The position numbers and the translations under genes were made by a program. A DNA stretch of 64,000 nt from Bradyrhizobium arachidis (GTDB lineage Bacteria > Pseudomonadota > Alphaproteobacteria > Rhizobiales > Xanthobacteraceae), in contig NZ_CP077970.1 of NCBI RefSeq assembly GCF_024758505.1, positions 2,604,001 to 2,668,000 of the forward strand. Reading direction: 5' to 3'. Positions 1 to 64,000 of this stretch are shown piece by piece; the stretch's first letter is position 1, and each line of letters begins with the position of its first letter. The notes below the pieces were generated by a model that had not been told where the DNA came from, did not search any database, and saw only the letters and a list, made by a program, of their open reading frames with translations.

Positions 1-2
1 AG

Positions 3-281
3 GAGGCCGCGCTCGCGCCGCGTGTCGTGCAGGTCGCGGATGAGAAGCAGACCATCATCAATCTCGTCGCGACCCGGCTTGGCATCGCCATCGTGCCGCG
101 CTGGACGACGCGGATGGCGATCCCGGGCGTCAAATTCCTGCCGCTCAGGTTGAAGGGAAGCGGTCCCGCCGGCCGGTTGCCGCTCGCGGCCGCGTGGCTG
201 CGCGGCTCGCGCGACCCCGCGCGCGACGCGATGCTGTCGGTCCTCGAAGCGAAGCTTCGCAGTTACGCGAAGGACGCTTGA
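3..281 (+). CDS. LysR-family regulator, C-terminal fragment (cut by window edge)
   Basis: The frame is open from base 3 and ends in TGA at 279-281. The true start lies outside the window, and the GTG at 27 is internal. The visible 92 residues read as the end of a LysR substrate-binding domain: the stretch around IINLVATRLGIAIVPRW followed by GVKFLPLR resembles the conserved strand-helix that closes the effector pocket in this family. The helix-turn-helix is not visible. The gene is convergent with the VOC gene, with a dispersed repeat between them. Its targets cannot be deduced, although the neighbouring catabolic genes are candidates. Confidence 0.75.
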   Translation, partial: EAALAPRVVQVADEKQTIINLVATRLGIAIVPRWTTRMAIPGVKFLPLRLKGSGPAGRLPLAAAWLRGSRDPARDAMLSVLEAKLRSYAKDA

Positions 282-286
282 TCCCC

Positions 287-347
287 TTTTTGTTTTGACG
301 CGTTTTCTTGACGCGAACCGGTGCCCACTTCGCTTGAAAACGCTTTA
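287..347. repeat. dispersed palindromic repeat, family 2
   Basis: The only sequence between two convergent genes is a structured element. GCGTTTTC at 300-307 pairs with GAAAACGC at 336-343, and a GC-rich loop contains CGCGAACCGGTGCCCACTTCG. A T-rich stretch precedes it at 286-297. I recall closely similar sequences in many intergenic regions of Bradyrhizobium genomes, but could not search. The end of the element (TTTA, 344-347) supplies the TAA stop codon of the VOC gene on the minus strand. A bidirectional terminator or REP-like role is an inference. Confidence 0.6.
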
Positions 348-884
348 CCGCTTGGCGCCGCCGACCTCGCGGATCGGCCGCGAGCCGTCCCACCCAAGCG
401 CGGCCTGCCGGACGTGCTCGAAGAACCGGCCCTTGGCGCCGCTGATGTCGGAGATCTCGATCACCGTGCCGGGATGCGCCTCTGTGTCGAAATAGGCAAA
501 GCGTCCCTGCGGCCCACCGATCTGGCCCTCATGGCCGACCTTGTAGCCGAGCGACAGCGCGCGGTCGTAGAGCGCCTGGTAGTCCGTGCTCCAGTAGGAC
601 ATGTGTTGCAGCCCTTCGCGCCCGCGATCGAGGAACTCCTTGTACATCGACGGCGCGTCGTTGCGCTGCTGGATCAGCTCGATCTGGAGATCGCCGGAAT
701 TGGCGAGCGCGATGCTCATCTCGACGGGCGAGTCCACGCCGCGATGCCGGAAATAGTCGGTCTTCACCCGGTCCATGTAGTACCAGGGACCAACGCCCAT
801 GATCTTGATCCAGTGCTCCATCGCGGCATGGATGTCGCGGACGATATATCCGTTCTGGCGGACGGCTCCGAAAATGCGGCTCAT
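345..884 (-). CDS. VOC family (glyoxalase/dioxygenase fold) protein
   Basis: This 179-residue protein has the size and pattern of the vicinal-oxygen-chelate family. An N-terminal beta-alpha-beta unit begins NGYIVRDIHAAMEHWIKIMG, and a second one contains QHMSYWSTDYQALYDRALSLGY. A candidate metal ligand is the Glu in GTVIEIS near residue 145, and the His residues in HWIKI and QHMSY could be others. The family covers glyoxalases, extradiol dioxygenases and isomerases, so the reaction is not identifiable here. It is divergent from the carboxymuconolactone-decarboxylase-like gene across 87 bp, which suggests a shared catabolic role. The ATG start at 884 has only a weak, distant AGGT. Confidence 0.8.
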   Translation of the reverse strand: MSRIFGAVRQNGYIVRDIHAAMEHWIKIMGVGPWYYMDRVKTDYFRHRGVDSPVEMSIALANSGDLQIELIQQRNDAPSMYKEFLDRGREGLQHMSYWSTDYQALYDRALSLGYKVGHEGQIGGPQGRFAYFDTEAHPGTVIEISDISGAKGRFFEHVRQAALGWDGSRPIREVGGAKR

Positions 885-905
885 GGCTTGATTACCTGGG
901 TTCGC

Positions 906-919
906 CTAGTCTTGACTAG
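906..919. promoter_or_regulatory. candidate operator palindrome CTAGTC-TT-GACTAG
   Basis: A perfect 6-bp inverted repeat with a 2-bp centre lies in the middle of the 87-bp divergent promoter region between the VOC gene (minus) and the carboxymuconolactone-decarboxylase-like gene (plus). It differs from the GTTCGA palindromes found at 4.6 and 5.6 kb, so a different regulator would be expected. The LysR gene at the window edge is one candidate. Function is inferred from position and symmetry only. Confidence 0.4.
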
Positions 920-971
920 CGGACGGGTAAGGGCGATGCAACGAACAACAAACCAAAAAAGGGAGAGACGT

Positions 972-1529
972 GTGGCAAGGCTGCCCCTGATTGACCCGGA
1001 GGCGACGAGCGGCGACATCCGCGCGTCCTTCGACCGCATGCCGGTCAAGCTCAACATTTTTCGCATGATGGCGCATGCCGAAGCCAACATGATCCCGGCG
1101 ATGCGGCTCGGCAATTCCATCCTGCACAAGCAGAAGCTCAGTGCCGTCAATCGCGAGCTCCTGATCCTGCAGGCCGCGCAGCTCGAAGGCGGCGCCTATG
1201 AATGGCGCCAGCACGTGCCGATCGCGCTCGGCGTTGGCGTCACCCAGAGCCAGATTGACGCTGTGGAGCGCGGCGACTATGCCGACGCGTCGTTGAACGC
1301 CGCCGAGCAGGCGCTGCTGGTGTTCGGCCGGGAGGTCGTCGAGAAGGTGCGGGTGCAGGAGACCGCCTTTGCTGGCATGCGCAAGCACTTCAGCGACCAG
1401 GAGATCGTGGAATCGATCGTCGCGCTTGGTTTCTACATGATGATGGCGCGCCTCACCGAGGCGACCGAGACTGATCTCGATCCCGCCGCGGGCATGAAGG
1501 TGTATGACGGCGGCAAAAAACGGAGCTGA
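972..1529 (+). CDS. carboxymuconolactone decarboxylase (AhpD-like) family protein
   Basis: The protein has 185 residues when started at GTG 972, which has GGGAGAG (961-967) at good spacing. Upstream codons in the same frame run antisense through the VOC gene and are not credible. The block with ILQAAQLEGGAYEWRQHVPI and the downstream QEIVESIVALGFYMMMARL matches the helical core of the CMD/AhpD family. In that family an E-x8-W-x2-H-like pattern serves decarboxylases, and CxxC serves peroxidase-type members. No CxxC is present, so an AhpD redox role is unlikely. The stop codon precedes the SDR start by one base, so the two are an operon. Confidence 0.85.
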   Translation: MARLPLIDPEATSGDIRASFDRMPVKLNIFRMMAHAEANMIPAMRLGNSILHKQKLSAVNRELLILQAAQLEGGAYEWRQHVPIALGVGVTQSQIDAVERGDYADASLNAAEQALLVFGREVVEKVRVQETAFAGMRKHFSDQEIVESIVALGFYMMMARLTEATETDLDPAAGMKVYDGGKKRS

Positions 1530-1530
1530 G

Positions 1531-2385
1531 ATGGCGGAGAGCTCACACGACGACGGCAAGCCGGAACGCTATGTGCGTCCGCTCAGCGCGGAATCGTCGG
1601 GCACCGCGCCGGGCCGGGGCCGGCTCAACGGACGTCGCATCCTGATCGTCGGCGGCGGTCAGCGCGTCTTCGATGCGGCGACCGATCCGATCGGCAATGG
1701 CCGTGCCATGAGCGTTCTCTGCGCCCGCGAGGGCGCGCATGTCGCGGTTGCCGACGTCAACCGCGCGTCCGCCGAGGATACGGTTGCGCGCATCGCGGCT
1801 GAAGGCGGCCGCGCAACGGCTGTGGCGGCCGACGTCACGGCGGAGGCCGACGTCATCAGCATGATCGACGAAGCCCATCGCGTCATGGGCGGTCTTGATG
1901 GCATGGTCCTCAACATCGGCACTTTCGGCAAGATCGGGCTCGATAATGTCAGCACCGACGAGTGGAACAGGATCTACGACGTCAACGTGCGCGGGCCGAT
2001 GCTGTGCTGCCGGGCGGCGCTGCCAAGATTCGAGAAGGGCGGCTCGATCGTGTTCATCTCCTCGATCGCGGCACTTCGCGCCGGCTCCCAGATGGCGGTC
2101 TACGATTCGTCCAAGGCGGCGCTTGGCGGCCTGATGCGCAACATCGCCCATCTCGGCGCGCGCAACGGCATCCGGGCGAACCTCGTCTATCCCGGCCTCG
2201 TGGACACGCCGAACGGCCGCGAGGCCGGCGCCGGCCGTCCCTCGCGCGGCAAGGGCCATATTCCCTTCGGCCGCCAGGCGACCGGCTGGGAGATCGCCTA
2301 TGCCGTGCTGTTCTTCCTGTCGAATGAAAGTGTCTATGTCACCGCGCAGACGCTTGCGGTCGACAGCGGGCTGAGCGGGATGTAG
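1531..2385 (+). CDS. SDR family NAD(P)-dependent oxidoreductase
   Basis: This 284-residue Rossmann protein is most likely a dehydrogenase acting on a hydroxyl or keto intermediate. The catalytic Ser lies in VFISSIAAL and the Tyr/Lys pair in YDSSK, the usual SDR order. The cofactor motif is unusual: the glycine-rich turn is stretched to GGGQRVFDAATDPIGNGRA, a variant seen in a subgroup of SDRs. ATG 1531 is chosen because GGAG sits 5 nt upstream. An earlier ATG at 1504 overlaps the previous gene. It is co-transcribed with the CMD-like gene and convergent with the flavin reductase. The substrate is unknown. Confidence 0.85.
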   Translation: MAESSHDDGKPERYVRPLSAESSGTAPGRGRLNGRRILIVGGGQRVFDAATDPIGNGRAMSVLCAREGAHVAVADVNRASAEDTVARIAAEGGRATAVAADVTAEADVISMIDEAHRVMGGLDGMVLNIGTFGKIGLDNVSTDEWNRIYDVNVRGPMLCCRAALPRFEKGGSIVFISSIAALRAGSQMAVYDSSKAALGGLMRNIAHLGARNGIRANLVYPGLVDTPNGREAGAGRPSRGKGHIPFGRQATGWEIAYAVLFFLSNESVYVTAQTLAVDSGLSGM

Positions 2386-2389
2386 GCCT

Positions 2390-2474
2390 GCGCATGATCC
2401 GGAAAAGTGCGCGGCGGTTTTCCGAAGAGATCATGCGCCAAACAAAAAAGCTAAAGCGCGATGACGCGCTTTAG
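2390..2474. repeat. dispersed two-hairpin repeat, family 1, copy A
   Basis: The first hairpin pairs GCGCATGATC (2390-2399) with GATCATGCGC (2429-2438) around CGGAAAA...TTTTCCG. The second pairs CTAAAGCGCG (2451-2460) with CGCGCTTTAG (2465-2474). Copies B (19372-19472) and C (36261-36363) share the same order of blocks. It fills the whole gap between the convergent SDR and flavin reductase genes, and TTA at 2471-2473 is the reductase stop codon. Confidence 0.85.
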
Positions 2475-2956
2475 CCACGCTGGAAACCGCCGTAGCTGCC
2501 CTTGTGAAACACCAGCGGATTGCAGGCGGCTTCCTCGCCCGACAGCACCTCGCCCAAAATGATGTCGTGATCGCCCGCCTTGTGGACGGCCGCGACCCGG
2601 CAGCAGAGTTGGGCCGCGGCGCCCTGCAGCAGCGGCAGGCCGTCGGCGCTAAAGGCAATGGATAAATCGTCGAACCGGCTCTCGAGCTTCCCAGTGAAAC
2701 GCGCCGACAGCTCGGACTGATGCTGGCCGAGGATGTTCACCGAGAACAATCCGCGCTGCCGGATCGCCGCGCCCGTCGCGCTGCCTTCATTGGTACAAAC
2801 GAGCAGCATGCAGGGTTGCAGCGACACCGACGTCAGCGAGTTGATGGTCGCGCCGAACAGGTCGCCCTCCCACTCCGTCGCGACGATGGCGACGCCGGTC
2901 GGGAAGGTGCCCATCACGGAGCGGAAGCGCTTGGGATCGATGGTCTGCATGTTCAT
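2471..2956 (-). CDS. flavin reductase (HpaC-like) of a two-component monooxygenase
   Basis: This protein of about 161 residues belongs to the FMN-binding split-barrel flavin reductase family. The early block FRSVMGTFPTGVAIVAT and the central GATINSLTSVSLQPCMLLVC are typical of HpaC-type reductases, which reduce FAD or FMN with NAD(P)H and hand it to a partner oxygenase. It lies 56 bp downstream of the HpaB-like gene on the same strand, the expected partner. Possible starts are GTG 2974, ATG 2956 and ATG 2950, none with a clear ribosome site. ATG 2956 is used. The stop codon lies inside a dispersed repeat. Confidence 0.85.
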   Translation of the reverse strand: MNMQTIDPKRFRSVMGTFPTGVAIVATEWEGDLFGATINSLTSVSLQPCMLLVCTNEGSATGAAIRQRGLFSVNILGQHQSELSARFTGKLESRFDDLSIAFSADGLPLLQGAAAQLCCRVAAVHKAGDHDIILGEVLSGEEAACNPLVFHKGSYGGFQRG

Positions 2957-3012
2957 GTTGCCACGGCCCCGCACCAGCGGACGGAGCGGCGTCGCCGCTC
3001 CGTCGACAAAAG

Positions 3013-4599
3013 TTACTTCTTCATCATGTGATAGCTGAGCTCGCCGGGGTCGGTGAGATCAGGCACCTTCCAGCCGTCGAGGTCGTATTCGGCCATGCAG
3101 TCCTCGGCAAAGCCCTTGAAGCGGTCGGCATTGCCGGAAGCCTGTGCGCCGAACAGGCAGTAGCGGCGGATCTCTTCCGTCGAGCCGCCATAGTTGATCT
3201 CGTAGAGCTCGTGACGGCCGCCGAACTCGCTGCCGAGACAGTCCCACAACAACTTGAGCAGCTTCACCCGCTCTTCGGCCTTGTAGCCGTTGGAGCCGCG
3301 CAGATAACGATCGAGGTAGGGGCGGATCTCGCCGTTCTTGAAGTCGCTGGAATGGCTGTTGAGATAGATCAGGCCTGACGCCACGGTTTGCTCGATCAGG
3401 TATTTCACCTTGGTGTAGGCCATGGTCGCGATGATCTGATAGGCATTGCCGGGATCCATGTTCGGCAGCACATAGTCGCCGATCCAGGGCTTTGGATCCC
3501 TGACCATCGCATCCGACAAGCTCCAGAACAGGTTTCGCCAGGCGATGACCTCGCCGACATTGGCCTGCACGCCGCGATAGTCCTTGGTGCCGGCGGCTTC
3601 CGTCGCCTTCAGCAGAAGCCCGCTGATGAAGTCGAGCTTGACCGCAAGCCGCGTGCAGCCATGCACGACGAAGCGCGGCAGAAAGCCGGTGCGCGGGAAG
3701 AAATTGTTGGCCTTCTCGATGTCGCCATAGACGAAGACGTTCTCCCAGGGCACCAGCACCTTGTCGAGAATGAACACGGCATCGTTTTCGTCGAGCCGGC
3801 TCGAGATCGGGTAGTCGAACGGACTGCCCATCACGCTCGCACTCATCTCGTAGGAGGTGCGGCAGATGAACTTCACGCCGGGCGCATTGGTCGGCACCAT
3901 GAACACGACCGCGAATTTCTTGTCCTGCAGCGGGATCAGGCCGTGATGCGCGACAAAAGTGTAGTTGGTCAGCACCGATCCGGTCGCGACAACCTTTGCG
4001 CCTGACACGATCAGGCCGGCATCGGTCTCCTTCTCGATATGACAGCAGACGTCGGCGACTTCGTTCGGCGGACGATCGCGATCAACAGGCGGATGAATGA
4101 TGGCGTGGTTGATGAAGGGCACGCGCTCCTGGCTGAATTTGTACCAGCGTTTTGCGTTGTCCTGGTACGGATCGTAGAAATCGGCATTGGCGCCCAGCGT
4201 TGCCAGGAACGCGGCCTTGTAGTCGGGCGCGCGGCCCATCCAGCCATAGGTGATCCTGGCCCATTCGGCGATCGCGCTGCGACCGGCGAGGAGGTCGTCC
4301 ATGGTCTTGGGTGCCTTGAAGAAGGCATGCGTCACGCCGCCATTGCCGGTGTCGGTCGGCACCAACAGCTTGTCCTTGCGCTTGTCGTCGTGCAGCGCGT
4401 CGTAGAGGCGCGCGGTCATGCGCGCGGTGTTGCGGAAGGCCGGGTGCGTGGTGACGTCCTTGACCCGCTCGCCATAGATGTAGACGGCGCGATCGTCGCG
4501 CAGCGACTCCAGATATTCGGCGCCGGTTTGCGGCTTCGTCACTTTGACGTTGCCCGTGTGCTCCGGCGGGATCGCCATTGCCGCTGCCTTGCCAGCCAT
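3013..4599 (-). CDS. HpaB-family flavin-dependent aromatic monooxygenase, oxygenase component
   Basis: At 528 residues it matches the usual length (about 520) of the 4-hydroxyphenylacetate 3-monooxygenase family. The N-terminal HpaB_N part contains [18 protein letters not shown]. The middle domain carries the acyl-CoA-dehydrogenase-like fold with [14 protein letters not shown] and [10 protein letters not shown]. The C-terminal helical domain contains [12 protein letters not shown]. Enzymes of this family insert an ortho hydroxyl into phenols using FADH2 from a reductase, encoded just downstream. The actual phenol is not determined by sequence. A PcaR-like operator lies 21 bp upstream of the start, so IclR control is likely. 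Confidence 0.88.
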
Positions 4600-4619
4600 C
4601 GCATCATCTCCCCATCCAT

Positions 4620-4653
4620 GTTCGATTATCGAACTAGTGTCCGTATTCCGAAC
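4620..4653. promoter_or_regulatory. candidate IclR (PcaR-type) operator upstream of the oxygenase
   Basis: GTTCGA (4620-4625), TTA, TCGAAC (4629-4634) form a perfect 15-bp palindrome, and a further CGAAC half-site sits at 4649-4653. Read on the minus strand the core is GTTCGATAATCGAAC. This is one base from the PcaR box I recall from Pseudomonas (GTTCGATAATCGCAC). The same half-sites recur at 5596-5610 in front of the ABC transporter. The IclR gene lies between the two sites. Confidence 0.75.
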
Positions 4654-4705
4654 TTGGCAAAACGATACGGCTGGTCCCGCCGATTGGCAAGGGGAGGGGC
4701 GCCGA

Positions 4706-5536
4706 TCACACCGTCATCGAGGAGACCTGCTCGGCGATGCGGTTGAGCTCGGGGAGAAAGTGCTCGCGCATTTCGTTGCGCGTCGTTCGCGTCGAATGCG
4801 TCGACAGATTGATCGCGCCGACCGCCTGGCCGCTGCGGTCGAGCACGGGGACGGCGAGCGCGCGCAGGCCGCGCTCGAGCTCCTCGTCGACAATGGAGAA
4901 GCGCTGGGCGCGGTCGGCGCGGATGCGATCGAACAGCGCCTGCAGGTCGGTGATGGTCTGCGGCGTGTAGGCCTCGATGCGCTGCGACTTCAGCCGCCGC
5001 CAGATCTCGGCCTCGTCGAGATAGCCGAACATGATCCGCCCCAGCGCCGTGTGCAGTGCCGGCAGGCGGCTACCGACCGACAGCGCCGCAGACATGATCC
5101 TGCGGGCCGGGACGCGTGCGACGTAGACGATGTCGTTGCCTTGCAGGATCGCCGCCGAACAGGATTCGCCGAGCCGTTCGCTGAGCTCGCGCATCAACGG
5201 CGTCGCGCGATCGATCCAGCTCTGCGTCGAGAGATAGGCAAAGCCGAGGTCGAGGATCTGCGGTGCCAGCGAGAACGAGCGGCCGTCCTGCTCGACATAG
5301 CCGAGCTGGGTCAGCGTGCGCAGCACGCGCCGCGCGGTGGCGCGCGAGAGGTCCGTGACCTCAGCGGCTTCCGACAAGGTCATGGTCGGCCGCTGCCGCC
5401 CGAACGCGCCGAGCACCGCGAGCCCCTTGGCAAGGGTGGTCATGAACTCCTTGTCGTCGGGCTCGCCCTTGCGATGCCCAGGCTCGCCTCTGCGATGCCC
5501 GGGATCGCCCTTGTGGTGCTGCGGAGACTGCGTCAT
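4706..5536 (-). CDS. IclR-family regulator of PcaR/PcaU type
   Basis: The protein is about 276 residues. After a hydrophilic N-terminus the winged helix begins at [15 protein letters not shown], with recognition region [18 protein letters not shown]. The effector domain follows, with [14 protein letters not shown] and [18 protein letters not shown]. This layout fits the protocatechuate/4-hydroxybenzoate IclR branch, which binds 10-15-bp GTTCGA-type boxes, and such boxes lie on both sides of the gene. Starts at GTG 5575, ATG 5557 and ATG 5536 are all possible, and none has a good ribosome site. The N-terminus contains an imperfect 21-bp tandem repeat (near 5461-5520) encoding GHR(K/R)GEP units, which may be dispensable. 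Confidence 0.87.
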
Positions 5537-5582
5537 GCGCGGGCCTGTTGACTCCATCTGGGGTCTGGCGGACACTGGTCGA

Positions 5583-5610
5583 CATACGAACGTATGTTCG
5601 AATATCGAAC
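5583..5610. promoter_or_regulatory. candidate IclR operator upstream of the ABC transporter
   Basis: Two overlapping palindromes occupy the divergent promoter region. CATACG-AA-CGTATG spans 5583-5596 and GTTCGA-ATA-TCGAAC spans 5596-5610. A CGAAC half-site at 5587-5591 is 19 bp from the one at 5606-5610, the same 19-bp direct spacing seen at 4630/4649. The site can control both the IclR gene and the importer operon. Confidence 0.75.
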
Positions 5611-5674
5611 GCCGGCCCGTGTGTCAATCGATCCACGATGAGAATCCGGCGCATCCAGAGGGGAGGACGCGCAG

Positions 5675-7003
5675 ATGACCTGCCACAAGATCAGCTCGAC
5701 TCATCGTCATTCCATCGACCGCCGCACGCTCCTGAAATATTCGGCCGCAACCGGCGCCGCGCTCGCGGTGGGACTGAAGGCGCCCGCGATCGCGCAGACG
5801 CGCGCGATCAAGCTCGGCTATGTCTCGCCGCTCACCGGGCCGCTCGCAGCTTTCGCCGAAGCCGACAACTTCATCATCACGAATTTCAAGGAAGTGGCGA
5901 AGGCCGGCCTCAAGATGGGTAACGCCACCGTGCCGGTCGAGGTCATCGTCAAGGACAGCCAGTCCAATCCGAACCGCGCCGCCGAGGTCGCAAAGGACCT
6001 GATCGTTCAGGACAAGATCGACCTGATGCTGGTGGCATCGACGCCGGAGACGACCAACCCGGTCTCGACCCAGTGCGAGATCGAGGAGGTGCCGTGCATC
6101 TCCACCGTTGCGCCGTGGCAGCCCTGGTTCATCGGCCGCCAGGCCAATCCCGGCGGCGGCCCGCCGGCGTGGAAAGGCTTCAACTACACCTATCACTTCT
6201 TCTGGGGACTCGAGGACGTCATCGCGGTCTTCACCAACATGTGGAGCCAGGTCGCGACCAACAAATCCGTCGGCGGCTTGTTTCCGAACGACGGCGACGG
6301 CAATGCCTGGGGCGACAAGGCCGTGGGCTTTCCGCCGGTGCTGGAGAAGGGCGGCTACAAGCTCACCGATCCCGGCCGCTACCAGAACCTCACCGACAAT
6401 TTTTCCGCGCAGATCGGCGCGTTCAAGGGCGCCAGTTGCGAGATCATCACCGGCGTTGTGCTGCCGCCGGACTTCACCACCTTCTGGAAGCAGTCGCTGC
6501 AGCAGGGTTTCAAGCCGAAGGTCGCCTCCATCGGCAAGGCGATCCTGTTCCCCGTCGCGGTCGAGGCGCTGGGCAAGGATGGTCACAATCTGTCGTCAGA
6601 AGTCTGGTGGTCGCCGAGCCATCCCTTCAAATCGTCCTTGAACGGCATGAGCGCAAAAGATCTCGCCGGCGCCTATGAGGCCGCGACCAAGAAGCAATGG
6701 ACGCAGCCGATTGGCTTTGCCCACGCGCTGTTCGAGGTGGCCGTCGACGTGCTCAAGCGCACGCCGGATCGCGACGGCAAGGCGATCGCCGCGACGATCG
6801 CCGCCACCAATCTCGACACCGTCGTTGGCAAGGTGCAGTGGGGGGCTGCGAACCTGCCGCCCTTCGCCGCCAAGAACGTCGCGAAGACGCCGCTGGTCGG
6901 CGGCCAGTGGCGGTTCAAGGACGGCAAATACGATATCGTCATCACCGACAACAAGACGGCGCCGGCGATTCCCGTCGGTGGCCAGATGGAGGCCATCGCC
7001 TGA
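5675..7003 (+). CDS. ABC transporter substrate-binding protein, branched-chain amino acid/aromatic acid type
   Basis: This 442-residue periplasmic binding protein has a twin-arginine-like leader (DRRTLLKYSAATGAALAVG) cleaved near AIAQ, so Tat export is likely. The mature part opens with IKLGYVSPLTGPLAAFAEAD, the signature start of the LivK/Peripla_BP_6 family. Such proteins in soil bacteria often bind aromatic acids rather than amino acids. GGGGAGG at 5659-5665 supports ATG 5675. It heads a five-gene operon with two ATPases and two permeases, and sits behind a PcaR-like operator. That makes a substrate of the neighbouring hydroxylase pathway the best guess. Confidence 0.88.
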   Translation: MTCHKISSTHRHSIDRRTLLKYSAATGAALAVGLKAPAIAQTRAIKLGYVSPLTGPLAAFAEADNFIITNFKEVAKAGLKMGNATVPVEVIVKDSQSNPNRAAEVAKDLIVQDKIDLMLVASTPETTNPVSTQCEIEEVPCISTVAPWQPWFIGRQANPGGGPPAWKGFNYTYHFFWGLEDVIAVFTNMWSQVATNKSVGGLFPNDGDGNAWGDKAVGFPPVLEKGGYKLTDPGRYQNLTDNFSAQIGAFKGASCEIITGVVLPPDFTTFWKQSLQQGFKPKVASIGKAILFPVAVEALGKDGHNLSSEVWWSPSHPFKSSLNGMSAKDLAGAYEAATKKQWTQPIGFAHALFEVAVDVLKRTPDRDGKAIAATIAATNLDTVVGKVQWGAANLPPFAAKNVAKTPLVGGQWRFKDGKYDIVITDNKTAPAIPVGGQMEAIA

Positions 7004-7025
7004 TCGCGCGGCGCGTTGATCCCTC

Positions 7026-7742
7026 ATGCTGCTGGAAGTCGCCGGCCTGAAGAAAAGCTTTGGCTCGATCGTCGTCGCCGACGATCTCGATCTCGTGGTT
7101 GCGCCCGGCGAGGCGGTCGGCATCATCGGGCCGAACGGCGCCGGCAAGACCACGCTGTTCAACCTGATCGCCGGCGGCCTGACGCCGACCGCCGGCCACA
7201 TTCGTTTTGACGGCCGCGATCTCGCGGGCATACCGCCGCCCCGCCGCTGCCGCGCCGGCATCGGCCGCACGCATCAGATCCCGCAGCCCTTTGAAAAGCT
7301 CACCGTGTTCGAGAACCTGCTCGTCGGCGCGGTCTACGGCCGGCAAAAATCCGAGCGCGAGGTCACCCAATCCTGTGGCGAGATTCTGGAGCGGCTTGGC
7401 CTGCTCAAGCGCGCCAACGTACTCGCAGGCTCGTTGACGCTACTCGAGCGCAAGCGTCTTGAAATGGCGCGCGCGCTCGCGACCGCGCCAAAACTCCTGC
7501 TGCTCGACGAGATCGCCGGTGGTCTGACCGAAGGGGAGTGCCTCGAACTCGTCGCCACGATCAGGGATATCAGCAAGACCGGCGTCGCGATCCTCTGGAT
7601 CGAGCATATCGTGCACGCGTTGCTCGCCGTGATCGACCGTCTCGTCGTGCTCAATTTCGGCCGCAAGATCGCGGAGGGCGTTCCGAAGGAGGTGATGCGG
7701 CGGCCGGACGTGCATCAGATCTATATCGGCATCGAGGCCTGA
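7026..7742 (+). CDS. livG: ABC transporter ATP-binding protein (LivG-type)
   Basis: This 238-residue cytoplasmic ATPase of the branched-chain-type importer has Walker A GPNGAGKTT, Walker B LLLLDEIAGG and an H-loop His in WIEHIVHAL. The LivG hallmark region around GIGRTHQIPQPFEKLTVFENL is present. The signature loop is degenerate: SLTLLERKRLEMARAL replaces the usual LSGGQ-like motif, which is common in LivG (LPYGxQRRLEIARAL). It starts 23 bp after the binding protein and is followed 3 bp later by LivF. It powers uptake together with LivF. Confidence 0.9.
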   Translation: MLLEVAGLKKSFGSIVVADDLDLVVAPGEAVGIIGPNGAGKTTLFNLIAGGLTPTAGHIRFDGRDLAGIPPPRRCRAGIGRTHQIPQPFEKLTVFENLLVGAVYGRQKSEREVTQSCGEILERLGLLKRANVLAGSLTLLERKRLEMARALATAPKLLLLDEIAGGLTEGECLELVATIRDISKTGVAILWIEHIVHALLAVIDRLVVLNFGRKIAEGVPKEVMRRPDVHQIYIGIEA

Positions 7743-7745
7743 CCC

Positions 7746-8447
7746 ATGCCGCTGCTGGAGACCCGCAACCTCAAGGCCTTCTACGGCGACTTCCAGGCGC
7801 TCTATGGCATCGATACGACGCTCGACCGAGGCGAGACGATCGCCATCATCGGCGCCAACGGAGCGGGGAAGTCGACCTTCCTCAAATCCATCGCAGGGCT
7901 CATTCACGGCTCGGCCGACAGCGTGCTGCTCGACGGCATCCCGGTCGGCGCGCGACCGGCGGCCGAGATCGTCAAGCTCGGCATCGCGCTCGTGCCGGAG
8001 GGGCGGCGGCTGTTTCCCTCGCTCACGGTCGAAGAGAATCTGCTAATCGGCGGCTATGGCCGCAAGGCGAGCAGCGCGTGGACGCTGGATCGCGTCTATG
8101 CGTTGTTCCCGATCCTGCGGGAGCGGCGGTCCTCCGCGACGCCGACCCTGTCCGGCGGCCAGCAGCAGATGGCCGCGATCGGCCGCGCGCTGATGTCCAA
8201 TCCCCGCATTCTCCTCTGTGACGAGATCAGTCTCGGCCTCGCGCCGATCGTCATCGCCGACATCTATGCGGCGCTGCCGCAGATCAAGGCAGAGGGGACC
8301 AGCGTCGTGCTGGTCGAGCAGGACATCGTGCAGGCGATGAAGGTCGCCGATCGGGTCTACTGCTTCCAGGAGGGCCGCCTGTCGCTCACCGGGCGTCCGC
8401 GCGATCTCACGCGCGACCAGATCCACCGCGCGTATTTCGGGGTGTGA
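7746..8447 (+). CDS. livF: ABC transporter ATP-binding protein (LivF-type)
   Basis: This is a 233-residue second ATPase of the importer. Walker A is GANGAGKST, the signature is LSGGQQQMAAIGRALM, Walker B is ILLCDEISLGLAP, and the H-loop region is replaced by VEQDIVQAM, as usual in LivF. GIALVPEGRRLFPSLTVEENL is the LivF family hallmark. The next gene starts one base after its stop, so translation is probably coupled. Confidence 0.92.
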   Translation: MPLLETRNLKAFYGDFQALYGIDTTLDRGETIAIIGANGAGKSTFLKSIAGLIHGSADSVLLDGIPVGARPAAEIVKLGIALVPEGRRLFPSLTVEENLLIGGYGRKASSAWTLDRVYALFPILRERRSSATPTLSGGQQQMAAIGRALMSNPRILLCDEISLGLAPIVIADIYAALPQIKAEGTSVVLVEQDIVQAMKVADRVYCFQEGRLSLTGRPRDLTRDQIHRAYFGV

Positions 8448-8448
8448 G

Positions 8449-9318
8449 ATGACCGGCTGGCTCGATGCATTGATCCAGGGCGTGTTGCTCGGCGGCCTCT
8501 ACGCTCTGTTCGCGGCCGGGTTGTCGCTGATGTTCGGCGTGATGCGGCTGGTCAACCTCGCCCATGGCGACCTCATCGTGCTCGCCGCCTTCGCGATCCT
8601 GGTCGTCGCAACAAAACTCGGCCTCGATCCCTTCGTCGCGGTGCTGGTGGCGATCCCGATCCTGTTCGTCATCGGCTTCGCACTTCAGCACGTGCTGTTG
8701 AACCGCACGCTGGGGCGCGATCTGCTGCCGCCGCTGCTCGTCACCTTCGGCCTCTCCATCATCATCCAGAACGGCCTGTTGCAGCTCTTCTCGGCCGACA
8801 GCCAGCGTCTCCGCTCCGGCGCCATCGAGACCGCCTCGATTCCGCTTGGCGGTGGCATTGCGGTCGGGGTCGTGCCGCTGTTGACACTTTTGTCCGCCAT
8901 CGCCGTGATCGTGCTGCTCAACTTTATTTTTTACCACACCCCGATCGGCCGCGCCTTCCGCGCCACGTCCGACGATCTCGAAGTTGCCCAGCTCATGGGC
9001 GTGGATCACCGCCGAATCTTCGCCGTCGCGATGGGGCTTGCCTCCGTCGTGATCGCCATCGCAGCGCTCTATCTCGGGCTGCGGGCGAATTTCGATCCGA
9101 CCATCGGTCCGGCGCGGCTGCTCTATGCCTTCGAGGCCGTGATCATCGGCGGCCTCGGCAGTTTTTGGGGCACGCTTGCCGGCGGCATCGTGCTCGGGCT
9201 TGCGCAAACCATCGGTGCGCGCATCGATCCGGAGTGGCAGATTTTGGCGGGCCATCTTGCCTTCCTGGCGGTACTCGTGGTGCGGCCGCGCGGCCTGTTT
9301 CCGCGGGCACAGGATTGA
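8449..9318 (+). CDS. livH: ABC transporter permease (LivH-type)
   Basis: This 289-residue inner-membrane permease has about eight hydrophobic segments. It opens with LIQGVLLGGLYALFAAGLSLMFG and VNLAHGDLIVLAAF, the characteristic LivH start. The C-terminal part contains FEAVIIGGLGSFWGTLAGG, the cytoplasmic coupling loop that contacts the ATPases. It pairs with LivM, which starts 6 bp downstream. A long frame that begins at 9165 inside this gene is only the upstream extension of livM. Confidence 0.92.
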   Translation: MTGWLDALIQGVLLGGLYALFAAGLSLMFGVMRLVNLAHGDLIVLAAFAILVVATKLGLDPFVAVLVAIPILFVIGFALQHVLLNRTLGRDLLPPLLVTFGLSIIIQNGLLQLFSADSQRLRSGAIETASIPLGGGIAVGVVPLLTLLSAIAVIVLLNFIFYHTPIGRAFRATSDDLEVAQLMGVDHRRIFAVAMGLASVVIAIAALYLGLRANFDPTIGPARLLYAFEAVIIGGLGSFWGTLAGGIVLGLAQTIGARIDPEWQILAGHLAFLAVLVVRPRGLFPRAQD

Positions 9319-9323
9319 CCGCG

Positions 9324-10412
9324 ATGGATGACGCCGCAGCCAGGCCACCGCAGACCTTCCGCATCGAGACCGCCGGGCGCGCTGTGCGAGTGACTATCGT
9401 TGCCGCCATCGTTGTCCTGCTGGCGCTGGCGCTGCTTCCGATGTTCGCCGGCCGCACCCTGATCCAGGATCTGATCTTCCTGTTCTACATGCTGGCGCTG
9501 GCACAGTGCTGGAATCTCCTTGCCGGCTATGCCGGGTTGATCTCGGTGGGACAGCAGGCCTTCGTCGGCCTCGGCGGCTATCTCCTGTTCGCGCTCACGC
9601 TGATCGGCGGCCTCAATCCCCTGCTTGCGATCCCTCTTGCGGGCATCATCTCCGCACTGTTCGCGCTGCCGACGGCCCTGATCGTGTTCCGCCTGCGCGG
9701 CGCCTATTTTGCGATCGGCACCTGGGTCGTGGCCGAGGTCTATCGCCTGGTCTTCGCGCAAATTAAGCCGCTCGGCGGGGGCACCGGGACATCCCTGACG
9801 CCGTCGATCACCTCGTCTGTCCCCGGCATCGACTGGGTGAAGGCATTGCTCGACGTGCGCACGCCGGCGGCCCGTGACATCGTCTCCTATTGGGTGGCGC
9901 TGGCGCTGGTGGCCTGCACGCTTGCCGCCGTCTATTTCATCCTGCGCTCGCGCCGTGGCCTTGCGCTCGGCGCGATCCGCGACCAGGAGGCTGCAGCCTC
10001 AGGTCTTGGCGTCGACATCTACCGCATCAAGCTCGCCGTTTATGTCGCGACCGCCGCCATCACCGGCATGATCGGTGCGCTCATCTATCTCCAGAAGGCG
10101 CGCATCTCGCCCGACGCCGCCTTTTCGGTGCTGGACTGGACCGCGTATGTCATCTTCATCGTCGTCATCGGCGGCATCGGCACGATGGAAGGCCCGGTGA
10201 TCGGCGCCATCATCTTCTACCTGATGCAGCGCTACCTCGCCGATTTCGGCGCGTCCTATCTCATTCTGCTCGGCACGCTTGGCATCGTCGTCATGCTGTT
10301 CGCGCCAAGAGGCCTCTGGGGCCTGGTTGCCGAGCGTTACGGCCTGACGCTGTTTCCGACCCGGCGCCGGCTCGTCACTGAGGCTGACAAGCGCGTCCAG
10401 CTCAACCCTTGA
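9324..10412 (+). CDS. livM: ABC transporter permease (LivM-type)
   Basis: The permease has 362 residues when started at ATG 9324. The earlier in-frame ATG at 9165 would lie deep inside livH. It has multiple membrane segments, the LivM block AQCWNLLAGYAGLISVGQQA, and the coupling loop GAIRDQEAAASGLGVDIYRIK followed by VVIGGIGTMEGPVIGA. It is the last gene of the importer operon. Its 3' end overlaps the 3' end of the convergent PNPOx-like gene by 11 bp. Confidence 0.92.
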   Translation: MDDAAARPPQTFRIETAGRAVRVTIVAAIVVLLALALLPMFAGRTLIQDLIFLFYMLALAQCWNLLAGYAGLISVGQQAFVGLGGYLLFALTLIGGLNPLLAIPLAGIISALFALPTALIVFRLRGAYFAIGTWVVAEVYRLVFAQIKPLGGGTGTSLTPSITSSVPGIDWVKALLDVRTPAARDIVSYWVALALVACTLAAVYFILRSRRGLALGAIRDQEAAASGLGVDIYRIKLAVYVATAAITGMIGALIYLQKARISPDAAFSVLDWTAYVIFIVVIGGIGTMEGPVIGAIIFYLMQRYLADFGASYLILLGTLGIVVMLFAPRGLWGLVAERYGLTLFPTRRRLVTEADKRVQLNP

Positions 10413-11007
10413 AGGTCGGCTGGCGCGGGTGGATGACGTCCTTGAAGTCGGTAAACTCCTTCCACTTCGGCTCCAGCGCGGCGCACCCGGCCTGCGGCGT
10501 GTAGACCGACGGTTCGGTCATCTGCATCGCCGGAATGTAGCGCGGGCAATTCGGGAAGATCGCGCGTGCGGTGACGCGCACGATGAGCTGCGCGCCGACG
10601 GTCTCGGCAAGCAGCGGATCGTTGTCACTGACGCGAGCCTCGCCGTTGACGCGCAGCCGCCGCGGCTTGCCGTGCATGGCGATGAAGAGCAGGCCGATGC
10701 TCGGATTGACCGTGACGTTGCCGAGGCTCTTGAACATCCCGTTGCCGTCATAGTCCGGGAATGCAATCTCGGACGCGCCGGTCACGCGCACGAAGCCGGG
10801 CGGGCCGCCCTTGAACGAGCAGTCCGGCCGTCCGTCCGCGTCCGCCGTCGCCAGGAAGAAATAGGGCAGGCTCTCGATGAAGAGCTTGTCGTCCGCCGAA
10901 AACTCCTTGCGGGTGAGCTTTTCCTCCAGCCGGTCCGAGATGCGGCGGCTGTCGAAGCGGTCCTGCAACTGCCGATTTCCATCGTGAAACATCACGGTCT
11001 CTGGCAT
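10402..11007 (-). CDS. pyridoxamine 5'-phosphate oxidase-family FMN protein
   Basis: The protein is 201 residues from ATG 11007, supported by GGGAGGAA immediately upstream. A longer frame to 11115 lacks such a site. The split-barrel core is visible in SLPYFFLATADADGRPDCSFKG and in GNVTVNPSIGLLFIAMHGKPRRLRVNGEA, resembling the general-stress/MSMEG-like branch of FMN-binding proteins rather than the vitamin B6 enzyme. It may reduce a quinone, nitro or other small molecule with flavin, but the substrate is unknown. It is divergent from the GST gene and overlaps the livM tail. Confidence 0.82.
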   Translation of the reverse strand: MPETVMFHDGNRQLQDRFDSRRISDRLEEKLTRKEFSADDKLFIESLPYFFLATADADGRPDCSFKGGPPGFVRVTGASEIAFPDYDGNGMFKSLGNVTVNPSIGLLFIAMHGKPRRLRVNGEARVSDNDPLLAETVGAQLIVRVTARAIFPNCPRYIPAMQMTEPSVYTPQAGCAALEPKWKEFTDFKDVIHPRQPTFKG

Positions 11008-11107
11008 GGCTTCCTCCCGGGGGCGCGCGCCTGCGAGACTACGCCTTTCGCGCCGGCTCGGATATGGTTCTCTTTGTCCGCACCTCGTCCAACACCGGGA
11101 GGCCCAG

Positions 11108-11719
11108 ATGCTCACGCTCTACGGAAACCCAAGGTCGCGCGCCATGCGCTGCATGTGGATGCTCGAGGAGGTCGGGCAGCCCTATCAGCTCATCGAAAAG
11201 AGCGTGCGCGCCGACGACCTGCAGACCGCCGAATACCGCAAGCTCAACCCCAATGCCCGCATTCCGACGTTGGTCGACGGCGACCTCGTGCTCTGGGAGT
11301 CGATGGCGATCAACCTCTATCTGGCGCAGAAGTACGATGGGCCAATGCGCGCCGGTCCCGAAGTGTACGGCCTCGCCGCTCAATGGAGCTTTTGGGCGAT
11401 GCTCGAGACAGAAGCCCTGCTTTTCGATCTGCTCCTGCATCGCGCCTTGCTGCCGGAATTCACGCGCGATGCATCGCATGCGGAGCGCGCCGAGCTCCTG
11501 CTCGGCAAGCCGCTTCATATCTTGGACGATGCACTGGCGCGGCAGGGGTATCTCGCAGGGCCGGACTTCACGGTCGCCGACCTCAACGTCGCCGGCATTC
11601 TCGCGTGGGGCAAGATGGCGAAGCTTGATCTGTCGGTGTATCCGCGCGTGCGGGAATGGCTGGATCGCTGCATGGCGCGGCCTGCCTACAAGCGCGTGCG
11701 CGAGCTCGCGAGGGCGTAG
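11108..11719 (+). CDS. glutathione S-transferase family protein
   Basis: This 203-residue cytosolic GST has an N-terminal thioredoxin-like domain (LTLYGNPRSRAMRCMWMLEE). The likely glutathione-activating Ser lies in the PRSR segment, and the cis-Pro and glutathione-binding block is RIPTLVDGDLVLWESMAINLYL. The C-terminal all-helical domain contains FTVADLNVAGIL. GGGAGG at 11098-11103 supports ATG 11108. It may help detoxify or isomerise intermediates of the adjacent aromatic pathway, though this is inferred from position only. It ends 26 bp from the end of the convergent HlyD-type gene. Confidence 0.88.
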   Translation: MLTLYGNPRSRAMRCMWMLEEVGQPYQLIEKSVRADDLQTAEYRKLNPNARIPTLVDGDLVLWESMAINLYLAQKYDGPMRAGPEVYGLAAQWSFWAMLETEALLFDLLLHRALLPEFTRDASHAERAELLLGKPLHILDDALARQGYLAGPDFTVADLNVAGILAWGKMAKLDLSVYPRVREWLDRCMARPAYKRVRELARA

Positions 11720-11744
11720 TCCGCCAAGCGTTCGCGGCCTAAGC

Positions 11745-13199
11745 TCACCGTTCGTGCAAAACCTCCTGGCTGTAGCGGCGCAGCGGCGACAGCAAATAGC
11801 TCAGGATCGTGCGCGTACCGGTCTTGATCTCGGCCGTCACGGCCATGCCGGGCGACAGATTGACCGCCCGGCCGTCGACCTGCATCTGCGTACGATCGAG
11901 CGAGATGCGCGCGCTGTAGCTCAGTTCCTGGCCGTTCGGCTCGCTGCTGTCACGCTCGGTGCCCAGCGCACGGTCGCTCGGCCGATCCATCGGCCGTTCG
12001 CGGATGATGGCATCCTGGGAGACGCTGAGCACGGTGCCGCGCAGCAGCCCGTAGCGGGTGAAGTTGAAAGTGTCGATCTTGACCTCGGCGCTCTGTCCGG
12101 CTTCGACGAAGCCGATATCGCGGTTCGGAATCATCGCCTCGATCTCGAGCTGGCTGTCGCTCGGAACGATCACCAGTAGCGACTGCGCCGGGGTGACGAC
12201 GCCGCCGACCGTATGGATCGTGAGTTGCTGCACGACGCCGTCCACTGGAGCGGTCAGCCGTTGCAGGCTGGTCCTCTGCTGGGCCTTGATCAGGTCCATG
12301 GCGAGGCCATTAGCCTTCTGCTCGCTCTTGGCAAGATCGTCCGAAAGCGAGCGCCTGAATTCGGCGACCGCCTGGGCCCGCGTCTCCTGGATCGCCGCGA
12401 CCGCGGCGTCCGTCTCGCGCAGATGGCTTTTCTGGATGCTCAGCTCCTCCTGCTGGTCGACCAGCAGTTGCAGCACCTCGTAGTAGGTCAGCTTGGAGCC
12501 GATCTCCTTCTCCATCAGCGTTTTGCGGATATCGACGCGCTGCTGGATCACAGGGATGAGCTGCTCGAGCTTGTGAATCGCGGCAAGCGTGGTTTGGTGC
12601 TCGGCTTCCTTCTGGCCCTGCTGCCGTGTCAGCGCGGCGACCTTGGCGCGATGCTCGTTGATCTGGCTGAGCAGAAGCTGGCGTTGGGTTGCCACCAGCG
12701 CGGGATCGGCATCGGCGGGTGCGACGAGATCGACGCTCCCTCGTTCGCTGCTTGCGAGTGCTGCGCGCAGACGGGCGATGTTGAGCTGCTCGGCGCGCAG
12801 ATCGTCGCGCAAATGATCCCGATCGGCGGCGTTGGCCGTGGGGTCGAGCTCGATCAGCACGTCGCCGGCCCTAACCGTCTGTCCGTCCTGAACGCGGATG
12901 GCCCGTACCACGCCGGTCTCGAACGGCTGAACCACCTTGCTGCGTCCGTTCGATACGATCTTCCCCGGCGCAGAGGCGACGATATCGATGGTGCCCCACG
13001 CCGCCCACGCGAGGGCCGCGCAGAACAATGCGATGACCGTTGCCGCGATGCCGTGGCCGATCGGCGAGGGCGGGGTGTCCATGACCTCGATAGCAGCGGG
13101 CAGGAAGGCCAGCTCTTGGGTTGGTCTGCCGCTCGTCTGGCGAAACGCGACGACGTTTGGTTTGATCGCCGCGGCTGCCGCAGGATTAGCCGACCTCAT
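11745..13199 (-). CDS. HlyD-family type I secretion periplasmic adaptor
   Basis: This 484-residue membrane-fusion protein has a single N-terminal membrane segment (GIAATVIALFCAALAWAAWG). A lipoyl/barrel half-motif follows with APGKIVSNGRSKVVQPFETGVV, then a long coiled coil (about residues 130-320). A second beta domain contains LTAPVDGVVQQLTIHTVGGVV and a C-terminal block typical of HlyD/PrtE/PrsE. It links the exporter to an outer-membrane TolC-type channel. ATG 13199 overlaps the exporter gene end by 14 bp and has GGGAGGG upstream. No TolC homologue is encoded nearby. Confidence 0.92.
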   Translation of the reverse strand: MRSANPAAAAAIKPNVVAFRQTSGRPTQELAFLPAAIEVMDTPPSPIGHGIAATVIALFCAALAWAAWGTIDIVASAPGKIVSNGRSKVVQPFETGVVRAIRVQDGQTVRAGDVLIELDPTANAADRDHLRDDLRAEQLNIARLRAALASSERGSVDLVAPADADPALVATQRQLLLSQINEHRAKVAALTRQQGQKEAEHQTTLAAIHKLEQLIPVIQQRVDIRKTLMEKEIGSKLTYYEVLQLLVDQQEELSIQKSHLRETDAAVAAIQETRAQAVAEFRRSLSDDLAKSEQKANGLAMDLIKAQQRTSLQRLTAPVDGVVQQLTIHTVGGVVTPAQSLLVIVPSDSQLEIEAMIPNRDIGFVEAGQSAEVKIDTFNFTRYGLLRGTVLSVSQDAIIRERPMDRPSDRALGTERDSSEPNGQELSYSARISLDRTQMQVDGRAVNLSPGMAVTAEIKTGTRTILSYLLSPLRRYSQEVLHER

Positions 13200-15336
13200 G
13201 GAGCCCTCCCTGGAGACGATAGAGCGCGGAATAGGGACCGCCGTTCCTGATCAGCACCTCATGGGAGCCGTCCTCGACGAGACGGCCACGCTCGAGCGTG
13301 AAGATGCGGTCGGCACCACGCACGGTGGAGAGACGATGGGCGATGATCAGAACGGTGCGTCCCCGCGCGATCTCCTTCATGTTCTGCTGGATGATGCGCT
13401 CGCTCTCGTAATCGAGTGCGCTGGTGGCTTCGTCGAAGATCAGGATCTTTGGATCGCTCACGAGGGCGCGGGCGATCGCCAGCCGCTGCCGCTGGCCGCC
13501 TGATAGTGTCGAGCCGCGCTCGCCGACTGCGGTGTCGTAGCCCTCGGGCAGCTCCAGGATGAAGTCGTGCGCGCCGGCAAGCCTTGCAGCGGCAATGACG
13601 CGTTCCATCGGCATGGCGGGATCGCTCAGGGCGATGTTGTCGCGAACGGTGGCGTTGAACAGCACGTTTTCCTGGAGCACGACGCCGATCTGCCGCCGCA
13701 GCCAGGCGGGGTCGGCCATCACGACGTCCATGCCGTCGATCAGGACGCGGCCGCCTTGCGGCACGTAAAGCCGCTGCACCAGTTTTGCAAAAGTGCTCTT
13801 GCCGGAGCCCGACGGGCCGACGATGCCGACCGTCTGTCCCGCCGGCACCTCGAACGACACGTCGTTCAACACCTCCTGGCCGTCGACGCGGTAGCGAAAC
13901 GTGACATGGTCGAAGTGGATTCGGCCCTGGAGGGCGGGCAGTGCCGCGCGCGCGGTCGCATAGGTCGGTTCGGGCGTGGTGTTGAGGATGTCGCCGAGCC
14001 GGGCAATCGAAAGCCGGGCCTGATGAAAATCCTGCCAGAGCTGCGCCAGCCGCAGCACCGGCGTGCTCACCCGGCTGGCCAAAATGTTGAAGGCCACGAG
14101 TTCGCCGACCGACATGCTGCCGCCGATCACCAGCCTCGCACCGAAATAAAGGATCGACGCCGTGACGACCTTGCTCACGAACTGCACGAGCTGGCTCGCG
14201 GTGTTGCCGAGGCTCAGGACGCGGAAGCTCGATGTGACGTAGCCGGCAAGCTGCTCCTCCCAGCGCCGCTGCATCTGCGGCTCGACCGCCATGGCCTTCA
14301 GCGTCTCGATGCCAGTCACGCTTTCGACCAGAAACGCCTGGTTCTCGGCACCACGGCGGAACTTTTCGTCGAGCCGCCGGCGGAACAACGGTGCCGCTAT
14401 GGCGGAGATCGCGATGTAGAACGGGAACGAGGCAAGCACGATCGCGGTCAGAAGCGGCGAATAGGCGAACATCACCGCGAGGAAGACCGAGGTGAAGAGC
14501 AGGTCGATCACGAGCGTCAACGCCGAGCTGGTCAGGAAATTGCGGATGTTCTCGAGCTCGCGGACCCGCGCCACGGAATCGCCGACACGCCGCGCCTGGA
14601 AGTAGGACATCGGCAGCGCCAGCAAATGCCTGAACAGCCGCGCGCCGAGCTCGACGTCGATCCGGTTGGTCGTGTGCGCGAACAGATAGGTGCGCATGAT
14701 GCCGAGCACCGTCTCGAACAGCGAAATGGTCACGAGGCCGATCACCAGCACGTCGAGCGTGGTCACCGAGCGGTGCACCAGCACCTTGTCGATGACGACC
14801 TGGAAGAACAGCGGCGAGACCAGGGAGAAGAGCTGGAGAAAGAACGAGGCCACCAGCACCTCGCCGAGCAGGCGCCGGTATTTGCCCATCGCGCTCAGGA
14901 ACCAGGTGATGCCGAAGCGCCTGGAGAGGTCGGAGAGGCCGGCCCGCCGCGTCATCAGGATGAGGCCGCCATCCCAGATCGCGGTGAGCTCGGGGCGCGT
15001 CATCAGCCGGGGACGCGGCCCGTGCGGTGGCTGAACCAGCACCTTCTCGATGCCTGCCTCGTCGCCGGCCTTGGCGATCACCATGAAGCTGCCGTCGCGC
15101 AGCAGGGCGATGGCGGGCAGGGGCGTCTTCATCAGGCGCGACCAGTCGCTGCGGCAGGCGCGCGCCTTCAGCCCGAGATCCCCAGCGCACCGGAGGATAT
15201 CCGATGCGCCGAGGGTGGCCGATCCCAGCCGATGTCTGATCTGTTCGCGATCGGCCGGGACGTTCTGGAGGTGCAGTAACGTTAGGAGTGCGTTGAGCCC
15301 AGACTCATCGCTCCCTGTCTCACGATCGGTCGTCAT
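13186..15336 (-). CDS. type I secretion ABC exporter (HlyB-type)
   Basis: This 716-residue exporter has three parts. The first 130 residues are a C39-peptidase-like domain that lacks the catalytic Cys (NALLTLLHLQNV at that place), so it is a chaperone-like domain and no leader is cleaved. A transmembrane region spans about 155-430. The ATPase carries Walker A GPSGSGKST, signature LSGGQRQRLAIARAL, Walker B ILIFDEATSALD and H-loop IIAHRLST. It should export the RTX-like protein encoded 30 bp upstream. GGAGG at 15344-15348 supports ATG 15336. Confidence 0.93.
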   Translation of the reverse strand: MTTDRETGSDESGLNALLTLLHLQNVPADREQIRHRLGSATLGASDILRCAGDLGLKARACRSDWSRLMKTPLPAIALLRDGSFMVIAKAGDEAGIEKVLVQPPHGPRPRLMTRPELTAIWDGGLILMTRRAGLSDLSRRFGITWFLSAMGKYRRLLGEVLVASFFLQLFSLVSPLFFQVVIDKVLVHRSVTTLDVLVIGLVTISLFETVLGIMRTYLFAHTTNRIDVELGARLFRHLLALPMSYFQARRVGDSVARVRELENIRNFLTSSALTLVIDLLFTSVFLAVMFAYSPLLTAIVLASFPFYIAISAIAAPLFRRRLDEKFRRGAENQAFLVESVTGIETLKAMAVEPQMQRRWEEQLAGYVTSSFRVLSLGNTASQLVQFVSKVVTASILYFGARLVIGGSMSVGELVAFNILASRVSTPVLRLAQLWQDFHQARLSIARLGDILNTTPEPTYATARAALPALQGRIHFDHVTFRYRVDGQEVLNDVSFEVPAGQTVGIVGPSGSGKSTFAKLVQRLYVPQGGRVLIDGMDVVMADPAWLRRQIGVVLQENVLFNATVRDNIALSDPAMPMERVIAAARLAGAHDFILELPEGYDTAVGERGSTLSGGQRQRLAIARALVSDPKILIFDEATSALDYESERIIQQNMKEIARGRTVLIIAHRLSTVRGADRIFTLERGRLVEDGSHEVLIRNGGPYSALYRLQGGLHEVG

Positions 15337-15366
15337 CTGGTTCCTCCGGAACGGCGGCGTGCGTGA

Positions 15367-18222
15367 TCAGGCGTGCTGCGGCGGTGCCAGCACCGGCGCT
15401 TCCATCTGATGCGGCTCGACCATCGGCATTCCGCCGGGGCCACCGTTTGCGACGAAGCTGCCGGCCATCGCCTGGCTGAGGAGGGCTGCGCCGACGATCG
15501 GGGCGATTGCGCCGCCGCCGTTGATCACGACGTTGCTGCCCGGCCCGCCGTCGAGAACGTCGGTTCCGCCGCCGCCGATCAGCACGTCGTCGCCGTTGCC
15601 GCCGCTCAACACGTCATTGCCGGTGCTGCCGATCAGGATGTCGTCGCCATCGCCGCCATTGGCCGTGAGCTGAAGACCGCTGTTGCCGAGTCCCGACGCC
15701 GTGATGACGTCGTCGCCGCCGAGCCCGTTGATGACGAGACGATCGCCGGCGCCGAAGTTGGAGATTTTTACCTCCTCCTTGAGGCCGGTCACGGTGACAA
15801 CGCCGTTGTTGTTTGTGACGGTGATGACGTCGTCGCCAGCGGTCGCGTTGAGGACAACCGTATCCGGCTGGCCGTCGCCGGCACCGAGGTCGAGATCGAC
15901 CTCGTTGACATTGGTGCCGGTGAGGTCATTGACGTTGATGGTGTCGGCTCCGCCGAGCGCATTGAACTGGATGCGCTCGACACCGTTCAGGTCCATGGTG
16001 ATGTTGGCGACGTCCCGGGTGAAGAGTGCCCGGCTGCCATTGGCGGAGATGTTGATGGTCTCCGCGATGTTTGCACCATTGAACCTGAGCGTATCGAGGC
16101 CGGCCTGGCCTTCGACGATGTCGTTGCCGTCGCCCGGATTCCAGACGAAGGTGTCATCGCCGGCACCGAGGCGGGCAACGTCGTTGCCGCGACCGCCGAA
16201 CACGGTGTCGTTGCCGGCGCTGCCGATGATGCTGTCGTCGCCGTCGCCGCCGTTGATCGTGAGGTTGGCGAGTTGCCCCGCTTTGATCAGCGACGCGTCG
16301 ATGACGTCATTGCCGGCGAGCCCGTTGACGACCATCGAGTCTTCGGCGCCGACATTGGCGACCGTGACCTGTTCGGACAGGCCCTGCACCAGCACCGAAT
16401 TGCCGCTGCTGACGAGATTGAGATGATCATCGCCGAGCGTGCCGTTGATAGTAACGGTATCCGCCGCCCCATCGGAGCCGGTGCCGCCGATCGTACCCGC
16501 GAGATCGACGGTCACGCGCTGGACCCCGGTGCCGGTGAGGTCGTTGAGCGTGATCTGGTCCGCGCCGCTGGTGGCGTTGACCTGAAGGCGCTCGACGGCG
16601 TTGAGGTCCATCACGATATTGCCGACGTCACGGAACAGGCGCACCCGGCTGCCATTGGCCGAGATGTCCATGCTCTCGGCGGCATTGGAGCCGTTGAACA
16701 CCAGCGTGTCCGTTCCCGCGCCGCCCTCGACGGTGTCGCTGCCGTCACCGGGATTCCAGGTGAAAGTGTCATTGCCGGCGCCGAGGTCGGCAAAATCGTT
16801 GCCCATGCCGCCGTTGACGTTGTCGTTGCCGTCGCCGCCGATCAGGATGTCGGCGTCGCGGCTGCCGGTGATGGTGTCGTTACCCGTGCCGCCATCGATG
16901 GTCAGACCGATCACGCCGGCCGAAACCGTCGAGGCGTCGATCACGTCGTTGCCGCCAAGACCCTGGATCACCAGGCGATCGCCGGCCTCGACATTGGTCA
17001 GCGTGACGACCTCGGGCAGGCCGCTGACGGTCACCGTGGTCCCGGTGGCAGTCACCTGGATGTGGTTGGCACCACCAGTGCCGTTGACGGTCACGGTGTC
17101 GCTCGAACCGTCGCCCTGCGTGCCCCCGCTCGCGCCGAGGTCGATCCCGACAGTGGTCACGCCGGTGCCGGTGAGATCGTCGACCAGGATGTTGTCTGCG
17201 CCGCCGAGTGCGTTGAACTGGATCTGCTCGACCTTCGTCAGGTCCATCGTGATATTGGCGACGTCGCGCGTGAACCTCACATGACCCTGGTTCGCCGAAA
17301 TCGCGATCTTCTCGCTGATGTTCGCGCCGTTGAACACCATCCTGTCGGTGCCGTCGCCGCCGTCGACGATGTCGCTGCCGTCACCGGGATTCCATATGAA
17401 GGTGTCGTCGCCGCTGCCGAGCTGCGCGGTGTCATTGCCGCGTCCGCCGGCAACGATGTCGTTGCCATTGCCGCCGATCAGAAGGTCGTTGCCATCACCG
17501 CCGGTGATCCTGTCGTTGCCGTCGCCGCCATCGAGTGTGAGCTGGATGAGGCTTGCAAGACCGTTGCTTGCGGTGATGACGTCGTCGCCGCCATTGGCGT
17601 GGACCACGAGATTTTCGGTGGTGCCGATGTCGATAGAGAACGGCGCCGGGCTGAGGCGATCGAAGCGCACGCGCGTGCCGTTCGGGGTGATCGTGAAAGT
17701 CTCGGCGCCGTTGCCGCCATTGACCTCGGCCGTGTCGGTGCCGTCGCCGCCTTCGAACAGATCGGTGCCGCCGCCGGGATTCCAGATCATCCGGTCGTTG
17801 CCGGCTTCGCCAAAGAGCTGGTCGTCGCCGGTGCCGCCATCCATGACGTCGTTGCCGGCGCCCCCGAACAGGAGATCGTTGCCGCCCTGGCCTCTGATTG
17901 TATCGTTGCCGGCCTGGCCAAACAGCATGTCCGCGCTCGAGCCGCCGATCAGCGTGTCGTTGCCCGTGCCCCCGAACAGATGTGCCGACGGCAGCGCGCC
18001 ATTGGCTTCATTCAGCGCGATGGTATCGTCACCGGCCTGACCGAACACGTCGATCTCGGTGGTGTTGGCAACGGTCGGCTTGTCGCCGAGAATGGACACG
18101 GCACCGCCATTGACGAGAATATTGCCGGCTGCGTCGCGGCTGGTCACGATGGAGTTACCGATGCTGTCGCCGAACTCCGTCAGCAAGCCGGTGTTCTTGG
18201 AAAATACTGCCGTGGTCGCCAT
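15367..18222 (-). CDS. large RTX-like calcium-binding repeat protein (type I secretion substrate)
   Basis: This 951-residue acidic, glycine-rich protein has no N-terminal signal. Many nonapeptide-type GGxGxDxhx units (such as LFGGTGNDTLIGG and LIGGDGNDNVNGG) form calcium-binding beta rolls. They are interleaved with a longer module containing WNPGDGSD, LVFNG, ISANGSRVR, DVxNIxMDL and DLTGT. The module occurs three times, with WNPG at residues 277, 489 and 694 (period about 205-212) and a degenerate fourth at 147. The last 50 residues are Pro/Ala-rich and may hold the uncleaved secretion signal. It heads the operon with its exporter and adaptor. An adhesin or matrix role is plausible but not shown, and no enzymatic domain was seen. 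Confidence 0.9.
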   Translation of the reverse strand: MATTAVFSKNTGLLTEFGDSIGNSIVTSRDAAGNILVNGGAVSILGDKPTVANTTEIDVFGQAGDDTIALNEANGALPSAHLFGGTGNDTLIGGSSADMLFGQAGNDTIRGQGGNDLLFGGAGNDVMDGGTGDDQLFGEAGNDRMIWNPGGGTDLFEGGDGTDTAEVNGGNGAETFTITPNGTRVRFDRLSPAPFSIDIGTTENLVVHANGGDDVITASNGLASLIQLTLDGGDGNDRITGGDGNDLLIGGNGNDIVAGGRGNDTAQLGSGDDTFIWNPGDGSDIVDGGDGTDRMVFNGANISEKIAISANQGHVRFTRDVANITMDLTKVEQIQFNALGGADNILVDDLTGTGVTTVGIDLGASGGTQGDGSSDTVTVNGTGGANHIQVTATGTTVTVSGLPEVVTLTNVEAGDRLVIQGLGGNDVIDASTVSAGVIGLTIDGGTGNDTITGSRDADILIGGDGNDNVNGGMGNDFADLGAGNDTFTWNPGDGSDTVEGGAGTDTLVFNGSNAAESMDISANGSRVRLFRDVGNIVMDLNAVERLQVNATSGADQITLNDLTGTGVQRVTVDLAGTIGGTGSDGAADTVTINGTLGDDHLNLVSSGNSVLVQGLSEQVTVANVGAEDSMVVNGLAGNDVIDASLIKAGQLANLTINGGDGDDSIIGSAGNDTVFGGRGNDVARLGAGDDTFVWNPGDGNDIVEGQAGLDTLRFNGANIAETINISANGSRALFTRDVANITMDLNGVERIQFNALGGADTINVNDLTGTNVNEVDLDLGAGDGQPDTVVLNATAGDDVITVTNNNGVVTVTGLKEEVKISNFGAGDRLVINGLGGDDVITASGLGNSGLQLTANGGDGDDILIGSTGNDVLSGGNGDDVLIGGGGTDVLDGGPGSNVVINGGGAIAPIVGAALLSQAMAGSFVANGGPGGMPMVEPHQMEAPVLAPPQHA

Positions 18223-18549
18223 TGCATTTCATCCTTCAAACAAATCGAGCCCCGTGCCTTGATGCTAGGCGGCGGCCAATGGCGGCGTCCTCACGCTAAG
18301 CTTGAGAGAGGCGTGATTTTTCGGAAGGAAGCTGTCCAGATTTTCTGACGATGCCGTGCAGCATCACGACCGCGTCATTCGCGGTCGGGACCGGTTCGCG
18401 TCGGCGTGATGCGCGAGGTCGCGAGGGCGGAGCGCTCGCCGCCGTCGTTGCAGTCGCGCTGCGATGTGGGCCGGTTCGATCCCGCGCGATGCTTTGCGCG
18501 ACCGCGATAGCTGAGCTATGGAATATTCCGGGCGAAGAGGGGTTGTGCC
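18223..18549. other. divergent intergenic region between the RTX operon and nadX
   Basis: This 327-bp region holds no credible gene. It must contain the promoters of the RTX operon (minus) and nadX (plus). Visible structure is a hairpin CGACCGC (18367-18373) / GCGGTCG (18381-18387) and a nearby short GATGC...GCATC inverted repeat. Neither is followed by a T-run. No recognised operator was seen. Confidence 0.5.
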
Positions 18550-19371
18550 ATGGCTGACGGTCAGCGGAAGAACTTGCGCGTTGCGATCGCGGGCCTTGGC
18601 TCGATCGGCTCGAAGATCGCGCGCGAGCTTGATCGCGGCATCGAGGGGCTGGAGCTGTCCGCGGTCGCGGTTCGCGACGCCGGCAAGCATCAAGCCTTCC
18701 TGAGCGGCCTGCGCCACCAGCCCTCCGTCCTGCCCATCGACCAGCTCGGCGAAGCCGCGGACATCGTGGTCGAGTGCGCGCCGAGCAGCCAGCTCCGTGC
18801 CATCGTCGAGCCGGCAGTGAAGCGCGGCAAGATCGCTGTCGTCGTCAGCGTCGGCGCGCTGCTCGACAACGGCGATCTGATCGACATCGCGCGGGCCAGT
18901 GGCGGCCGCATCGTCGTGCCCACGGGCGCGCTGATCGGGTTGGATGCGGTGGCGGCCGCTGCCGTCGGCACCATCCATTCGGTCAGGATGGTCACGCGCA
19001 AGCCGATCGATGGCTTGAAGGGCGCCCCCTTCATCGTGCAGAACAACATCGACATCGACGGGCTCCGCGAGCCGCTGAAACTGTTCGAGGGGACCGCGCG
19101 GGAAGCTGCCAAGGGTTTTCCCGCCAATCTGAACGTTGCGGTTGCGTTGTCGCTCGCCGGCGTCGGCCCGGACCGAACGTCCGTGCAGATCTGGGCCGAC
19201 CCGACCGTGACGCGCAACGTGCACCGCATCGAGGTCGAATCGGATTCCGCGCGCTTCTCGATGTCGATCGAGAACATCCCCTCGGAGAATCCGAAGACGG
19301 GCCTGATCACCGCACTGTCCGTCATCGCGCTGCTGCGCAAGCAGCGCGCCACGCTCAGCGTGGGGACCTAA
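18550..19371 (+). CDS. nadX: L-aspartate dehydrogenase
   Basis: This 273-residue oxidoreductase makes iminoaspartate from aspartate, an alternative to NadB in NAD synthesis, or else deaminates aspartate. The N-terminal Rossmann motif is AIAGLGSIGSKIA. The family block ADIVVECAPSSQLRAI and the later VPTGALIGLDAVAAAA are typical. The region AKGFPANLNVAVALSLAG carries the conserved active-site FPxNxNVAxxL pattern, and a conserved His lies in the NVHRIEV segment. It is monocistronic: an RTX operon diverges upstream and a dispersed repeat begins at its stop codon. No other nad gene is nearby, so the physiological role remains open. Confidence 0.88.
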   Translation: MADGQRKNLRVAIAGLGSIGSKIARELDRGIEGLELSAVAVRDAGKHQAFLSGLRHQPSVLPIDQLGEAADIVVECAPSSQLRAIVEPAVKRGKIAVVVSVGALLDNGDLIDIARASGGRIVVPTGALIGLDAVAAAAVGTIHSVRMVTRKPIDGLKGAPFIVQNNIDIDGLREPLKLFEGTAREAAKGFPANLNVAVALSLAGVGPDRTSVQIWADPTVTRNVHRIEVESDSARFSMSIENIPSENPKTGLITALSVIALLRKQRATLSVGT

Positions 19372-19472
19372 AGCATGATCCGGAAAAGTGCGCAGCGGTT
19401 TTCCGAAAAGATCATGCTCAAACAAAGAGCTAAAGCGCGATCATGATTCGACCTGAAGCCATCGCGCTTTAG
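19372..19472. repeat. dispersed two-hairpin repeat, family 1, copy B
   Basis: AGCATGATC (19372-19380) pairs with GATCATGCT (19410-19418), with an inner CGGAAAA/TTTTCCG stem. CTAAAGCGCGAT (19430-19441) pairs with ATCGCGCTTTAG (19461-19472). The block order is the same as in copies A and C. It begins at the base after the nadX stop. Confidence 0.88.
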
Positions 19473-19580
19473 ACGAACGCCATAGCCGGGCCGCGCACTT
19501 GCGCAGTGCACCCCGCAATCATACGGGCCGCATTCATACGGGCGATTTTGCCACGGCATGGTCGCACTTGGCCGGCTACA

Positions 19581-19826
19581 ATGGGCTTCATGAGTAGCGA
19601 GTACGATCCTCAAGCATTGGCCGAGGCCGCGATGAAGCTCGCCGTGGCGTCCGAAGGTCTCGAACGCCATCGACTGATCCGTTTCGCGCAGGCCTGGCAC
19701 GAGATTGCGCGTGAGCGCGGCGGCCGCGGTCAGGCGCCGGTCACGCGCCAGATGACGTTGCCGACGTCGTCAGCCACCAAGAGCGAGCCGTCGGGCCCGA
19801 GCGTCACGCCAACGGGTCGTCCGTAG
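19581..19826 (+). CDS. small hypothetical protein, uncertain
   Basis: An 81-residue frame starts at ATG 19581 (or ATG 19590). The part encoded before 19730 reads as a plausible helical protein, rich in Ala, Glu and Arg (YDPQALAEAAMKLAVASEGL then RHRLIRFAQAWHEIARERGG). The last third overlaps, antisense, the 3' end of the sorbosone-dehydrogenase-like gene and has shadow-like composition. No ribosome site is clear. It may be a real gene whose conserved part ends near 19725, or chance. Confidence 0.35.
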   Translation: MGFMSSEYDPQALAEAAMKLAVASEGLERHRLIRFAQAWHEIARERGGRGQAPVTRQMTLPTSSATKSEPSGPSVTPTGRP

Positions 19827-21031
19827 GACTCCTCCTCGTCGGGCGCGAGGAAGCCCGACAGGATGTCGCGCGCCGGGCCGGACGGGCGCCCGTTCTCGAA
19901 CGGCACGAACACCACCTTGTAGCCGCTCAGCGTGCTGCGATTCCACGAGCCGTGCTGGCCGATCACCATACCGTCGGGGAAGCCGGGCAGGGTGCCGGCC
20001 GGCATCCAGCACAGGCCGAGCGAGGCCGTGTGGCCGCCGAGGGCATAGTCCGGCGTGATCGCCTTGGCGACCATCGCGGCATCCTGCGGCACGCGATCGT
20101 CCACGGTCTGCCCCCAATAACAATACGGCCAGCCGTAAAAGCCGCCGTCGCGGACCGAGGTAAGATAGTCCGGCGGCGTCTCGTCGCCGAGCCCGTCGCG
20201 TTCGTTGACGACGGTCCACAGCGTGCCGGTATTCGGCTCCCAAGCGAGGCCGACCGGGTTGCGCAGGCCGCCGGCGAAGATGCGGCTCGTGCCATCAGCG
20301 AGATCGAGCTCGTAGACGGCGGCGCGGCCCTGTTCGACCTCCATGCCCATCTCCGCGATGTTGCTGAGCGAGCCGACGCCGGCATAGAGCTTCTTGCCGT
20401 CCGCGCTCGGCAGCAGGCTTCGCGTCCAGTGTCCGGAGGGCTTGAACGTGACGAATTTCTTGCCCTGCGCGCCAATGCGGTCCGCGCCCGCGATGTAGGG
20501 GAAAGCCACCACGCCGTCGGTGTTTCCGACATAGAAGGTGTTTTCGATCAGCGCCATACCGAACGGCTGGCTCAGTCCTTCCATGAAGATGCCGCGGTGC
20601 TCGGCCACGCCGTCGCCGTCCTTGTCGCGCAACAGCGTGATACGGTTGGCGCTGACGCCGAGCGCTGCCGCGCGCCGCATCGTCGCCTGCATCGCATAGT
20701 GAAACATGTTGCGGACCGGGCCGGGGATCTGCGTCGCTTCGGCGATCAGCACGTCGCCGTTCGGCATGACGTTGATCCAGCGCGGATGGTCGAGCCCGGT
20801 CGCGAAGGCGTTGACCTTGAGACCGGGTGCCGCGCTCGGCTTCTGCCCCTCGCTCCAGCCGCGTGCCGTCGGCATCTTCAGCGTCGGGACCGCGCCTTGC
20901 GGCTTGGCGGCCGGAATCTCCGGCGCCTGACCCCAGGCCGCCTTTTGCGGGACGCCCTGCATGCGCCGCCACAACACGGCGCAAGCGCCGATGAGCGCGA
21001 CGATACGCGCGAAAATGCTCGAGAAATTCAT
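19730..21031 (-). CDS. PQQ-dependent sugar (sorbosone) dehydrogenase-like protein
   Basis: This 433-residue protein has an N-terminal hydrophobic anchor (FARIVALIGACAVLW), so it is probably periplasmic and membrane-tethered. It folds as a six-bladed propeller: GLDHPRWINVMPNGDVLIAEA, ITLLRDKDGDGVAEHR, FGMALIENTFYVGNTDGVV, GLRNPVGLAWEPNTGTLW and GFYGWPYCYWG are conserved blades of the soluble glucose/L-sorbosone dehydrogenase family. AGGGGAAC lies upstream of ATG 21031. The electron acceptor and substrate are unknown. No pqq genes are in the window. Confidence 0.87.
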   Translation of the reverse strand: MNFSSIFARIVALIGACAVLWRRMQGVPQKAAWGQAPEIPAAKPQGAVPTLKMPTARGWSEGQKPSAAPGLKVNAFATGLDHPRWINVMPNGDVLIAEATQIPGPVRNMFHYAMQATMRRAAALGVSANRITLLRDKDGDGVAEHRGIFMEGLSQPFGMALIENTFYVGNTDGVVAFPYIAGADRIGAQGKKFVTFKPSGHWTRSLLPSADGKKLYAGVGSLSNIAEMGMEVEQGRAAVYELDLADGTSRIFAGGLRNPVGLAWEPNTGTLWTVVNERDGLGDETPPDYLTSVRDGGFYGWPYCYWGQTVDDRVPQDAAMVAKAITPDYALGGHTASLGLCWMPAGTLPGFPDGMVIGQHGSWNRSTLSGYKVVFVPFENGRPSGPARDILSGFLAPDEEESYGRPVGVTLGPDGSLLVADDVGNVIWRVTGA

Positions 21032-21197
21032 GGTGTTCCCCTGTTGGACGCACGCGCAGGCGTTTTGGCAGGCGTTTTGGAGAGGGCAGGGCGCCGGCGC
21101 GGATGACCGTAATCATACGATCTTACCGCGCGCAACCGAATCACCGAGATTGCATGGGCGCTCCCTTGTCAGAGCGTTTCCTCCCTGAACAATCCTT

Positions 21198-21227
21198 AGC
21201 CCGCCCAGGTTGGCGGGCTTCCTTTTC
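21198..21227 (+). terminator. hairpin in the 21032-21335 intergenic region
   Basis: AGCCCGCC (21198-21205) and GGCGGGCT (21212-21219) form an 8-bp stem with a 6-nt loop, followed by TCCTTTTC, a weak intrinsic-terminator shape on the plus strand. No plus-strand gene ends just upstream, so its role is unclear. A second inverted repeat GAGGAGGC...GCCTCCTC lies near 21290-21316, downstream of the repeat-protein gene. The remainder of this 304-bp gap shows no gene. Confidence 0.4.
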
Positions 21228-21335
21228 GCCGGCCGGCATCCGTCGGCCCGGTGCAGACGAACTCGCTCCCTGCGTAACAGACGTCGCGAGAGGAGGCCGC
21301 AGGCGGCAGCCTCCTCCTGTTCGCGATCGCCGGCC

Positions 21336-22634
21336 TTACGGCTTCCTGGTCCAGACCGAACCGTTGGACCAGCGGATCTGGTTCGGCGGCTGCAGCTGTG
21401 CGGTGTAGGTCTTGTCGTCCGGGAAGGAGACTTGGATCGTCGAGGCGTTGACGATCGAGCCTTGTGCGTTCGGACGGTCGTAGTCGGACATGTCGACCTT
21501 GATCGCGGACGGGCCTTCGGAGATCGCCGCGCTGCGGGCGCTTCCGTCGGTCCAGTTGCCGTTCAGATCCATCACGGTATTGATGATCTTGGTCCAGGTC
21601 GATCCGTTCGACCAGCGGATACGGTTCGGCGCGATGAGCTGACCCGCATAGGTCTTGTCGTCCGGGAACGTCACGGTGATCGACGATCCGTCCTGCACGG
21701 TGCCGTGCGCGGTTGGGCGGCCGAACGCGGACATGTTGACCGTGATCGCCTTGAAATCCACCGAGATGACGGCGCTGCGCGAAGAGCCATCGGTCCAGTT
21801 GCCGTTGAGGTTCGGCACCGTGCTGATCGTGTTCCAGTCGGCAGGGAAGCCGATCGGCCAGTTGTCGTTCCTGAAGATCTCGCAGCCGCTGCCTGCGGTC
21901 ACGAGGTCGGCGAACTTCATGCCGTGCCAGACCGCACGACAGAGCGAGGCGACGCGCTCCGGCTGCTGCGAATTCCAGCCCCACTCATATTCGTCGACGT
22001 AGCTGTCGTGGCGATCGGAGTCGGAATCGACCTTGACCACCTGGCAGGGCGCATCGACCGACATGTAGTAGTGCGACGTGATGTCGGCGACCTGGAAATT
22101 GGCGGGCGTGTTGCTGACGGTGATCTCCGCACCCATCGACCAGTACTGGGTGATGGAGCTCTTCTTCCAGGCGTGGAAGGTGAGCCGTCCCTTGCCCAGT
22201 CGATATTCGACGGTCGAGCCGTCGTCGGAGGCCCAGCGTTCCGCACCGTTGACCATGCCGGTGAACTTCAGCGCGGGAGAGGCGAGAATGACGCCGCCGG
22301 GCGCTGTATCGTCCATCACCTTGTCGAGGAAGTCGCGAAGATCAAATGTCTTGTCTCCGATCACAAGCGAGCCGGTGGACGACGAGATCGCATCGAGCAC
22401 GGGATCGCCGAACGTCACGCCGCTGCGCGTGTACTGTCCCTTGCGCGCCATCGTTCCGCGCACGCCGCGGCCCGAGCTGCGCCCGCCGAGTTCCTTCAGG
22501 TAGGCGGTGAACTCGTCGTAGTTGGCAAAAGAGTAACGGCCCGGCGCAAGCGAGGCGTTGTGCGTCACGAGTTCCACGCTGCCATCCTTGCGGACGGTCG
22601 CGGCCTGCTTGATCGTGAGTAAGTCCTGAGACAT
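21336..22634 (-). CDS. uncharacterised protein with two C-terminal tandem repeats
   Basis: This 432-residue protein matches nothing I recognise and has no signal peptide or membrane segment. Residues 1-270 form a unique region with low-complexity junctions. The C-terminus is a tandem duplication: residues 276-349 and 357-430 both run LNGNWTDGS(S/A)RSA...TFPDDKTY...RIRWSNGS.WT, with period 81. The repeats look like small beta-rich sugar-binding or lipocalin-like units that begin NGNWTDGS, but this is a guess. GGAGAATCCCA before ATG 22634 is a good start. It stands alone, with no partner genes. Confidence 0.8.
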   Translation of the reverse strand: MSQDLLTIKQAATVRKDGSVELVTHNASLAPGRYSFANYDEFTAYLKELGGRSSGRGVRGTMARKGQYTRSGVTFGDPVLDAISSSTGSLVIGDKTFDLRDFLDKVMDDTAPGGVILASPALKFTGMVNGAERWASDDGSTVEYRLGKGRLTFHAWKKSSITQYWSMGAEITVSNTPANFQVADITSHYYMSVDAPCQVVKVDSDSDRHDSYVDEYEWGWNSQQPERVASLCRAVWHGMKFADLVTAGSGCEIFRNDNWPIGFPADWNTISTVPNLNGNWTDGSSRSAVISVDFKAITVNMSAFGRPTAHGTVQDGSSITVTFPDDKTYAGQLIAPNRIRWSNGSTWTKIINTVMDLNGNWTDGSARSAAISEGPSAIKVDMSDYDRPNAQGSIVNASTIQVSFPDDKTYTAQLQPPNQIRWSNGSVWTRKP

Positions 22635-22836
22635 TGGGATTCTCCAAGCATCACACGAGCGTCATCCGCGCTCGGATGGACGGCCGATCCGTCCACGCAT
22701 CGGAGAATAGGCGCACGACGCCGCCGCGTTCGTGAGGTAGCTAACACAAGGAAAGAACACTCCGAGTTGAGTTCCATTTGACGCTTGCGGAACTCGGTGC
22801 GTATCAGTCGCGATGCGCGACGTGTGCGCGTGCGGA

Positions 22837-23427
22837 TTATTTTCCGCCGACGTGGCGCCGCTTGCGTCCCGTGATCATCGCGCGCGGCAGGTTCTCCCGC
22901 TGGAGAATGCTCATCAGGATGGTGCCGAGCACATGCACGATCACGAGCACGATGACTGCATCCGACGCGTAGGTGTGCGTATCCTCGACCCACCAAACGC
23001 CGAAGAAGGTGACGGTCACAGCCATGGCACCGGTGATCGCCGAGACGGAGAGCGCCAGCAGCAGTGCGACGAGCATCGCGGCGCCCGCGGGATTGAGCCC
23101 GAGATAGCGTCCGGTCTTGCCGTGACGCAGCTCCCACAGATAGGAGGGCATCGCGCGCAGCCGCGGCATCAGCCGCTTGAAGCGCGAATAGCGCGTGCCG
23201 AAAAAACCCCATGCGAGGCGGAAGACCAGCAGCGCGATGACGGTGTAGCCCGCGATGCGATGCATGCGGTCATAGACGGTCGGCGTGAACCAGGCGACCA
23301 GCACGAAGAAGGCGAGCGCCCAGTGCCAGGCGCGCAGCGGCCGGTCCCAGACCGGCACCGAATTTTGCGCCTCCGCACGATCCGGCGCGGCCAGATCGGT
23401 GCGGAGGGTTTTGACTGCGTCAGGCAC
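22837..23427 (-). CDS. cytochrome b561-type membrane protein
   Basis: This 196-residue integral membrane protein has four hydrophobic segments and candidate heme-ligand His residues in WHWALAFF, YDRMHRIAGY and VIVHVLGTI. That matches the cytochrome b561/NiFe-hydrogenase-type b subunit fold (WDRPLRAWHW...). It should move electrons across the inner membrane. The likely start is GTG 23427, ten bases after the PepSY gene, so the two are an operon. PepSY/cytochrome b pairs are common in proteobacteria. Candidate Irr-type boxes upstream of the pair suggest iron or heme control. Confidence 0.85.
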   Translation of the reverse strand: MPDAVKTLRTDLAAPDRAEAQNSVPVWDRPLRAWHWALAFFVLVAWFTPTVYDRMHRIAGYTVIALLVFRLAWGFFGTRYSRFKRLMPRLRAMPSYLWELRHGKTGRYLGLNPAGAAMLVALLLALSVSAITGAMAVTVTFFGVWWVEDTHTYASDAVIVLVIVHVLGTILMSILQRENLPRAMITGRKRRHVGGK

Positions 23428-23437
23428 GTCCGCGCGA

Positions 23438-23719
23438 TTACTTCGCGATGGTGTGCTTCAGGCTGAGATCTTCGGGGCTGTAGAACAGCTCGAACAGCTT
23501 GCCTTCCTTGACGCCGTACACTTCGTAGCAGGAGCCCTCGATCTTGGTGCGGCGGACTTCGTAGCCGGCGGCCTTCGCCTTGGCTTCGGCTTGATCCACC
23601 GACTTCCAGGAAGCCTTTTCCAGCTTGGTGCAATTCTTAAAGCCGTCGGCCGATGCGGCGGATGCGCCCAACACCACCATCGACACCACGAGCAACGACT
23701 TCCCGACGAGGCCCTTCAT
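23438..23719 (-). CDS. small periplasmic PepSY-domain protein
   Basis: This is a 93-residue protein with an N-terminal Sec signal (LLVVSMVVLGASAASA) and one PepSY-like domain. SVDQAEAKAKAAGYEVRRTKIEGSCYEVYGV shows the usual helix-strand pattern, followed by KLFELFYSPEDL. Two Cys (NC and SC) could form a disulfide. ATG 23719 has GGGAGA upstream, while the frame extends one codon to TTG. It is translated just ahead of the cytochrome b gene and may regulate or shield it. Function is unknown beyond the association. Confidence 0.8.
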   Translation of the reverse strand: MKGLVGKSLLVVSMVVLGASAASADGFKNCTKLEKASWKSVDQAEAKAKAAGYEVRRTKIEGSCYEVYGVKEGKLFELFYSPEDLSLKHTIAK

Positions 23720-23818
23720 CAAGTTCTCCCTTTGGACAATGGCCGCGCGACAGCGGCGGCTGACCTGCTAGGAGACGACGGGGTGCGGAAAGTCAACAGC
23801 ACGGGCCGCGACTGCGTC

Positions 23819-23867
23819 TTAGAGAACTTCTAAGAAGCCGACGCCCGTGCAATTAGAAGATTTCTAA
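23819..23867. promoter_or_regulatory. pair of Irr/ICE-like boxes upstream of the PepSY-cytochrome b operon
   Basis: Two 15-bp palindromes of form TTAGAA-N3-TTCTAA lie upstream of the operon start at 23719. TTAGAGAACTTCTAA spans 23819-23833 with one mismatch, and TTAGAAGATTTCTAA spans 23853-23867 with a perfect 6-bp arm pair. Their centres are 34 bp apart. From memory this matches the Irr-binding iron control element of rhizobia (about TTTAGAA-N3-TTCTAAA). A regulator with the same symmetry but another identity is possible. Confidence 0.6.
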
Positions 23868-23990
23868 CAAGACGAAAACGTCAGGACGCAGCCGAAGATA
23901 GCGCGATCCGACGCGTCGTGCGGCTTTAGGTCTCAGCGCGGCCTGCCGGATGCCTGAAAAGAGCGCCGGAGGGCGACCGGCCGGGGCTGT

Positions 23991-24155
23991 TTACTTGAGG
24001 CTGGCGCTGACCGAGGCGAACTTGTTGTTCAACAGGACGGTGCCGAGATTGTTGACCGTCGCGATGATCGCCAGCGCGATGCCGGCTGCAATCAGACCGT
24101 ACTCGATCGCGGTGGTCCCACTTTCATCGATCAGAAAACGCTTCAATACAGACAT
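23991..24155 (-). CDS. Flp/Tad-type pilin, small
   Basis: This 54-residue prepilin has short basic N-terminal residues (SVLKRFLIDESG) followed by TTAIEYGLIAAGIALAII, the Flp family hydrophobic core. The processing site Gly-Thr-Thr-Ala-Ile-Glu-Tyr keeps the conserved Glu and Tyr of Flp pilins. ATG 24155 is preferred because AGGGG lies 8 nt upstream; the TTG at 24173 is less likely. No cpa/tad assembly genes are nearby, so it must rely on a Tad system elsewhere. Confidence 0.88.
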   Translation of the reverse strand: MSVLKRFLIDESGTTAIEYGLIAAGIALAIIATVNNLGTVLLNNKFASVSASLK

Positions 24156-24301
24156 CTGGGTAGCCCCTATCAAACGCTGTCTTTTAGCGCGGACGACCTA
24201 TGAATGCGTAAAGCGGATAGATTCAATTTTCATAAAGCATGCGGTCTCCGCTTCGACCCCGGGACAGCGATGCGTGCAGAGTGAAGATGGTGCCTCCCCT
24301 C

Positions 24302-24381
24302 CGTCATTGCGAGCGCAGCGAAGCAATCCAGAATCCCGCCGAGGAGGCAGTCTGGATTGCTTCGCTGCGCTCGCAATGACG
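24302..24381. repeat. long perfect palindrome (31-bp arms), dispersed repeat family 3
   Basis: CGTCATTGCGAGCGCAGCGA... starts at 24302 and its exact reverse complement ends at 24381. The arms are 31 bp with an 18-nt spacer (24333-24350). I recall near-identical palindromes (CGTCATTGCGAGCGCAGCG, GAAGCAATCCAGA) in many Bradyrhizobium intergenic regions. It lies downstream of the methyltransferase and upstream of the Flp pilin, both on the minus strand. It is not followed by a T-run. Confidence 0.85.
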
Positions 24382-24420
24382 AGTGCGGAAATAGCTTCGA
24401 TTGGGTGCTATGCGCGCGCT

Positions 24421-25047
24421 TCAGCGCGGCGACAGGAACGGGATGATCATCGGCACCCGACGGCAATAGGCGCCATAGGCGTCGGCGCCGAGCTCCTTCG
24501 ACAAAAACACCTCCTCCATGCGCCCCTTCTGCCACATGCCGAAGGAGATCAGGATGGCGCCGAGGATCGCCGTCACCGTACCGACCGCGATGCCGGTCGC
24601 GAGCATGCCCGCGATCAGCCCGGTGTAGATCGGGTGACGCACGATGCCATAGGGACCCGTGTCGATGACGCGGTGGTCTTCCTTGTGGGTGATGGTGTTG
24701 GACCAGAATTTTCCGAGATGCAGCCGTCCCCACCAGGTGAAGGAGATACCGGCCAGCACGATCAGGGCCGTGATGTAGACACCGGTTTCGCCGAAGACCC
24801 ACAGCGGCTTCTCGTTCAGCACTTCCGCCGTCCATGGCGTGAATAGAATACCGCCGATCAGGATCGGCAGGCGGTAGCGGCCGGACTCCAGCGTCATGAC
24901 CTGCTTCTGGGTGCGGCCCTGCCAGAACGAGGCCCCGACCCAGCTTGCGAGCCAGGCGAGCCAGATCAGCGCCAGCAGTTTGGTCGGCCAGGTCGTGGTC
25001 CAGCCACCCCAGGCGAATGAAAGAAGCTTGCTGAAATCAAAGGACAT
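24421..25047 (-). CDS. isoprenylcysteine carboxylmethyltransferase-family membrane methyltransferase
   Basis: This 208-residue protein has about five membrane segments and the ICMT/PEMT C-terminal signature. HRVIDTGPYGIVRHPIYTGLI binds S-adenosylmethionine at the membrane surface, and a late EEVFLSKELGADAYGAYCRRV segment carries the conserved Glu and YxxYxxRV pattern. In bacteria such proteins methylate lipids or unknown small membrane molecules. It is separated from the epimerase gene upstream by 33 bp and may be co-transcribed with it, which could tie it to lipid modification. Confidence 0.85.
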   Translation of the reverse strand: MSFDFSKLLSFAWGGWTTTWPTKLLALIWLAWLASWVGASFWQGRTQKQVMTLESGRYRLPILIGGILFTPWTAEVLNEKPLWVFGETGVYITALIVLAGISFTWWGRLHLGKFWSNTITHKEDHRVIDTGPYGIVRHPIYTGLIAGMLATGIAVGTVTAILGAILISFGMWQKGRMEEVFLSKELGADAYGAYCRRVPMIIPFLSPR

Positions 25048-25080
25048 GAGGACCGTTCTTAAGCGGATCGCGGCTGCAAG

Positions 25081-26112
25081 TCAGCCGGCGCGTGAACTGA
25101 GGGCGGGACGTTCGAGCCCGGCCGATGCCGGTCGGCCCCCCCGGGCGAGCAGATAGTTGATGGTGTCGCGCAGCACCGGCTCGATCGGGCGGGGCGCATA
25201 ACCAAGCTCGGTTCGCGCCTTCTCGATCGAGAGGTCGCTGGCGTGGAGCGCGATGCGCACGCCCTCGCCGGTGCCGTCAGGCGCGCGGTGGGTGACGCGG
25301 TCGGCGAGATATTCGAGCATGGTCGCCGAGAGCTCGGCCATCCGGCCGGGGACCTCGATCGGGCGCTGCCGCCGGCCTGACATCGCCGACATCATGCGCA
25401 GGATCTCGCGCAGGCGCACGCATTCGCCGCCGAGGATGTAGCGTTGTCCAAGCCGTCCGCGCTCCATGGTGAGCACCAGGCCGGTGGCGACGTCGCGCAC
25501 GTCGACGAGGTTGACCAGGAAGTTGATGTGCGGCTGCAGGCGCTGCTGCAGGAAGCGCCACAGCATCGCGGTCGGCGGCGTCAGATTGTGGTCGGTCGGG
25601 CCGATCGGCATGGTCGGCGTGCCGATCACGATCGGAAATCCGGCCGCCGCGGCGCGGGCCGCATGATGCTCGGCGAGTGCCTTCGATCGCGTATAGGCAC
25701 CGGGCATCACATCTGCCGGCTGCAGCGCCTCTTCGGCGCGGGCATTGCCCAGGTCGGAGTAAGGAAACAGGATCGATTCCGTCGAGCAGTGCAGGAAGCG
25801 CGACACGCCGCGCGACTGCGCCGCCGCGAGCACGACCTCGGTGCCGCCGCAGTTGACGTCGTGAAAGTCCTGCTTGTTGGCGACCCACATGCCCGGCAGG
25901 CCGGCGAGGTGATAGACCTGCTCGATTCCCGCAAGCGCGCGATCGACCGCGGCGCGGTCGAGCACCGATCCCTGCACGAAGTCGATGTCCGGACTGAGCG
26001 CGGTCGGCGGGCGGACATCAAGAATGCGGACCTCGTGCCCCCTATCGTGGAGCGCCGCTACAAGATGCTGTCCGATGAAACCGCTGCCACCGGTAACGAG
26101 TACACGCGTCAT
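25081..26112 (-). CDS. NAD-dependent epimerase/dehydratase (HpnA/3-beta-HSD-like SDR)
   Basis: This 343-residue extended SDR starts VLVTGGSGFIGQHLVAAL, the nucleotide-binding turn. A conserved LAG sits at VYHLAGLPGMW, and Tyr/Lys are in AYTRSKALAEHHA. A Pro follows in VIGTPTMPIGPTDHN, as in the HpnA/3-beta-hydroxysteroid group. It probably oxidises or epimerises a sugar- or sterol-like substrate, and hopanoid side-chain modification is one option. No other hopanoid genes are near. It shares strand and short spacing with the downstream methyltransferase. Confidence 0.85.
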   Translation of the reverse strand: MTRVLVTGGSGFIGQHLVAALHDRGHEVRILDVRPPTALSPDIDFVQGSVLDRAAVDRALAGIEQVYHLAGLPGMWVANKQDFHDVNCGGTEVVLAAAQSRGVSRFLHCSTESILFPYSDLGNARAEEALQPADVMPGAYTRSKALAEHHAARAAAAGFPIVIGTPTMPIGPTDHNLTPPTAMLWRFLQQRLQPHINFLVNLVDVRDVATGLVLTMERGRLGQRYILGGECVRLREILRMMSAMSGRRQRPIEVPGRMAELSATMLEYLADRVTHRAPDGTGEGVRIALHASDLSIEKARTELGYAPRPIEPVLRDTINYLLARGGRPASAGLERPALSSRAG

Positions 26113-26139
26113 GAATAAAGGTGCTGCTCCCTGAGAAGC

Positions 26140-26658
26140 CTATCGAGTCGAAAGGGAATTTGCCGGAACAGGCGCGAGGATCGCGGCAAGATCGCGACGA
26201 AAGCCCAAAGCAATAAACAATTTTGCCATAACAAACATGGGTCCAAGGAAAAGATGGGACGGAAATGTGAATAACGAGGCCTCGCGGCCCTCGAAAACCT
26301 TGTGACCGATCGATTGCGCGGCAAGGCCGAGCGCGATCATCACGCCGCAGATCGACCACATCATGGCGGTGCTCGTCTGATGGGCGACCGTCGTGGCGAT
26401 CGAGAACAGCGCGACTGACGTCGCGAGGATGCCGAGGCCGAGCGGAATGTCGAGCAGCAGCCAGTAAATCAGCACCGGCAGCGCCAGAATCACGGCAAGG
26501 CTGACTTCGAAGCCGAACAGGGGAACATTGACCAGCGTCAGCGGCATCACGGCGCCGGTGAACAGCAGCAGGATACCCACCACGTGCATCGCGGTATTCC
26601 GCGGGTCGCGATGGTATTCGACGTAAACGGCAAGTTGGCGTTGAAAATAGCCACCCAT
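26140..26658 (-). CDS. Mpo1/DUF962-like membrane protein
   Basis: This 172-residue protein has four hydrophobic segments. It begins QLAVYVEYHRDPRNTAMHVVG, a conserved YxxxHxxPxNxxxHxxG motif, and near the end has QSIGHKVFEGREASLF (conserved GHxxFEG..P). In yeast the relative Mpo1 is an Fe(II)-dependent 2-hydroxy fatty acid dioxygenase, and the His pattern for iron is kept here. A similar lipid alpha-oxidation role is an inference. It lies 27 bp from the epimerase start on the same strand, suggesting a three-gene lipid or membrane cluster. Confidence 0.82.
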   Translation of the reverse strand: MGGYFQRQLAVYVEYHRDPRNTAMHVVGILLLFTGAVMPLTLVNVPLFGFEVSLAVILALPVLIYWLLLDIPLGLGILATSVALFSIATTVAHQTSTAMMWSICGVMIALGLAAQSIGHKVFEGREASLFTFPSHLFLGPMFVMAKLFIALGFRRDLAAILAPVPANSLSTR

Positions 26659-26828
26659 CTCGGTCTCGCGCTGCGTTCAGGTTGGGAAGATTGAAAAGCC
26701 TATAGCATCAGGATGCCCCCCGCACAAACCTGCACAATTGTCGCGCGACACAGTGCGGCGCGGCGCGCATGGCAAGCAAAACATGCGGGAGTTCAAGGGG
26801 TTCCGCGTTTGACGCGAGCTGCGATTGA

Positions 26829-27497
26829 TTATCGTTTTTTGGCAGGCTTCTTCGCCGGCGCGGCCGGCTTGGCTGGCGCCGCCGGCTGCTCGTCCGGGAC
26901 CTTCGCCAGCGTCATGATCTGCGTCTGGCCATTGACCGCCGAGGTCGGCTTCGCCCGGTCGAGGAACTGCTCCTCGCCAAGTCCGATCGAGTGGAGCCGC
27001 TTGGCGGAGATCTTGAACGTGTTCACCAGCACGTCGCGAATCGCATCCGCCCGGCGCTGGCTCAGGATCGCATTGGCTTCGCGCGTCTTCGCGTTGGACT
27101 CGACATGGCCCACGATCACGAATGTGTAGGGCAGCAGCGAGGCGTGGACCAGCGCATCCGCGAGGCGGCCGACGGTCTGATACGACGCGGGCTGGATGAT
27201 CGGCGTGTCGGCGTCGAACTGGATCGCCGCGTTGAAGGCCGGCAGCTTGGCGAGGTCGGGCGCGATCAGCGGACGGTTGACCGGGCCCGGATCGTTCTTG
27301 ATCCGGGTCTTGGCCCGCTCCATCACCTGCTGCTTCGTCGCAGGCAGATCGAGCTCGCCATCCTGCTCGTAGTGATTCAGCTTGGCGACGATGTCGTCCC
27401 GGGTCGGCGGCGTCGTCTGCGCGCGGGCGGTTGCCGCGGCGAGCGTGAGCGCGACTGCGAGACCGATTCGGGACAGGCTGACCAGGGCCGCGCGCAT
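26829..27497 (-). CDS. OmpA-domain outer-membrane/peptidoglycan-associated protein
   Basis: This 222-residue protein has an N-terminal signal (IGLAVALTLAAATARAQ). The OmpA-like peptidoglycan-binding domain spans about residues 90-200: IQFDADTPIIQPASYQTV, FVIVGHVESNAKTREANAIL, LSQRRADAIRDVLVNTFKI and KRLHSIGLGEEQFLD. The usual G-H-T-D of the motif is GHVE here, so one canonical residue is changed. The tail is Ala/Pro/Lys-rich. Its start codon shares one base with the stop of the upstream Cys-rich gene, indicating translational coupling. Confidence 0.9.
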   Translation of the reverse strand: MRAALVSLSRIGLAVALTLAAATARAQTTPPTRDDIVAKLNHYEQDGELDLPATKQQVMERAKTRIKNDPGPVNRPLIAPDLAKLPAFNAAIQFDADTPIIQPASYQTVGRLADALVHASLLPYTFVIVGHVESNAKTREANAILSQRRADAIRDVLVNTFKISAKRLHSIGLGEEQFLDRAKPTSAVNGQTQIMTLAKVPDEQPAAPAKPAAPAKKPAKKR

Positions 27498-27913
27498 CAG
27501 CGATATCCCGCGTCGTCAACCGCCTTCAGGCAGTTGTTGCTGATGCCCTTGGGCGTCGAGATCAGGCAGGGGATCGACTTAGAGGTCTCCTTGGTCGAGC
27601 CGCCGCAGACCTTGACGATCTCACGACTGCAGGCGTTCGCCACGGTGACGCGCGCGGCGACCCGCTTCTGGATGGCGTCGAAGGCTGCGAGGTAGTCGGT
27701 CTGGCACTGCGGCGTCAGCACGTCCCGGTTACGGGATAAGCATTCCTTCAGGCGGGTCGAATCCGGGTTCACGCCGCGGCAATTGGCGACGATTTCCGCG
27801 CCGCAGCTTTTCGCCAGCATCCCGATCGAATCGCCAAAGCTCATGGTCTCGGCCATCGCCAGCTGTGGCATGACCAATGCAAGCACGATTGATGTGACGA
27901 AGCCCCGGAGCAT
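27497..27913 (-). CDS. cysteine-rich repeat (GLG1-type) periplasmic protein
   Basis: This is a 138-residue secreted protein. A signal peptide starts at ATG 27913 (LRGFVTSIVLALVMPQLAMAE). The longer frame to 28033 is an N-terminal extension without a good start. It has two cysteine-rich units of the GLG1 type: CGAEIVANCRGVNPDSTRLKEC-like with LTPQC, and CSREIVKVCGG with NNC. Seven or eight Cys probably form disulfides. The family is common in rhizobia and of unknown role. It is translationally coupled to the OmpA-like gene, so the two may act together in the envelope. Confidence 0.75.
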   Translation of the reverse strand: MLRGFVTSIVLALVMPQLAMAETMSFGDSIGMLAKSCGAEIVANCRGVNPDSTRLKECLSRNRDVLTPQCQTDYLAAFDAIQKRVAARVTVANACSREIVKVCGGSTKETSKSIPCLISTPKGISNNCLKAVDDAGYR

Positions 27914-28002
27914 GGGTGCATCTGATACGGGGAAGTTCGCGGTGGTCAAGGGCTGTGGACGGGAGAATTGTCGACGGCTCGGGAGGGTGCGACGAACCGT
28001 CC

Positions 28003-28293
28003 TCACTCCGCGGCGTCGAGTTGGGGTGGCCACTCGATCAGGGCGACCGTGTAATTCTTGAGGTCATCGGCGAATTCTGGATCGGCCTTGAGCTCGTCCA
28101 GCGTCCGGGGAGGGGGAAGCTGGCGGCCGTCCGCAATCAGATCTTGCACGTAGAATTCGAGAGCCTCAGGCGCATTCTCCAGGGCCTCGTCAACGTCATC
28201 GCCGCCGGAAATGCAGCCGGGCAGGTCCGGAAACCACACGCCGACGGCTTCGTCCGGGCCAGCGTCTTCGATGATGGCGATATAGTGAGCCAT
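28003..28293 (-). CDS. HicB-family antitoxin (orphan)
   Basis: This 96-residue HicB-like protein keeps the partial RNase H fold: HYIAIIEDAGPDEAVGVWFPDLPGC followed by ISGGDDVDEALENAPEALEF. It lacks the C-terminal HTH or ribbon-helix-helix that autoregulating HicB proteins carry. No HicA-like frame (about 60 residues, double-stranded-RNA-binding fold) lies next to it on either side. It is therefore an orphan antitoxin or a domesticated protein. It is divergent from the hydrolase gene. Confidence 0.85.
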   Translation of the reverse strand: MAHYIAIIEDAGPDEAVGVWFPDLPGCISGGDDVDEALENAPEALEFYVQDLIADGRQLPPPRTLDELKADPEFADDLKNYTVALIEWPPQLDAAE

Positions 28294-28333
28294 GACAGGA
28301 TTGGTGGCCTCGAAGGTTGTGCCGCTAAGTTTG

Positions 28334-28347
28334 ATTCATTTATGAAT
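28334..28347. promoter_or_regulatory. candidate operator palindrome ATTCAT-TT-ATGAAT
   Basis: A perfect 6-bp inverted repeat with a 2-bp centre lies in the 77-bp divergent gap between the HicB gene (minus, starts 28293) and the hydrolase gene (plus, starts 28371). The hydrolase ribosome site GGAGG follows at 28359-28363. It could be an operator for either promoter. HicB itself appears to lack a DNA-binding domain, so the binder is unknown. Confidence 0.4.
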
Positions 28348-28370
28348 ACCCCACCGTTGGAGGTACGCAA

Positions 28371-29198
28371 TTGGGAAAATTGACTCTGGCTGAGGGGGCC
28401 GGCTCGTTCGTGTTTCGTGATGAGGGTGCCGCCCCTCCGCCGCGTTCGATGCGGGTCTTCTCGTTTCGCCCCCGATCGAGCACTCGGCACACGCGCATCA
28501 TCATGGCAATGCATGGCGTTGATCGTGCTGCTGCCGAGTTTCGCGATCTTCTCGCGCCGCAAGCCGAACGCAACGGGCAAATCGTGCTGGTACCGGAGTT
28601 CGATCCGGACCAGTTCCCGGGCGTCCACGCATACAATTTCGGCGGCGTGCGATTGCCGCCGCCCGACAACACGGTCTTGCCGCGCGATCACTGGAATTTC
28701 GGGGTCATCGACCGGCTGTTTCATGATGTTGGACATGCGATCGGGTCCAGCCGGGAGACGTTCGGCCTGTTCGGCAATTCCGCGGGTGCCCAATATGTCC
28801 TGCGCTATCTTGCGCTCAACGAGGCCGCCTCCGTTGACCTTGCCGTTGCCGCCAACTGCGGATGCTACATGCTGCCGAATCTCACCATGGAGTATCCAGA
28901 TGGCATGGGAGGGATTGGTCTCAACGCAAGTCATTTGCGGAGGTATCTGGGGCGCTCCCTTGTTATCTTGCTAGGCGACGCCGACAACGACCCGGACGAT
29001 CCCCACCTGCCCCGCTGGGACGAGGCGATGGCTCAAGGCCCTCATCGTCTTGCGCGGGGTCTCTGGCATTTCCAGCACGCTACGGAGCTAGCCAAAAGCC
29101 AGGGTGTGGCGCTGGGCTGGAGGCTCGAAATTGCGCCGGGCGCCGGGCATGTGGACCAATTGATCTACGATCAGGGGGCGAACATCTTGAACCGCTGA
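28371..29198 (+). CDS. alpha/beta-hydrolase fold protein
   Basis: This is a 275-residue protein. The start is an unusual TTG at 28371, chosen because GGAGG sits 7 nt upstream and no other in-frame ATG precedes the conserved core. The nucleophile elbow is FGLFGNSAGAQYVLRY (G-N-S-A-G). An acidic residue is in LLGDADNDPDDP, and the final His is in APGAGHVDQL, which completes a Ser-Asp-His triad in the normal order. The substrate is unknown; poly(3-hydroxybutyrate) depolymerase- or esterase-like relatives fit the layout. It is convergent with uvrD. Confidence 0.8.
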   Translation: MGKLTLAEGAGSFVFRDEGAAPPPRSMRVFSFRPRSSTRHTRIIMAMHGVDRAAAEFRDLLAPQAERNGQIVLVPEFDPDQFPGVHAYNFGGVRLPPPDNTVLPRDHWNFGVIDRLFHDVGHAIGSSRETFGLFGNSAGAQYVLRYLALNEAASVDLAVAANCGCYMLPNLTMEYPDGMGGIGLNASHLRRYLGRSLVILLGDADNDPDDPHLPRWDEAMAQGPHRLARGLWHFQHATELAKSQGVALGWRLEIAPGAGHVDQLIYDQGANILNR

Positions 29199-29225
29199 CT
29201 GGACGGCATTGCTCGCAAGGCCTGG

Positions 29226-31820
29226 TCACGCCCTCTGCACAAAGCTGTCCACGACCTTCTTCTCGCCGGCCTTGTCGAAGGCGATGGTGAGCTTGTTGCC
29301 GTCGATCTTGACCACGCGGCCATAGCCGAATTTTTGGTGGAACACGCGGTCACCCAGCGCAAATTCCGAGGTCGTGCCGGTCGATTTGGCGACCAGTTCG
29401 CCCTCGATCGTCATCGGCCCGCGGCGGCGCGAGCCGAAGCTGCCGCCGAAGTCGGGCGAGGATGAGAACGACGAGGCCTCTTCCGCAAAGCTGCCGCGCC
29501 CGCCGCCACCACCTTGGCCGCGGTTGCGATTCGCCTGCGCCCGCTGCCAGCCCGGCGTCGTATAGCTGGAGCCGAAGGCCTCCATGTCGTCGAAGCGCGA
29601 GGCTCCGTAGCCGCCGGTGCCGCCCCAGGCCGAGCCGCCCTTGGATTCGGTGATCTCGACATTGGCCGCCGGCAGCTCGTCGAGGAAGCGCGACGGGATC
29701 GTGGTCGACCAGGTGCCATGGATGCGGCGGTTGGTCGCAAAATAGAGCTTTGCACGCCGCCGGGCGCGGGTCAGGCCGACATGGGCGAGCCGGCGCTCTT
29801 CCTCCAGCCCCGCGCGACCCTGTTCGTCCAGGGTGCGCTGGCTCGGAAACAGGCCTTCCTCCCAGCCCGGCAGGAACACGTTGTCGAATTCGAGCCCTTT
29901 TGCCGAATGCAGTGTCATCAGCGAGACGGCGTCCTCTTCGGAGCCGCCGTCGCGGTCCATCACCAGCGCGATGTGCTCGAGGAAACCTTGCAGGTTCTCG
30001 AACTCCTCCATGGAGCGAACGAGCTCTTTCAGGTTTTCGAGCCGGCCGGCGGCATCCGCCGAGCGGTCCTTCTGCCACATCTCGGTATAGCCGCTCTCGT
30101 CCAGCACGATCTGGGCGAGGTCGGTATGCGCGGTGACCTCGCGCTGGGCACGCCAGCGGTCGAATTGCGTCACGACTTCGCGCAAAGACCCGCGCGCCTT
30201 CGGCTTCAACTCGTCGGTCTCGACCACGGCGCGCGCCGCCTCGAACAGCGGGATGCGGCGCTTGCGAGCGTGGTCGTGCAGCATCTGCACGGTGGCGTCG
30301 CCCAGGCCGCGCTTGGGCACGTTGACGATGCGCTCGAAGGCGAGGTCGTCGGCCGGCGAGTTGATGACGCGCAAATAGGCCAGCGCGTCGCGGATTTCCG
30401 CCCGCTCGTAGAAGCGCGGGCCGCCGATCACGCGATAGGGCAGGCCGAGGGTGACAAAGCGGTCTTCGAACTCGCGCATCTGGTAGGACGCGCGCACCAG
30501 GATGGCGACCTCGTTGAGCTTGTCGCCCATGCGCTGGATCTGCTCGATCTCCTCACCGATCGCGCGCGCCTCTTCTTCCGAGTCCCACGCGCCGGTGACG
30601 GTGACCTTCTCGCCGTCCTCGTCTTCGGTGCGCAGCGTCTTGCCCAGCCGGCCTTCATTATGCGCGATCAGATGCGAGGCGGCGGCGAGGATGTGACCGG
30701 TCGAACGGTAGTTGCGCTCCAGGCGAATGACTTTTGCGCCGGGAAAGTCGTGCTCGAAGCGCAGGATGTTGTCGACCTCCGCACCGCGCCAGCCATAGAT
30801 CGACTGGTCGTCATCGCCGACGCAGCAGATGTTTTTGGTGGGAGCGTTTGCGCCAACCGTCATTGCCGCGTGCTCCGTCATTCCGGGGCGATGCGCAGCA
30901 TCGAACCCCATTGCGCTATCGCGCAATGTGGAATCTCGAGCTGTGGACTCATCTCCAGATTCCGGGTTCGGCTCTTCGAGCCGCCCCGGAATGACGGCCT
31001 TGGGTGAAGGCGCCTGCGACAACAGCCGCAGCCACAGATACTGCGCGACGTTGGTGTCCTGATATTCGTCGACCAAAATGTATTTGAAGCGCTGCTGATA
31101 CTGCCGGAGAATGTCCGGATGCTCGCGGAAGATCCGGATGTTTTCCAGCAGCAGATCGCCGAAATCGGCGGCGTTCAGGATCTTCAGCCGTTCCTGGTAA
31201 CTCGTATAGAGCTTGCCGCCCTTGCCGTTGGCGAACATTGCGGCTTCGCCCGAGGGCACCTGCGTTGGGCTCAGCCCGCGGTTCTTCCAGCCGTCGATCA
31301 GGCCGGCGAGCATGCGCGCGGGCCAGCGCTTGTCGTCGATATTTTCGGCCTGCAAGAGCTGCTTCAGCAGCCGGACCTGATCGTCGACGTCGAGCACGGT
31401 GAAGTTGGATTTGAGCTGCGCGAGCTCGGCATGGGTGCGCAGGATGCGGCCGCCGATGGAGTGGAAGGTGCCGAGCCACGGCATGCCTTCAACCGCCTGT
31501 CCCAGCATCTGGCCGAGGCGGTGCTTCATCTCGCGCGCGGCTTTGTTGGTGAAGGTCACCGACAGGATCTCGCCGGGGCGCGCGCGGCCCTGGCTCAAAA
31601 TGTGCGCGATGCGCGTCGTCAGCACGCGCGTCTTGCCGGTGCCCGCGCCCGCCAGCACCAGCACCGGTCCGTCCAGCGACTCGACCGCCTCGCGCTGCTC
31701 GGGATTGAGGCCGGTGAGATATTTCGGGCCCACCGAGGCGCGGGCACGCGCGGCGATGCCGCCGGCCGCGGGATGGTGGTCGGGTACGCTGTGGTTGGTG
31801 ATCTTGCTCGGCTCGGTCAT
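29226..31820 (-). CDS. uvrD: UvrD/PcrA-type DNA helicase carrying an in-frame palindromic insertion
   Basis: This helicase of about 864 residues has Walker A LAGAGTGKTR, Walker B VDEYQDTN, motif GDDDQSIYGWRG, motif LERNYRST, and later VSLMTLHSAKGLEF and VGLTRARRRAKL, the standard superfamily 1A set. Between DEYQDTN...LRLLSQ and NICCVGDDDQ the protein has about 55 extra residues that other UvrD proteins lack. They are encoded mainly by a 123-bp palindromic repeat (30875-30997). The C-terminal 150 residues are Gly/Ser-rich followed by a Tudor-like end. Starts at 31820, 31829 or 31838 are possible. Its role is DNA repair and replication restart. Confidence 0.93.
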   Translation of the reverse strand: MTEPSKITNHSVPDHHPAAGGIAARARASVGPKYLTGLNPEQREAVESLDGPVLVLAGAGTGKTRVLTTRIAHILSQGRARPGEILSVTFTNKAAREMKHRLGQMLGQAVEGMPWLGTFHSIGGRILRTHAELAQLKSNFTVLDVDDQVRLLKQLLQAENIDDKRWPARMLAGLIDGWKNRGLSPTQVPSGEAAMFANGKGGKLYTSYQERLKILNAADFGDLLLENIRIFREHPDILRQYQQRFKYILVDEYQDTNVAQYLWLRLLSQAPSPKAVIPGRLEEPNPESGDESTARDSTLRDSAMGFDAAHRPGMTEHAAMTVGANAPTKNICCVGDDDQSIYGWRGAEVDNILRFEHDFPGAKVIRLERNYRSTGHILAAASHLIAHNEGRLGKTLRTEDEDGEKVTVTGAWDSEEEARAIGEEIEQIQRMGDKLNEVAILVRASYQMREFEDRFVTLGLPYRVIGGPRFYERAEIRDALAYLRVINSPADDLAFERIVNVPKRGLGDATVQMLHDHARKRRIPLFEAARAVVETDELKPKARGSLREVVTQFDRWRAQREVTAHTDLAQIVLDESGYTEMWQKDRSADAAGRLENLKELVRSMEEFENLQGFLEHIALVMDRDGGSEEDAVSLMTLHSAKGLEFDNVFLPGWEEGLFPSQRTLDEQGRAGLEEERRLAHVGLTRARRRAKLYFATNRRIHGTWSTTIPSRFLDELPAANVEITESKGGSAWGGTGGYGASRFDDMEAFGSSYTTPGWQRAQANRNRGQGGGGGRGSFAEEASSFSSSPDFGGSFGSRRRGPMTIEGELVAKSTGTTSEFALGDRVFHQKFGYGRVVKIDGNKLTIAFDKAGEKKVVDSFVQRA
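30875..30997. repeat. palindromic repeat element inserted in frame inside uvrD (family 4)
   Basis: CCGTCATTCCGGGGCG (30875-30890) is an exact inverted match to CGCCCCGGAATGACGG (30982-30997). Between them are further stems: CATTGCGC/GCGCAATG, GGAATCT/AGATTCC and CGGCTC-TTC-GAGCCG. The total is 123 bp, exactly 41 codons, so the uvrD frame is kept and no stop codon is made. I recall very similar palindromes as abundant intergenic repeats in Bradyrhizobium. Confidence 0.8.
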
Positions 31821-32093
31821 GCGAATCATCGGCCCCACGATGGCACCGCGGGGGTGTGGAAGGGAGCCTTCATAGCAGGGATTACCGCCTATATGGGGCG
31901 GCGGGGAGGGTTTTTACAGACTTATCCGGCCGCGCAATCCCGCATCAAAGGCGAAATTTGTTCCTGCGCCGCCGGCAAATTTCCCGCACGCCCCGCTCGG
32001 AACCATCGTTTCGCAGTCGAGATTGTCTCAGCAAGCAAGGCGTGGCCTCAAGGTCGCGCCGATCGCAGACGAAATCGAGACGGAGGTGTGGCC

Positions 32094-32267
32094 ATGCTAG
32101 GCTGGGTTGTGACGTTTCTGGTGATCGCGCTGATCGCCGGTATTTTGGGTTTTGGCGGGATCGCCGGCGCGTCCATCGAAATCGCCAAGATCATCTTCTT
32201 CATCGCGGTCGTGCTGTTCCTGGTGGCGGCCGTGGTCGGACTCGCGCGCGGCCGCACTAGAATTTAG
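32094..32267 (+). CDS. DUF1328 small membrane protein
   Basis: This 57-residue protein runs from ATG 32094, with GGAGG (32082-32086) 7 nt upstream. The long upstream extension is antisense to uvrD. It is two hydrophobic helices, WVVTFLVIALIAGILGFGG and IAKIIFFIAVVLFLVAAVVG, ending RGRTRI. This matches the DUF1328/YtjA family of stress-associated inner-membrane proteins of unknown function. It ends 14 bp from the end of the convergent thioesterase. Confidence 0.88.
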   Translation: MLGWVVTFLVIALIAGILGFGGIAGASIEIAKIIFFIAVVLFLVAAVVGLARGRTRI

Positions 32268-32280
32268 CGCGGCTGACGGC

Positions 32281-32790
32281 TTATCGCTTCGAGGGCATCG
32301 CGATGTTTCGGCCGATGCCCTCGGGTCGCGGCACGGCGCCATGGGCTTTGACAACGGCTCCGATGCGCTCGCGAATGTCTGACGGGAAGGGCGCGACCTT
32401 GCGCGAGTTCATGTCGATGTGGAGCGACATGTTCTCGGAGGTGGCGGAGATCCAGCCCTCGCTGGCATGCCGCAACTCCTGGAAGGTGTGCAGCCGCTTC
32501 TCGTCGGCTTCCAGCAGCCAGACCGACACCTGCACGGGATCGCCGAGATGGATCTCGCGCAGATATCGCACATGGCATTCGGCCGTGAAGGTCGATCCGC
32601 CCCGCTCCTTCATATAGGTCGGCCCGATCCCGAGCTTGAGCCAGAGCTGGTCGATCGCCCGGTCGAACATCACGTTGTAATAGGCCATGTTGAGATGGCC
32701 GTTGTAGTCGATCCATTGCGGCTCGATCTGCATGATCGACGCGTGGAACGGCTCGGGCTTGATCGAGGAATCGGCGGCTGTCTCCGTCAT
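32281..32790 (-). CDS. hot-dog fold acyl-CoA thioesterase family protein
   Basis: This 169-residue protein has the 4-hydroxybenzoyl-CoA/YbgC-like thioesterase pattern: QWIDYNGHLNMAYYNVMFDRAID carries the active-site Asp and the following Asn-Gly-His. The later FTAECHVRYLREIHLGDPVQV and LHTFQELRHASEGWISATSE complete the hot-dog. The enzyme should hydrolyse an acyl- or aryl-CoA thioester in the cytoplasm, and a betainyl- or carnitinyl-CoA type is one option. AGGAAGG precedes ATG 32790. It is divergent from the FAD-linked oxidase gene, but a functional link is only an inference. Confidence 0.85.
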   Translation of the reverse strand: MTETAADSSIKPEPFHASIMQIEPQWIDYNGHLNMAYYNVMFDRAIDQLWLKLGIGPTYMKERGGSTFTAECHVRYLREIHLGDPVQVSVWLLEADEKRLHTFQELRHASEGWISATSENMSLHIDMNSRKVAPFPSDIRERIGAVVKAHGAVPRPEGIGRNIAMPSKR

Positions 32791-32874
32791 CTTTCCTTCC
32801 TGCTATGCGTCCGATCCCTTGACTTGACCGGCTATATATCCTTTGCCACGGTCCTCTGTCGGGAGGAATTTTCC

Positions 32875-34299
32875 GTGGCTACGACAATCACCAATAATCC
32901 GCAGCGGCCGGCGCCGAAAGCCCTCGCAAGCGCGCTTGAGCAACTCACCGCACGCTTCGGCAACCGCCTCATCACCTCGCAGGCCGTGCGCGAGCAGCAC
33001 GGCCACACCACGACCTGGCTCGCCAATCAGCCGCCGGACGGGGTGGTCATGGCGCAGGAGACCAAGGACATCCAGGATGTGGTGCGGATCTGCGCCAAGA
33101 ACGGCGTGCCGGTGATCGCGTTCGGCACCGGAACCTCGCTCGAGGGTCAGGTCAACGCGCCGGCGGGCGGCATCTGCATCGACCTGCGCGACATGAACAA
33201 AGTGCTCGCGGTGCATGCCGAGGATCTCGACTGCGTGATCGAGCCCGGTGTCACCCGCAAGGCGCTCAACGAGCATCTGCGCGACCAGGGCCTGTTCTTC
33301 CCGATCGATCCCGGTGCCGACGCCTCACTCGGCGGCATGGCCTCGACGCGCGCCTCGGGCACCAATGCGGTGCGCTACGGCACGATCCGCGAGAGCGTGC
33401 TCGCCTTGAAGGTCGTGCGCGGCGACGGCGAGATCATCACGACCGGCACGCGCGCGAAGAAATCGTCGGCCGGCTACGACCTGACGCATCTCTTCATCGG
33501 TGCCGAGGGCACGCTCGGCATCATCTCGGAGCTCACGATCCGCCTGCGTGGCATTCCCGAGACCATCGCCGCCGGCGCCGTTTCCTTCGAAACGGTGCAC
33601 GGTGCCTGCCAGGCCGTGATCCTGGCGATCCAGACCGGCATTCCCGTCGCGCGCATCGAGCTGCTCAATGCGGCCCAGGTGCGCGCCTGCAACTCCTATT
33701 CGAAGCTGACCTTGCCGGAGACGCCGCTGCTGCTGCTCGAGTTCCACGGCAGCGAGATCGAGGTGGCCGAGCAGTCCAAAGCATTCGCTGAGATCGCCAA
33801 GGATTGCGGCGGCGGCGACTTTTCGTGGACCACCAAGCCGGAAGATCGCACCAAACTGTGGCAGGCGCGGCACGACGCCTATTGGTCGGTGAAGGCGATG
33901 CGGCCCGGCGACAGCATCGGCGTGGTTGCAACCGACGTCTGCGTGCCGATCTCGCGGCTCGCCGACTGCGTCACCGAGACCGAGGAAGATCTGAAGCGGC
34001 TCAACCTGCTGTCGCCGATCGTCGGCCATGTCGGCGACGGTAATTTTCACTGCTCGCTTCTGTGCGACGTCAACGATCCCGGCGAAATGGCGCGCGGCGA
34101 GGAATTTATGCATCGCCTCGTCGAACGTGCCCAGTCGATGGACGGTACCTGCACCGGCGAGCACGGCATCGGCCAGGGCAAGCAAAAATATCTCAAGGCC
34201 GAGCTCGGCCCGGAGGCGCTCGATGCGATGCGGGCGCTGAAGAAGGCGCTTGATCCCCAGAACATCCTCAACCCCGGCAAGATCGTACCGGAGGCGTAG
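32875..34299 (+). CDS. FAD-linked D-lactate/2-hydroxyacid dehydrogenase (GlcD/DLD family)
   Basis: The protein is 474 residues from GTG 32875, which has GGGAGGA at 32861-32867. The frame upstream of this is antisense to the thioesterase. The FAD-binding PP-loop is GVPVIAFGTGTSLEGQVNAP, with LFFPIDPGADASLGGMASTRASG. The FAD-oxidase C-terminal domain ends with GHVGDGNFHCSLL and CTGEHGIGQGKQKYL, the metal/substrate-binding signatures of this family. It oxidises a D-2-hydroxy acid such as D-lactate or glycolate. No GlcE/GlcF partners are adjacent, which favours a stand-alone D-lactate-type enzyme. Confidence 0.9.
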   Translation: MATTITNNPQRPAPKALASALEQLTARFGNRLITSQAVREQHGHTTTWLANQPPDGVVMAQETKDIQDVVRICAKNGVPVIAFGTGTSLEGQVNAPAGGICIDLRDMNKVLAVHAEDLDCVIEPGVTRKALNEHLRDQGLFFPIDPGADASLGGMASTRASGTNAVRYGTIRESVLALKVVRGDGEIITTGTRAKKSSAGYDLTHLFIGAEGTLGIISELTIRLRGIPETIAAGAVSFETVHGACQAVILAIQTGIPVARIELLNAAQVRACNSYSKLTLPETPLLLLEFHGSEIEVAEQSKAFAEIAKDCGGGDFSWTTKPEDRTKLWQARHDAYWSVKAMRPGDSIGVVATDVCVPISRLADCVTETEEDLKRLNLLSPIVGHVGDGNFHCSLLCDVNDPGEMARGEEFMHRLVERAQSMDGTCTGEHGIGQGKQKYLKAELGPEALDAMRALKKALDPQNILNPGKIVPEA

Positions 34300-34415
34300 G
34301 TTTCGGCTGTCGCCGTCCGGTTGGCGCGGGGCGTGCGGAACTTTCGTTCCGCGCGCGGGTTCCAATTCCCGACAAATTTCCAATGCCTCAATGCTGCGGA
34401 TTGCGGGAGGATCAG

Positions 34416-35750
34416 ATGTTGCGACCGGTCATTGGAATTGTTGCGATGGCGCTGGCCTGTGTGCTTGCGGGTGGCGCGCTCGCCAAGGGCGGCCATGGGG
34501 GTGGTCATGGGGGTGGTCATGGTGGCGGCCACGGCGGTGGTCGTCATGGAGGCGGACATCACGGCGGTGGGCACCATGGCGGCGGCCACCGCGGTGGGGG
34601 CCATGGTTTCGGCCACGCGCATTTCGGTGGCGGCCATCATGGCGGGCCGCGATTCGTCGCCGGTGCACGGCGCGGTGGCCCAAACTTCGGCCAGATCCGC
34701 AACGCTGCGGTGCGCCCCGCCAACTTTCGCAACGCGTTCAACGCGCACGCCTTCCGCAACGGCCGCCTGATCAGCAATCCTGCGGCGCGCGCCCAGATCG
34801 TGGCTGCCGCCGCCCTGGTCGGCTGGCATGGCACAAGCAGCGGATGGTGGCAGCATCCCGGCGGCTCTTACGGTTGGGTCGGACCGTTGTTCTGGCCCTT
34901 CGCCTATAACGACCTCTACGACTACACGATCTGGGGCGATGGCCTCGGCTTCTGGGGCTACGGCTATCCGGACATCTATGCCGGCATTTTCGGTCCCTAC
35001 GGCTATGACGGTCTCTCCACCTATCTGCCGCAGCGTCCGCAAGGGCGGCGGCAGGCGCGGGGCGTTCCGCTCGATCAGCTCTGCGGCAGCGACCGCCGCG
35101 AGATCGCCGGTCTGCCGATCGACCAGATCGCGTCCGCGGTGCAGCCGACCGAGGCGCAAGGCGCCAGCCTCGACCAACTCGGCAATGCGTCGCTGCAGGC
35201 GGCCGACATCATCCGCACATCCTGTCCAACGCAAGTCGCGGCGACGGCGCCGGGCCGGCTCGCCGCCATGCAGCAGCGTGTCGAGGCCTTGATCAATGCC
35301 GTGAATCTCGTCCAGCCGGCGCTGGAGAGATTCTACGGTTCGCTCAGCGACGAACAGAAGGCGCGCTTCAACGCGCTCGCCGAGGATCAGCGGCGGGCGG
35401 TCGCCGGCAATTCCAACGCCTCGCTCGTCCAGGGTTGTGGCGCGCAATCCGCAGTGCCGGCGTGGCCGGGCAGCGAGATCGAAGCGAGACTTCACCCCAA
35501 CGACACGCAACGCGCCGCGCTCAGCGTGCTCCAGGACACGAGTGCGAAGGCCAATGATGCGCTCAAGGCGGCTTGCCAGCCCAGCGACGTGATGACGCCG
35601 CCGGCGCGCATGGCCGCTGTCCGCGCGCGGCTTGGTGTGATGCTTGATGGCGTCAAGTCGGTGCGCGCCGCCCTTGACGATTTCTATGCCACGCTCAACG
35701 ACGAGCAGAAGGCGCAGTTCGAGGCGATCGGGCCGCGGCGAACGTCGTGA
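34416..35750 (+). CDS. exported His/Gly-rich protein with Spy-like LTxxQ repeats
   Basis: The protein is 444 residues from ATG 34416 (GGGAGG just upstream). A Sec signal is followed by a Gly-His repeat region of about 55 residues (encoded near 34488-34650; GGHGGGHGGG and HGGGHH units) that could bind metal. An aromatic-rich linker follows. The C-terminal half has two related helical units ending YGSLSDEQKARFNAL and YATLNDEQKAQFEAI, the LTxxQ motif of the Spy/CpxP refolding chaperones. A periplasmic chaperone with metal buffering is plausible but unproven. Confidence 0.82.
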   Translation: MLRPVIGIVAMALACVLAGGALAKGGHGGGHGGGHGGGHGGGRHGGGHHGGGHHGGGHRGGGHGFGHAHFGGGHHGGPRFVAGARRGGPNFGQIRNAAVRPANFRNAFNAHAFRNGRLISNPAARAQIVAAAALVGWHGTSSGWWQHPGGSYGWVGPLFWPFAYNDLYDYTIWGDGLGFWGYGYPDIYAGIFGPYGYDGLSTYLPQRPQGRRQARGVPLDQLCGSDRREIAGLPIDQIASAVQPTEAQGASLDQLGNASLQAADIIRTSCPTQVAATAPGRLAAMQQRVEALINAVNLVQPALERFYGSLSDEQKARFNALAEDQRRAVAGNSNASLVQGCGAQSAVPAWPGSEIEARLHPNDTQRAALSVLQDTSAKANDALKAACQPSDVMTPPARMAAVRARLGVMLDGVKSVRAALDDFYATLNDEQKAQFEAIGPRRTS

Positions 35751-35842
35751 ATGAACCATGCGGGATCGGCGCGCCACAAATAGTGGGGGCCTCGCCGATG
35801 TCGGGACTTTTCCTCTAAGCTGCGCGTTCGGTGGACAATGCC

Positions 35843-36250
35843 ATGGTTCTTGGGGCGATGAAGTGGTTCGTGCGAGAAGAGCCGCAGGACATCTGGGATG
35901 AAGTCGTTCCGGGACCGCTCGGCGACATCGAGGCGGCCGATCGCATTCGCGGTATCTGCGAGTCCGCGGCCGGATGTGCCGATGCAGTCGGTCGCGCGGA
36001 TGGCGGTGACAAGAGGTCGGACGAACGGCGCAAGCGCGAAACCGAACGCTATGAGCGCGCGGCGCGCAGCGCTATGGAAATCGCCATGAAGATCTCCGAC
36101 GACCTGATGCGCGACGATGCCGTGCGCCGGATCGTCGATCTCTGCATGAAGGCGAACGACATCAAGACGGCGCAGATCCTGTTCCGCGCGATCCAGGCCA
36201 CCTGGATCCGGGAAACGGTGCAGCGGGACTACCCGGCGCTCGCTGGGTAG
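35843..36250 (+). CDS. hypothetical conserved helical protein
   Basis: This 135-residue protein has no signal or membrane segment. The C-terminal 70 residues are strongly helical and charged: RYERAARSAMEIAMKISDDL then VRRIVDLCMKANDIKTAQIL. A CESAAGC motif lies before it. Starts at GTG 35831 or ATG 35843 are possible, neither with a clear ribosome site. I do not recognise the family. It is convergent with the SulP gene, with repeat copy C filling the gap. Confidence 0.65.
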   Translation: MVLGAMKWFVREEPQDIWDEVVPGPLGDIEAADRIRGICESAAGCADAVGRADGGDKRSDERRKRETERYERAARSAMEIAMKISDDLMRDDAVRRIVDLCMKANDIKTAQILFRAIQATWIRETVQRDYPALAG

Positions 36251-36260
36251 GTGCTCAGCT

Positions 36261-36363
36261 AGAGCACGATCCGGAAAAGTGTGCAGCGGTTTTCCGAAAA
36301 GATCGTGCTCAAACAAGGAGCTAAAGCGCGATGACGATTCAACCTAAATTCATCGCGCTTTAG
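36261..36363. repeat. dispersed two-hairpin repeat, family 1, copy C
   Basis: GAGCACGATC (36262-36271) pairs with GATCGTGCTC (36301-36310), enclosing CGGAAAA/TTTTCCG. CTAAAGCGCGATGA (36321-36334) pairs with TCATCGCGCTTTAG (36350-36363), a 14-bp stem. The right arm encodes the last codons and the TGA stop of the SulP gene on the minus strand. It fills the gap between two convergent genes. Confidence 0.88.
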
Positions 36364-38029
36364 CGAGCGCGCGGACGGCCTCATCCACACTGTGAAAGAC
36401 GCGATCCTTCGGCAGCACGTCGTGCAGTCCGAAGCGGTCAAATGCGTTTTGCGCGCGCACCGATTCCAGCCGCGCGACCGCAATGGTCACGCCTTGCTCG
36501 GCGCACATCTTGAAGACGTCCAGCAGCACCTGCGCGGCCGTGAAATCGATCTCGACCATACCGCTCGCTTCCAGCACCAAAAGTTTTGGTGACGCGGCCT
36601 TGAGCGCGTTGGCGACGTCGTTGCGGAAGCCGGGGGCGTTGAGGAACGACAGCGGCGCCTGGAGCCCAACCACGGCGACACCCGGGATGCGCTCGCCCGC
36701 GATGTGCGGATGCGCCGGCCACCAGATCGTGGTGCCCGGCACGCGGTCGAATTCGATGAGCTTTGCGCGCGTCGTGCTCCAGATGCCGTGCAGCAGCGAC
36801 AGCACGATGCCGAGGAACGCGCCCTGCTGAATCGGCAGCACGATGATGAGGGCGGCCGTTGCCAGGATCAGCAGGAATTCGCTCGGGGATTGGCGATAGA
36901 TCGTGGCGATCTGCTTGACGCGGACGATCCTGAGCGCGACGAACAGCAAAATGCCGCCGAGCGCCGCATCGGGGACGTGTTGCAGCAGCCCCGTGCCGAA
37001 TGCGAGCAGCGCCAGCACGATGACAGCAGCAGCAAGCCCCGAAAGTTGCGACTGCCCGCCCGTCTCGGCGACGATGCCGGTGCGCGGCGGGCTGGCGTTG
37101 ACCGGAAACGCGCCGATCAGGCCGGCCAGCACGCTGCCGGCGCCGGCGCCGAGAAAGTCGCGGTCGACGTCGGCGGGTTTATCGGGATCGGACGGGAAGG
37201 AACGCGTCGTCGCGGCCGTCTGCACCATGACGACGACGGTGATGACGAAGGCCAGCGGCACCAGGCGCACCCATTGCTCGGGTGCAAGATCGGGCAGGGT
37301 CAGTCGCGGCAGCGTGCCGGGCACGGCGCCGACAACCTTCACGCCCTTGGCTTCGAGGCCCGCGGCGATGACCGCAAGCGTCGCAGCGACCAGGCCGATC
37401 AGCGCGCCGGGAATTTTGGCGCTGATCATCTCGGAGATGACAACCACGGCCAGCACGCCAAAACCGATGCAGAGTGTGTACGGATTGGTCCGGCCGAGCT
37501 CGGTCGCGAGCACGCCGATACGATCGAGCATCGGTCCGCTCGGTGAGGCCAGCCCGAGCACACCGGGCATTTGCGACACGATGATGTGGACCGAGATGCC
37601 GGCGAGGAAGCCGACCATGACAGGCACCGACAGGAGATTGGCGATGCCGCCGAGGCGGAAGGCGCCGCTGAGCAGCAGCATCGCGCCGACCATCAGTGCA
37701 AGCGCGATCGCGAGCGACTGATATTCGGGCGATCCCGCGGCGGCGGCAGCCGCCAGTCCGCCGGCAAAGATCGGGGTGATCGTGGAGTCGGCGCCGCAGG
37801 ACAGGAAGCGGTTGCTGCCGAGCATGGCGAAGCCGAGCGAGCCCGCCATGAAGGCGAAGAAGCCGATCTGTGGCGCGAAGCCGCCGAGCCGGGCGGTAGC
37901 CATCTGCTCGGGGATGGCGATCGCAGCGAGCGTCAGGCCGGCGATGAGGTCGCCGGGCAACAGGCTGAAGCGATACGCGGCCAGCGAACGGAAAAGCGGC
38001 CAGGATCGCGCGGCAGCGTCATGCGCCAT
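36350..38029 (-). CDS. SulP-family inorganic anion transporter with STAS domain
   Basis: This 559-residue carrier has about 11-12 hydrophobic segments from FSLLPGDLIAGLTLAAIAIPEQMA, with the conserved Pro-Glu and the GGFAPQIGFFAFMAGSLGFAMLGSNRFLS region. The C-terminal STAS domain spans about residues 440-555: GVAVVGLQAPLSFLNAPGF and KLLVLEASGMVEIDFTAAQVL. It probably exchanges sulfate, bicarbonate or another anion across the inner membrane. The last residues (ALAKAR) and stop are read through a dispersed repeat arm. No neighbour indicates the anion. Confidence 0.88.
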   Translation of the reverse strand: MAHDAAARSWPLFRSLAAYRFSLLPGDLIAGLTLAAIAIPEQMATARLGGFAPQIGFFAFMAGSLGFAMLGSNRFLSCGADSTITPIFAGGLAAAAAAGSPEYQSLAIALALMVGAMLLLSGAFRLGGIANLLSVPVMVGFLAGISVHIIVSQMPGVLGLASPSGPMLDRIGVLATELGRTNPYTLCIGFGVLAVVVISEMISAKIPGALIGLVAATLAVIAAGLEAKGVKVVGAVPGTLPRLTLPDLAPEQWVRLVPLAFVITVVVMVQTAATTRSFPSDPDKPADVDRDFLGAGAGSVLAGLIGAFPVNASPPRTGIVAETGGQSQLSGLAAAVIVLALLAFGTGLLQHVPDAALGGILLFVALRIVRVKQIATIYRQSPSEFLLILATAALIIVLPIQQGAFLGIVLSLLHGIWSTTRAKLIEFDRVPGTTIWWPAHPHIAGERIPGVAVVGLQAPLSFLNAPGFRNDVANALKAASPKLLVLEASGMVEIDFTAAQVLLDVFKMCAEQGVTIAVARLESVRAQNAFDRFGLHDVLPKDRVFHSVDEAVRALAKAR

Positions 38030-38108
38030 CGAATGATGTCTCCTGCTTGTGACACCGACGTATCAGACCGCCTGATGTCGCGCGAGCGCATCTGCTGCTC
38101 ATGCGCAA

Positions 38109-38144
38109 GAAAAAGCCCGCAGGGCGCGTTGCACACCTGCGGGC
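38109..38144 (-). terminator. intrinsic terminator of the caspase-like gene
   Basis: GCCCGCAGG (38115-38123) pairs with CCTGCGGGC (38136-38144), a perfect 9-bp GC-rich stem with a 12-nt loop. On the minus strand the stem is followed by TTTTTCTTG (A-run at 38110-38114). It sits 22 bp after the stop of the caspase-like gene at 38166. Confidence 0.85.
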
Positions 38145-38165
38145 CATTCGTTGGTCCGGGACGGA

Positions 38166-39626
38166 CTATCTGCGGTAATCGCCGTGTCCCATGTCTCCGC
38201 CGCGGCCGCCGCCGCCCATTCCCATGCCGAGGCCGATACCCACGCCGATGCCGATGCCTTGCATGATGGCGCCGGGCGGGGGACCGCTCTCCTGTGGCGG
38301 CGGGCGGCGATCGACCACGACCTGCTCGGTCGGCTTGCGCTTGGGCGTGTCGACCACCTTCCGCTTCGGCGGCGTGTCGTCCACGCGCTTGTTGATCGGC
38401 AGCACTTTTGGGTTGACCGGGCTCGCCGGCGTCGACGGGCTCGAGCACGGGCAGGTCGGTGCCATAGCCACATTGATCGGCGCCGCGACCGCGGCCGCGA
38501 TGCTGCGGTTCTGCACGCGGAGCAGCATCCGGCGCGCGGTGATTGCGAGATCGCTATTGCCGTAGCTTGCCAAAAACGCCTCGAACGAGGCGCGGGTGTT
38601 GACCGCATTGGCTTCGCTCCAGGCCTGCATCATGCGCCGGCGCTCCAGCATCGAGCGCACGCGCGGGGCTTGGCTTGCCCGCGCGAACAGCTCGACATAG
38701 GCCTGATAGGCCGGGATGGTGTCGTCGGCGATCACGAGATCATAGGCGGCCTTGGGCTCGCGGCCACGCAGTTCCTTGCGCCAGTCATCGACGCTGCGCG
38801 TGCCGCTGGCGAGCGCGAATGACGATGCGCCGGCCGGTTGCTGGCCGCCGGAATCGCCGAAGAAGCGGAAGTCCGCCGTCAGCGACGAGCTCTCCCAGGG
38901 AATCTGCCGTCCGTCGGTCGATTGCGCGACGGCGACGCGGATGCGCTTGAACACCTCTTCGATCGGCAGATTCGGCTGCTTGGCGACGGACAGCACCGCC
39001 GTGGTGTAGGGGCTGTCGACGCCAGAGCCGTCTTCGGCCTCCGCGCCGGGCGAGGTCGAGTAGGAGATGAAGGTGCCGGGCGCGCCGGCCTTGGTGTCGA
39101 CGATCGCAAGCCCGTGGCCGGCGCCGCTCAGCGCCGGGAACGGATTGTTGCGGCAGGCATCGAGCATGAAGATGCGCGACCGTGTCGGCAGCGCGCCGAG
39201 CGTGTTGAGGAGGTCGTTCAGCCGCACGCCCTGCACGGGAATGTCGGTTTCGCGCTTCGGATCGAGATCGACCGGCACGAGATAGTTCTCGCCGTCGATC
39301 TGCAAGCCGTGGCCGGCATAAAACACCAGCGCCACCGTGTCGGCACCGGCGGCGCTGACCTTGCTGGCAAAATCGGAGATCGCCTGGCGCATCTCGTTCT
39401 GCGCAAGGTTCGGTGCCGTCGTGACGTTGAAGCCGGCGCTGCCGAGCAGCTCCGTTATGCCCTCGGCGTCGTTGGCGGCGTTGGGCAATTCAGGGACCGC
39501 GCGATAGGCTGATTGTCCGATCACGAGCGCGAGGCGCGCTTCGGCATGGGCATCTGGTGTGAAGAGTTGCGTGAGAGCGAGCAGGCTGGACGCAAGGAAC
39601 AAATTGCAAAGGACTGGACGGCGCAT
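38166..39626 (-). CDS. caspase-like (C14-type) peptidase, exported
   Basis: The protein is 486 residues from ATG 39626, preceded by GGAGGTGA. The N-terminal signal is NLFLASSLLALTQLF, followed by DAHAEARLALVIGQSAYRAVPEL. The p20-like domain holds catalytic His106 in VFYAGHGLQI and Cys158 in FMLDACRNNPF, an intact caspase dyad. A downstream region of about 100 residues has coiled SRSMLERRR-type helices. The C-terminus is Pro-rich, then strongly Gly-rich. Secreted caspase-like proteins in rhizobia are of unknown target. It is followed by an intrinsic terminator. Confidence 0.87.
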   Translation of the reverse strand: MRRPVLCNLFLASSLLALTQLFTPDAHAEARLALVIGQSAYRAVPELPNAANDAEGITELLGSAGFNVTTAPNLAQNEMRQAISDFASKVSAAGADTVALVFYAGHGLQIDGENYLVPVDLDPKRETDIPVQGVRLNDLLNTLGALPTRSRIFMLDACRNNPFPALSGAGHGLAIVDTKAGAPGTFISYSTSPGAEAEDGSGVDSPYTTAVLSVAKQPNLPIEEVFKRIRVAVAQSTDGRQIPWESSSLTADFRFFGDSGGQQPAGASSFALASGTRSVDDWRKELRGREPKAAYDLVIADDTIPAYQAYVELFARASQAPRVRSMLERRRMMQAWSEANAVNTRASFEAFLASYGNSDLAITARRMLLRVQNRSIAAAVAAPINVAMAPTCPCSSPSTPASPVNPKVLPINKRVDDTPPKRKVVDTPKRKPTEQVVVDRRPPPQESGPPPGAIMQGIGIGVGIGLGMGMGGGGRGGDMGHGDYRR

Positions 39627-39749
39627 GGTGTCACCTCCATCAGCAATGCGCGTGAGGGATGACAGCTTTTCTAGGCGCCGGCGATGTTCCCGTCTGTGCG
39701 CTGGCTCACATTTAACGATGGGGCAGCACACCTGCCGGAGCTTGCGCCG

Positions 39750-40670
39750 TCAGAACAGCCCGCGGTCCCAGGGCGGCTCCGGCGCAAAGCGCATCGCGAG
39801 AAAGTCGATGAAGGCGCGGACCTTGGCCGGCGGCCGGCGGTCGGGCAGGTACACCGCATGCACCGCCGAGGACTGGATCTCCGGCTGGTCGAGCGGCAGC
39901 GCGACCAGCGTTCCCGCGCGCAAATCGTCGGCGATGATGAAGGTCGGCTGCCGTGCCAGGCCCTGGCCGGCCAGCGTCGCGGCGCGCAGCACGTCGCCAT
40001 TGTTGGCGCGCAGATTGCCCTTCACCTGGACGCGGATTTCGCCCTCGGTGCCGAACAGCCACTCTTCCGCGCTCGCCTGCTGTGAGAGCGTGTAGCCGAG
40101 GCAATTATGCGCGGAGAGGTCGGCGACGGTGCGCGGCGTTCCGTGTGCGGCGAGATAGGCGGGCGCGGCGCAGACCACCAGCCGGTTCGGCGCCAGCCGC
40201 CGCGCCACCATGCTGGAGTCACGCAGCTTGCCGATGCGGATCGCCAGATCCCAGCCCTCCTCGGCGAGATCGACCAGCCGGTCATTGAGGCCGAGCTCGG
40301 TGGTGACCTTCGGATAGCGCGCGGCAAACTCCGCGAGCAGCGGCGAGATCTGCCGCGTGCCGAACACGACCGGCACGTTGACCCGGAGCAGCCCGCGTGG
40401 CTCGACGCGCTCGGCGGCGACCGCAGCGTCGGCCGCCTCCATGTCGGCGAGGATGCGTTCGGAGGATTCCAGATAGCTGCGGCCGGCCTCGGTGATCGAC
40501 AGCTGCCGCGTGGTGCGGTGGAACAGTTTGATGCCGAGCCGCGATTCGAGCGAGGCGACATGCTTGGTCACCATGGTTTGCGACAGGCCCATCGACCGTG
40601 CGGCCCCTGACAGGCTGCCGATGGCGGCGACCTTGGCAAAAACTTCCAGGCTGGTGAGCCGGTCGAGCAT
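39750..40670 (-). CDS. LysR-family transcriptional regulator
   Basis: This 306-residue regulator has an N-terminal winged helix (LTSLEVFAKVAAIGSLSGAA with SQTMVTKHVASLESRLGIKLF) and a linker. The substrate-binding domain begins GLLRVNVPVVFGTRQISPLL. GGAG upstream supports ATG 40670. It is divergent from the DoxX gene, which is the most likely target. A palindrome covering its own ribosome site suggests autoregulation. The domain layout resembles CrgA-like regulators, but the effector is not evident. Confidence 0.9.
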   Translation of the reverse strand: MLDRLTSLEVFAKVAAIGSLSGAARSMGLSQTMVTKHVASLESRLGIKLFHRTTRQLSITEAGRSYLESSERILADMEAADAAVAAERVEPRGLLRVNVPVVFGTRQISPLLAEFAARYPKVTTELGLNDRLVDLAEEGWDLAIRIGKLRDSSMVARRLAPNRLVVCAAPAYLAAHGTPRTVADLSAHNCLGYTLSQQASAEEWLFGTEGEIRVQVKGNLRANNGDVLRAATLAGQGLARQPTFIIADDLRAGTLVALPLDQPEIQSSAVHAVYLPDRRPPAKVRAFIDFLAMRFAPEPPWDRGLF

Positions 40671-40675
40671 GGTAT

Positions 40676-40694
40676 TTCACTCCATGGGTGTGAA
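40676..40694. promoter_or_regulatory. candidate LysR operator TTCACtCC-ATG-GGtGTGAA
   Basis: This 19-bp near-perfect palindrome (seven of nine pairs match) starts 6 bases upstream of the lysR ATG and overlaps its ribosome site. It lies inside the 97-bp divergent region with the DoxX gene. Binding here would both repress lysR and reach the doxX promoter. The call is based on symmetry and position only. Confidence 0.45.
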
Positions 40695-40767
40695 GTGTTT
40701 TTCCAAAATACCGGATTATCATTCAATAGAGAATAGATCATACGGCGCCAAACCATTGGAGACAGCC

Positions 40768-41211
40768 ATGATCGATTCCCGTACCGCCCCGTACGCCGCG
40801 CTGGTGCTGCGCGTAGCGCTGGGCGTGCTTTTCCTCGCCCATTCCAGCCTGAAACTGTTCGTCTTCACCCCCGCCGGCACGGCAAAATTCTTCGGGAGCA
40901 TCGGCCTGCCTGGCGAGCTCGCCTACCTCGTCATCGCCGTCGAGGTTTTGAGCGGCATCGCGCTGATCCTCGGCGTCTGGACCCGCTACGCGGCGCTGGC
41001 CGGCATCCCGATCCTGCTCGGGGCCATCTTCACCGTGCACGGCGCGTCCGGCTTCTTCTTCTCGAACCCGAAGGGCGGCTGGGAATTTCCTGCGTTCTGG
41101 GCGATCGCGCTGCTTGCGCAGGCGCTGCTCGGCGACGGCGCCTACGCGCTGCGTCCCTCGCGCAGTTCGGACGCACTCGGCGGACAATTGAGCGGCGCGG
41201 CTTCGCACTGA
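40768..41211 (+). CDS. DoxX family membrane protein
   Basis: The protein is 147 residues from ATG 40768 (GGAG 7 nt upstream). It has four hydrophobic helices, with ALVLRVALGVLFLAHSSLKLF at the start and GIALILGVWTRYAALAGIPILLGAIF in the middle, matching the DoxX/YphA membrane family. Such proteins may take part in thiosulfate, quinone or membrane redox functions. The divergent LysR gene probably controls it. A stem-loop follows 29 bp after its stop. Confidence 0.88.
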   Translation: MIDSRTAPYAALVLRVALGVLFLAHSSLKLFVFTPAGTAKFFGSIGLPGELAYLVIAVEVLSGIALILGVWTRYAALAGIPILLGAIFTVHGASGFFFSNPKGGWEFPAFWAIALLAQALLGDGAYALRPSRSSDALGGQLSGAASH

Positions 41212-41240
41212 TCACCGCGCCACAAGTTGGCCGACATCAA

Positions 41241-41264
41241 CAGGCTGCGGAACTCCGCAGCCTG
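41241..41264 (+). terminator. hairpin downstream of doxX; 41212-41592 otherwise empty
   Basis: CAGGCTGCGGA (41241-41251) pairs with TCCGCAGCCTG (41254-41264), a perfect 11-bp stem followed by TCTTGCG, a weak T-run. It is a plausible terminator for doxX. The rest of the 381-bp gap has no gene I can support and must carry the promoter of the TRAP operon. A GGATCGATCC palindrome near 41348 has no known meaning. Confidence 0.6.
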
Positions 41265-41592
41265 TCTTGCGTCTGAAGCCCCGCGTTGCAGGGCCGCAGT
41301 CAAACCATGCGATCGATATAGCTTCGGCATTGATCCATACCCGAATTGGATCGATCCGCGCTCGCTCCGCGCCACCGGCGATCCACCGCATCGTCGCCAT
41401 GCGCGCTGACGAAAACCATCGGAAAACATAGGCATTTCTCGCGGTCGTCGCGGCTTCCTGCGTTGCCGTGACGGCAGCCATGCGGCGCGGCTGCGACCCT
41501 TGCCTGCTTCTTCGCTTTCGCCCTAGAGTTTGCACAACAACGCCGCGACAACGTTCGCGGTCACAACAAGAAGCACTTGGGGAGAGAAGCAC

Positions 41593-42624
41593 ATGAAAAT
41601 CGTGCCTGTAAGCCGCCGTGCCTTCATCCGATCGTCGACGGCCATCGCCGCCGGGTTCATCGCCTCTCCCGCCATCATCGGCCGCGCCGAGGCGGCGACC
41701 ATGAAGCTGAAATGCTCCTCGTCGCTGCCCAACGATCCCAAATTCGCCAACGGCCGCGTCTACTACGACAATCTGGTCAAGAGCCTGAAAGCGAACGGCC
41801 TCGGTGAGCAGGTCGAGGTCGCCTTCTTCCCGGACAACCAGCTCGGTCAGGAAATCGACGTCATCAACTCGGTCAAGCTCGGCGTCATCGACCTCATGGT
41901 GTCGGGCTCGTCGATCTCGGCCAATCTGGTGCCGCTGGTCGGCACCTTCGACCTCGGCTTTCTGTTCTCGAGTTTCCCGCAGCAGACCAAGGCATTTGAG
42001 GCCGGCGCCGCCAAGCCGATCGAGGACGCGCTGCTCAAGGGCGCCAACATCCGCATCATCGCCTGGGCCTATAATTTCGGCTCGCGCAGCGTGCTGGCGA
42101 AGAAGCCGGTGAAGACGCCGGAGGATCTCGCCGGTCTCAAGATCCGGACGCTGCCCAATCCCGTCATCACGGAGTGTCTGCGCCTGATGGGTGCGGCCGC
42201 GACGCCGCTGGCCTTTGGCGAAATCTACACGGCGTTGCAGGCCGGCGTGCTCGATGGCCTGGAGCACGATCCGCCGACCATCCTCGCCAGCAAGTTCTTC
42301 GAAACCTCAAAATTCTATGGGCTGACGCAGCACAATTTCTCGCCGCTCGCGATCTACTTCAGCGACATGACGTTCAACCGCATGGATCCGAAGCTGCGCG
42401 AGGGGTTTCTCGACGCCGCGAAGAAGGCCGCGGCCGACACGCGTGCCCATGGGCTCGCGGTCGAGAAGGACGCGCTGGCGGCCTTGACCGAGAAGGGCGT
42501 GACGGTGGCCGCATGCGACCGCGAGGCCTTCATCAAGCGCGTGGCGCCGCAGGCCGAGAACTTTGTCAAGGCGCGGCCTGAGGCGAAGCCCGTCATCGAC
42601 ATGATCCGCGCGACCCAGGCCTGA
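41593..42624 (+). CDS. dctP: TRAP transporter substrate-binding protein (DctP family)
   Basis: The protein is 343 residues from ATG 41593 (GGGAGAGA upstream). A twin-arginine-like leader SRRAFIRSSTAIAAGFIASP targets it to the periplasm. The mature start KLKCSSSLPNDPKFANGRVYY and the block RSVLAKKPVKTPEDLAGLKI, with a conserved Arg in KIRTLPN, are DctP hallmarks. It captures an organic acid for the fused permease encoded 8 bp downstream. The downstream hydroxyacid dehydrogenase suggests a hydroxy- or keto-acid substrate. The upstream frame to 41530 is not supported. Confidence 0.9.
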   Translation: MKIVPVSRRAFIRSSTAIAAGFIASPAIIGRAEAATMKLKCSSSLPNDPKFANGRVYYDNLVKSLKANGLGEQVEVAFFPDNQLGQEIDVINSVKLGVIDLMVSGSSISANLVPLVGTFDLGFLFSSFPQQTKAFEAGAAKPIEDALLKGANIRIIAWAYNFGSRSVLAKKPVKTPEDLAGLKIRTLPNPVITECLRLMGAAATPLAFGEIYTALQAGVLDGLEHDPPTILASKFFETSKFYGLTQHNFSPLAIYFSDMTFNRMDPKLREGFLDAAKKAAADTRAHGLAVEKDALAALTEKGVTVAACDREAFIKRVAPQAENFVKARPEAKPVIDMIRATQA

Positions 42625-42632
42625 GGTTTGAC

Positions 42633-44486
42633 ATGACAGGCGCGGCGTCCCTTCCGGGCGGCCGGCACGGGAGCATCATTCTTCTGCTTCGCTTGAGCGA
42701 CGCGATCGCGGCCATTCTGCTGGCCGCCGATCTCGTCGTGGTCTGCGTGTCCGTGCTGCTGCGGTTCCTCTTCAATGCGCCGGTCGAATGGTCGGACGAC
42801 GTCGCGCGCGGGCTGATGGTCGGATCGGCCTTCTTCGGCGCAGCGAGCGCACTGGCGCGCGGCGAGAATGTCGGCGTGTCCTTTTTCCGCGACATGCTAT
42901 CGGCGAGATTGCAGGCCGTGGTCGACGCGACGAGCGCGCTGCTCGTGGTGCTGATCTCGTTCTATGTCGCCTTCAACGCCCTCAAGCTGGGTGCGCTGAC
43001 GGCCGGCCAGACCACCGGATCGGGGCTGCCGCTGGAATTGACCTTCTACCCGATGGGCGTCGGTGCGCTCTTCATGACGGTGTTCGCGCTCGATCATTTC
43101 CGCAGCCGGCCACTCCTGAACATGATCAAGGGCGTCGTTGCGATCGCCGCCGTGACCGGCATCTACCTCGCCTGGGACTATCTGCTGCCATCATCGATGC
43201 CATCATCGGGCACGCTGATGTTCATCGGCTTCTTCGTCACGCTGTTCGGCGGCCTGCCGATCGGCTTTGCGCTCGCACTCGCCGCGCTGATCTTCATCTG
43301 GGTGGAGGGCGCGTTTCCCGGCGTGATCTTCGCGCAGCAGATGGCGCGTGGCATCGACAATTTCGTGCTGCTCGCGATTCCCTTCTTCATTCTCGTCGGC
43401 TACCTCATGGAAGCCAACGGCATGTCGGTGCGCCTGATCGAGCTGCTGCAGCGCGCGGTGGGGCGCATGCGCGGCGGATTGAACGTGGTGATGGTCGCCT
43501 CGATGGTGCTGTTCTCGGGCATCTCGGGCTCCAAGATGGCTGACGTTGCGGCCGTCGGCTCGGTGCTGATCCCGGCAGCGCGCCGTTCGAAGCAGAATCC
43601 CGGCGGCGCGGTGGCGCTGCTCGCGGCGTCCGCGGTGATGGCGGAAACGATCCCGCCCTGCATCAACCTCATCATCCTCGGCTTTGTCGCGAACCTGTCG
43701 ATCGGTGGCCTGTTCATCGCGGGGCTCTTACCCTCGGCGCTGATGGCCCTGGTCCTGATCGCGGTGTCCATCATCTTCGGAAGGCGACCGGCGTCGGCGG
43801 AAGAGACCGAGCCGCGAGTCCCGGTCTCCGGCCTGTGGAGCGGGGCGATCGCGGCGTTCGGCCTGATCTTCATGATCTTCTTCGGCTTCAAGACCGGCTT
43901 TGCCACCGCGACCGAGATCTCGGCCTTCGCGGCCGCCTATGCGATCTTCGTCGGTAGCCTCGTGTTCCGCGAGCTCAGCCTGAAATCGGCCACGCATAGT
44001 TTCGTGCAGGCCGCGACCAGGGCGGGGCTCGTGCTGTTCATCGTCGCCGCGGCGCAGTCGCTCGCCTTCACGTTGACCTTGCAGCAGGTGCCGCATGCGG
44101 TCGGCGATTTCATGCTGGCGCTGTCGAAGACCTCCGGTGTCTGGCTGTTCATGCTGCTCGCCATCGTCGTGCTGATCGTGATGGGGTCGGTGCTGGAGGG
44201 CGCGGCGGCGCTGATCATTTTCGGACCGCTCTTGATGCCGGTCGCGGTGCAGCTCGGCATCGATCCCCTGCATTTCGGCGTGGTGCTGGTCATCGCGATG
44301 GGTGTCGGGCTCTTTGCTCCACCCCTTGGATTAGGCCTCTACGGCGCCTGCCTGATCGGCAATGTGCCGATCGAGCAGACGGTGAAGCCGATCATGGGCT
44401 ATCTTGGCCTCTTGATGCTCTGCCTGCTTGTGATCGCCTTCGTGCCGGCGATCTCGACCGCGCTGCCGCGCGCGTTCGGCTATTAA
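42633..44486 (+). CDS. TRAP transporter fused small/large permease (DctQM)
   Basis: This 617-residue protein joins the small DctQ-like subunit (about residues 1-170, with VEWSDDVARGLMVGSAFFGAA) to the large DctM subunit (about 180-617). The DctM part has LMFIGFFVTLFGGLPIGFALAL, FVLLAIPFFILVGYLMEANG and SGISGSKMADVAAVGSVLIPA. The fused form is common in alphaproteobacteria. It uses a sodium or proton gradient and is inseparable from the DctP gene just upstream. The hydroxyacid dehydrogenase gene starts 14 bp later, so the three form one operon. Confidence 0.92.
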   Translation: MTGAASLPGGRHGSIILLLRLSDAIAAILLAADLVVVCVSVLLRFLFNAPVEWSDDVARGLMVGSAFFGAASALARGENVGVSFFRDMLSARLQAVVDATSALLVVLISFYVAFNALKLGALTAGQTTGSGLPLELTFYPMGVGALFMTVFALDHFRSRPLLNMIKGVVAIAAVTGIYLAWDYLLPSSMPSSGTLMFIGFFVTLFGGLPIGFALALAALIFIWVEGAFPGVIFAQQMARGIDNFVLLAIPFFILVGYLMEANGMSVRLIELLQRAVGRMRGGLNVVMVASMVLFSGISGSKMADVAAVGSVLIPAARRSKQNPGGAVALLAASAVMAETIPPCINLIILGFVANLSIGGLFIAGLLPSALMALVLIAVSIIFGRRPASAEETEPRVPVSGLWSGAIAAFGLIFMIFFGFKTGFATATEISAFAAAYAIFVGSLVFRELSLKSATHSFVQAATRAGLVLFIVAAAQSLAFTLTLQQVPHAVGDFMLALSKTSGVWLFMLLAIVVLIVMGSVLEGAAALIIFGPLLMPVAVQLGIDPLHFGVVLVIAMGVGLFAPPLGLGLYGACLIGNVPIEQTVKPIMGYLGLLMLCLLVIAFVPAISTALPRAFGY

Positions 44487-44500
44487 CGGATGGCTTCGCC

Positions 44501-45478
44501 ATGAAAGTCCTGCTCGCCCACACACCCGAGATGCGGCGCAACTATTATGGCGAACGCAGCCTGAAGGGTCTTCAGGCCGCCGCCGAGGTGATCCTGCACC
44601 AGGGCGACGCGCCGCTCGATGCCGCCGGCCTCATCGCCGCCGCTGGTGATGCCGACATTATCGTCGCCGACCGCATGACGGAGGGACGCGGCGAGATCTT
44701 TGCGCAACTACCAAAACTGCGTGCCTTCGTGCGCTGCGCCGTCGACATCCGCAACGTCGATGTCGAGGCGGCGTCGCAAGCCGGCGTGCTGGTGACGCGC
44801 GCCGGTCCGGGCTTCGTGCAGGCCGTGGCCGAGCTCGCGCTCGGCTTCATGGTCGATTTGTCGCGCGGCGTGTCGCGGACCACGGCGGATTATCACGCCG
44901 GCCGCACGCCGGAGGCGCGGATGGGACGGCAGCTTGCCGGCAGCCGGATCGGCATTATCGGTTTTGGCAGCATCGGGCGCCACCTTGCCGAGATCGCAAA
45001 AGTGCTGCGCATGGAGATTCTTGTTTCGGATCCCTTCGTGACAACAGACGATCCCGCGGTCCGGCAGGTCGCGCTCGACGAACTGCTCGCGGCATCCGAC
45101 TACGTCGTCTGCCTCGCGATCGCCAACGCGCAGACGGAAAACCTGATCGGGCAGGCGGCGCTGGCGCGGATGCAGCGGCACGCGTTCTTCATCAACCTCT
45201 CGCGCGGAAATCTCGTCGACGAGGCCGCGCTTGCCGCGGCCCTGCGCGAGAACCGCATCGCCGGTGCCGCGATGGATGTCGGCCGTGCGCCGGACCAGAT
45301 GCCGTCGCCGGAGCTGGCAAATCTTCACAATGTCATCGCCACGCCGCATGTCGGCGGGCTGACGCCGCAGGCGATCGAGTACCAGTCGCTGGAGACGGTG
45401 CGTCAGGTCGAGGCGATCATCAGGGGTGAGGCCCCGCAAGGCGCCGTCAACGCCGATCGCTGGACGCGGCGGCCCTGA
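44501..45478 (+). CDS. D-isomer-specific 2-hydroxyacid dehydrogenase family protein
   Basis: This 325-residue protein has the SerA/formate-dehydrogenase-like two-domain layout. The Rossmann loop is SRIGIIGFGSIGRHLAEIAK, the catalytic Arg region is NLSRGNLVDEAALAAAL, and the catalytic His is in IATPHVGGLTPQAIEY. It interconverts a 2-hydroxy acid and a 2-keto acid with NAD(P). Co-transcription with the TRAP transporter means the imported acid is probably its substrate. The exact acid is not determined. Confidence 0.88.
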   Translation: MKVLLAHTPEMRRNYYGERSLKGLQAAAEVILHQGDAPLDAAGLIAAAGDADIIVADRMTEGRGEIFAQLPKLRAFVRCAVDIRNVDVEAASQAGVLVTRAGPGFVQAVAELALGFMVDLSRGVSRTTADYHAGRTPEARMGRQLAGSRIGIIGFGSIGRHLAEIAKVLRMEILVSDPFVTTDDPAVRQVALDELLAASDYVVCLAIANAQTENLIGQAALARMQRHAFFINLSRGNLVDEAALAAALRENRIAGAAMDVGRAPDQMPSPELANLHNVIATPHVGGLTPQAIEYQSLETVRQVEAIIRGEAPQGAVNADRWTRRP

Positions 45479-45691
45479 ATTAGGGCGTGAATTCATTAGC
45501 ACGCAGCGAAACTGGAATTGATGCGAGTTTGACTTACGCCAGATAGTAGGCGGCGAGTGATCCGAAGCGGACATGATCCAATTCTGGCGACTTCGGCTTT
45601 TGATCCTTCGCAAGGCCAGCTCAATCACCTCCGGACAGGAGACGAAATCAGCGCCTATGCAACGCCGCACTGGACTGCGGCAGGGGTTCCA

Positions 45692-45705
45692 TTGATTTGG
45701 ATCAA
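45692..45705. promoter_or_regulatory. candidate FixK/FNR box TTGAT-TTGG-ATCAA
   Basis: This is a perfect 14-bp FNR/FixK-type palindrome (45692-45696 with 45701-45705). Its centre is about 67 bp upstream of the DUF3300 start codon. With activation from -41.5, transcription would begin near 45740, giving a short leader that fits. No other gene in the window has such a box that I could find. FixK2 or another CRP/FNR member would be the binder, so low-oxygen induction is predicted. Confidence 0.7.
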
Positions 45706-45765
45706 CGTGAACCACTGCAGTCAATGAGGGTGGTGAGCGTCCAAGGCGTGGGTGGGAGGACGCGG

Positions 45766-47358
45766 ATGGTTTTGCCTCGGACCGTGAGGTTTGCGTCGCT
45801 AATTCTTTGGCTTTCTGTGCTCGCGCCGATAGCTCTGGCGCAAGATAAGCAGGCGCCCAATGTTGCGCCGCCAAACCAATCGACCCCGGAAGCTTCACCG
45901 GCCCAGCCGGCTCCGCCTCCTGCAGTTCCGCCAGCGCCGGCCGCGACTCCTCAGCCGACGCCCGCCGCAAAGCTGCTCAAGCCCGAAGAGCTCGAAGCTC
46001 TGGTGGCGCCTATTGCGCTCTATCCAGACAACCTGCTCTCCCTGGTCCTGATGGCTTCGACCTATCCGGTCGACGTGGTGCAGGGCGATCGCTGGGCAAA
46101 GGAAAACAGGAAGCTGAAAGGCGAACGGCTGAAGGCTGCGGTTGATAAGCAATCCTTTGACGACAGCGTGAAGTCGCTGGTCGCTACGCCAGACGTCCTT
46201 GCAATGATGAGTTCGAAGCTCGATTGGACCGTGAAGCTGGGCGAAGCGGTACTGGCGCAGCAGGCGGACGTCATGGACGCCATTCAGCGCTTGCGTGCGA
46301 AAGCGGATGCCAACAACAAGCTGACCTCGACCAAGCAGCAGACGGTCACAAAGTCCGAGGAGGGCGGCAGAACGATTATCGCGATCGAACCGACCGATCC
46401 GGATATGCTCTATGTCCCGTACTACGATCCCGCCGTGATGTATGGCGCGTGGCCGTATGCGGACTATCCGCCTTATTATTGGGGATACCCGGACTACATC
46501 CCCGGCGGGCTGATCGCGGCCGGACTAGCGTTCGGCGCAGGCTGGGCTCTCAGCAACTGGGGCTCGAGCGGAAGTTGGTGGGGCGGCGGCGTCAACTGGG
46601 GCAGGGCCGGCATCATCGCCAATCGGCCACGCGTGAATCCGCTCGGCGGCAACAACTGGCAACACCGGCCAAACGCGCCAGGAGCAGGTTTGCGGCCCGG
46701 TGGCGGACAGCGGCCAAGCATAGGGCAACTTCCTGCTGGTGGCAGACCCGGAGCAGTGGGGCCCGGTGGTCGTCGACCGAGCGCAGGGCAACTTCCCGCC
46801 CGTGGCAGACCCGGCGCAGGACAACGGCCTGGCGGTGGCAGGCCAATCGCAGGACAACGCCCGTCGGGTGGCCGCGTCGCGCAGCGACCTTCCTATGGAC
46901 GGGGTGGGCTGGCGAGGCAGGGCCGAGTGGGCAACCGAGCGAACATCGGACGCGCCGGCTTCCATGGCGGCGGTGGTCGGGCCTTTCGCGGCGGTGGCGG
47001 CGGTGGTCGAGCCTTCCGCGGTGGCGGCGGCGGCTTCCGCGGTGGCGGTGGTGGGCGCGGCGGTGGCGGTCGTGGTGGCGGACGGCGATCCGACATCATG
47101 GTCAAACACGACGTCGTGCTGCTCGGCCATCTCTCAAACGGCCTTGGTTACTATCGCTTTAGTTACAACGGCAGCGATCGTGCTTATGTCGGCGTCATCG
47201 CACAGGAAGTGCAGCAGGTGATGCCGCAAGCGGTAGTTCGCGACCGCGACGGGTACTTGCGCGTCTACTACGAAAAGCTAGGAGTTAAGTTTCAGAGTTA
47301 CGAACATTGGCTTTCCTCGGGCGCGCGGCAGCCAGGCGCAGTCCCTATTTCACGGTGA
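45766..47358 (+). CDS. exported DUF3300 protein with Gly/Arg repeats and S74-like C-terminal domain
   Basis: The protein is 530 residues from ATG 45766, with GGGAGGA 5 nt upstream. A signal peptide (FASLILWLSVLAPIALAQ) and a Pro-rich stretch lead to the DUF3300 domain (LLKPEELEALVAPIALYPDN). A long Gly/Arg/Pro low-complexity linker follows (RAFRGGGG and GGGRGGGR units). The last 90 residues (RSDIMVKHDVVLLGHLSNGL, then YVGVIAQEVQQVMP and LRVYYEKLGVKFQ) resemble the S74 intramolecular chaperone/tail-spike domain. It is likely a surface or matrix protein. It is preceded by a FixK-type box. Confidence 0.83.
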   Translation: MVLPRTVRFASLILWLSVLAPIALAQDKQAPNVAPPNQSTPEASPAQPAPPPAVPPAPAATPQPTPAAKLLKPEELEALVAPIALYPDNLLSLVLMASTYPVDVVQGDRWAKENRKLKGERLKAAVDKQSFDDSVKSLVATPDVLAMMSSKLDWTVKLGEAVLAQQADVMDAIQRLRAKADANNKLTSTKQQTVTKSEEGGRTIIAIEPTDPDMLYVPYYDPAVMYGAWPYADYPPYYWGYPDYIPGGLIAAGLAFGAGWALSNWGSSGSWWGGGVNWGRAGIIANRPRVNPLGGNNWQHRPNAPGAGLRPGGGQRPSIGQLPAGGRPGAVGPGGRRPSAGQLPARGRPGAGQRPGGGRPIAGQRPSGGRVAQRPSYGRGGLARQGRVGNRANIGRAGFHGGGGRAFRGGGGGGRAFRGGGGGFRGGGGGRGGGGRGGGRRSDIMVKHDVVLLGHLSNGLGYYRFSYNGSDRAYVGVIAQEVQQVMPQAVVRDRDGYLRVYYEKLGVKFQSYEHWLSSGARQPGAVPISR

Positions 47359-47396
47359 TGTTCGCTCTCAATGCGAGCGGCGGGCCGTCGCATCGA

Positions 47397-47609
47397 AGTC
47401 AGGTCGTCCCTTCGAATGCCAATAGACCAGAGGAAGTTGAGAGCGCAGTGCGAGCGCTGGCGACCAAACGTGTGGACGTCGTGATCGTGCAGCGATGTCC
47501 GCCTCTGGCCATCGGGTCATTTCGCTGCGTTTCAGAATTTGGTCGCTATTGCGGCATAGCGGACTCGGGCAAGCCGTCCCCCCGGCAGATTTATGGGTTC
47601 ACGGTCTAG
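47397..47609 (+). pseudogene. decayed fragment of an ABC substrate-binding protein
   Basis: A frame ending at 47609 reads NANRPEEVESAVRALATKRV, then DVVIVQRCPP and finally QIYGFTV. The order (alpha helix with P-E-E, hydrophobic DVVIV, then a short IYGF ending) resembles the late region of TrpX/LivK-like binding proteins (A..DEL..AF..., LPTIYGFREFV). No start, signal or upstream part is present, and the segment ends early in a stop. It lies in the gap between two convergent genes, next to an intact but unrelated-frame binding protein gene. The call is weak. Confidence 0.4.
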
Positions 47610-48775
47610 AGCCGGTCGACCGCCCTAAACGTCCCGTCCTTCTGGATGACGGTCATGAATACCTTCGGCGGCGTGTCGATCATGCGGGTGCCTGTCGTCA
47701 CGAGAGTGCCGCTGATGTCGAAGCGGCCGACCTCGTTGATGAGGCGCAACAGGCCTGCGCGCGTCGGGTTCGGTCCTGCCTTCTCCAGCGCGGCGGCGGC
47801 GAGGCGAGCGGCGAGGTAGCCCTCCAGCGACACGAAGTCCGGCGTCAGCGTCGGGTCAAAGGCCTTCTGCGCCGCCTGGTAGTCGGCGACGAGCCGGATC
47901 GATGCGTCCCACGGAAACGGCACGACCTGCGAGACCACGACGCCGTCGCCGTCGGGGCCGAGCTCCTGGGCCAGCGCATTAGCGCCGACGAACGAGATGT
48001 TGACGAAGGTCGGATGCAAGCCGCTGCGGCGCGCGAGCTTGATGAACTCCGCGCAGGGACCGTAGGTCCCGACCATGACGATGGCTTCGGGCTCGACGCG
48101 TCGCAGCATCCGCCAGGCCGAGGCGACCGCCCGCGTGTTGCGCTCGAACGTACCTTCCGCTGCGAGCTCGAGGCCGCGCTTGGCGAGCGCGCGCTTGACG
48201 CCGGCAAGCCCGTCGCGGCCGAAGGAATCGTCCTGGTAGAAGATGCCGATCCGGGTGTAGCGGCGGTCTTCGGTAAGGTGCTTGATCCAGGCCTCGGCTT
48301 CCGCGCTGTAGCTTGCGCGGATGTTGACGACGTTGGACAGCTCGGGGTCGCGCAAGAATTCGGCGCCGGTGAACGGGCCGATGAAGGGAACGTTATGCGC
48401 GCTCGTGATCGGGATCGTCGCCATCGCGGTCGGCGTTCCCACCGCGCCGATCAGCGCGAACACCTTGTCGTGGTCGATCAGGCGCAACGTCTGCGCCACC
48501 GAGCGGTCGGGATCGTAGCCGTCGTCGCGGCTGATCAGCCGAAGCTTGCGGCCGTGGACCCCGCCCTTGGCGTTGATCTCGGTGAAGGCGGCAACGATGC
48601 CTTGCCGCATGCGCTGGCCGAGCGCGGAGGAGGGGCCTTCGAGGGCTGCGGCCTGGCCGAACAGAATCCCGTCCGCGCTGATACCGACTTCGTCGTCGCT
48701 CCTTGCAGCGACTGCAGCTACGGCCGTCAGCGCGATGGCCAGGACGATGCGTGTCGCGAGTCGGGATCGTGTCAT
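47606..48775 (-). CDS. ABC transporter substrate-binding protein (branched-chain amino acid type), orphan
   Basis: This is a periplasmic binding protein of about 389 residues. A Sec signal follows ATG 48775 (RLATRIVLAIALTAVAAVAA); a longer start at 48817 is possible but lacks a site. The mature part contains ILFGQAAALEGPSSALGQRM, LIGAVGTPTAMATIPI and TRIGIFYQDDSFGRDGLAGV, typical of Peripla_BP_6/LivK. No permease or ATPase gene is adjacent, so it either serves a remote transporter or works as a sensor. It is convergent with the DUF3300 gene. Confidence 0.87.
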   Translation of the reverse strand: MTRSRLATRIVLAIALTAVAAVAARSDDEVGISADGILFGQAAALEGPSSALGQRMRQGIVAAFTEINAKGGVHGRKLRLISRDDGYDPDRSVAQTLRLIDHDKVFALIGAVGTPTAMATIPITSAHNVPFIGPFTGAEFLRDPELSNVVNIRASYSAEAEAWIKHLTEDRRYTRIGIFYQDDSFGRDGLAGVKRALAKRGLELAAEGTFERNTRAVASAWRMLRRVEPEAIVMVGTYGPCAEFIKLARRSGLHPTFVNISFVGANALAQELGPDGDGVVVSQVVPFPWDASIRLVADYQAAQKAFDPTLTPDFVSLEGYLAARLAAAALEKAGPNPTRAGLLRLINEVGRFDISGTLVTTGTRMIDTPPKVFMTVIQKDGTFRAVDRL

Positions 48776-48801
48776 GACGGCGCTGATGCGGGATGAGGCA
48801 A

Positions 48802-48924
48802 ATGCCTCCACGAACAATAGTTCGGCGGGCTGAAGATGTCGCTAATCTCTTGGATGCAGGAGGCCCGTATTACTCCGGGGAAAAGCAACAGATTGTACAG
48901 ATGGCGCGGCGGATCGCAGCCTAA
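48802..48924 (+). CDS. possible 40-residue small protein
   Basis: A frame from ATG 48802 to TAA 48924 encodes a basic helical peptide (VRRAEDVANLLDAGGPYYSG then QQIVQMARRIAA). GAGG precedes the ATG by 4 nt, and the sequence is not shadow-like. It lies in the gap between the binding-protein gene and the CHASE gene, in the 5' region of both. It could be real, an upstream regulatory peptide, or chance. Confidence 0.35.
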   Translation: MPPRTIVRRAEDVANLLDAGGPYYSGEKQQIVQMARRIAA

Positions 48925-49060
48925 TCGTTAACTAAGCCGCGCAATGCAGCGAAGTCGGGCTGCAAAATTGGGCAGTTCTTAACCGCAAGGCTTGTCCGAT
49001 CGCTCACGTCACGGTGCGGCCAGAGATCTGCTCCGCGACACGAGGGAGACGACGACCAAG

Positions 49061-51493
49061 ATGGACGATCGCGATCAGAATGATCAGGATCGAAAGCGCA
49101 TGATCGGACGGTGGCGCGTGGCGCCCTTGCTCCGGCTGTACCGTCCTGCGCTCGTCGCTGCCGGCATCGGCATTCTGCTGTCGCTCGCCGCGGCATTCGC
49201 CGTCGCCCAATGGGAGGACCGCGTCAACAAGGTCGAGTTCGAAAGCGCCGCCGATACCGAAGCCATCGTCATGCAGAACGGCATGAACGAATATATCTCG
49301 CGGCTGATGGCGCTGCGCACGCTGTTCGAGTCGGTCAACGAGGAAATCACCCGCAGCGAGTTCGAGACGTTCAGCGGCCGCCTGTTCGAACATCACCCGG
49401 GCATGCTGCGCATCGCCTGGCTGCCGCGGGTCAACCGCAAGGAGCGCGCCGAATATGAGGCCGCGGCGATCGCCGACGGCATCTCCGGCTATCGGATCAA
49501 GTCGCTGCAGAGCGACGGCGGTTTCGCGACCGCGCCGCAGCGCGAGGAGCATTTTCCGATCTTCTATTCCACGCAGCCGAAGACCTCGCCCGTCTACGGC
49601 ATGGACTATGCGAGCATCCCGGACCGCTGGCCCGCGATCGAGCGCGCCCGCGACAACGACCGGATCGCCGCGCTGACTGCGCGTCTCTACGAGCCGAGGG
49701 TAGGCGGCGAATTGCCGAACGCGATGGTGATCGTCCCCGTTTACGCCAAGGGGACGTCGCGCGAAACGGTCGCCGACCGGCGGCGCAATCTCGCCGGCGT
49801 CATCGTCGGCATATTCGATCTGCCGCTGCTGTTGCAGGCGATCCGGGCGACGACGGCCGCGAGCCCCGCGATCAGCGTCAACGTCTATCCGCCGTTCACG
49901 GGACGGATCGTCAGCCTGGAGCAATCGCTTCCGGATTTCTCGTCATCTCAAAGCGCGCCGCAGTCGATGCGCGACGTCGCGCAAGGCAGGCATTGGTCGG
50001 GAAGCCTGCGGATCGGGGATACCGATTGGCAGGTCCGCGCCGTGCCTGCGGCCGGCGGCCCGCTGGTCACGGCCTACGATCGTGCGCTCACGGTGCTGGC
50101 CGTGGGCCTGCTTCTGACCGGATTCCTTACCGCCTATCTGGTGCTGGCAAGCCGCAACTCGCGACGGCTGTCGTTGGCGAACCGGCGCGTGCTCGAACTC
50201 GCCCAGACCGACATCCTGACCGGGCTGCCGAACCGTGCGTTCTTTCTCGGGCGTCTGGACGAGATCAATCGCGAGATGCGCGAGGGCGGAATGACCTTCG
50301 CGATCCTGATGCTCGACCTCGATCGCTTCAAGAACGTCAACGACTCGCTCGGCCATGGCGCGGGCGACCTGCTGCTGCGCCAGGTGGCGCAACGCCTGAA
50401 GGCCGCCTTGCGCGAGCACGACGTGCTGGCGCGGCTCGGCGGCGACGAATTTGCGATCATCCAGGAGGGCTGCGACGATCAAAGGGTCTGCTCGGTCGAG
50501 CTGGCGAGCCGCATCGCCAAGCTCGTGGCCGAGCCGTTCTTCCTGCCGGGACATCGCCTGGAGATCGGCACCAGCATCGGGATCGCGATCGCGCCGCAGC
50601 ACGGCGACGATCAGGAAGAGCTTTTGAAGAAGGCCGACCTCGCGCTCTACCGCTCGAAATCCGCGGGGCGCAACTGCTTCACGATCTACGACGAGGCGAT
50701 GTCGGCCGAGCTCGAGGCGCGCAACACGCTCGAAGGCGATCTTCGCGACGCCATCGCGCGCTGCCAGCTCGAGGTGCACTATCAGCCGTTCTTCGACGTC
50801 ACCAGCACAGAGCGGCGTGGCTTCGAAGCGCTGGTGCGCTGGCGGCATCCGGCGCGCGGCCTGATTCGGCCCGACCAGTTCATCCCGCTCGCGGAAGAGA
50901 CCGGGCTGATCGTGCCGCTCGGCGAATGGGTGTTGCGTCGCGCCTGCGAGGACGCCGCCGCCTGGCCGTCCGGGGAGCGCGTTGCCGTCAATCTGTCGCC
51001 GGTGCAGTTCAAGGAGGCGGAGCTGTTCGACGTGATCTGCGCGGCGCTGGAAGATTCCGGCCTGCCGCCGGAGCGGCTGGAGATCGAGATCACCGAGTCC
51101 GTCCTGCTGGAGCGCGGTGTCGAGAACCTCGCCTTTATGGAGCGGCTCAAGAGCATCGGCGTCGAGCTTGCGCTCGACGATTTCGGCACCGGTTATTCGT
51201 CGCTGAGCTATCTGACCGCGTTTCCGTTCGACAGGATCAAGATCGACAAGTCGTTCATCCGCAGCCTGACGCTTCGTCCGCACTCCGCAGCCATCATCTC
51301 CTCGATCGTCACGCTGGCGCGCGGCCTCGACATGTCCGTTACCGCCGAAGGCGTCGAGACCCAGGAGCAGTTCGATCGCCTCAAGACGCTCGGCGTGAAT
51401 TTTGCGCAAGGCTATCTGCTCGGCCGCCCGCAGCCGATCGCGCAGATCGGGCCGGAAATGGCGGCTGTCCGCGCGCGCCTCGACGCCGCCTGA
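49061..51493 (+). CDS. CHASE-GGDEF-EAL c-di-GMP signalling protein
   Basis: This protein of about 810 residues has two membrane helices (about 29-50 and 342-363) that bracket a periplasmic CHASE sensor domain (residues about 60-330; EAIVMQNGMNEYISRLMALRTLF and FYSTQPKTSPVYG). The cytoplasmic part has a diguanylate cyclase with intact GGDEF at 460-464 and inhibitory-site-like motifs. The phosphodiesterase has EALVRW at 589-594, NLSPVQF, LEIEITES, DDFGTGYSS and KIDKSF, so both activities look possible. ATG 49061 is used; the longer frame to 48992 adds 23 residues. Confidence 0.92.
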   Translation: MDDRDQNDQDRKRMIGRWRVAPLLRLYRPALVAAGIGILLSLAAAFAVAQWEDRVNKVEFESAADTEAIVMQNGMNEYISRLMALRTLFESVNEEITRSEFETFSGRLFEHHPGMLRIAWLPRVNRKERAEYEAAAIADGISGYRIKSLQSDGGFATAPQREEHFPIFYSTQPKTSPVYGMDYASIPDRWPAIERARDNDRIAALTARLYEPRVGGELPNAMVIVPVYAKGTSRETVADRRRNLAGVIVGIFDLPLLLQAIRATTAASPAISVNVYPPFTGRIVSLEQSLPDFSSSQSAPQSMRDVAQGRHWSGSLRIGDTDWQVRAVPAAGGPLVTAYDRALTVLAVGLLLTGFLTAYLVLASRNSRRLSLANRRVLELAQTDILTGLPNRAFFLGRLDEINREMREGGMTFAILMLDLDRFKNVNDSLGHGAGDLLLRQVAQRLKAALREHDVLARLGGDEFAIIQEGCDDQRVCSVELASRIAKLVAEPFFLPGHRLEIGTSIGIAIAPQHGDDQEELLKKADLALYRSKSAGRNCFTIYDEAMSAELEARNTLEGDLRDAIARCQLEVHYQPFFDVTSTERRGFEALVRWRHPARGLIRPDQFIPLAEETGLIVPLGEWVLRRACEDAAAWPSGERVAVNLSPVQFKEAELFDVICAALEDSGLPPERLEIEITESVLLERGVENLAFMERLKSIGVELALDDFGTGYSSLSYLTAFPFDRIKIDKSFIRSLTLRPHSAAIISSIVTLARGLDMSVTAEGVETQEQFDRLKTLGVNFAQGYLLGRPQPIAQIGPEMAAVRARLDAA

Positions 51494-51608
51494 GACGATT
51501 GCCCGCGTTTTCGCCCCCTGCGCGGCCGGCGAGGGCCGTCTTTCGTTTTGCTCCTACTGAGGTTACCTTCTGGGTCGGAAAACCGGCTGTACCTGGAAAG
51601 GTGTGCTG

Positions 51609-54600
51609 ATGTTGTGCCCGGCGTGTCAGACGGAGACGTTGCCAGACGACAGGGTATGCAGGTCCTGCGGCATCAGTTTTGCCCTGGTCTGCCCAAATTG
51701 CCGGCACCCCAATCTCGATGCGGCGCGCTTTTGCGGCGCTTGCGGCGAACGGCTCCATCAGCCGGCACCGGTCGGTGAGCGGAAGGTCGTCACCGTCCTG
51801 TTCGCCGACATCGTCGGCTCGACCGAAATGATCGGCGCCGGCGATCCTGAACTGGCACTCGATCGTCTGCCGCCCGCGCTCGCCCGCATGGGCGAGGCCA
51901 TTCAGCAATATCAGGGCACGATCACGCGCAGCATGGGCGATGCGCTGCTGGCGATCTTCGGCATGCCGCAAGCGCAGGAGGATCATGCCTTGCGGGCCTG
52001 CCAGGCCGCGCTCGCCATGATTCAGTCGTCGCATGCGAACGGCATCACGCTGCGCGTGGGCATTCATGCCGGCGAGATCGTCGCGGGCCTTCCGGACAAA
52101 TTCACCAAGGAGCAGAGCGTCTATGGTCCCGCCGTGCACCTGGCGAGCCGCCTCGAGCACATGGCCCAGCCCGGTGAAATCTGCATCACTGAATCGACCT
52201 TTCGGCTGGTTCACGCCGCCTGCGAGGCGCGGTCGCTGGGGCATCAGGACGTCAAGGGTTTCCCGCGCCCGATCGTCGTCTATCGATTGCTTGGTTTGAA
52301 GCACGCCGGCGCGGCCTTCCCGGAAGCGCTTGCGGGCATGTATCGCGGGAGGGAGAAGGAGCTTGCCGTCCTTCACGAGGCGTTCGCCGGGGCCGAGCGC
52401 GGAGCGGGCAAGGCGATCGGCATTTGCGCGGCGCCTGGCTTGGGAAAAAGCCGGCTGTGCTTCGAGTTCGCCAAGGCCGCCAGGAATCGGCTGGTCCCCG
52501 TGCTGGAGGCGAGAGCGTCGCCATACGATCATTCCGGCCCACTGCAACCGCTCGTGGAGTTCTTCCGCAGCTTCTTCAGGATCACCTCGACCGACGATAC
52601 TGAGACGGCACGCGCCAAGATTGCGTCCAGGATCGAGACTGCAGTGCCGCATCTGATGGATGACGTGCCGCTGCTGTGCGATTTTCTCGGCATCAGCAGC
52701 GGCAAATCTTCGCTCGACCCGAAGGCCAGGCGTGGTCGTCTCGTCAATCTGGTCTGCAGCCTCGTCAGGGACGGAACCCGCACGCCGTCGGTGATCGTCA
52801 TCGAGGACATTCACTGGCTGGATGAAGCCAGCATCGAATTCGTATCGGCGCTCGTCGACGTGGTGGCCCAGAGCCGCGTCGCGCTGATCCTGACCTACCG
52901 CCCGACCTATCAGGCGCCGTGGCAGGAAGGACCGAACTTTCACGAGATCCGCCTCGACGAGCTCAGCGACGGCGACGTGGCCTCGCTCGCGGTCGATCTG
53001 ATGGGCGATCACCCGTCGACCCGCGCGGTCCGCCAGCGCATCATCGAGCGAAGCGGAGGCAATCCTTTCTTTGCCGAGGAGCTGATCCGGTCCCTGGTCG
53101 ACAGCGGCGAACTCGGCGGCCATGCCGGTCACTACGAGGCGGCGCAGGAGCCGTCGATGGAGATGCTGCCCCCGACGGTCCAATCCGTAATCGCGGCGCG
53201 TATCGACCGTCTCTTGCCCCGTGACAAGGAGGTGCTTCAGGTCGGTGCGACGATCGGGCGGGAATTCCCGTTGGCCGTGCTGGCCGAAGTGACCACCGCA
53301 GCGGCGGACGATCTCGCCCCGATTCTCGACCGGCTGTCGCAGCTCGAGCTGGTGCAGCCGGGCGACGACCAAAGCGCGCCTGACAGGTTCGCGTTTCGGC
53401 ATCCCCTGATCCAGGAGGTCGCCTACGCCACGCAACTGCGTTCACGCCGCGTCGAGCTTCACGCCGCCGTGGCCAAGGCGCTCGAGAGCTTCCATCACAG
53501 CCAGCTCAGCGAATATGCCGATCTGATCTCCTATCATTTCGAGGCGGCCCGGGACTTTCTCCCGGCGGCGACGTATGCAGCGCGCGCCGCAGCGTGGATC
53601 GGCACGCTCCACTCGATGGTCGCGCTCAAGTCCTGGAAGAGGGTTCGACTGCTGCTGCAGGCCGTGCCGCGCTCCGCCGAAACCGACAGGCTGCGCGTGC
53701 GGGCTTCGGGGCAGATCGTCGGCATGGGCTGGCGCGAAGGGACCAGTGCCGAGGAGGTCTCGCCCTTTGCCAAGGAGGCGCTGGAGCTCGCGCGGGAGTC
53801 GAAGGACGCGGTCTCCGAGGTGCTGATCCTTGCCACCTACGGCCGGGTGCTGGCGTGCACGGGCTCGGCGGATGATTACGTGAAGCAGGTCCTGCAGGCT
53901 ATCGAACTGACCAGTGCGCGCGACCCAAGCCTCAACACCATGCTTCAGGTCTTCCTCTGCCAGGCCTACGGCTACGCCGGAAAGCTGCGCGAAGCATTGC
54001 AGGCGAGCGATACCGCACTCGCCCACATCATGAACATCTTGCCCGCGCACGAGGCGCTGATCGGCTTCAACGTCAAGCGCTGGGTCGAGAGCCTGCGCGC
54101 CCGGGTGCTGGTGCGCATGGGCGACTTCGCCGCGGCGCGACAAAGCATCGCGGACCTGATCGCGACCGAAAGCGAGTTTCCGGACCCTGCCGTTCAGTTC
54201 ATCCCGCATCTCGCCGGCGTCGAGCTCGCCTGGCTCTTAGGTGATGCCGAGGAGGCCGAATTCCACAGCCGGTACATCGAGAAGGTCGGCGCGGCGAGCG
54301 GGTTGCCCTACCTCGCGGTCTACGGCGCGGCTTGCGCTGCGCTGGCGCTTTCGCTGGCCGGCGATCATGTCGGTGCCATCCAGCGGCTCGAGGCGACGGT
54401 TCGTCTGGCGCGAGAGGCCTATGCCGGCCTCGAATATGAAAGCGAGATGCTGACTTATCTTGCCGAGCTCTATCTCAGGAGCAACAGCCCTGCGGCCGCG
54501 GTGAGCGCGGCCGAAAGGAGTCTCGCTATCGCGGTCGAACGCAGCGCTCGCCTCGCGGAATGCCGTTCTCTCATCTTTCTGGGACAGGCGCTGGATGCAG

Positions 54601-54740
54601 GCCAGCTCCGGCATCCGCTGCATGACGCGGACGCGCTGTTCGCCCGCGCGCGGCGCCTCATCGACGAGACGGGCGCGAAGGCCTACGAACCGCTGCTTTC
54701 GGTGCAGCAGGTTTGCGCGGGCAGCGAGCGAGAAGCGTGA
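51609..54740 (+). CDS. zinc-ribbon adenylate cyclase-AAA ATPase-TPR regulatory protein
   Basis: This is a 1043-residue multidomain protein. Two double-Cys zinc ribbons come first (CPAC...CRSCG, then CPNC...FCGACG, residues 3-46). The class III cyclase follows, with metal-binding Asp67 in VTVLFADIVGSTE and Asp111 in SMGDALLAIFG. A P-loop NTPase carries CAAPGLGKSRL (Walker A) and SVIVIEDIHWLDEAS (Walker B). A long helical TPR-like C-terminus ends the protein. Cyclases of this layout occur in soil alphaproteobacteria. Its 3' end overlaps the convergent methyltransferase by 83 bp. Confidence 0.88.
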   Translation: MLCPACQTETLPDDRVCRSCGISFALVCPNCRHPNLDAARFCGACGERLHQPAPVGERKVVTVLFADIVGSTEMIGAGDPELALDRLPPALARMGEAIQQYQGTITRSMGDALLAIFGMPQAQEDHALRACQAALAMIQSSHANGITLRVGIHAGEIVAGLPDKFTKEQSVYGPAVHLASRLEHMAQPGEICITESTFRLVHAACEARSLGHQDVKGFPRPIVVYRLLGLKHAGAAFPEALAGMYRGREKELAVLHEAFAGAERGAGKAIGICAAPGLGKSRLCFEFAKAARNRLVPVLEARASPYDHSGPLQPLVEFFRSFFRITSTDDTETARAKIASRIETAVPHLMDDVPLLCDFLGISSGKSSLDPKARRGRLVNLVCSLVRDGTRTPSVIVIEDIHWLDEASIEFVSALVDVVAQSRVALILTYRPTYQAPWQEGPNFHEIRLDELSDGDVASLAVDLMGDHPSTRAVRQRIIERSGGNPFFAEELIRSLVDSGELGGHAGHYEAAQEPSMEMLPPTVQSVIAARIDRLLPRDKEVLQVGATIGREFPLAVLAEVTTAAADDLAPILDRLSQLELVQPGDDQSAPDRFAFRHPLIQEVAYATQLRSRRVELHAAVAKALESFHHSQLSEYADLISYHFEAARDFLPAATYAARAAAWIGTLHSMVALKSWKRVRLLLQAVPRSAETDRLRVRASGQIVGMGWREGTSAEEVSPFAKEALELARESKDAVSEVLILATYGRVLACTGSADDYVKQVLQAIELTSARDPSLNTMLQVFLCQAYGYAGKLREALQASDTALAHIMNILPAHEALIGFNVKRWVESLRARVLVRMGDFAAARQSIADLIATESEFPDPAVQFIPHLAGVELAWLLGDAEEAEFHSRYIEKVGAASGLPYLAVYGAACAALALSLAGDHVGAIQRLEATVRLAREAYAGLEYESEMLTYLAELYLRSNSPAAAVSAAERSLAIAVERSARLAECRSLIFLGQALDAGQLRHPLHDADALFARARRLIDETGAKAYEPLLSVQQVCAGSEREA

Positions 54741-55338
54741 ATTCGCGAAGGCCGTAATCGGTCAGCACTTCCACCTCGCAGCCGAGTTGCTTGCGGCAAA
54801 AGTCGATCCATGGCTGCGGCCTGGTGCGATAAAGCGCTTGCTCCGTCCGTCCCTTGTCGTGCGGCAGCATGAAGTTGGCGGCGAAGCCGACCCGGCTGTT
54901 GCGCTGCATGTCGGCCAAAATCGTCTCAACATAGCGCTTCCACTCCGGCACCGGCCGGCCAAGCCTGACGTTCAGGGTGCCGCTGGTCAGAACGTAATCG
55001 GAAACCTGCGAGCAGCGCGAGCCGATCGCGAATGTGGTGTCCGGGCGCTTGCTCCAGCGTTTCTGCGCTGCCGCGACCATGGCCGGCGAGATGTCGATGC
55101 CGCGATATCTGACGGGGCAATCGGCGTGCCGCATGGCCAGGAATTCCAGCAGGGCGCCATAGCCGCAGCCGAAATCGGTCAGGCTGAACGGTTTTGTGAA
55201 GTCGCACAGCCTCAGGAGCTGTACGAAACGCAGATATTGCGAGATCGCGTTCGGCCAGTCGACGCCGAGCGGCGTCGACCCGTAACGTTCGATCTTTCCT
55301 GAGTAATAGGAGCGAACCTGCGCGCGGATTGCGCGCAT
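54658..55338 (-). CDS. class I SAM-dependent methyltransferase
   Basis: This 226-residue methyltransferase has motif I FSLTDFGCGYGALLEFL (SAM binding), an acidic GIDISPAMVAAAQKRW, and motif IV-like DYVLTSGTLNVRLG. The basic C-terminus (KPAAPKAAVRRPSRPSRR) may contact nucleic acid or membrane but could also be non-conserved. The substrate is unknown. The last 83 bp overlap the end of the convergent cyclase gene, an unusually long 3' overlap. Confidence 0.85.
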   Translation of the reverse strand: MRAIRAQVRSYYSGKIERYGSTPLGVDWPNAISQYLRFVQLLRLCDFTKPFSLTDFGCGYGALLEFLAMRHADCPVRYRGIDISPAMVAAAQKRWSKRPDTTFAIGSRCSQVSDYVLTSGTLNVRLGRPVPEWKRYVETILADMQRNSRVGFAANFMLPHDKGRTEQALYRTRPQPWIDFCRKQLGCEVEVLTDYGLREFTLLARCPRKPAAPKAAVRRPSRPSRR

Positions 55339-55341
55339 GAC

Positions 55342-55809
55342 CTAGTACTTCTTCTTGCCCTTGGGCTTCACGGTCGGAACGCTGATGGTCAGGTAGTTCG
55401 TGCTGGAAAAGATGAAAGCCTGATCGCGCGACACCACCAGGACCTGTCCCTTCGGCTTTTCACCCGGATGCCATGTGAAATAGACCGGCAGCGGGGACTT
55501 GCTTTCGAGGTTTCCCTTCAGCGAGACGATGATCTGATCGTGCCCGGTGTATTTGGTCTGCTGGCCGTCCACCTGAGCGCCGGTCTTCTTGAGCATTTCG
55601 AGATACTTCAGGAAGCCCTCCCGGTCCTTCTCGCCGACGGGGGCGATATTGAGCAGGGTGAACGCGCTTATGAGCGAATGCTCCAGAGAGAACAGTTTGA
55701 ATTCCTTTTGAAACCCGGCCATCTCCTTGATGGCGTCGCCTACGGCAAATCTTGAATTGATCTGGTCCTGAACATGCGGAACGTATCCATCGGGAACGAA
55801 TGCACCCAT
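55342..55809 (-). CDS. hypothetical protein, 155 residues
   Basis: ATG 55809 is preceded by AGGAGGTGG, so the start is well supported. The protein is soluble, with a helical first half (AVGDAIKEMAGFQKEFKLF) and a beta-rich second half that includes TGHDQIIVSLKGN, LPVYFTWHPGEKPKGQVLVV and IFSSTNYLTISV. The tail is Lys-rich (KPKGKKKY). I do not recognise the family. It sits 4 bp upstream-to-downstream of the methyltransferase start region, so the two may be expressed together. Confidence 0.75.
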   Translation of the reverse strand: MGAFVPDGYVPHVQDQINSRFAVGDAIKEMAGFQKEFKLFSLEHSLISAFTLLNIAPVGEKDREGFLKYLEMLKKTGAQVDGQQTKYTGHDQIIVSLKGNLESKSPLPVYFTWHPGEKPKGQVLVVSRDQAFIFSSTNYLTISVPTVKPKGKKKY

Positions 55810-56047
55810 CACTCCACCTCCTGAAAATCCGGCACTGAAAGCGAGATGTTAGCCTGCTTGTTTGACTTCGACCAGATGCAAGTGGCGAAGGTGGAGGTTT
55901 TATCATTGGGGTTGTGCGGCGTGCCGACCGGCGGCCGCGTCGCTTTCGCGCTCGAGACACTGGCATGCGCGAAAAGCGCTTGACCCGGAGAGGTCAGGAT
56001 GGTCCGAAGGATCGTCCAGGGATGTAACGAACATAATCATTCACAAG

Positions 56048-57349
56048 ATGCGGCTTCCCTTCTTCTACGGCTGGGTCGTGGTCGCGGTGATCTTCGTCAC
56101 CATGGCGATCGGGGTGAATGCACGCACCGCGTTCTCGCTGTTCTTTCCACCCATCATCGCCGAGTTCGGCTGGGAGCGTGGTCTCACCGCAGGCGCATTC
56201 TCGTTCGGCTTCGTGGTCTCAGGCGTTGTCAGCCCGCTGATCGGCCGGCTCATGGATCGCGCCGGCCCGCGCGCGGTGATGGAGGTCGGTGTCGCCTTGA
56301 TGGCAGGTGGCCTGCTGCTGGCGCCGCTCACCAGCGCGCCCTGGCATCTCTACGTGACCATCGGCATCATGGTCGGCGCCGGCAGCGTCTGCCTCGGCTA
56401 TTCCGGCCAGTCGCTGTTTCTGCCGAACTGGTTCATCCGCAAGCGCGGCTTTGCCATCGGCATCGCCTTCGCCGGCGTCGGCATCGGATCGGTGACGCTG
56501 CTGCCCTGGGTGCAGCATTTGATCGAGCACACCGGCTGGCGCACCGCCTGCACCGCGATGGGCCTGATGGTCCTGATCGTGCTCGCGCCGATCAATCTCT
56601 TTCTGCGCAAGCGCCCCGAGGACCTCGGCCTGCTGCCCGACGGCGATGCCGCGCCGTCGGCGACATCGGCAAAGCCCGTCTCCAACGTCGTCGATCCGGT
56701 CTGGGTCGCGACCGACTGGACGCTGCAGCGCGCGTTGCGCACGGCGCGCTTCTGGTGGATCGCGCTCGGCTATTTCTGCGGCCTGTACATCTGGTACGCG
56801 GTGCAGGTCCATCAGACCAAATTCCTGCTCGATATCGGCTTCAGCCCGAACGTCGCGGTATGGTCGCTCGGCGTCGTCAGCCTGCTCGGCATTCCCGGCC
56901 AGATCCTGCTCGGCCATGTCTCCGACAGGATCGGGCGCGAATGGGTGTGGGTGGCGAGCTGCGTCGGTTTTGTGATCTGCTTTGCGGCGCTGGTGGGGTT
57001 GAAATTCTGGCCGTCGCTGCTGCTGGTCTATGTGATGGTGTTTGCGCAAGGCGCGCTCGGCTACGGGCTCACCTCCGTCATGGGCCCCGTCGTGCTCGAG
57101 ATCTTCCAGGGCAAGCACTATGGCAGCATTTTTGGCTCGATCATGCTGGCCGCACTTGCGGGCGGCGCGGCCGGGCCTTGGGTCACGGGCTTTCTGTTCG
57201 ACCTGACCGGCGGCTACACGTTGCCTTTCGCCATTGCGATCGCCGTGTCCGGATTGTCGGCGCTGTCGATCTGGCAGGCCTCGCCGGGCAAGGTGCGTGC
57301 GGTCGCCGGCCGCCTGCCTAAGCTTCAGTCGGGAACCGGCACCGGTTAG
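56048..57349 (+). CDS. MFS transporter (monocarboxylate/oxalate-formate type)
   Basis: The carrier is 433 residues from ATG 56048. The region before it reads through non-coding sequence, and no strong ribosome site is seen. It has about 12 membrane segments. The first half contains GVNARTAFSLFFPPIIAEFGW, and the second loop has the LMDRAGPRAVMEVG motif-A-like pattern. A middle loop leads to FWWIALGYFCGLYIWYAVQVHQTKFLLDIGF. The pattern fits OFA/MCT-like carriers of organic acids, but the substrate is not indicated by neighbours. Confidence 0.87.
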   Translation: MRLPFFYGWVVVAVIFVTMAIGVNARTAFSLFFPPIIAEFGWERGLTAGAFSFGFVVSGVVSPLIGRLMDRAGPRAVMEVGVALMAGGLLLAPLTSAPWHLYVTIGIMVGAGSVCLGYSGQSLFLPNWFIRKRGFAIGIAFAGVGIGSVTLLPWVQHLIEHTGWRTACTAMGLMVLIVLAPINLFLRKRPEDLGLLPDGDAAPSATSAKPVSNVVDPVWVATDWTLQRALRTARFWWIALGYFCGLYIWYAVQVHQTKFLLDIGFSPNVAVWSLGVVSLLGIPGQILLGHVSDRIGREWVWVASCVGFVICFAALVGLKFWPSLLLVYVMVFAQGALGYGLTSVMGPVVLEIFQGKHYGSIFGSIMLAALAGGAAGPWVTGFLFDLTGGYTLPFAIAIAVSGLSALSIWQASPGKVRAVAGRLPKLQSGTGTG

Positions 57350-57523
57350 AGCACGGTGCTGCGCTTAAGGTTCCAACTGCATTTACATACCTCGCCGGCT
57401 TCGCAGATTCTTAAGCATGTCGCGTCTTGGCGGGGCCTCGCCCGGTTGCAACGAACGTCTTGGACACCATCGCAGCGTTAGCCTCGGCGCCCTCATCGCA
57501 ATCCTGCGACGCCAGGTCCAACC

Positions 57524-60106
57524 ATGTCCGCCCACGATTGCGCTGCGATCGGAACTCCGGAACTTCTGCTGGCTGCATTCGAGCAGGCGGACGATGGCGT
57601 TGTGATCGTCGACGGCGCCCGCCGGATCGCCCATTTCAACGCCGGCGCCGAGCGGCTATGGAAGTGCGCGCGGGCCGACGTGCTCGGGCAGGATGCCTCT
57701 GTTCTCGGGCTCGACTGTTTTCGCGCCGATCGGTTTGCACCGTTCCGCGACGAGGTCAGCCTGACGCGGCCCGACGGCAGCCGGATCAGGGCGACCGTGT
57801 CGCTTTCATCCGTGGGATCGGAGCCGGGTCACCACGTGGCCTTCGTCCGCGACGTCACCGAGGACGCCGAGCGCCGCGTGCGGATCGGGCTTCTCAATGC
57901 GGTGTCCGATCAGACCAACCGCGCCGTCATCATCACCGATCCCGAGCTGAACATCCGCTACACCAACGCGTCGTTCAGCTCGATGTTCGGCTATTCCTGC
58001 GACGAGGCCCAGGAGCGGCGCGTGACCGACCTGCTGGCTGGTCGTCACACCAAAATCAAGGCACTCGCCAAGCTCAGGAAGCGCCTGATGGCGGGCGGCG
58101 AGAGCGGCGAAGCCGAGGTTCTTGTCTACAGCAAGGACGGCGACGAGATCTGGGTCTCCGCCCGCATCGACGCGTTCCGCGATCGCAAGGGCCGGGTCAA
58201 GCACATCTTCGCGCTGCTGGACGACATCACCGAGAGCAAGCAGTTGCGCTCGCTCCAGCAGTTGATCATGGGCTCGCTCGCCGACGAGGTGCCAATTGCG
58301 CAGATCGCGGACCGGCTGTGCCGCCGTGTCGAGCAGATCGCGCCCGACGTCGTCTGCTCGCTGCTGCATGTCGATGCCGGCGGGAAGATCCATCCGCTTG
58401 GCGGCCCGAGCCTGCCTGAGGACTATTCGCGGGCGCTCGACGGCGCCGTCATCGGACCCGATGTCGGCTCCTGCGGCTCGGCCGCCTATTACGGCAAGCC
58501 GGTGCTCGCGATCGATCTCGCCACCGATCCGCGCTGGCTGCCCTACAATGCGATGCCGCTCGCGATCGGCCTGCGCGCCTGCTGGTCGACGCCGGTCAAG
58601 GCCAAGGATGGCCGGGTCATCGCCACCTTCGCGTTCTACTACCGGGAGTCCCGCGCGCCGAGCCGCTGGCACCGGCGCATCGTCGATGCCTGCGTCAGTC
58701 TCGCGGCGCTTGCCATCGAGCGCAAGGAGGCGCGCGCCGAGATCGCGCGGCTGGCCTATCACGACATCCTCACCGGCCTGCCGAACCGCGCGCAGCTCCG
58801 GCACCTGATCATGTCGGCGATCGATTCCTGCCAGGCCGGCAGCCACATCGCGCTGGCCTTCCTCGACCTCGATCATTTCAAGGACGTCAACGACACGCTG
58901 GGACATGCGGCCGGCGACGAGCTTCTTGTGCTGCTGGCGCAGCGGCTGCGGGCGCAGCTTCGCCCCTGCGACATGCTGGGCCGGCTCGGCGGCGACGAGT
59001 TCGTGATCCTGCTACCGGATCACGATGCCGAGGCCGCCGCAAGCGTTGCCGAAGGGATCACGCAGGCACTGGCATCGCCGCTGCAACTCGGCGCAAAACA
59101 GGTGCAGATGTCGGCGAGCATCGGCATCAGCCTCTATCCGGACCACGCCACCGATATCGACACGCTGATGCAGCAGGCCGATGCTGCCATGTACAAGGCC
59201 AAGCTCGCGGGGCGCTCGACCCATCGCTTCTTCAGCGCCGACATGAGCGGGCTGACCGAGCAGCGGCTGGAGCTCACCGCCGCGCTTCGCCGCGCGATTG
59301 CGGAAGATGCGCTCAATTTGCGCTACCAGCCGCAGATCCGCACGGTGGATGGCGCGATCCACGGCGTCGAGGCGCTGTCGCGCTGGCACGATGCCGTGCT
59401 CGGCGAAGTCTCGCCCGCAAAATTCATTCCGCTCGCCGAAGAATGCGGCCTGATCGAGCAGATCGGACTGTGGTCGATCCGCGAGGCCTGCCGGCAGATG
59501 GTGAGCTGGCGCCGCGCCGGGCTGAACATCCCGAGCGTGTCGGTCAATTTGTCGCCGATCAACTTCCGCGATGTTCATCTGGCGACGCGTTTGGCCGCGA
59601 TCCTCGCCGAACACGATCTGCCGCCGAACGCCCTGATGCTCGAGATCACCGAAGGTGCCTTCATGCAGGAGCGGGCGGTCGCGCTGGAGACGATGCGGGC
59701 GATCCGCAAGCTCGGCGTCGGATTGTCGCTCGACGATTTCGGCACCGGCTTCTCGAGCCTGAGCCGGCTTGCGCATCTGCCGATCCGCGAATTGAAGATC
59801 GACCGCAGTTTCATGCGCGACATCGAGAGCGATGCGGGCGCCATGGCGATCGCGACCGCCGTGGTGCGGGTCGGTCAAAGCCTCGGCATGACCGTCGTTG
59901 CCGAAGGCGTCGAGACCGAGGCGCAGCGCAAGGTGCTGGCCGAGCTCGGCTGCGACGTCGTGCAGGGCTTCCTCTACGCGCCGGCGCTGGCGCCTGTTGC
60001 CTTCGAGCGCTGGCTGATCGACCATTGCGCGGAGCAGGCGAGGGCGATACTCGGTCGGCTCGCGGTCGCACCGTCGGAGCCGAAGTCGGCCAAGCGCTCC
60101 ACCTAG
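57524..60106 (+). CDS. DosP-like PAS-PAS-GAF-GGDEF-EAL protein
   Basis: This 860-residue cytoplasmic protein has PAS1 at about 10-115, PAS2 at about 125-240 and a GAF-like domain at about 245-400. Intact GGDEF lies at 489-493 and EAL at 616-618, with NLSPINF, LEITEG, DDFGTGFSS and KIDRSF. The order matches E. coli DosP, a heme oxygen sensor. In the first PAS the stretch that carries the heme ligand His77 and Met95 in DosP is shortened (CFRADRFAPFRDEV), with no His there, so heme binding is unlikely. Both catalytic motifs are kept. It overlaps the TetR gene end by 4 bp. Confidence 0.92.
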   Translation: MSAHDCAAIGTPELLLAAFEQADDGVVIVDGARRIAHFNAGAERLWKCARADVLGQDASVLGLDCFRADRFAPFRDEVSLTRPDGSRIRATVSLSSVGSEPGHHVAFVRDVTEDAERRVRIGLLNAVSDQTNRAVIITDPELNIRYTNASFSSMFGYSCDEAQERRVTDLLAGRHTKIKALAKLRKRLMAGGESGEAEVLVYSKDGDEIWVSARIDAFRDRKGRVKHIFALLDDITESKQLRSLQQLIMGSLADEVPIAQIADRLCRRVEQIAPDVVCSLLHVDAGGKIHPLGGPSLPEDYSRALDGAVIGPDVGSCGSAAYYGKPVLAIDLATDPRWLPYNAMPLAIGLRACWSTPVKAKDGRVIATFAFYYRESRAPSRWHRRIVDACVSLAALAIERKEARAEIARLAYHDILTGLPNRAQLRHLIMSAIDSCQAGSHIALAFLDLDHFKDVNDTLGHAAGDELLVLLAQRLRAQLRPCDMLGRLGGDEFVILLPDHDAEAAASVAEGITQALASPLQLGAKQVQMSASIGISLYPDHATDIDTLMQQADAAMYKAKLAGRSTHRFFSADMSGLTEQRLELTAALRRAIAEDALNLRYQPQIRTVDGAIHGVEALSRWHDAVLGEVSPAKFIPLAEECGLIEQIGLWSIREACRQMVSWRRAGLNIPSVSVNLSPINFRDVHLATRLAAILAEHDLPPNALMLEITEGAFMQERAVALETMRAIRKLGVGLSLDDFGTGFSSLSRLAHLPIRELKIDRSFMRDIESDAGAMAIATAVVRVGQSLGMTVVAEGVETEAQRKVLAELGCDVVQGFLYAPALAPVAFERWLIDHCAEQARAILGRLAVAPSEPKSAKRST

Positions 60107-60714
60107 CTGGAGGCCAGTCCCGTCGCCCGCCGCAGATCGGTGATGGCGCGCAAAAAGCTGTCGGCCGGCGTCGTCTCTGGATCGATCAGCCGGTGCAGTC
60201 GAAAACCGTCTTCGAGCGCCAGCAGCACGGAGGCCATCCAGGACGGGTTCCGAGCATGGTTCCTGGGGTTGGTTTGCTGCGTCGCCTGGATGATGTCGGC
60301 GATCAGCTTGCGCCGCGCGCGCAGCCGTTTGGCGAGCTCCGGCCGCCGCTTCTCGGCGCGCGCGACATAAAGGATCATCTCCATATGAAGTAGCGGCGAA
60401 CGGCCGAGCGGATCCTGCTTGCTGCGATCCATCGCCTTCAGCGCAGCGAGGAATTCGTCGAGATCGGTATGCTCCGCCAGCAGGTCGAGATTGCGCTTGA
60501 TCGACTGCTCGACATGGTCTTCGAGCATGGCGATGATCAGCTCGTCCTTGCTCTTGAAATTGGAATAGAACGCGCCGCGCGTGAAACCGGCGGCGGCCGC
60601 GATCGCCTCGATGCTGGCGCCGCCGATGCCCTCTGCCTCGAACACGCGGGCCGCCGCCTCGAACAATTTGTCGCGCGTGTCGTCCCGGGTCGGTCTGGTC
60701 CTCAGCCTTGACAT
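60103..60714 (-). CDS. TetR-family transcriptional regulator
   Basis: This 203-residue repressor has an N-terminal HTH: DKLFEAAARVFEAEGIGGAS with SIEAIAAAAGFTRGAFYSNF, the classical TetR helix set. The remaining helical ligand domain has no recognised specificity. It is divergent from the P450 gene, with a 26-bp palindrome between them, so it most likely represses the P450 until an effector binds. Its 3' end overlaps the convergent DosP-like gene by 4 bp. Confidence 0.92.
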   Translation of the reverse strand: MSRLRTRPTRDDTRDKLFEAAARVFEAEGIGGASIEAIAAAAGFTRGAFYSNFKSKDELIIAMLEDHVEQSIKRNLDLLAEHTDLDEFLAALKAMDRSKQDPLGRSPLLHMEMILYVARAEKRRPELAKRLRARRKLIADIIQATQQTNPRNHARNPSWMASVLLALEDGFRLHRLIDPETTPADSFLRAITDLRRATGLASS

Positions 60715-60737
60715 CGATGCATTTTAGTTCAGAATGC

Positions 60738-60763
60738 AACTCGATACAACAATGTATCGAGTT
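60738..60763. promoter_or_regulatory. TetR operator candidate between the TetR and P450 genes
   Basis: AACTCGATACA (60738-60748), ACAA, TGTATCGAGTT (60753-60763) form a perfect 11-bp inverted repeat with a 4-bp spacer. This is a typical TetR operator size. It lies in the 98-bp divergent region, 24 bp from the tetR start and 50 bp from the P450 start, so one site can control both genes. A weaker GCATT/AATGC pair flanks it at 60719-60737. Confidence 0.8.
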
Positions 60764-60812
60764 TAAGAGTTTCAGGGATGACACGCCGCGCGTTTTCCGG
60801 GAGGGAAATAGC

Positions 60813-62081
60813 GTGTTCGCTTTGATGCGGCAACCGATTGAGGTCACCATGAACGAGCATGTCCAGCCCGCAGGCAGCGGTCCGCTGTTCAACCCGCTTG
60901 CGCCGGATTTCATCCGCGATCCCTATCCGCATTACGACCGGCTGCGCGTGCTCGATCCCATGCACGTGACGCCGTTCGGCAATTTCGTCGCCAGCCGTCA
61001 TGCCGAGGTGAGCCTCGTGCTGCGCGACAAGCGCTTTGGCAAGGACTACGTCGAGCGCACCAAGCGCCGCTACGGCCCGAAGATCATGGACGAGCCGGTG
61101 TTCCGCAGCATGAGCCACTGGATGCTGCAGGCCGATCCGCCGGACCACACGCGCCTGCGCGGCCTCGTGGTCAAGGCCTTCACCGCGCGCCGGGTCGAGG
61201 ACATGCGCCCGCGCATCCAGGAGGTCGTCGACCAGACGCTCGACGCCGTGATCGAGCACGGCCACATGGACCTGATCGAGGATTTTGCCTATCGCCTCCC
61301 GGTCACCATCATCTGCGACATGCTCGGCCTCCCCGCGGATCATCGCGAGGTCTTCTACAAGGGCTCGCGCGACGGCGGCCGGCTGCTCGACCCCGTGCCG
61401 CTGACGGCGGAGGAGATCAAGCAGGGCAACGCCGCCAACCTGATGGCGCAGATGTACTTTCAGCAGCTCTTCGAGCTGCGCCGGCGTAATCCCGGCGACG
61501 ACCTCACGACCCAGCTTGTGCAGGCGGAGGAGGACGGCAACAAGCTCACCAATGAAGAGCTGACCGCCAACATCATCCTGCTGTTCGGCGCCGGTCACGA
61601 GACCACCGTGAACCTGATCGGCAACGGTCTTCTCGCGCTCCACCGCAATCCCGACCAGCTCGCGCTCCTGAAGGCCAAGCCGGAGCTGATCACCAACGCG
61701 ATCGAGGAATTCTTGCGCTACGATTCCTCGGTGCAGCTCACCGGCCGCGTCGCGCTGGAGGACATCGACGACCTCGGCGGCAAGAAGATCCCGAAGGGCG
61801 AGACCGTGCTGTGCCTCCTGGGCTCGGCCAACCGCGATCCGGCGGTCTACCCTGATAGCCCGAACCGGCTCGATATCACCCGTCCGAACGTCAAGCCGCT
61901 GTCCTTCGGCGGCGGCATCCATTTCTGCCTGGGGGCCCAACTGGCGCGCATCGAGGCCGAGATCGCGATCAATACGCTGCTGCGGCGGCTGCCGGATTTG
62001 CGGATCGACGACGTCGAGAACCCGGAATGGCGGCCGACTTTCGTCCTGCGTGGCCTGAAGCGGCTGCCGGCGAGCTGGTAA
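60813..62081 (+). CDS. cytochrome P450
   Basis: The protein is 422 residues from GTG 60813, with GGGAGGG 7 nt upstream. ATG 60849 is a shorter alternative. The I-helix oxygen-binding segment is ILLFGAGHETT, the ExxR motif is EEFLRYDSS, and the heme loop is FGGGIHFCLG with the axial Cys at about residue 372. It is a soluble bacterial class I P450 that needs ferredoxin and a reductase, neither of which is encoded here. The TetR gene across the divergent promoter probably regulates it. The substrate is unknown. Confidence 0.92.
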   Translation: MFALMRQPIEVTMNEHVQPAGSGPLFNPLAPDFIRDPYPHYDRLRVLDPMHVTPFGNFVASRHAEVSLVLRDKRFGKDYVERTKRRYGPKIMDEPVFRSMSHWMLQADPPDHTRLRGLVVKAFTARRVEDMRPRIQEVVDQTLDAVIEHGHMDLIEDFAYRLPVTIICDMLGLPADHREVFYKGSRDGGRLLDPVPLTAEEIKQGNAANLMAQMYFQQLFELRRRNPGDDLTTQLVQAEEDGNKLTNEELTANIILLFGAGHETTVNLIGNGLLALHRNPDQLALLKAKPELITNAIEEFLRYDSSVQLTGRVALEDIDDLGGKKIPKGETVLCLLGSANRDPAVYPDSPNRLDITRPNVKPLSFGGGIHFCLGAQLARIEAEIAINTLLRRLPDLRIDDVENPEWRPTFVLRGLKRLPASW

Positions 62082-62249
62082 GTGCGTCCTCCGCGTTAAC
62101 CCCCGCGCGCAACAGCCGCTGTGACTTCGCCACACTTGCTCCTATATAAGGGGCTGTTCCGGCGCGGCTTGGGCTTGATATCGGCTTGAGTCGAGTTCGA
62201 GTAAGTCCTGGGGTTCGGCCCGGGAGCCGGTTTGGCCGAGGGGAGACCC

Positions 62250-64000
62250 GTGCAGACGACGCTGCTCGGACTGGCGATTGCCTTCATCGTTGCGCTGCTC
62301 GCCGCGTTGATCGGGCCCTACTTCATTGACTGGAACCAGTTTCGGCCTCAGTTCGAGGCTGAGGCGACCAGGATCATTGGTGTCCCGGTCCGCGTCGCGG
62401 GCGAGCTGGACGCGCGCCTGCTGCCGGCGCCGACCCTGCGCCTGCGCTCTGTGACGTTGGGCGGCAATAACGACCTCGGCAAGCTGCGCGCCGACAAGCT
62501 CGACGTCGAGTTCAGCCTGGGCTCGCTGATGCGCGGCGAATGGCGGGCCACGGACCTCACCGTCAACGGCATGGCGGCCGATATCGGGCTCGACGCCAAA
62601 GGGCGCGTCGACCTGCCGTCCACCGCCAGCGGCAGCTTCAACCTCGCCTCGCTCGCCATCGAACGGCTCAACCTGACCGGCCGGATCGCGTTCCATGACG
62701 CCGCCAGCCGCGCGACGCTGGAGCTGAACGACATCGCCTTTGCCGGCGACGTGCGCTCGCTCGCCGGTGCGGTGCGCGGCGACGGCAATTTCACCGTCTC
62801 CGGCACGCGCTATCCGTTTCGCGTCTCGTCGGGCCCAAGCGCGGACGGCACCGCCACCCGTCTTCACATAAATATCGATCCCGGCGAGCGCGCCATTTTG
62901 GCCGATCTCGAAGGCGTGCTCGCCTTCGAGGGCCGGCAGCCAAGGTTCGACGGCGCGATCACGCTGGCCGTGCCGCCGCCGAAAGCCAAGGAAGCGGGGC
63001 CGACGCCCTGGAAGCTCATCGCCAAGGTGAAGGCGGATCCCGCCGGCGCCCGGTTCGACCAGATCGACGCAAATTTTGGCGCCGAGGATACCGCGCTGAG
63101 GCTCGCAGGTGTCGGCGATCTCAAATTCGGCACAGCGCCGCTTCTGCGTGCCGCGCTCACGGCCCGGCAGCTCGATGCCGACAAGCTGGCGGGGCAGGGC
63201 AATGGCGCGGAGCCGACCCGCATCCTGCCGGCGTTGCGCGCAGGACTCGCGGCCATTCCGCAGGCGCCGATCCCGGCGCAGATCGAGTTCACCTCCGAGC
63301 AGATCATGCTGGGCGGTCGTCCCCTCCAGAACATCGCCGCTGAGCTGCGCACCGACGGCAAATCCTGGACCTTTCAGCGGCTCGACCTGCGCGCCCCCGG
63401 CATGACGCAGGTCGCGCTCAATGGCGCAGCACCGGGATCCGATCGCTTCAGCGGCCGGCTCAGCATCGAGTCCTCCGATCCCGATACGTTGGTCGCCTGG
63501 CTGCAGGGCCGCAGCGAGATCAACCGGCGCAGCACCAAGCCGGTGCGGCTGACCGGCGACGTGACGATCGCGGCCAATCACCTCTCGATCGAGAAGCTGA
63601 ACGCCGAGATCGAGGGCGGAGCGGTCGCGGGCCGGATCGATTTCGTGCAGACAGCGGCCAACAAGGGCTCGCGGATCGAGGCGGAGCTGAAGGCCGACCG
63701 GCTCGATCTCGACGCGGCCTCGAGTTTCCTGCGTGCGCTGGCCGGTCCGCAAGGCGAATGGCCCGACGAGGCAAAGCTGTCGCTCGAAATCGGCCGCGCG
63801 GTCTCGACCGGCCAGGAGCTGCGCTCGTTCCTCGCGCGTGTCGAATACAGCCCGACCGGCTTCATCCTCGACCAGTTGAAATTCGGTCAGGCCAACGGCG
63901 TCAGACTGGATGGCGGCGGCAATTTCGACCGCGCCAATCTGCAGGGACGGATGGCGTTCAACGCGGCAGCTAGCTCGCTCGGGCAGATGGCGGCCCTGGT
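62250..64000 (+). CDS. AsmA family protein, N-terminal part (runs off the window)
   Basis: The start is GTG 62250, with GGGGAGA 4 nt upstream. The frame stays open to the last base, so at least 583 residues are encoded. One N-terminal membrane helix (LGLAIAFIVALLAALIGPY) is followed by FIDWNQFRPQFEAEATRIIG, the AsmA signature start, and then long beta-rich repeats. AsmA-like proteins form bridge-like tubes that carry lipids between the membranes. The extended antisense frame in this region (62142-63752) is a shadow. The 168-bp gap before it holds no gene that I can support. Confidence 0.9.
   Translation, partial: MQTTLLGLAIAFIVALLAALIGPYFIDWNQFRPQFEAEATRIIGVPVRVAGELDARLLPAPTLRLRSVTLGGNNDLGKLRADKLDVEFSLGSLMRGEWRATDLTVNGMAADIGLDAKGRVDLPSTASGSFNLASLAIERLNLTGRIAFHDAASRATLELNDIAFAGDVRSLAGAVRGDGNFTVSGTRYPFRVSSGPSADGTATRLHINIDPGERAILADLEGVLAFEGRQPRFDGAITLAVPPPKAKEAGPTPWKLIAKVKADPAGARFDQIDANFGAEDTALRLAGVGDLKFGTAPLLRAALTARQLDADKLAGQGNGAEPTRILPALRAGLAAIPQAPIPAQIEFTSEQIMLGGRPLQNIAAELRTDGKSWTFQRLDLRAPGMTQVALNGAAPGSDRFSGRLSIESSDPDTLVAWLQGRSEINRRSTKPVRLTGDVTIAANHLSIEKLNAEIEGGAVAGRIDFVQTAANKGSRIEAELKADRLDLDAASSFLRALAGPQGEWPDEAKLSLEIGRAVSTGQELRSFLARVEYSPTGFILDQLKFGQANGVRLDGGGNFDRANLQGRMAFNAAASSLGQMAAL

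Follow-up and report, generated by a model that had tools for sequence, protein, structure and literature searches.

The window, a stretch of 64,000 nucleotides of Bradyrhizobium arachidis contig NZ_CP077970.1, contains a uvrD/pcrA-type helicase gene, within which a palindromic element, here termed type A, occupies the loop that links motif II of the helicase to motif III. The features of the locus, in window coordinates, are as follows:

29226..31838, minus strand: uvrD/pcrA-type helicase ORF, 870 aa, open frame throughout
31050..31070, minus strand: motif II, DEYQDTN
30834..31013, minus strand: complete insert of the loop, 60 aa at residues 276-335, against 3 aa in the empty form
30875..30997, minus strand: A-type palindromic element, 123 bp, two CGTC-tagged units face to face
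30982..30997, no strand assigned: right terminal inverted repeat, 16 bp, exact
30959..30996, minus strand: REP-like unit 1, with CGTC tag, arms 30985-30992 and 30959-30966, and 18 nt between them
30909..30929, minus strand: 21-bp hairpin module, 7 codons, inside unit 2
30875..30890, no strand assigned: left terminal inverted repeat, 16 bp, exact
30857..30864, no strand assigned: third 8-base copy of the end, CCGTCATT, perhaps a relic
30795..30818, minus strand: motif III, GDDDQSIY

An earlier note on this DNA described a palindromic element of 123 bp whose 16-bp ends are exact inverted repeats, in frame in uvrD and between two ATPase motifs; this observation is confirmed, and the interpretation attached to it is partly supported. 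The ends, CCGTCATTCCGGGGCG, match exactly for 16 bp with a mismatch at base 17, the 870-aa frame is open, and motifs II (DEYQDTN) and III (GDDDQSIY), which flank the element, are undamaged. In uvrD sense, 30875-30997 reads VIPGRLEEPNPESGDESTARDSTLRDSAMGFDAAHRPGMTE, with unit 1 a clean CGTC-ATTCCGGG...CCCGGAAT; the 21-bp hairpin at 30909-30929 is missing from 4/4 other A inserts aligned, including that of the nearest relative (L032). As single-stranded DNA the element folds at -52.2 kcal/mol (z -10.7), a value equalled by 0/200 shuffles. A search of the whole window against Rfam at the gathering threshold returned zero families.

Sixty residues separate WLRLLSQ from NICCVGDDDQ in the window UvrD, against three in the empty form, so that about 57 are extra, where the earlier note gave about 55, mostly encoded by the element; 41 are contributed by the A element and 16 are of other origin. 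The 123 bp amount to 41 codons, from which the note took frame and function to be probably kept, and the frame is indeed open, but the tag-to-tag distance of 121 bases is no multiple of 3; it is the entire insertion that preserves the frame, and the count of 41 codons needs one extra bp at each end. Translation of the insert is putative, with the open frame and a pN/pS below 1 as indirect pointers. Alignment of the solved E. coli UvrD chain to the window protein ends at residue 237 and restarts at 240, and the placement of the loop follows from alignment to solved UvrD/PcrA chains, together with the topology of the RecA fold. The loop probably lies on the protein surface. Judging from the undamaged motifs and core, the helicase with its long loop probably still works.

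The expectation that the element is dispersed is borne out by 162 exact occurrences of the 14-base A end in the 9.43-Mb B. arachidis genome, with 0 for the reversed control. The whole element, as a 137-bp query, gave at least 70 blastn matches with 40/210 candidates scored, a figure that counts uvrD itself and counts some places twice (both strands); 59 A dimers lie outside uvrD in the fetched loci, and searches of plasmid records for type A returned no match.

Palindromic repeats of related build are already in print for this genus. CGTC-tagged REPs have been described in Bradyrhizobium (Di Nocera, De Gregorio, Rocco 2013, PMC3733652), where, in passages of that paper, CGTC-1 REPs feature an 8-bp stem beginning with AT, a 4-5 bp loop varying in length and composition in Bradyrhizobium, and a short unpaired tail that in most cases, not all, fits CCA, with dimers predominant and no dedicated transposase. 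The window element shares the CGTC tag and an 8-bp stem starting with AT (ATTCCGGG ... CCCGGAAT), and is likewise repeated, mostly intergenic and commonly dimeric (162 ends; 59 dimers); the trinucleotide after its arm is CTG, where CGTC-1 tails are mostly, though not always, CCA. It differs in the 18 nt between its arms, against a loop of 4-5 bp, and for this reason is said to resemble a dimer of CGTC-tagged REPs rather than to be one. Identification as a RAYT-mobilised GTAG REP was rejected, the tag being CGTC and the loci of the three Y1_Tnp (IS200/RAYT-like) genes of the same genome (L320-L322) containing 0 family A ends; other flanking repeats were looked for near these genes as plain hairpins. 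Passages of PMC3733652 also list repair genes containing REPs, among them a 'UvrD/REP helicase', an entry not tied here to any species, and the only site they give as common to two species is in recB of two Xanthomonas, other genes within a functional category being hit at different sites. The earlier statement that no such report was known for this group is incomplete or incorrect: CGTC REPs of Bradyrhizobium and REPs in repair genes have been published, and coding palindromes are a known phenomenon.

In relatives the loop is a different length. The possibility that UvrD proteins free of such inserts have an equally long linker is refuted by alignment, which shows a far shorter loop, mostly of 3 residues: in 24 genomes of the same order no UvrD match spans residues 278-329 of the window protein, and 53/72 readable loci from named records have the 20-residue spacing that corresponds to a 3-residue linker (80 loci kept of 578 found, 8 without an in-frame match). 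Given this short spacing and the E. coli UvrD alignment, the ancestral loop was most likely short. Within Bradyrhizobium, by contrast with these short forms, 40/41 loci have an in-frame repeat-type insert, the remaining one being the frame-broken L122; all 30 loci of the first set carry insert A, B or C, in some cases C beside an A remnant, and an insert is likewise present in each of the 120 proteins listed from 8000 found, labelled by peptide pattern as A in 112, C in 4, B in 3 and without label in 1. Named records place C in B. frederickii and B in B. elkanii, Rhodopseudomonas infernalis and a Pseudorhodoplanes MAG.

The element first noticed as one insertion in one gene is present as described, and is merely one occupant of a site used by several repeat types across the family. 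A search of 216 family genomes found UvrD in 213, and the loci read number 127, from 40 genera; by peptide pattern, 24/40 genera have at least one repeat-type insert in uvrD, 9/40 have the 3-residue loop only, and 7/40 have 10-82 loop residues of no assigned type, the loop spanning 3 to 229 residues across the loci read. The family table has two rows without a match, L122 and L356, the latter containing unread bases; the 66-locus insert set gave 65 in-frame matches (all but L122), and the set from other families 9/10 (all but L235). Among 120 genomes of the order, uvrD is split at the loop site in four from other families (G422, G440, G446 and G477), with inserts that look repeat-like in L231-L233 and not in L230, while in a class-wide sample of 134 genomes (129 with UvrD) no split at the site was found besides the window's own. 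Longer loops in which no repeat was recognised occur in Rhizobium alarense and two MAGs of the order (L265, L280, L289), which suggests that the loop tolerates extra length outside the family too.

Draft contigs stop at or inside the uvrD insert in G060, G235 and G148 (L361, L363 and L366), as would be expected of an insert made of assembly-breaking repeats. In the single-contig Bradyrhizobium genome G027 the ORF of L122 (G027:C1:2443531-2446123) is broken, the frame shifting across a C-type insert, and the break may be either real or a sequencing error. That the inserts as such are artefacts, produced by errors of assembly or sequencing or representing a coincidental linker, could draw on these contig breaks and this broken frame, but is hardly credible: contig breaks are what a dispersed repeat would cause, inserts are found in single-contig genomes, in 30/30 Bradyrhizobium loci and in 120/120 of the proteins listed of 8000 found, and the number of independent genomes makes the explanation very unlikely.

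The occupants of the site fall into several types, labelled A to I and recognised by peptide patterns. Besides A, these include B (SLPGLTRQSI...RRPGDD), C (SPRLRGEV...PHPDPLPVKDGERE), D (LRDAALRAAPQDE...HPEERGQSPRVSKGEA) and E (PSPLAGEG...PSPSRGEG), and each of types A-E is a dispersed repeat in genomes bearing it in uvrD, with at least 42 blastn matches for B in G021, 44 for C in G017, 32 for D in G074 (0 in the B. arachidis genome) and 43 for E in G105; these figures are matches, not copies, include uvrD and both-strand hits, and come from part of the candidates scored. In plasmid records, 17/17 places matching type C are without an annotated feature, the gene table being incomplete. Insert DNA clusters by type with partial similarity of C to E, A to A2 and B to G, and five is accordingly a number of types, not of proven separate origins. 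Several inserts are stacks: C stands next to an A remnant in L057, L060 and L119, A2+F+E make up the 103 residues of L115, D+F+B are joined in L354, and the largest insert (L353, G092) comprises G+B+B+A, with the B unit twice, in a single open frame of 229 residues. Against shuffles (rows L031 to L121), most long inserts fold far better and short unlabelled ones do not; the labelled inserts that fold poorly are L069 (z -1.6), L074 (z +1.0) and L094 (z +0.3), and L068 is a further labelled exception. A short motif like YDLADTF or SLEDTW lies beside different repeats in several genera (L068, L081, L090, L115, L355 and L357), and may either go back to one old relic common to them or be kept by selection for binding.

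Trees of the UvrD core point to repeated turnover at the site. On a 99-core tree with the insert left out, which excludes L122 (no in-frame match) and L234-L239, the type labels need at least 50 changes (minimum possible 15, shuffled mean 66.4), and the starred branches alone force minimum numbers of 6 (A), 8 (C), 5 (B), 6 (D) and 3 (E), where changes include losses and exchange besides new insertions. A 98-row tree, in which only 8 Bradyrhizobium loci are included, has a filled clade of 69 rows (support 98) made up of 43 repeat-type, 21 unlabelled, 3 small and 2 empty rows, so that 67/69 are longer than 3 residues, and an adjoining sister clade with the 3-residue loop in 16/16 rows, an emptiness that may reflect repeat supply. 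The two trees were built quickly and leave many forks open; in the 98-row tree the outgroup does not form one side of a branch, so that the root there is approximate.

Recombination may account for many of the label changes, because B inserts of different Bradyrhizobium species have common, apparently non-repeat, tails. Taken to its limit, this would mean few independent insertions, with one or two ancestral alleles per type swapped among species by homologous recombination at uvrD, and the interleaving of A, B and C labels on the UvrD tree, together with some A pairs whose insert pS is below the flank dS, agrees with such exchange. As a sole explanation it is nevertheless improbable, since swapping alone fails to yield different types in distant genera, stacked composites, or the inserts seen outside the family within the order.

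Whether other genes are hit was assessed in the B. arachidis genome with a codon-usage context test that recovers 239/290 true interior positions. The 30 best blastn places and the first 100 of the 162 ends gave 91 A sites, of which 87 were judged non-interior and four passed (uvrD, L015, L184 and L167); 0/33 B/C/E sites in the same genome passed. Three of the four were excluded by judgement although they had passed the filter: L015 looks antisense, its opposite strand having coding flanks that end in stops; L184 also looks antisense and would encode an Arg/Gly-rich peptide; and L167 is a lone 14-mer in an apparently ordinary enzyme gene. This leaves uvrD, in the one genome sampled, as the sole site of 91 for type A and 33 for B/C/E at which an intragenic copy is convincing. 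The main text of a Tn-seq paper (PMC8225791) contains no mention of uvrD or the helicase.

The use of one site by several repeat types is also what would be seen if the uvrD site were a preferred target of a mobilising enzyme, rather than a place at which insertions are filtered afterwards. No target consensus was found at the 82 outer flanks of genomic A ends, except a pyrimidine at -1, and unrelated repeats would all have to share a target; none of the 16 sister-clade rows is filled, and the loci of the three Y1_Tnp genes are free of family A ends. Directed insertion is, on these grounds, distinctly unlikely.

The inserts change quickly as protein. Pooled pN/pS is 0.69 for A inserts and 0.10 for their flanks (149 pairs, 18 A-bearing loci), as uncorrected proportions from non-independent pairs with an uncertain insert alignment, and in some A pairs insert pS is below flank dS. 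The frame in use has a distinct composition: in 73 labelled inserts it averages -3.6 net charge per 100 aa with 0.02% Cys, while the other five frames have 2.0-3.2% Cys and four of them lie at +12 to +20 charge, the sixth (-1) being likewise near neutral at -0.6. By acidity the used frame ranks first among six in 49/73 inserts and second in 24/73, and its mean is acidic for every one of the types A-E, between -2 and -4 net charge per 100 aa; these frame statistics are non-independent and inflated by shared descent, many A inserts descending from one. All 33 recognisable A entries are in the V-I-P phase. The 59 A dimers outside uvrD give stop-free reads in R-H-S for 73/118, in V-I-P for 78/118 and in S-F-R for 57/118, and since all three phases are often open there, the choice of phase is not forced by stops alone. 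In dimers with a tag-to-tag distance that is a multiple of 3, V-I-P is open in 1 read and the other phases in 26 and 24, which counts against a simple reading of the phase bias; the window copy escapes this closure because its tag-to-tag distance is 121 bases.

Acidity of the used frame in each of A-E, the single phase of A ends (33/33), the YDLADTF-like motif beside different repeats (L068, L081, L090, L115) and the rarity with which the filled clade has gone back to 3 residues (2/69 empty, 3 small) would all suit positive selection for a long, acidic, disordered loop, serving as a tether or partner-binding site, with repeats as its raw material. Such selection is a tentative alternative that appears unlikely, in view of a pN/pS near 0.7 in inserts, the lack of any motif seen in all inserts, and a loop length that spans 3 to 229 residues; loops of 7-10 residues within the filled clade (L343, L346, L348) argue against a strict need for a long loop. 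The insert peptide may be useful. The bolder proposal that UvrD turned a repeat landing site into a permanent, functional and fast-changing disordered tether beside its ATPase core, with unrelated repeats as interchangeable parts and the long loop selected and species-specific, is regarded as doubtful.

On balance the explanation considered probable, by a modest degree, is that non-autonomous palindromic repeats (REP/MITE-like) have in the motif II-III loop of UvrD a landing pad that perpetuates itself. One frame-keeping insertion would have been tolerated in a surface loop in an ancestor shared by Bradyrhizobium with its neighbours, creating dispensable in-frame DNA within a conserved gene, into which later repeats of whichever type was spreading could insert harmlessly, while copies in other genes would be purged. 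Selection would filter for frame, for freedom from stops and for a non-basic peptide, removing basic, cysteine-bearing peptides, and elements within the pad would erode by small in-frame indels, stack and be replaced. The landing pad fits the presence of several types at one site, their stacking and erosion, the start of filling by clade and the lack of a target consensus. The single site, the several dispersed types, their stacking, their open frames, the quick change of the protein and the lack of a second convincing intragenic copy among the sites sampled in this genome are direct observations; the founding event, the neutrality of the peptide, the mode of repeat movement, the surface position of the loop and the activity of the helicase with it are what we infer from them. 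Exchange of alleles by recombination probably works jointly with the landing pad.

Among known systems, Rickettsia palindromic elements (RPEs) occur in many genes of one genome, and their presence in conserved protein genes was reportedly the subject of work by Ogata in 2000 and 2002 and by Claverie and Ogata in 2003. The uvrD element is alike in being a short palindromic repeat, in frame in a conserved gene whose motifs are kept, and is unlike in that several repeat types use one site of one gene; the likeness drawn here is one of mode. That RPEs are palindromes read in frame is cited in passages of PMC6649704 and PMC3733652. Enterobacterial RU elements, MITE-like with open frames and found within assorted annotated genes (Delihas 2007, PMC2759123), also resemble the uvrD inserts, which are MITE-like repeats with open frames in a gene, but come, in passages of that paper, without mention of a recurrent site. 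In nematomorph mitochondria both arms of palindromes in coding sequence encode conserved residues, according to passages of PMC6649704; the uvrD insert, by contrast, is variable and made of dispersed repeats. Unlike the REP-containing genes that figure in passages of PMC3733652, a single uvrD site here serves several repeat types across 24 genera, with stacking. No account of a single uvrD site reused by several repeat types was found in the literature searched, consisting mostly of open papers among the best-ranked matches.

In-frame palindromic repeats have so far been known as scattered cases, where uvrD offers one site, several types and stacked relics, at which mobile DNA can be seen turning into protein: which frames survive, how fast the insert erodes, and whether an initial insertion encourages a further one. 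The loop lengths of one helicase form a natural series from 3 to 229 residues that tests the tolerance of the motif II-III loop, and a repeat-filled loop may be the reason why contigs of draft assemblies break at uvrD. If the tether reading were true, a core repair helicase would be held long-looped by selection, with a loop differing from species to species.
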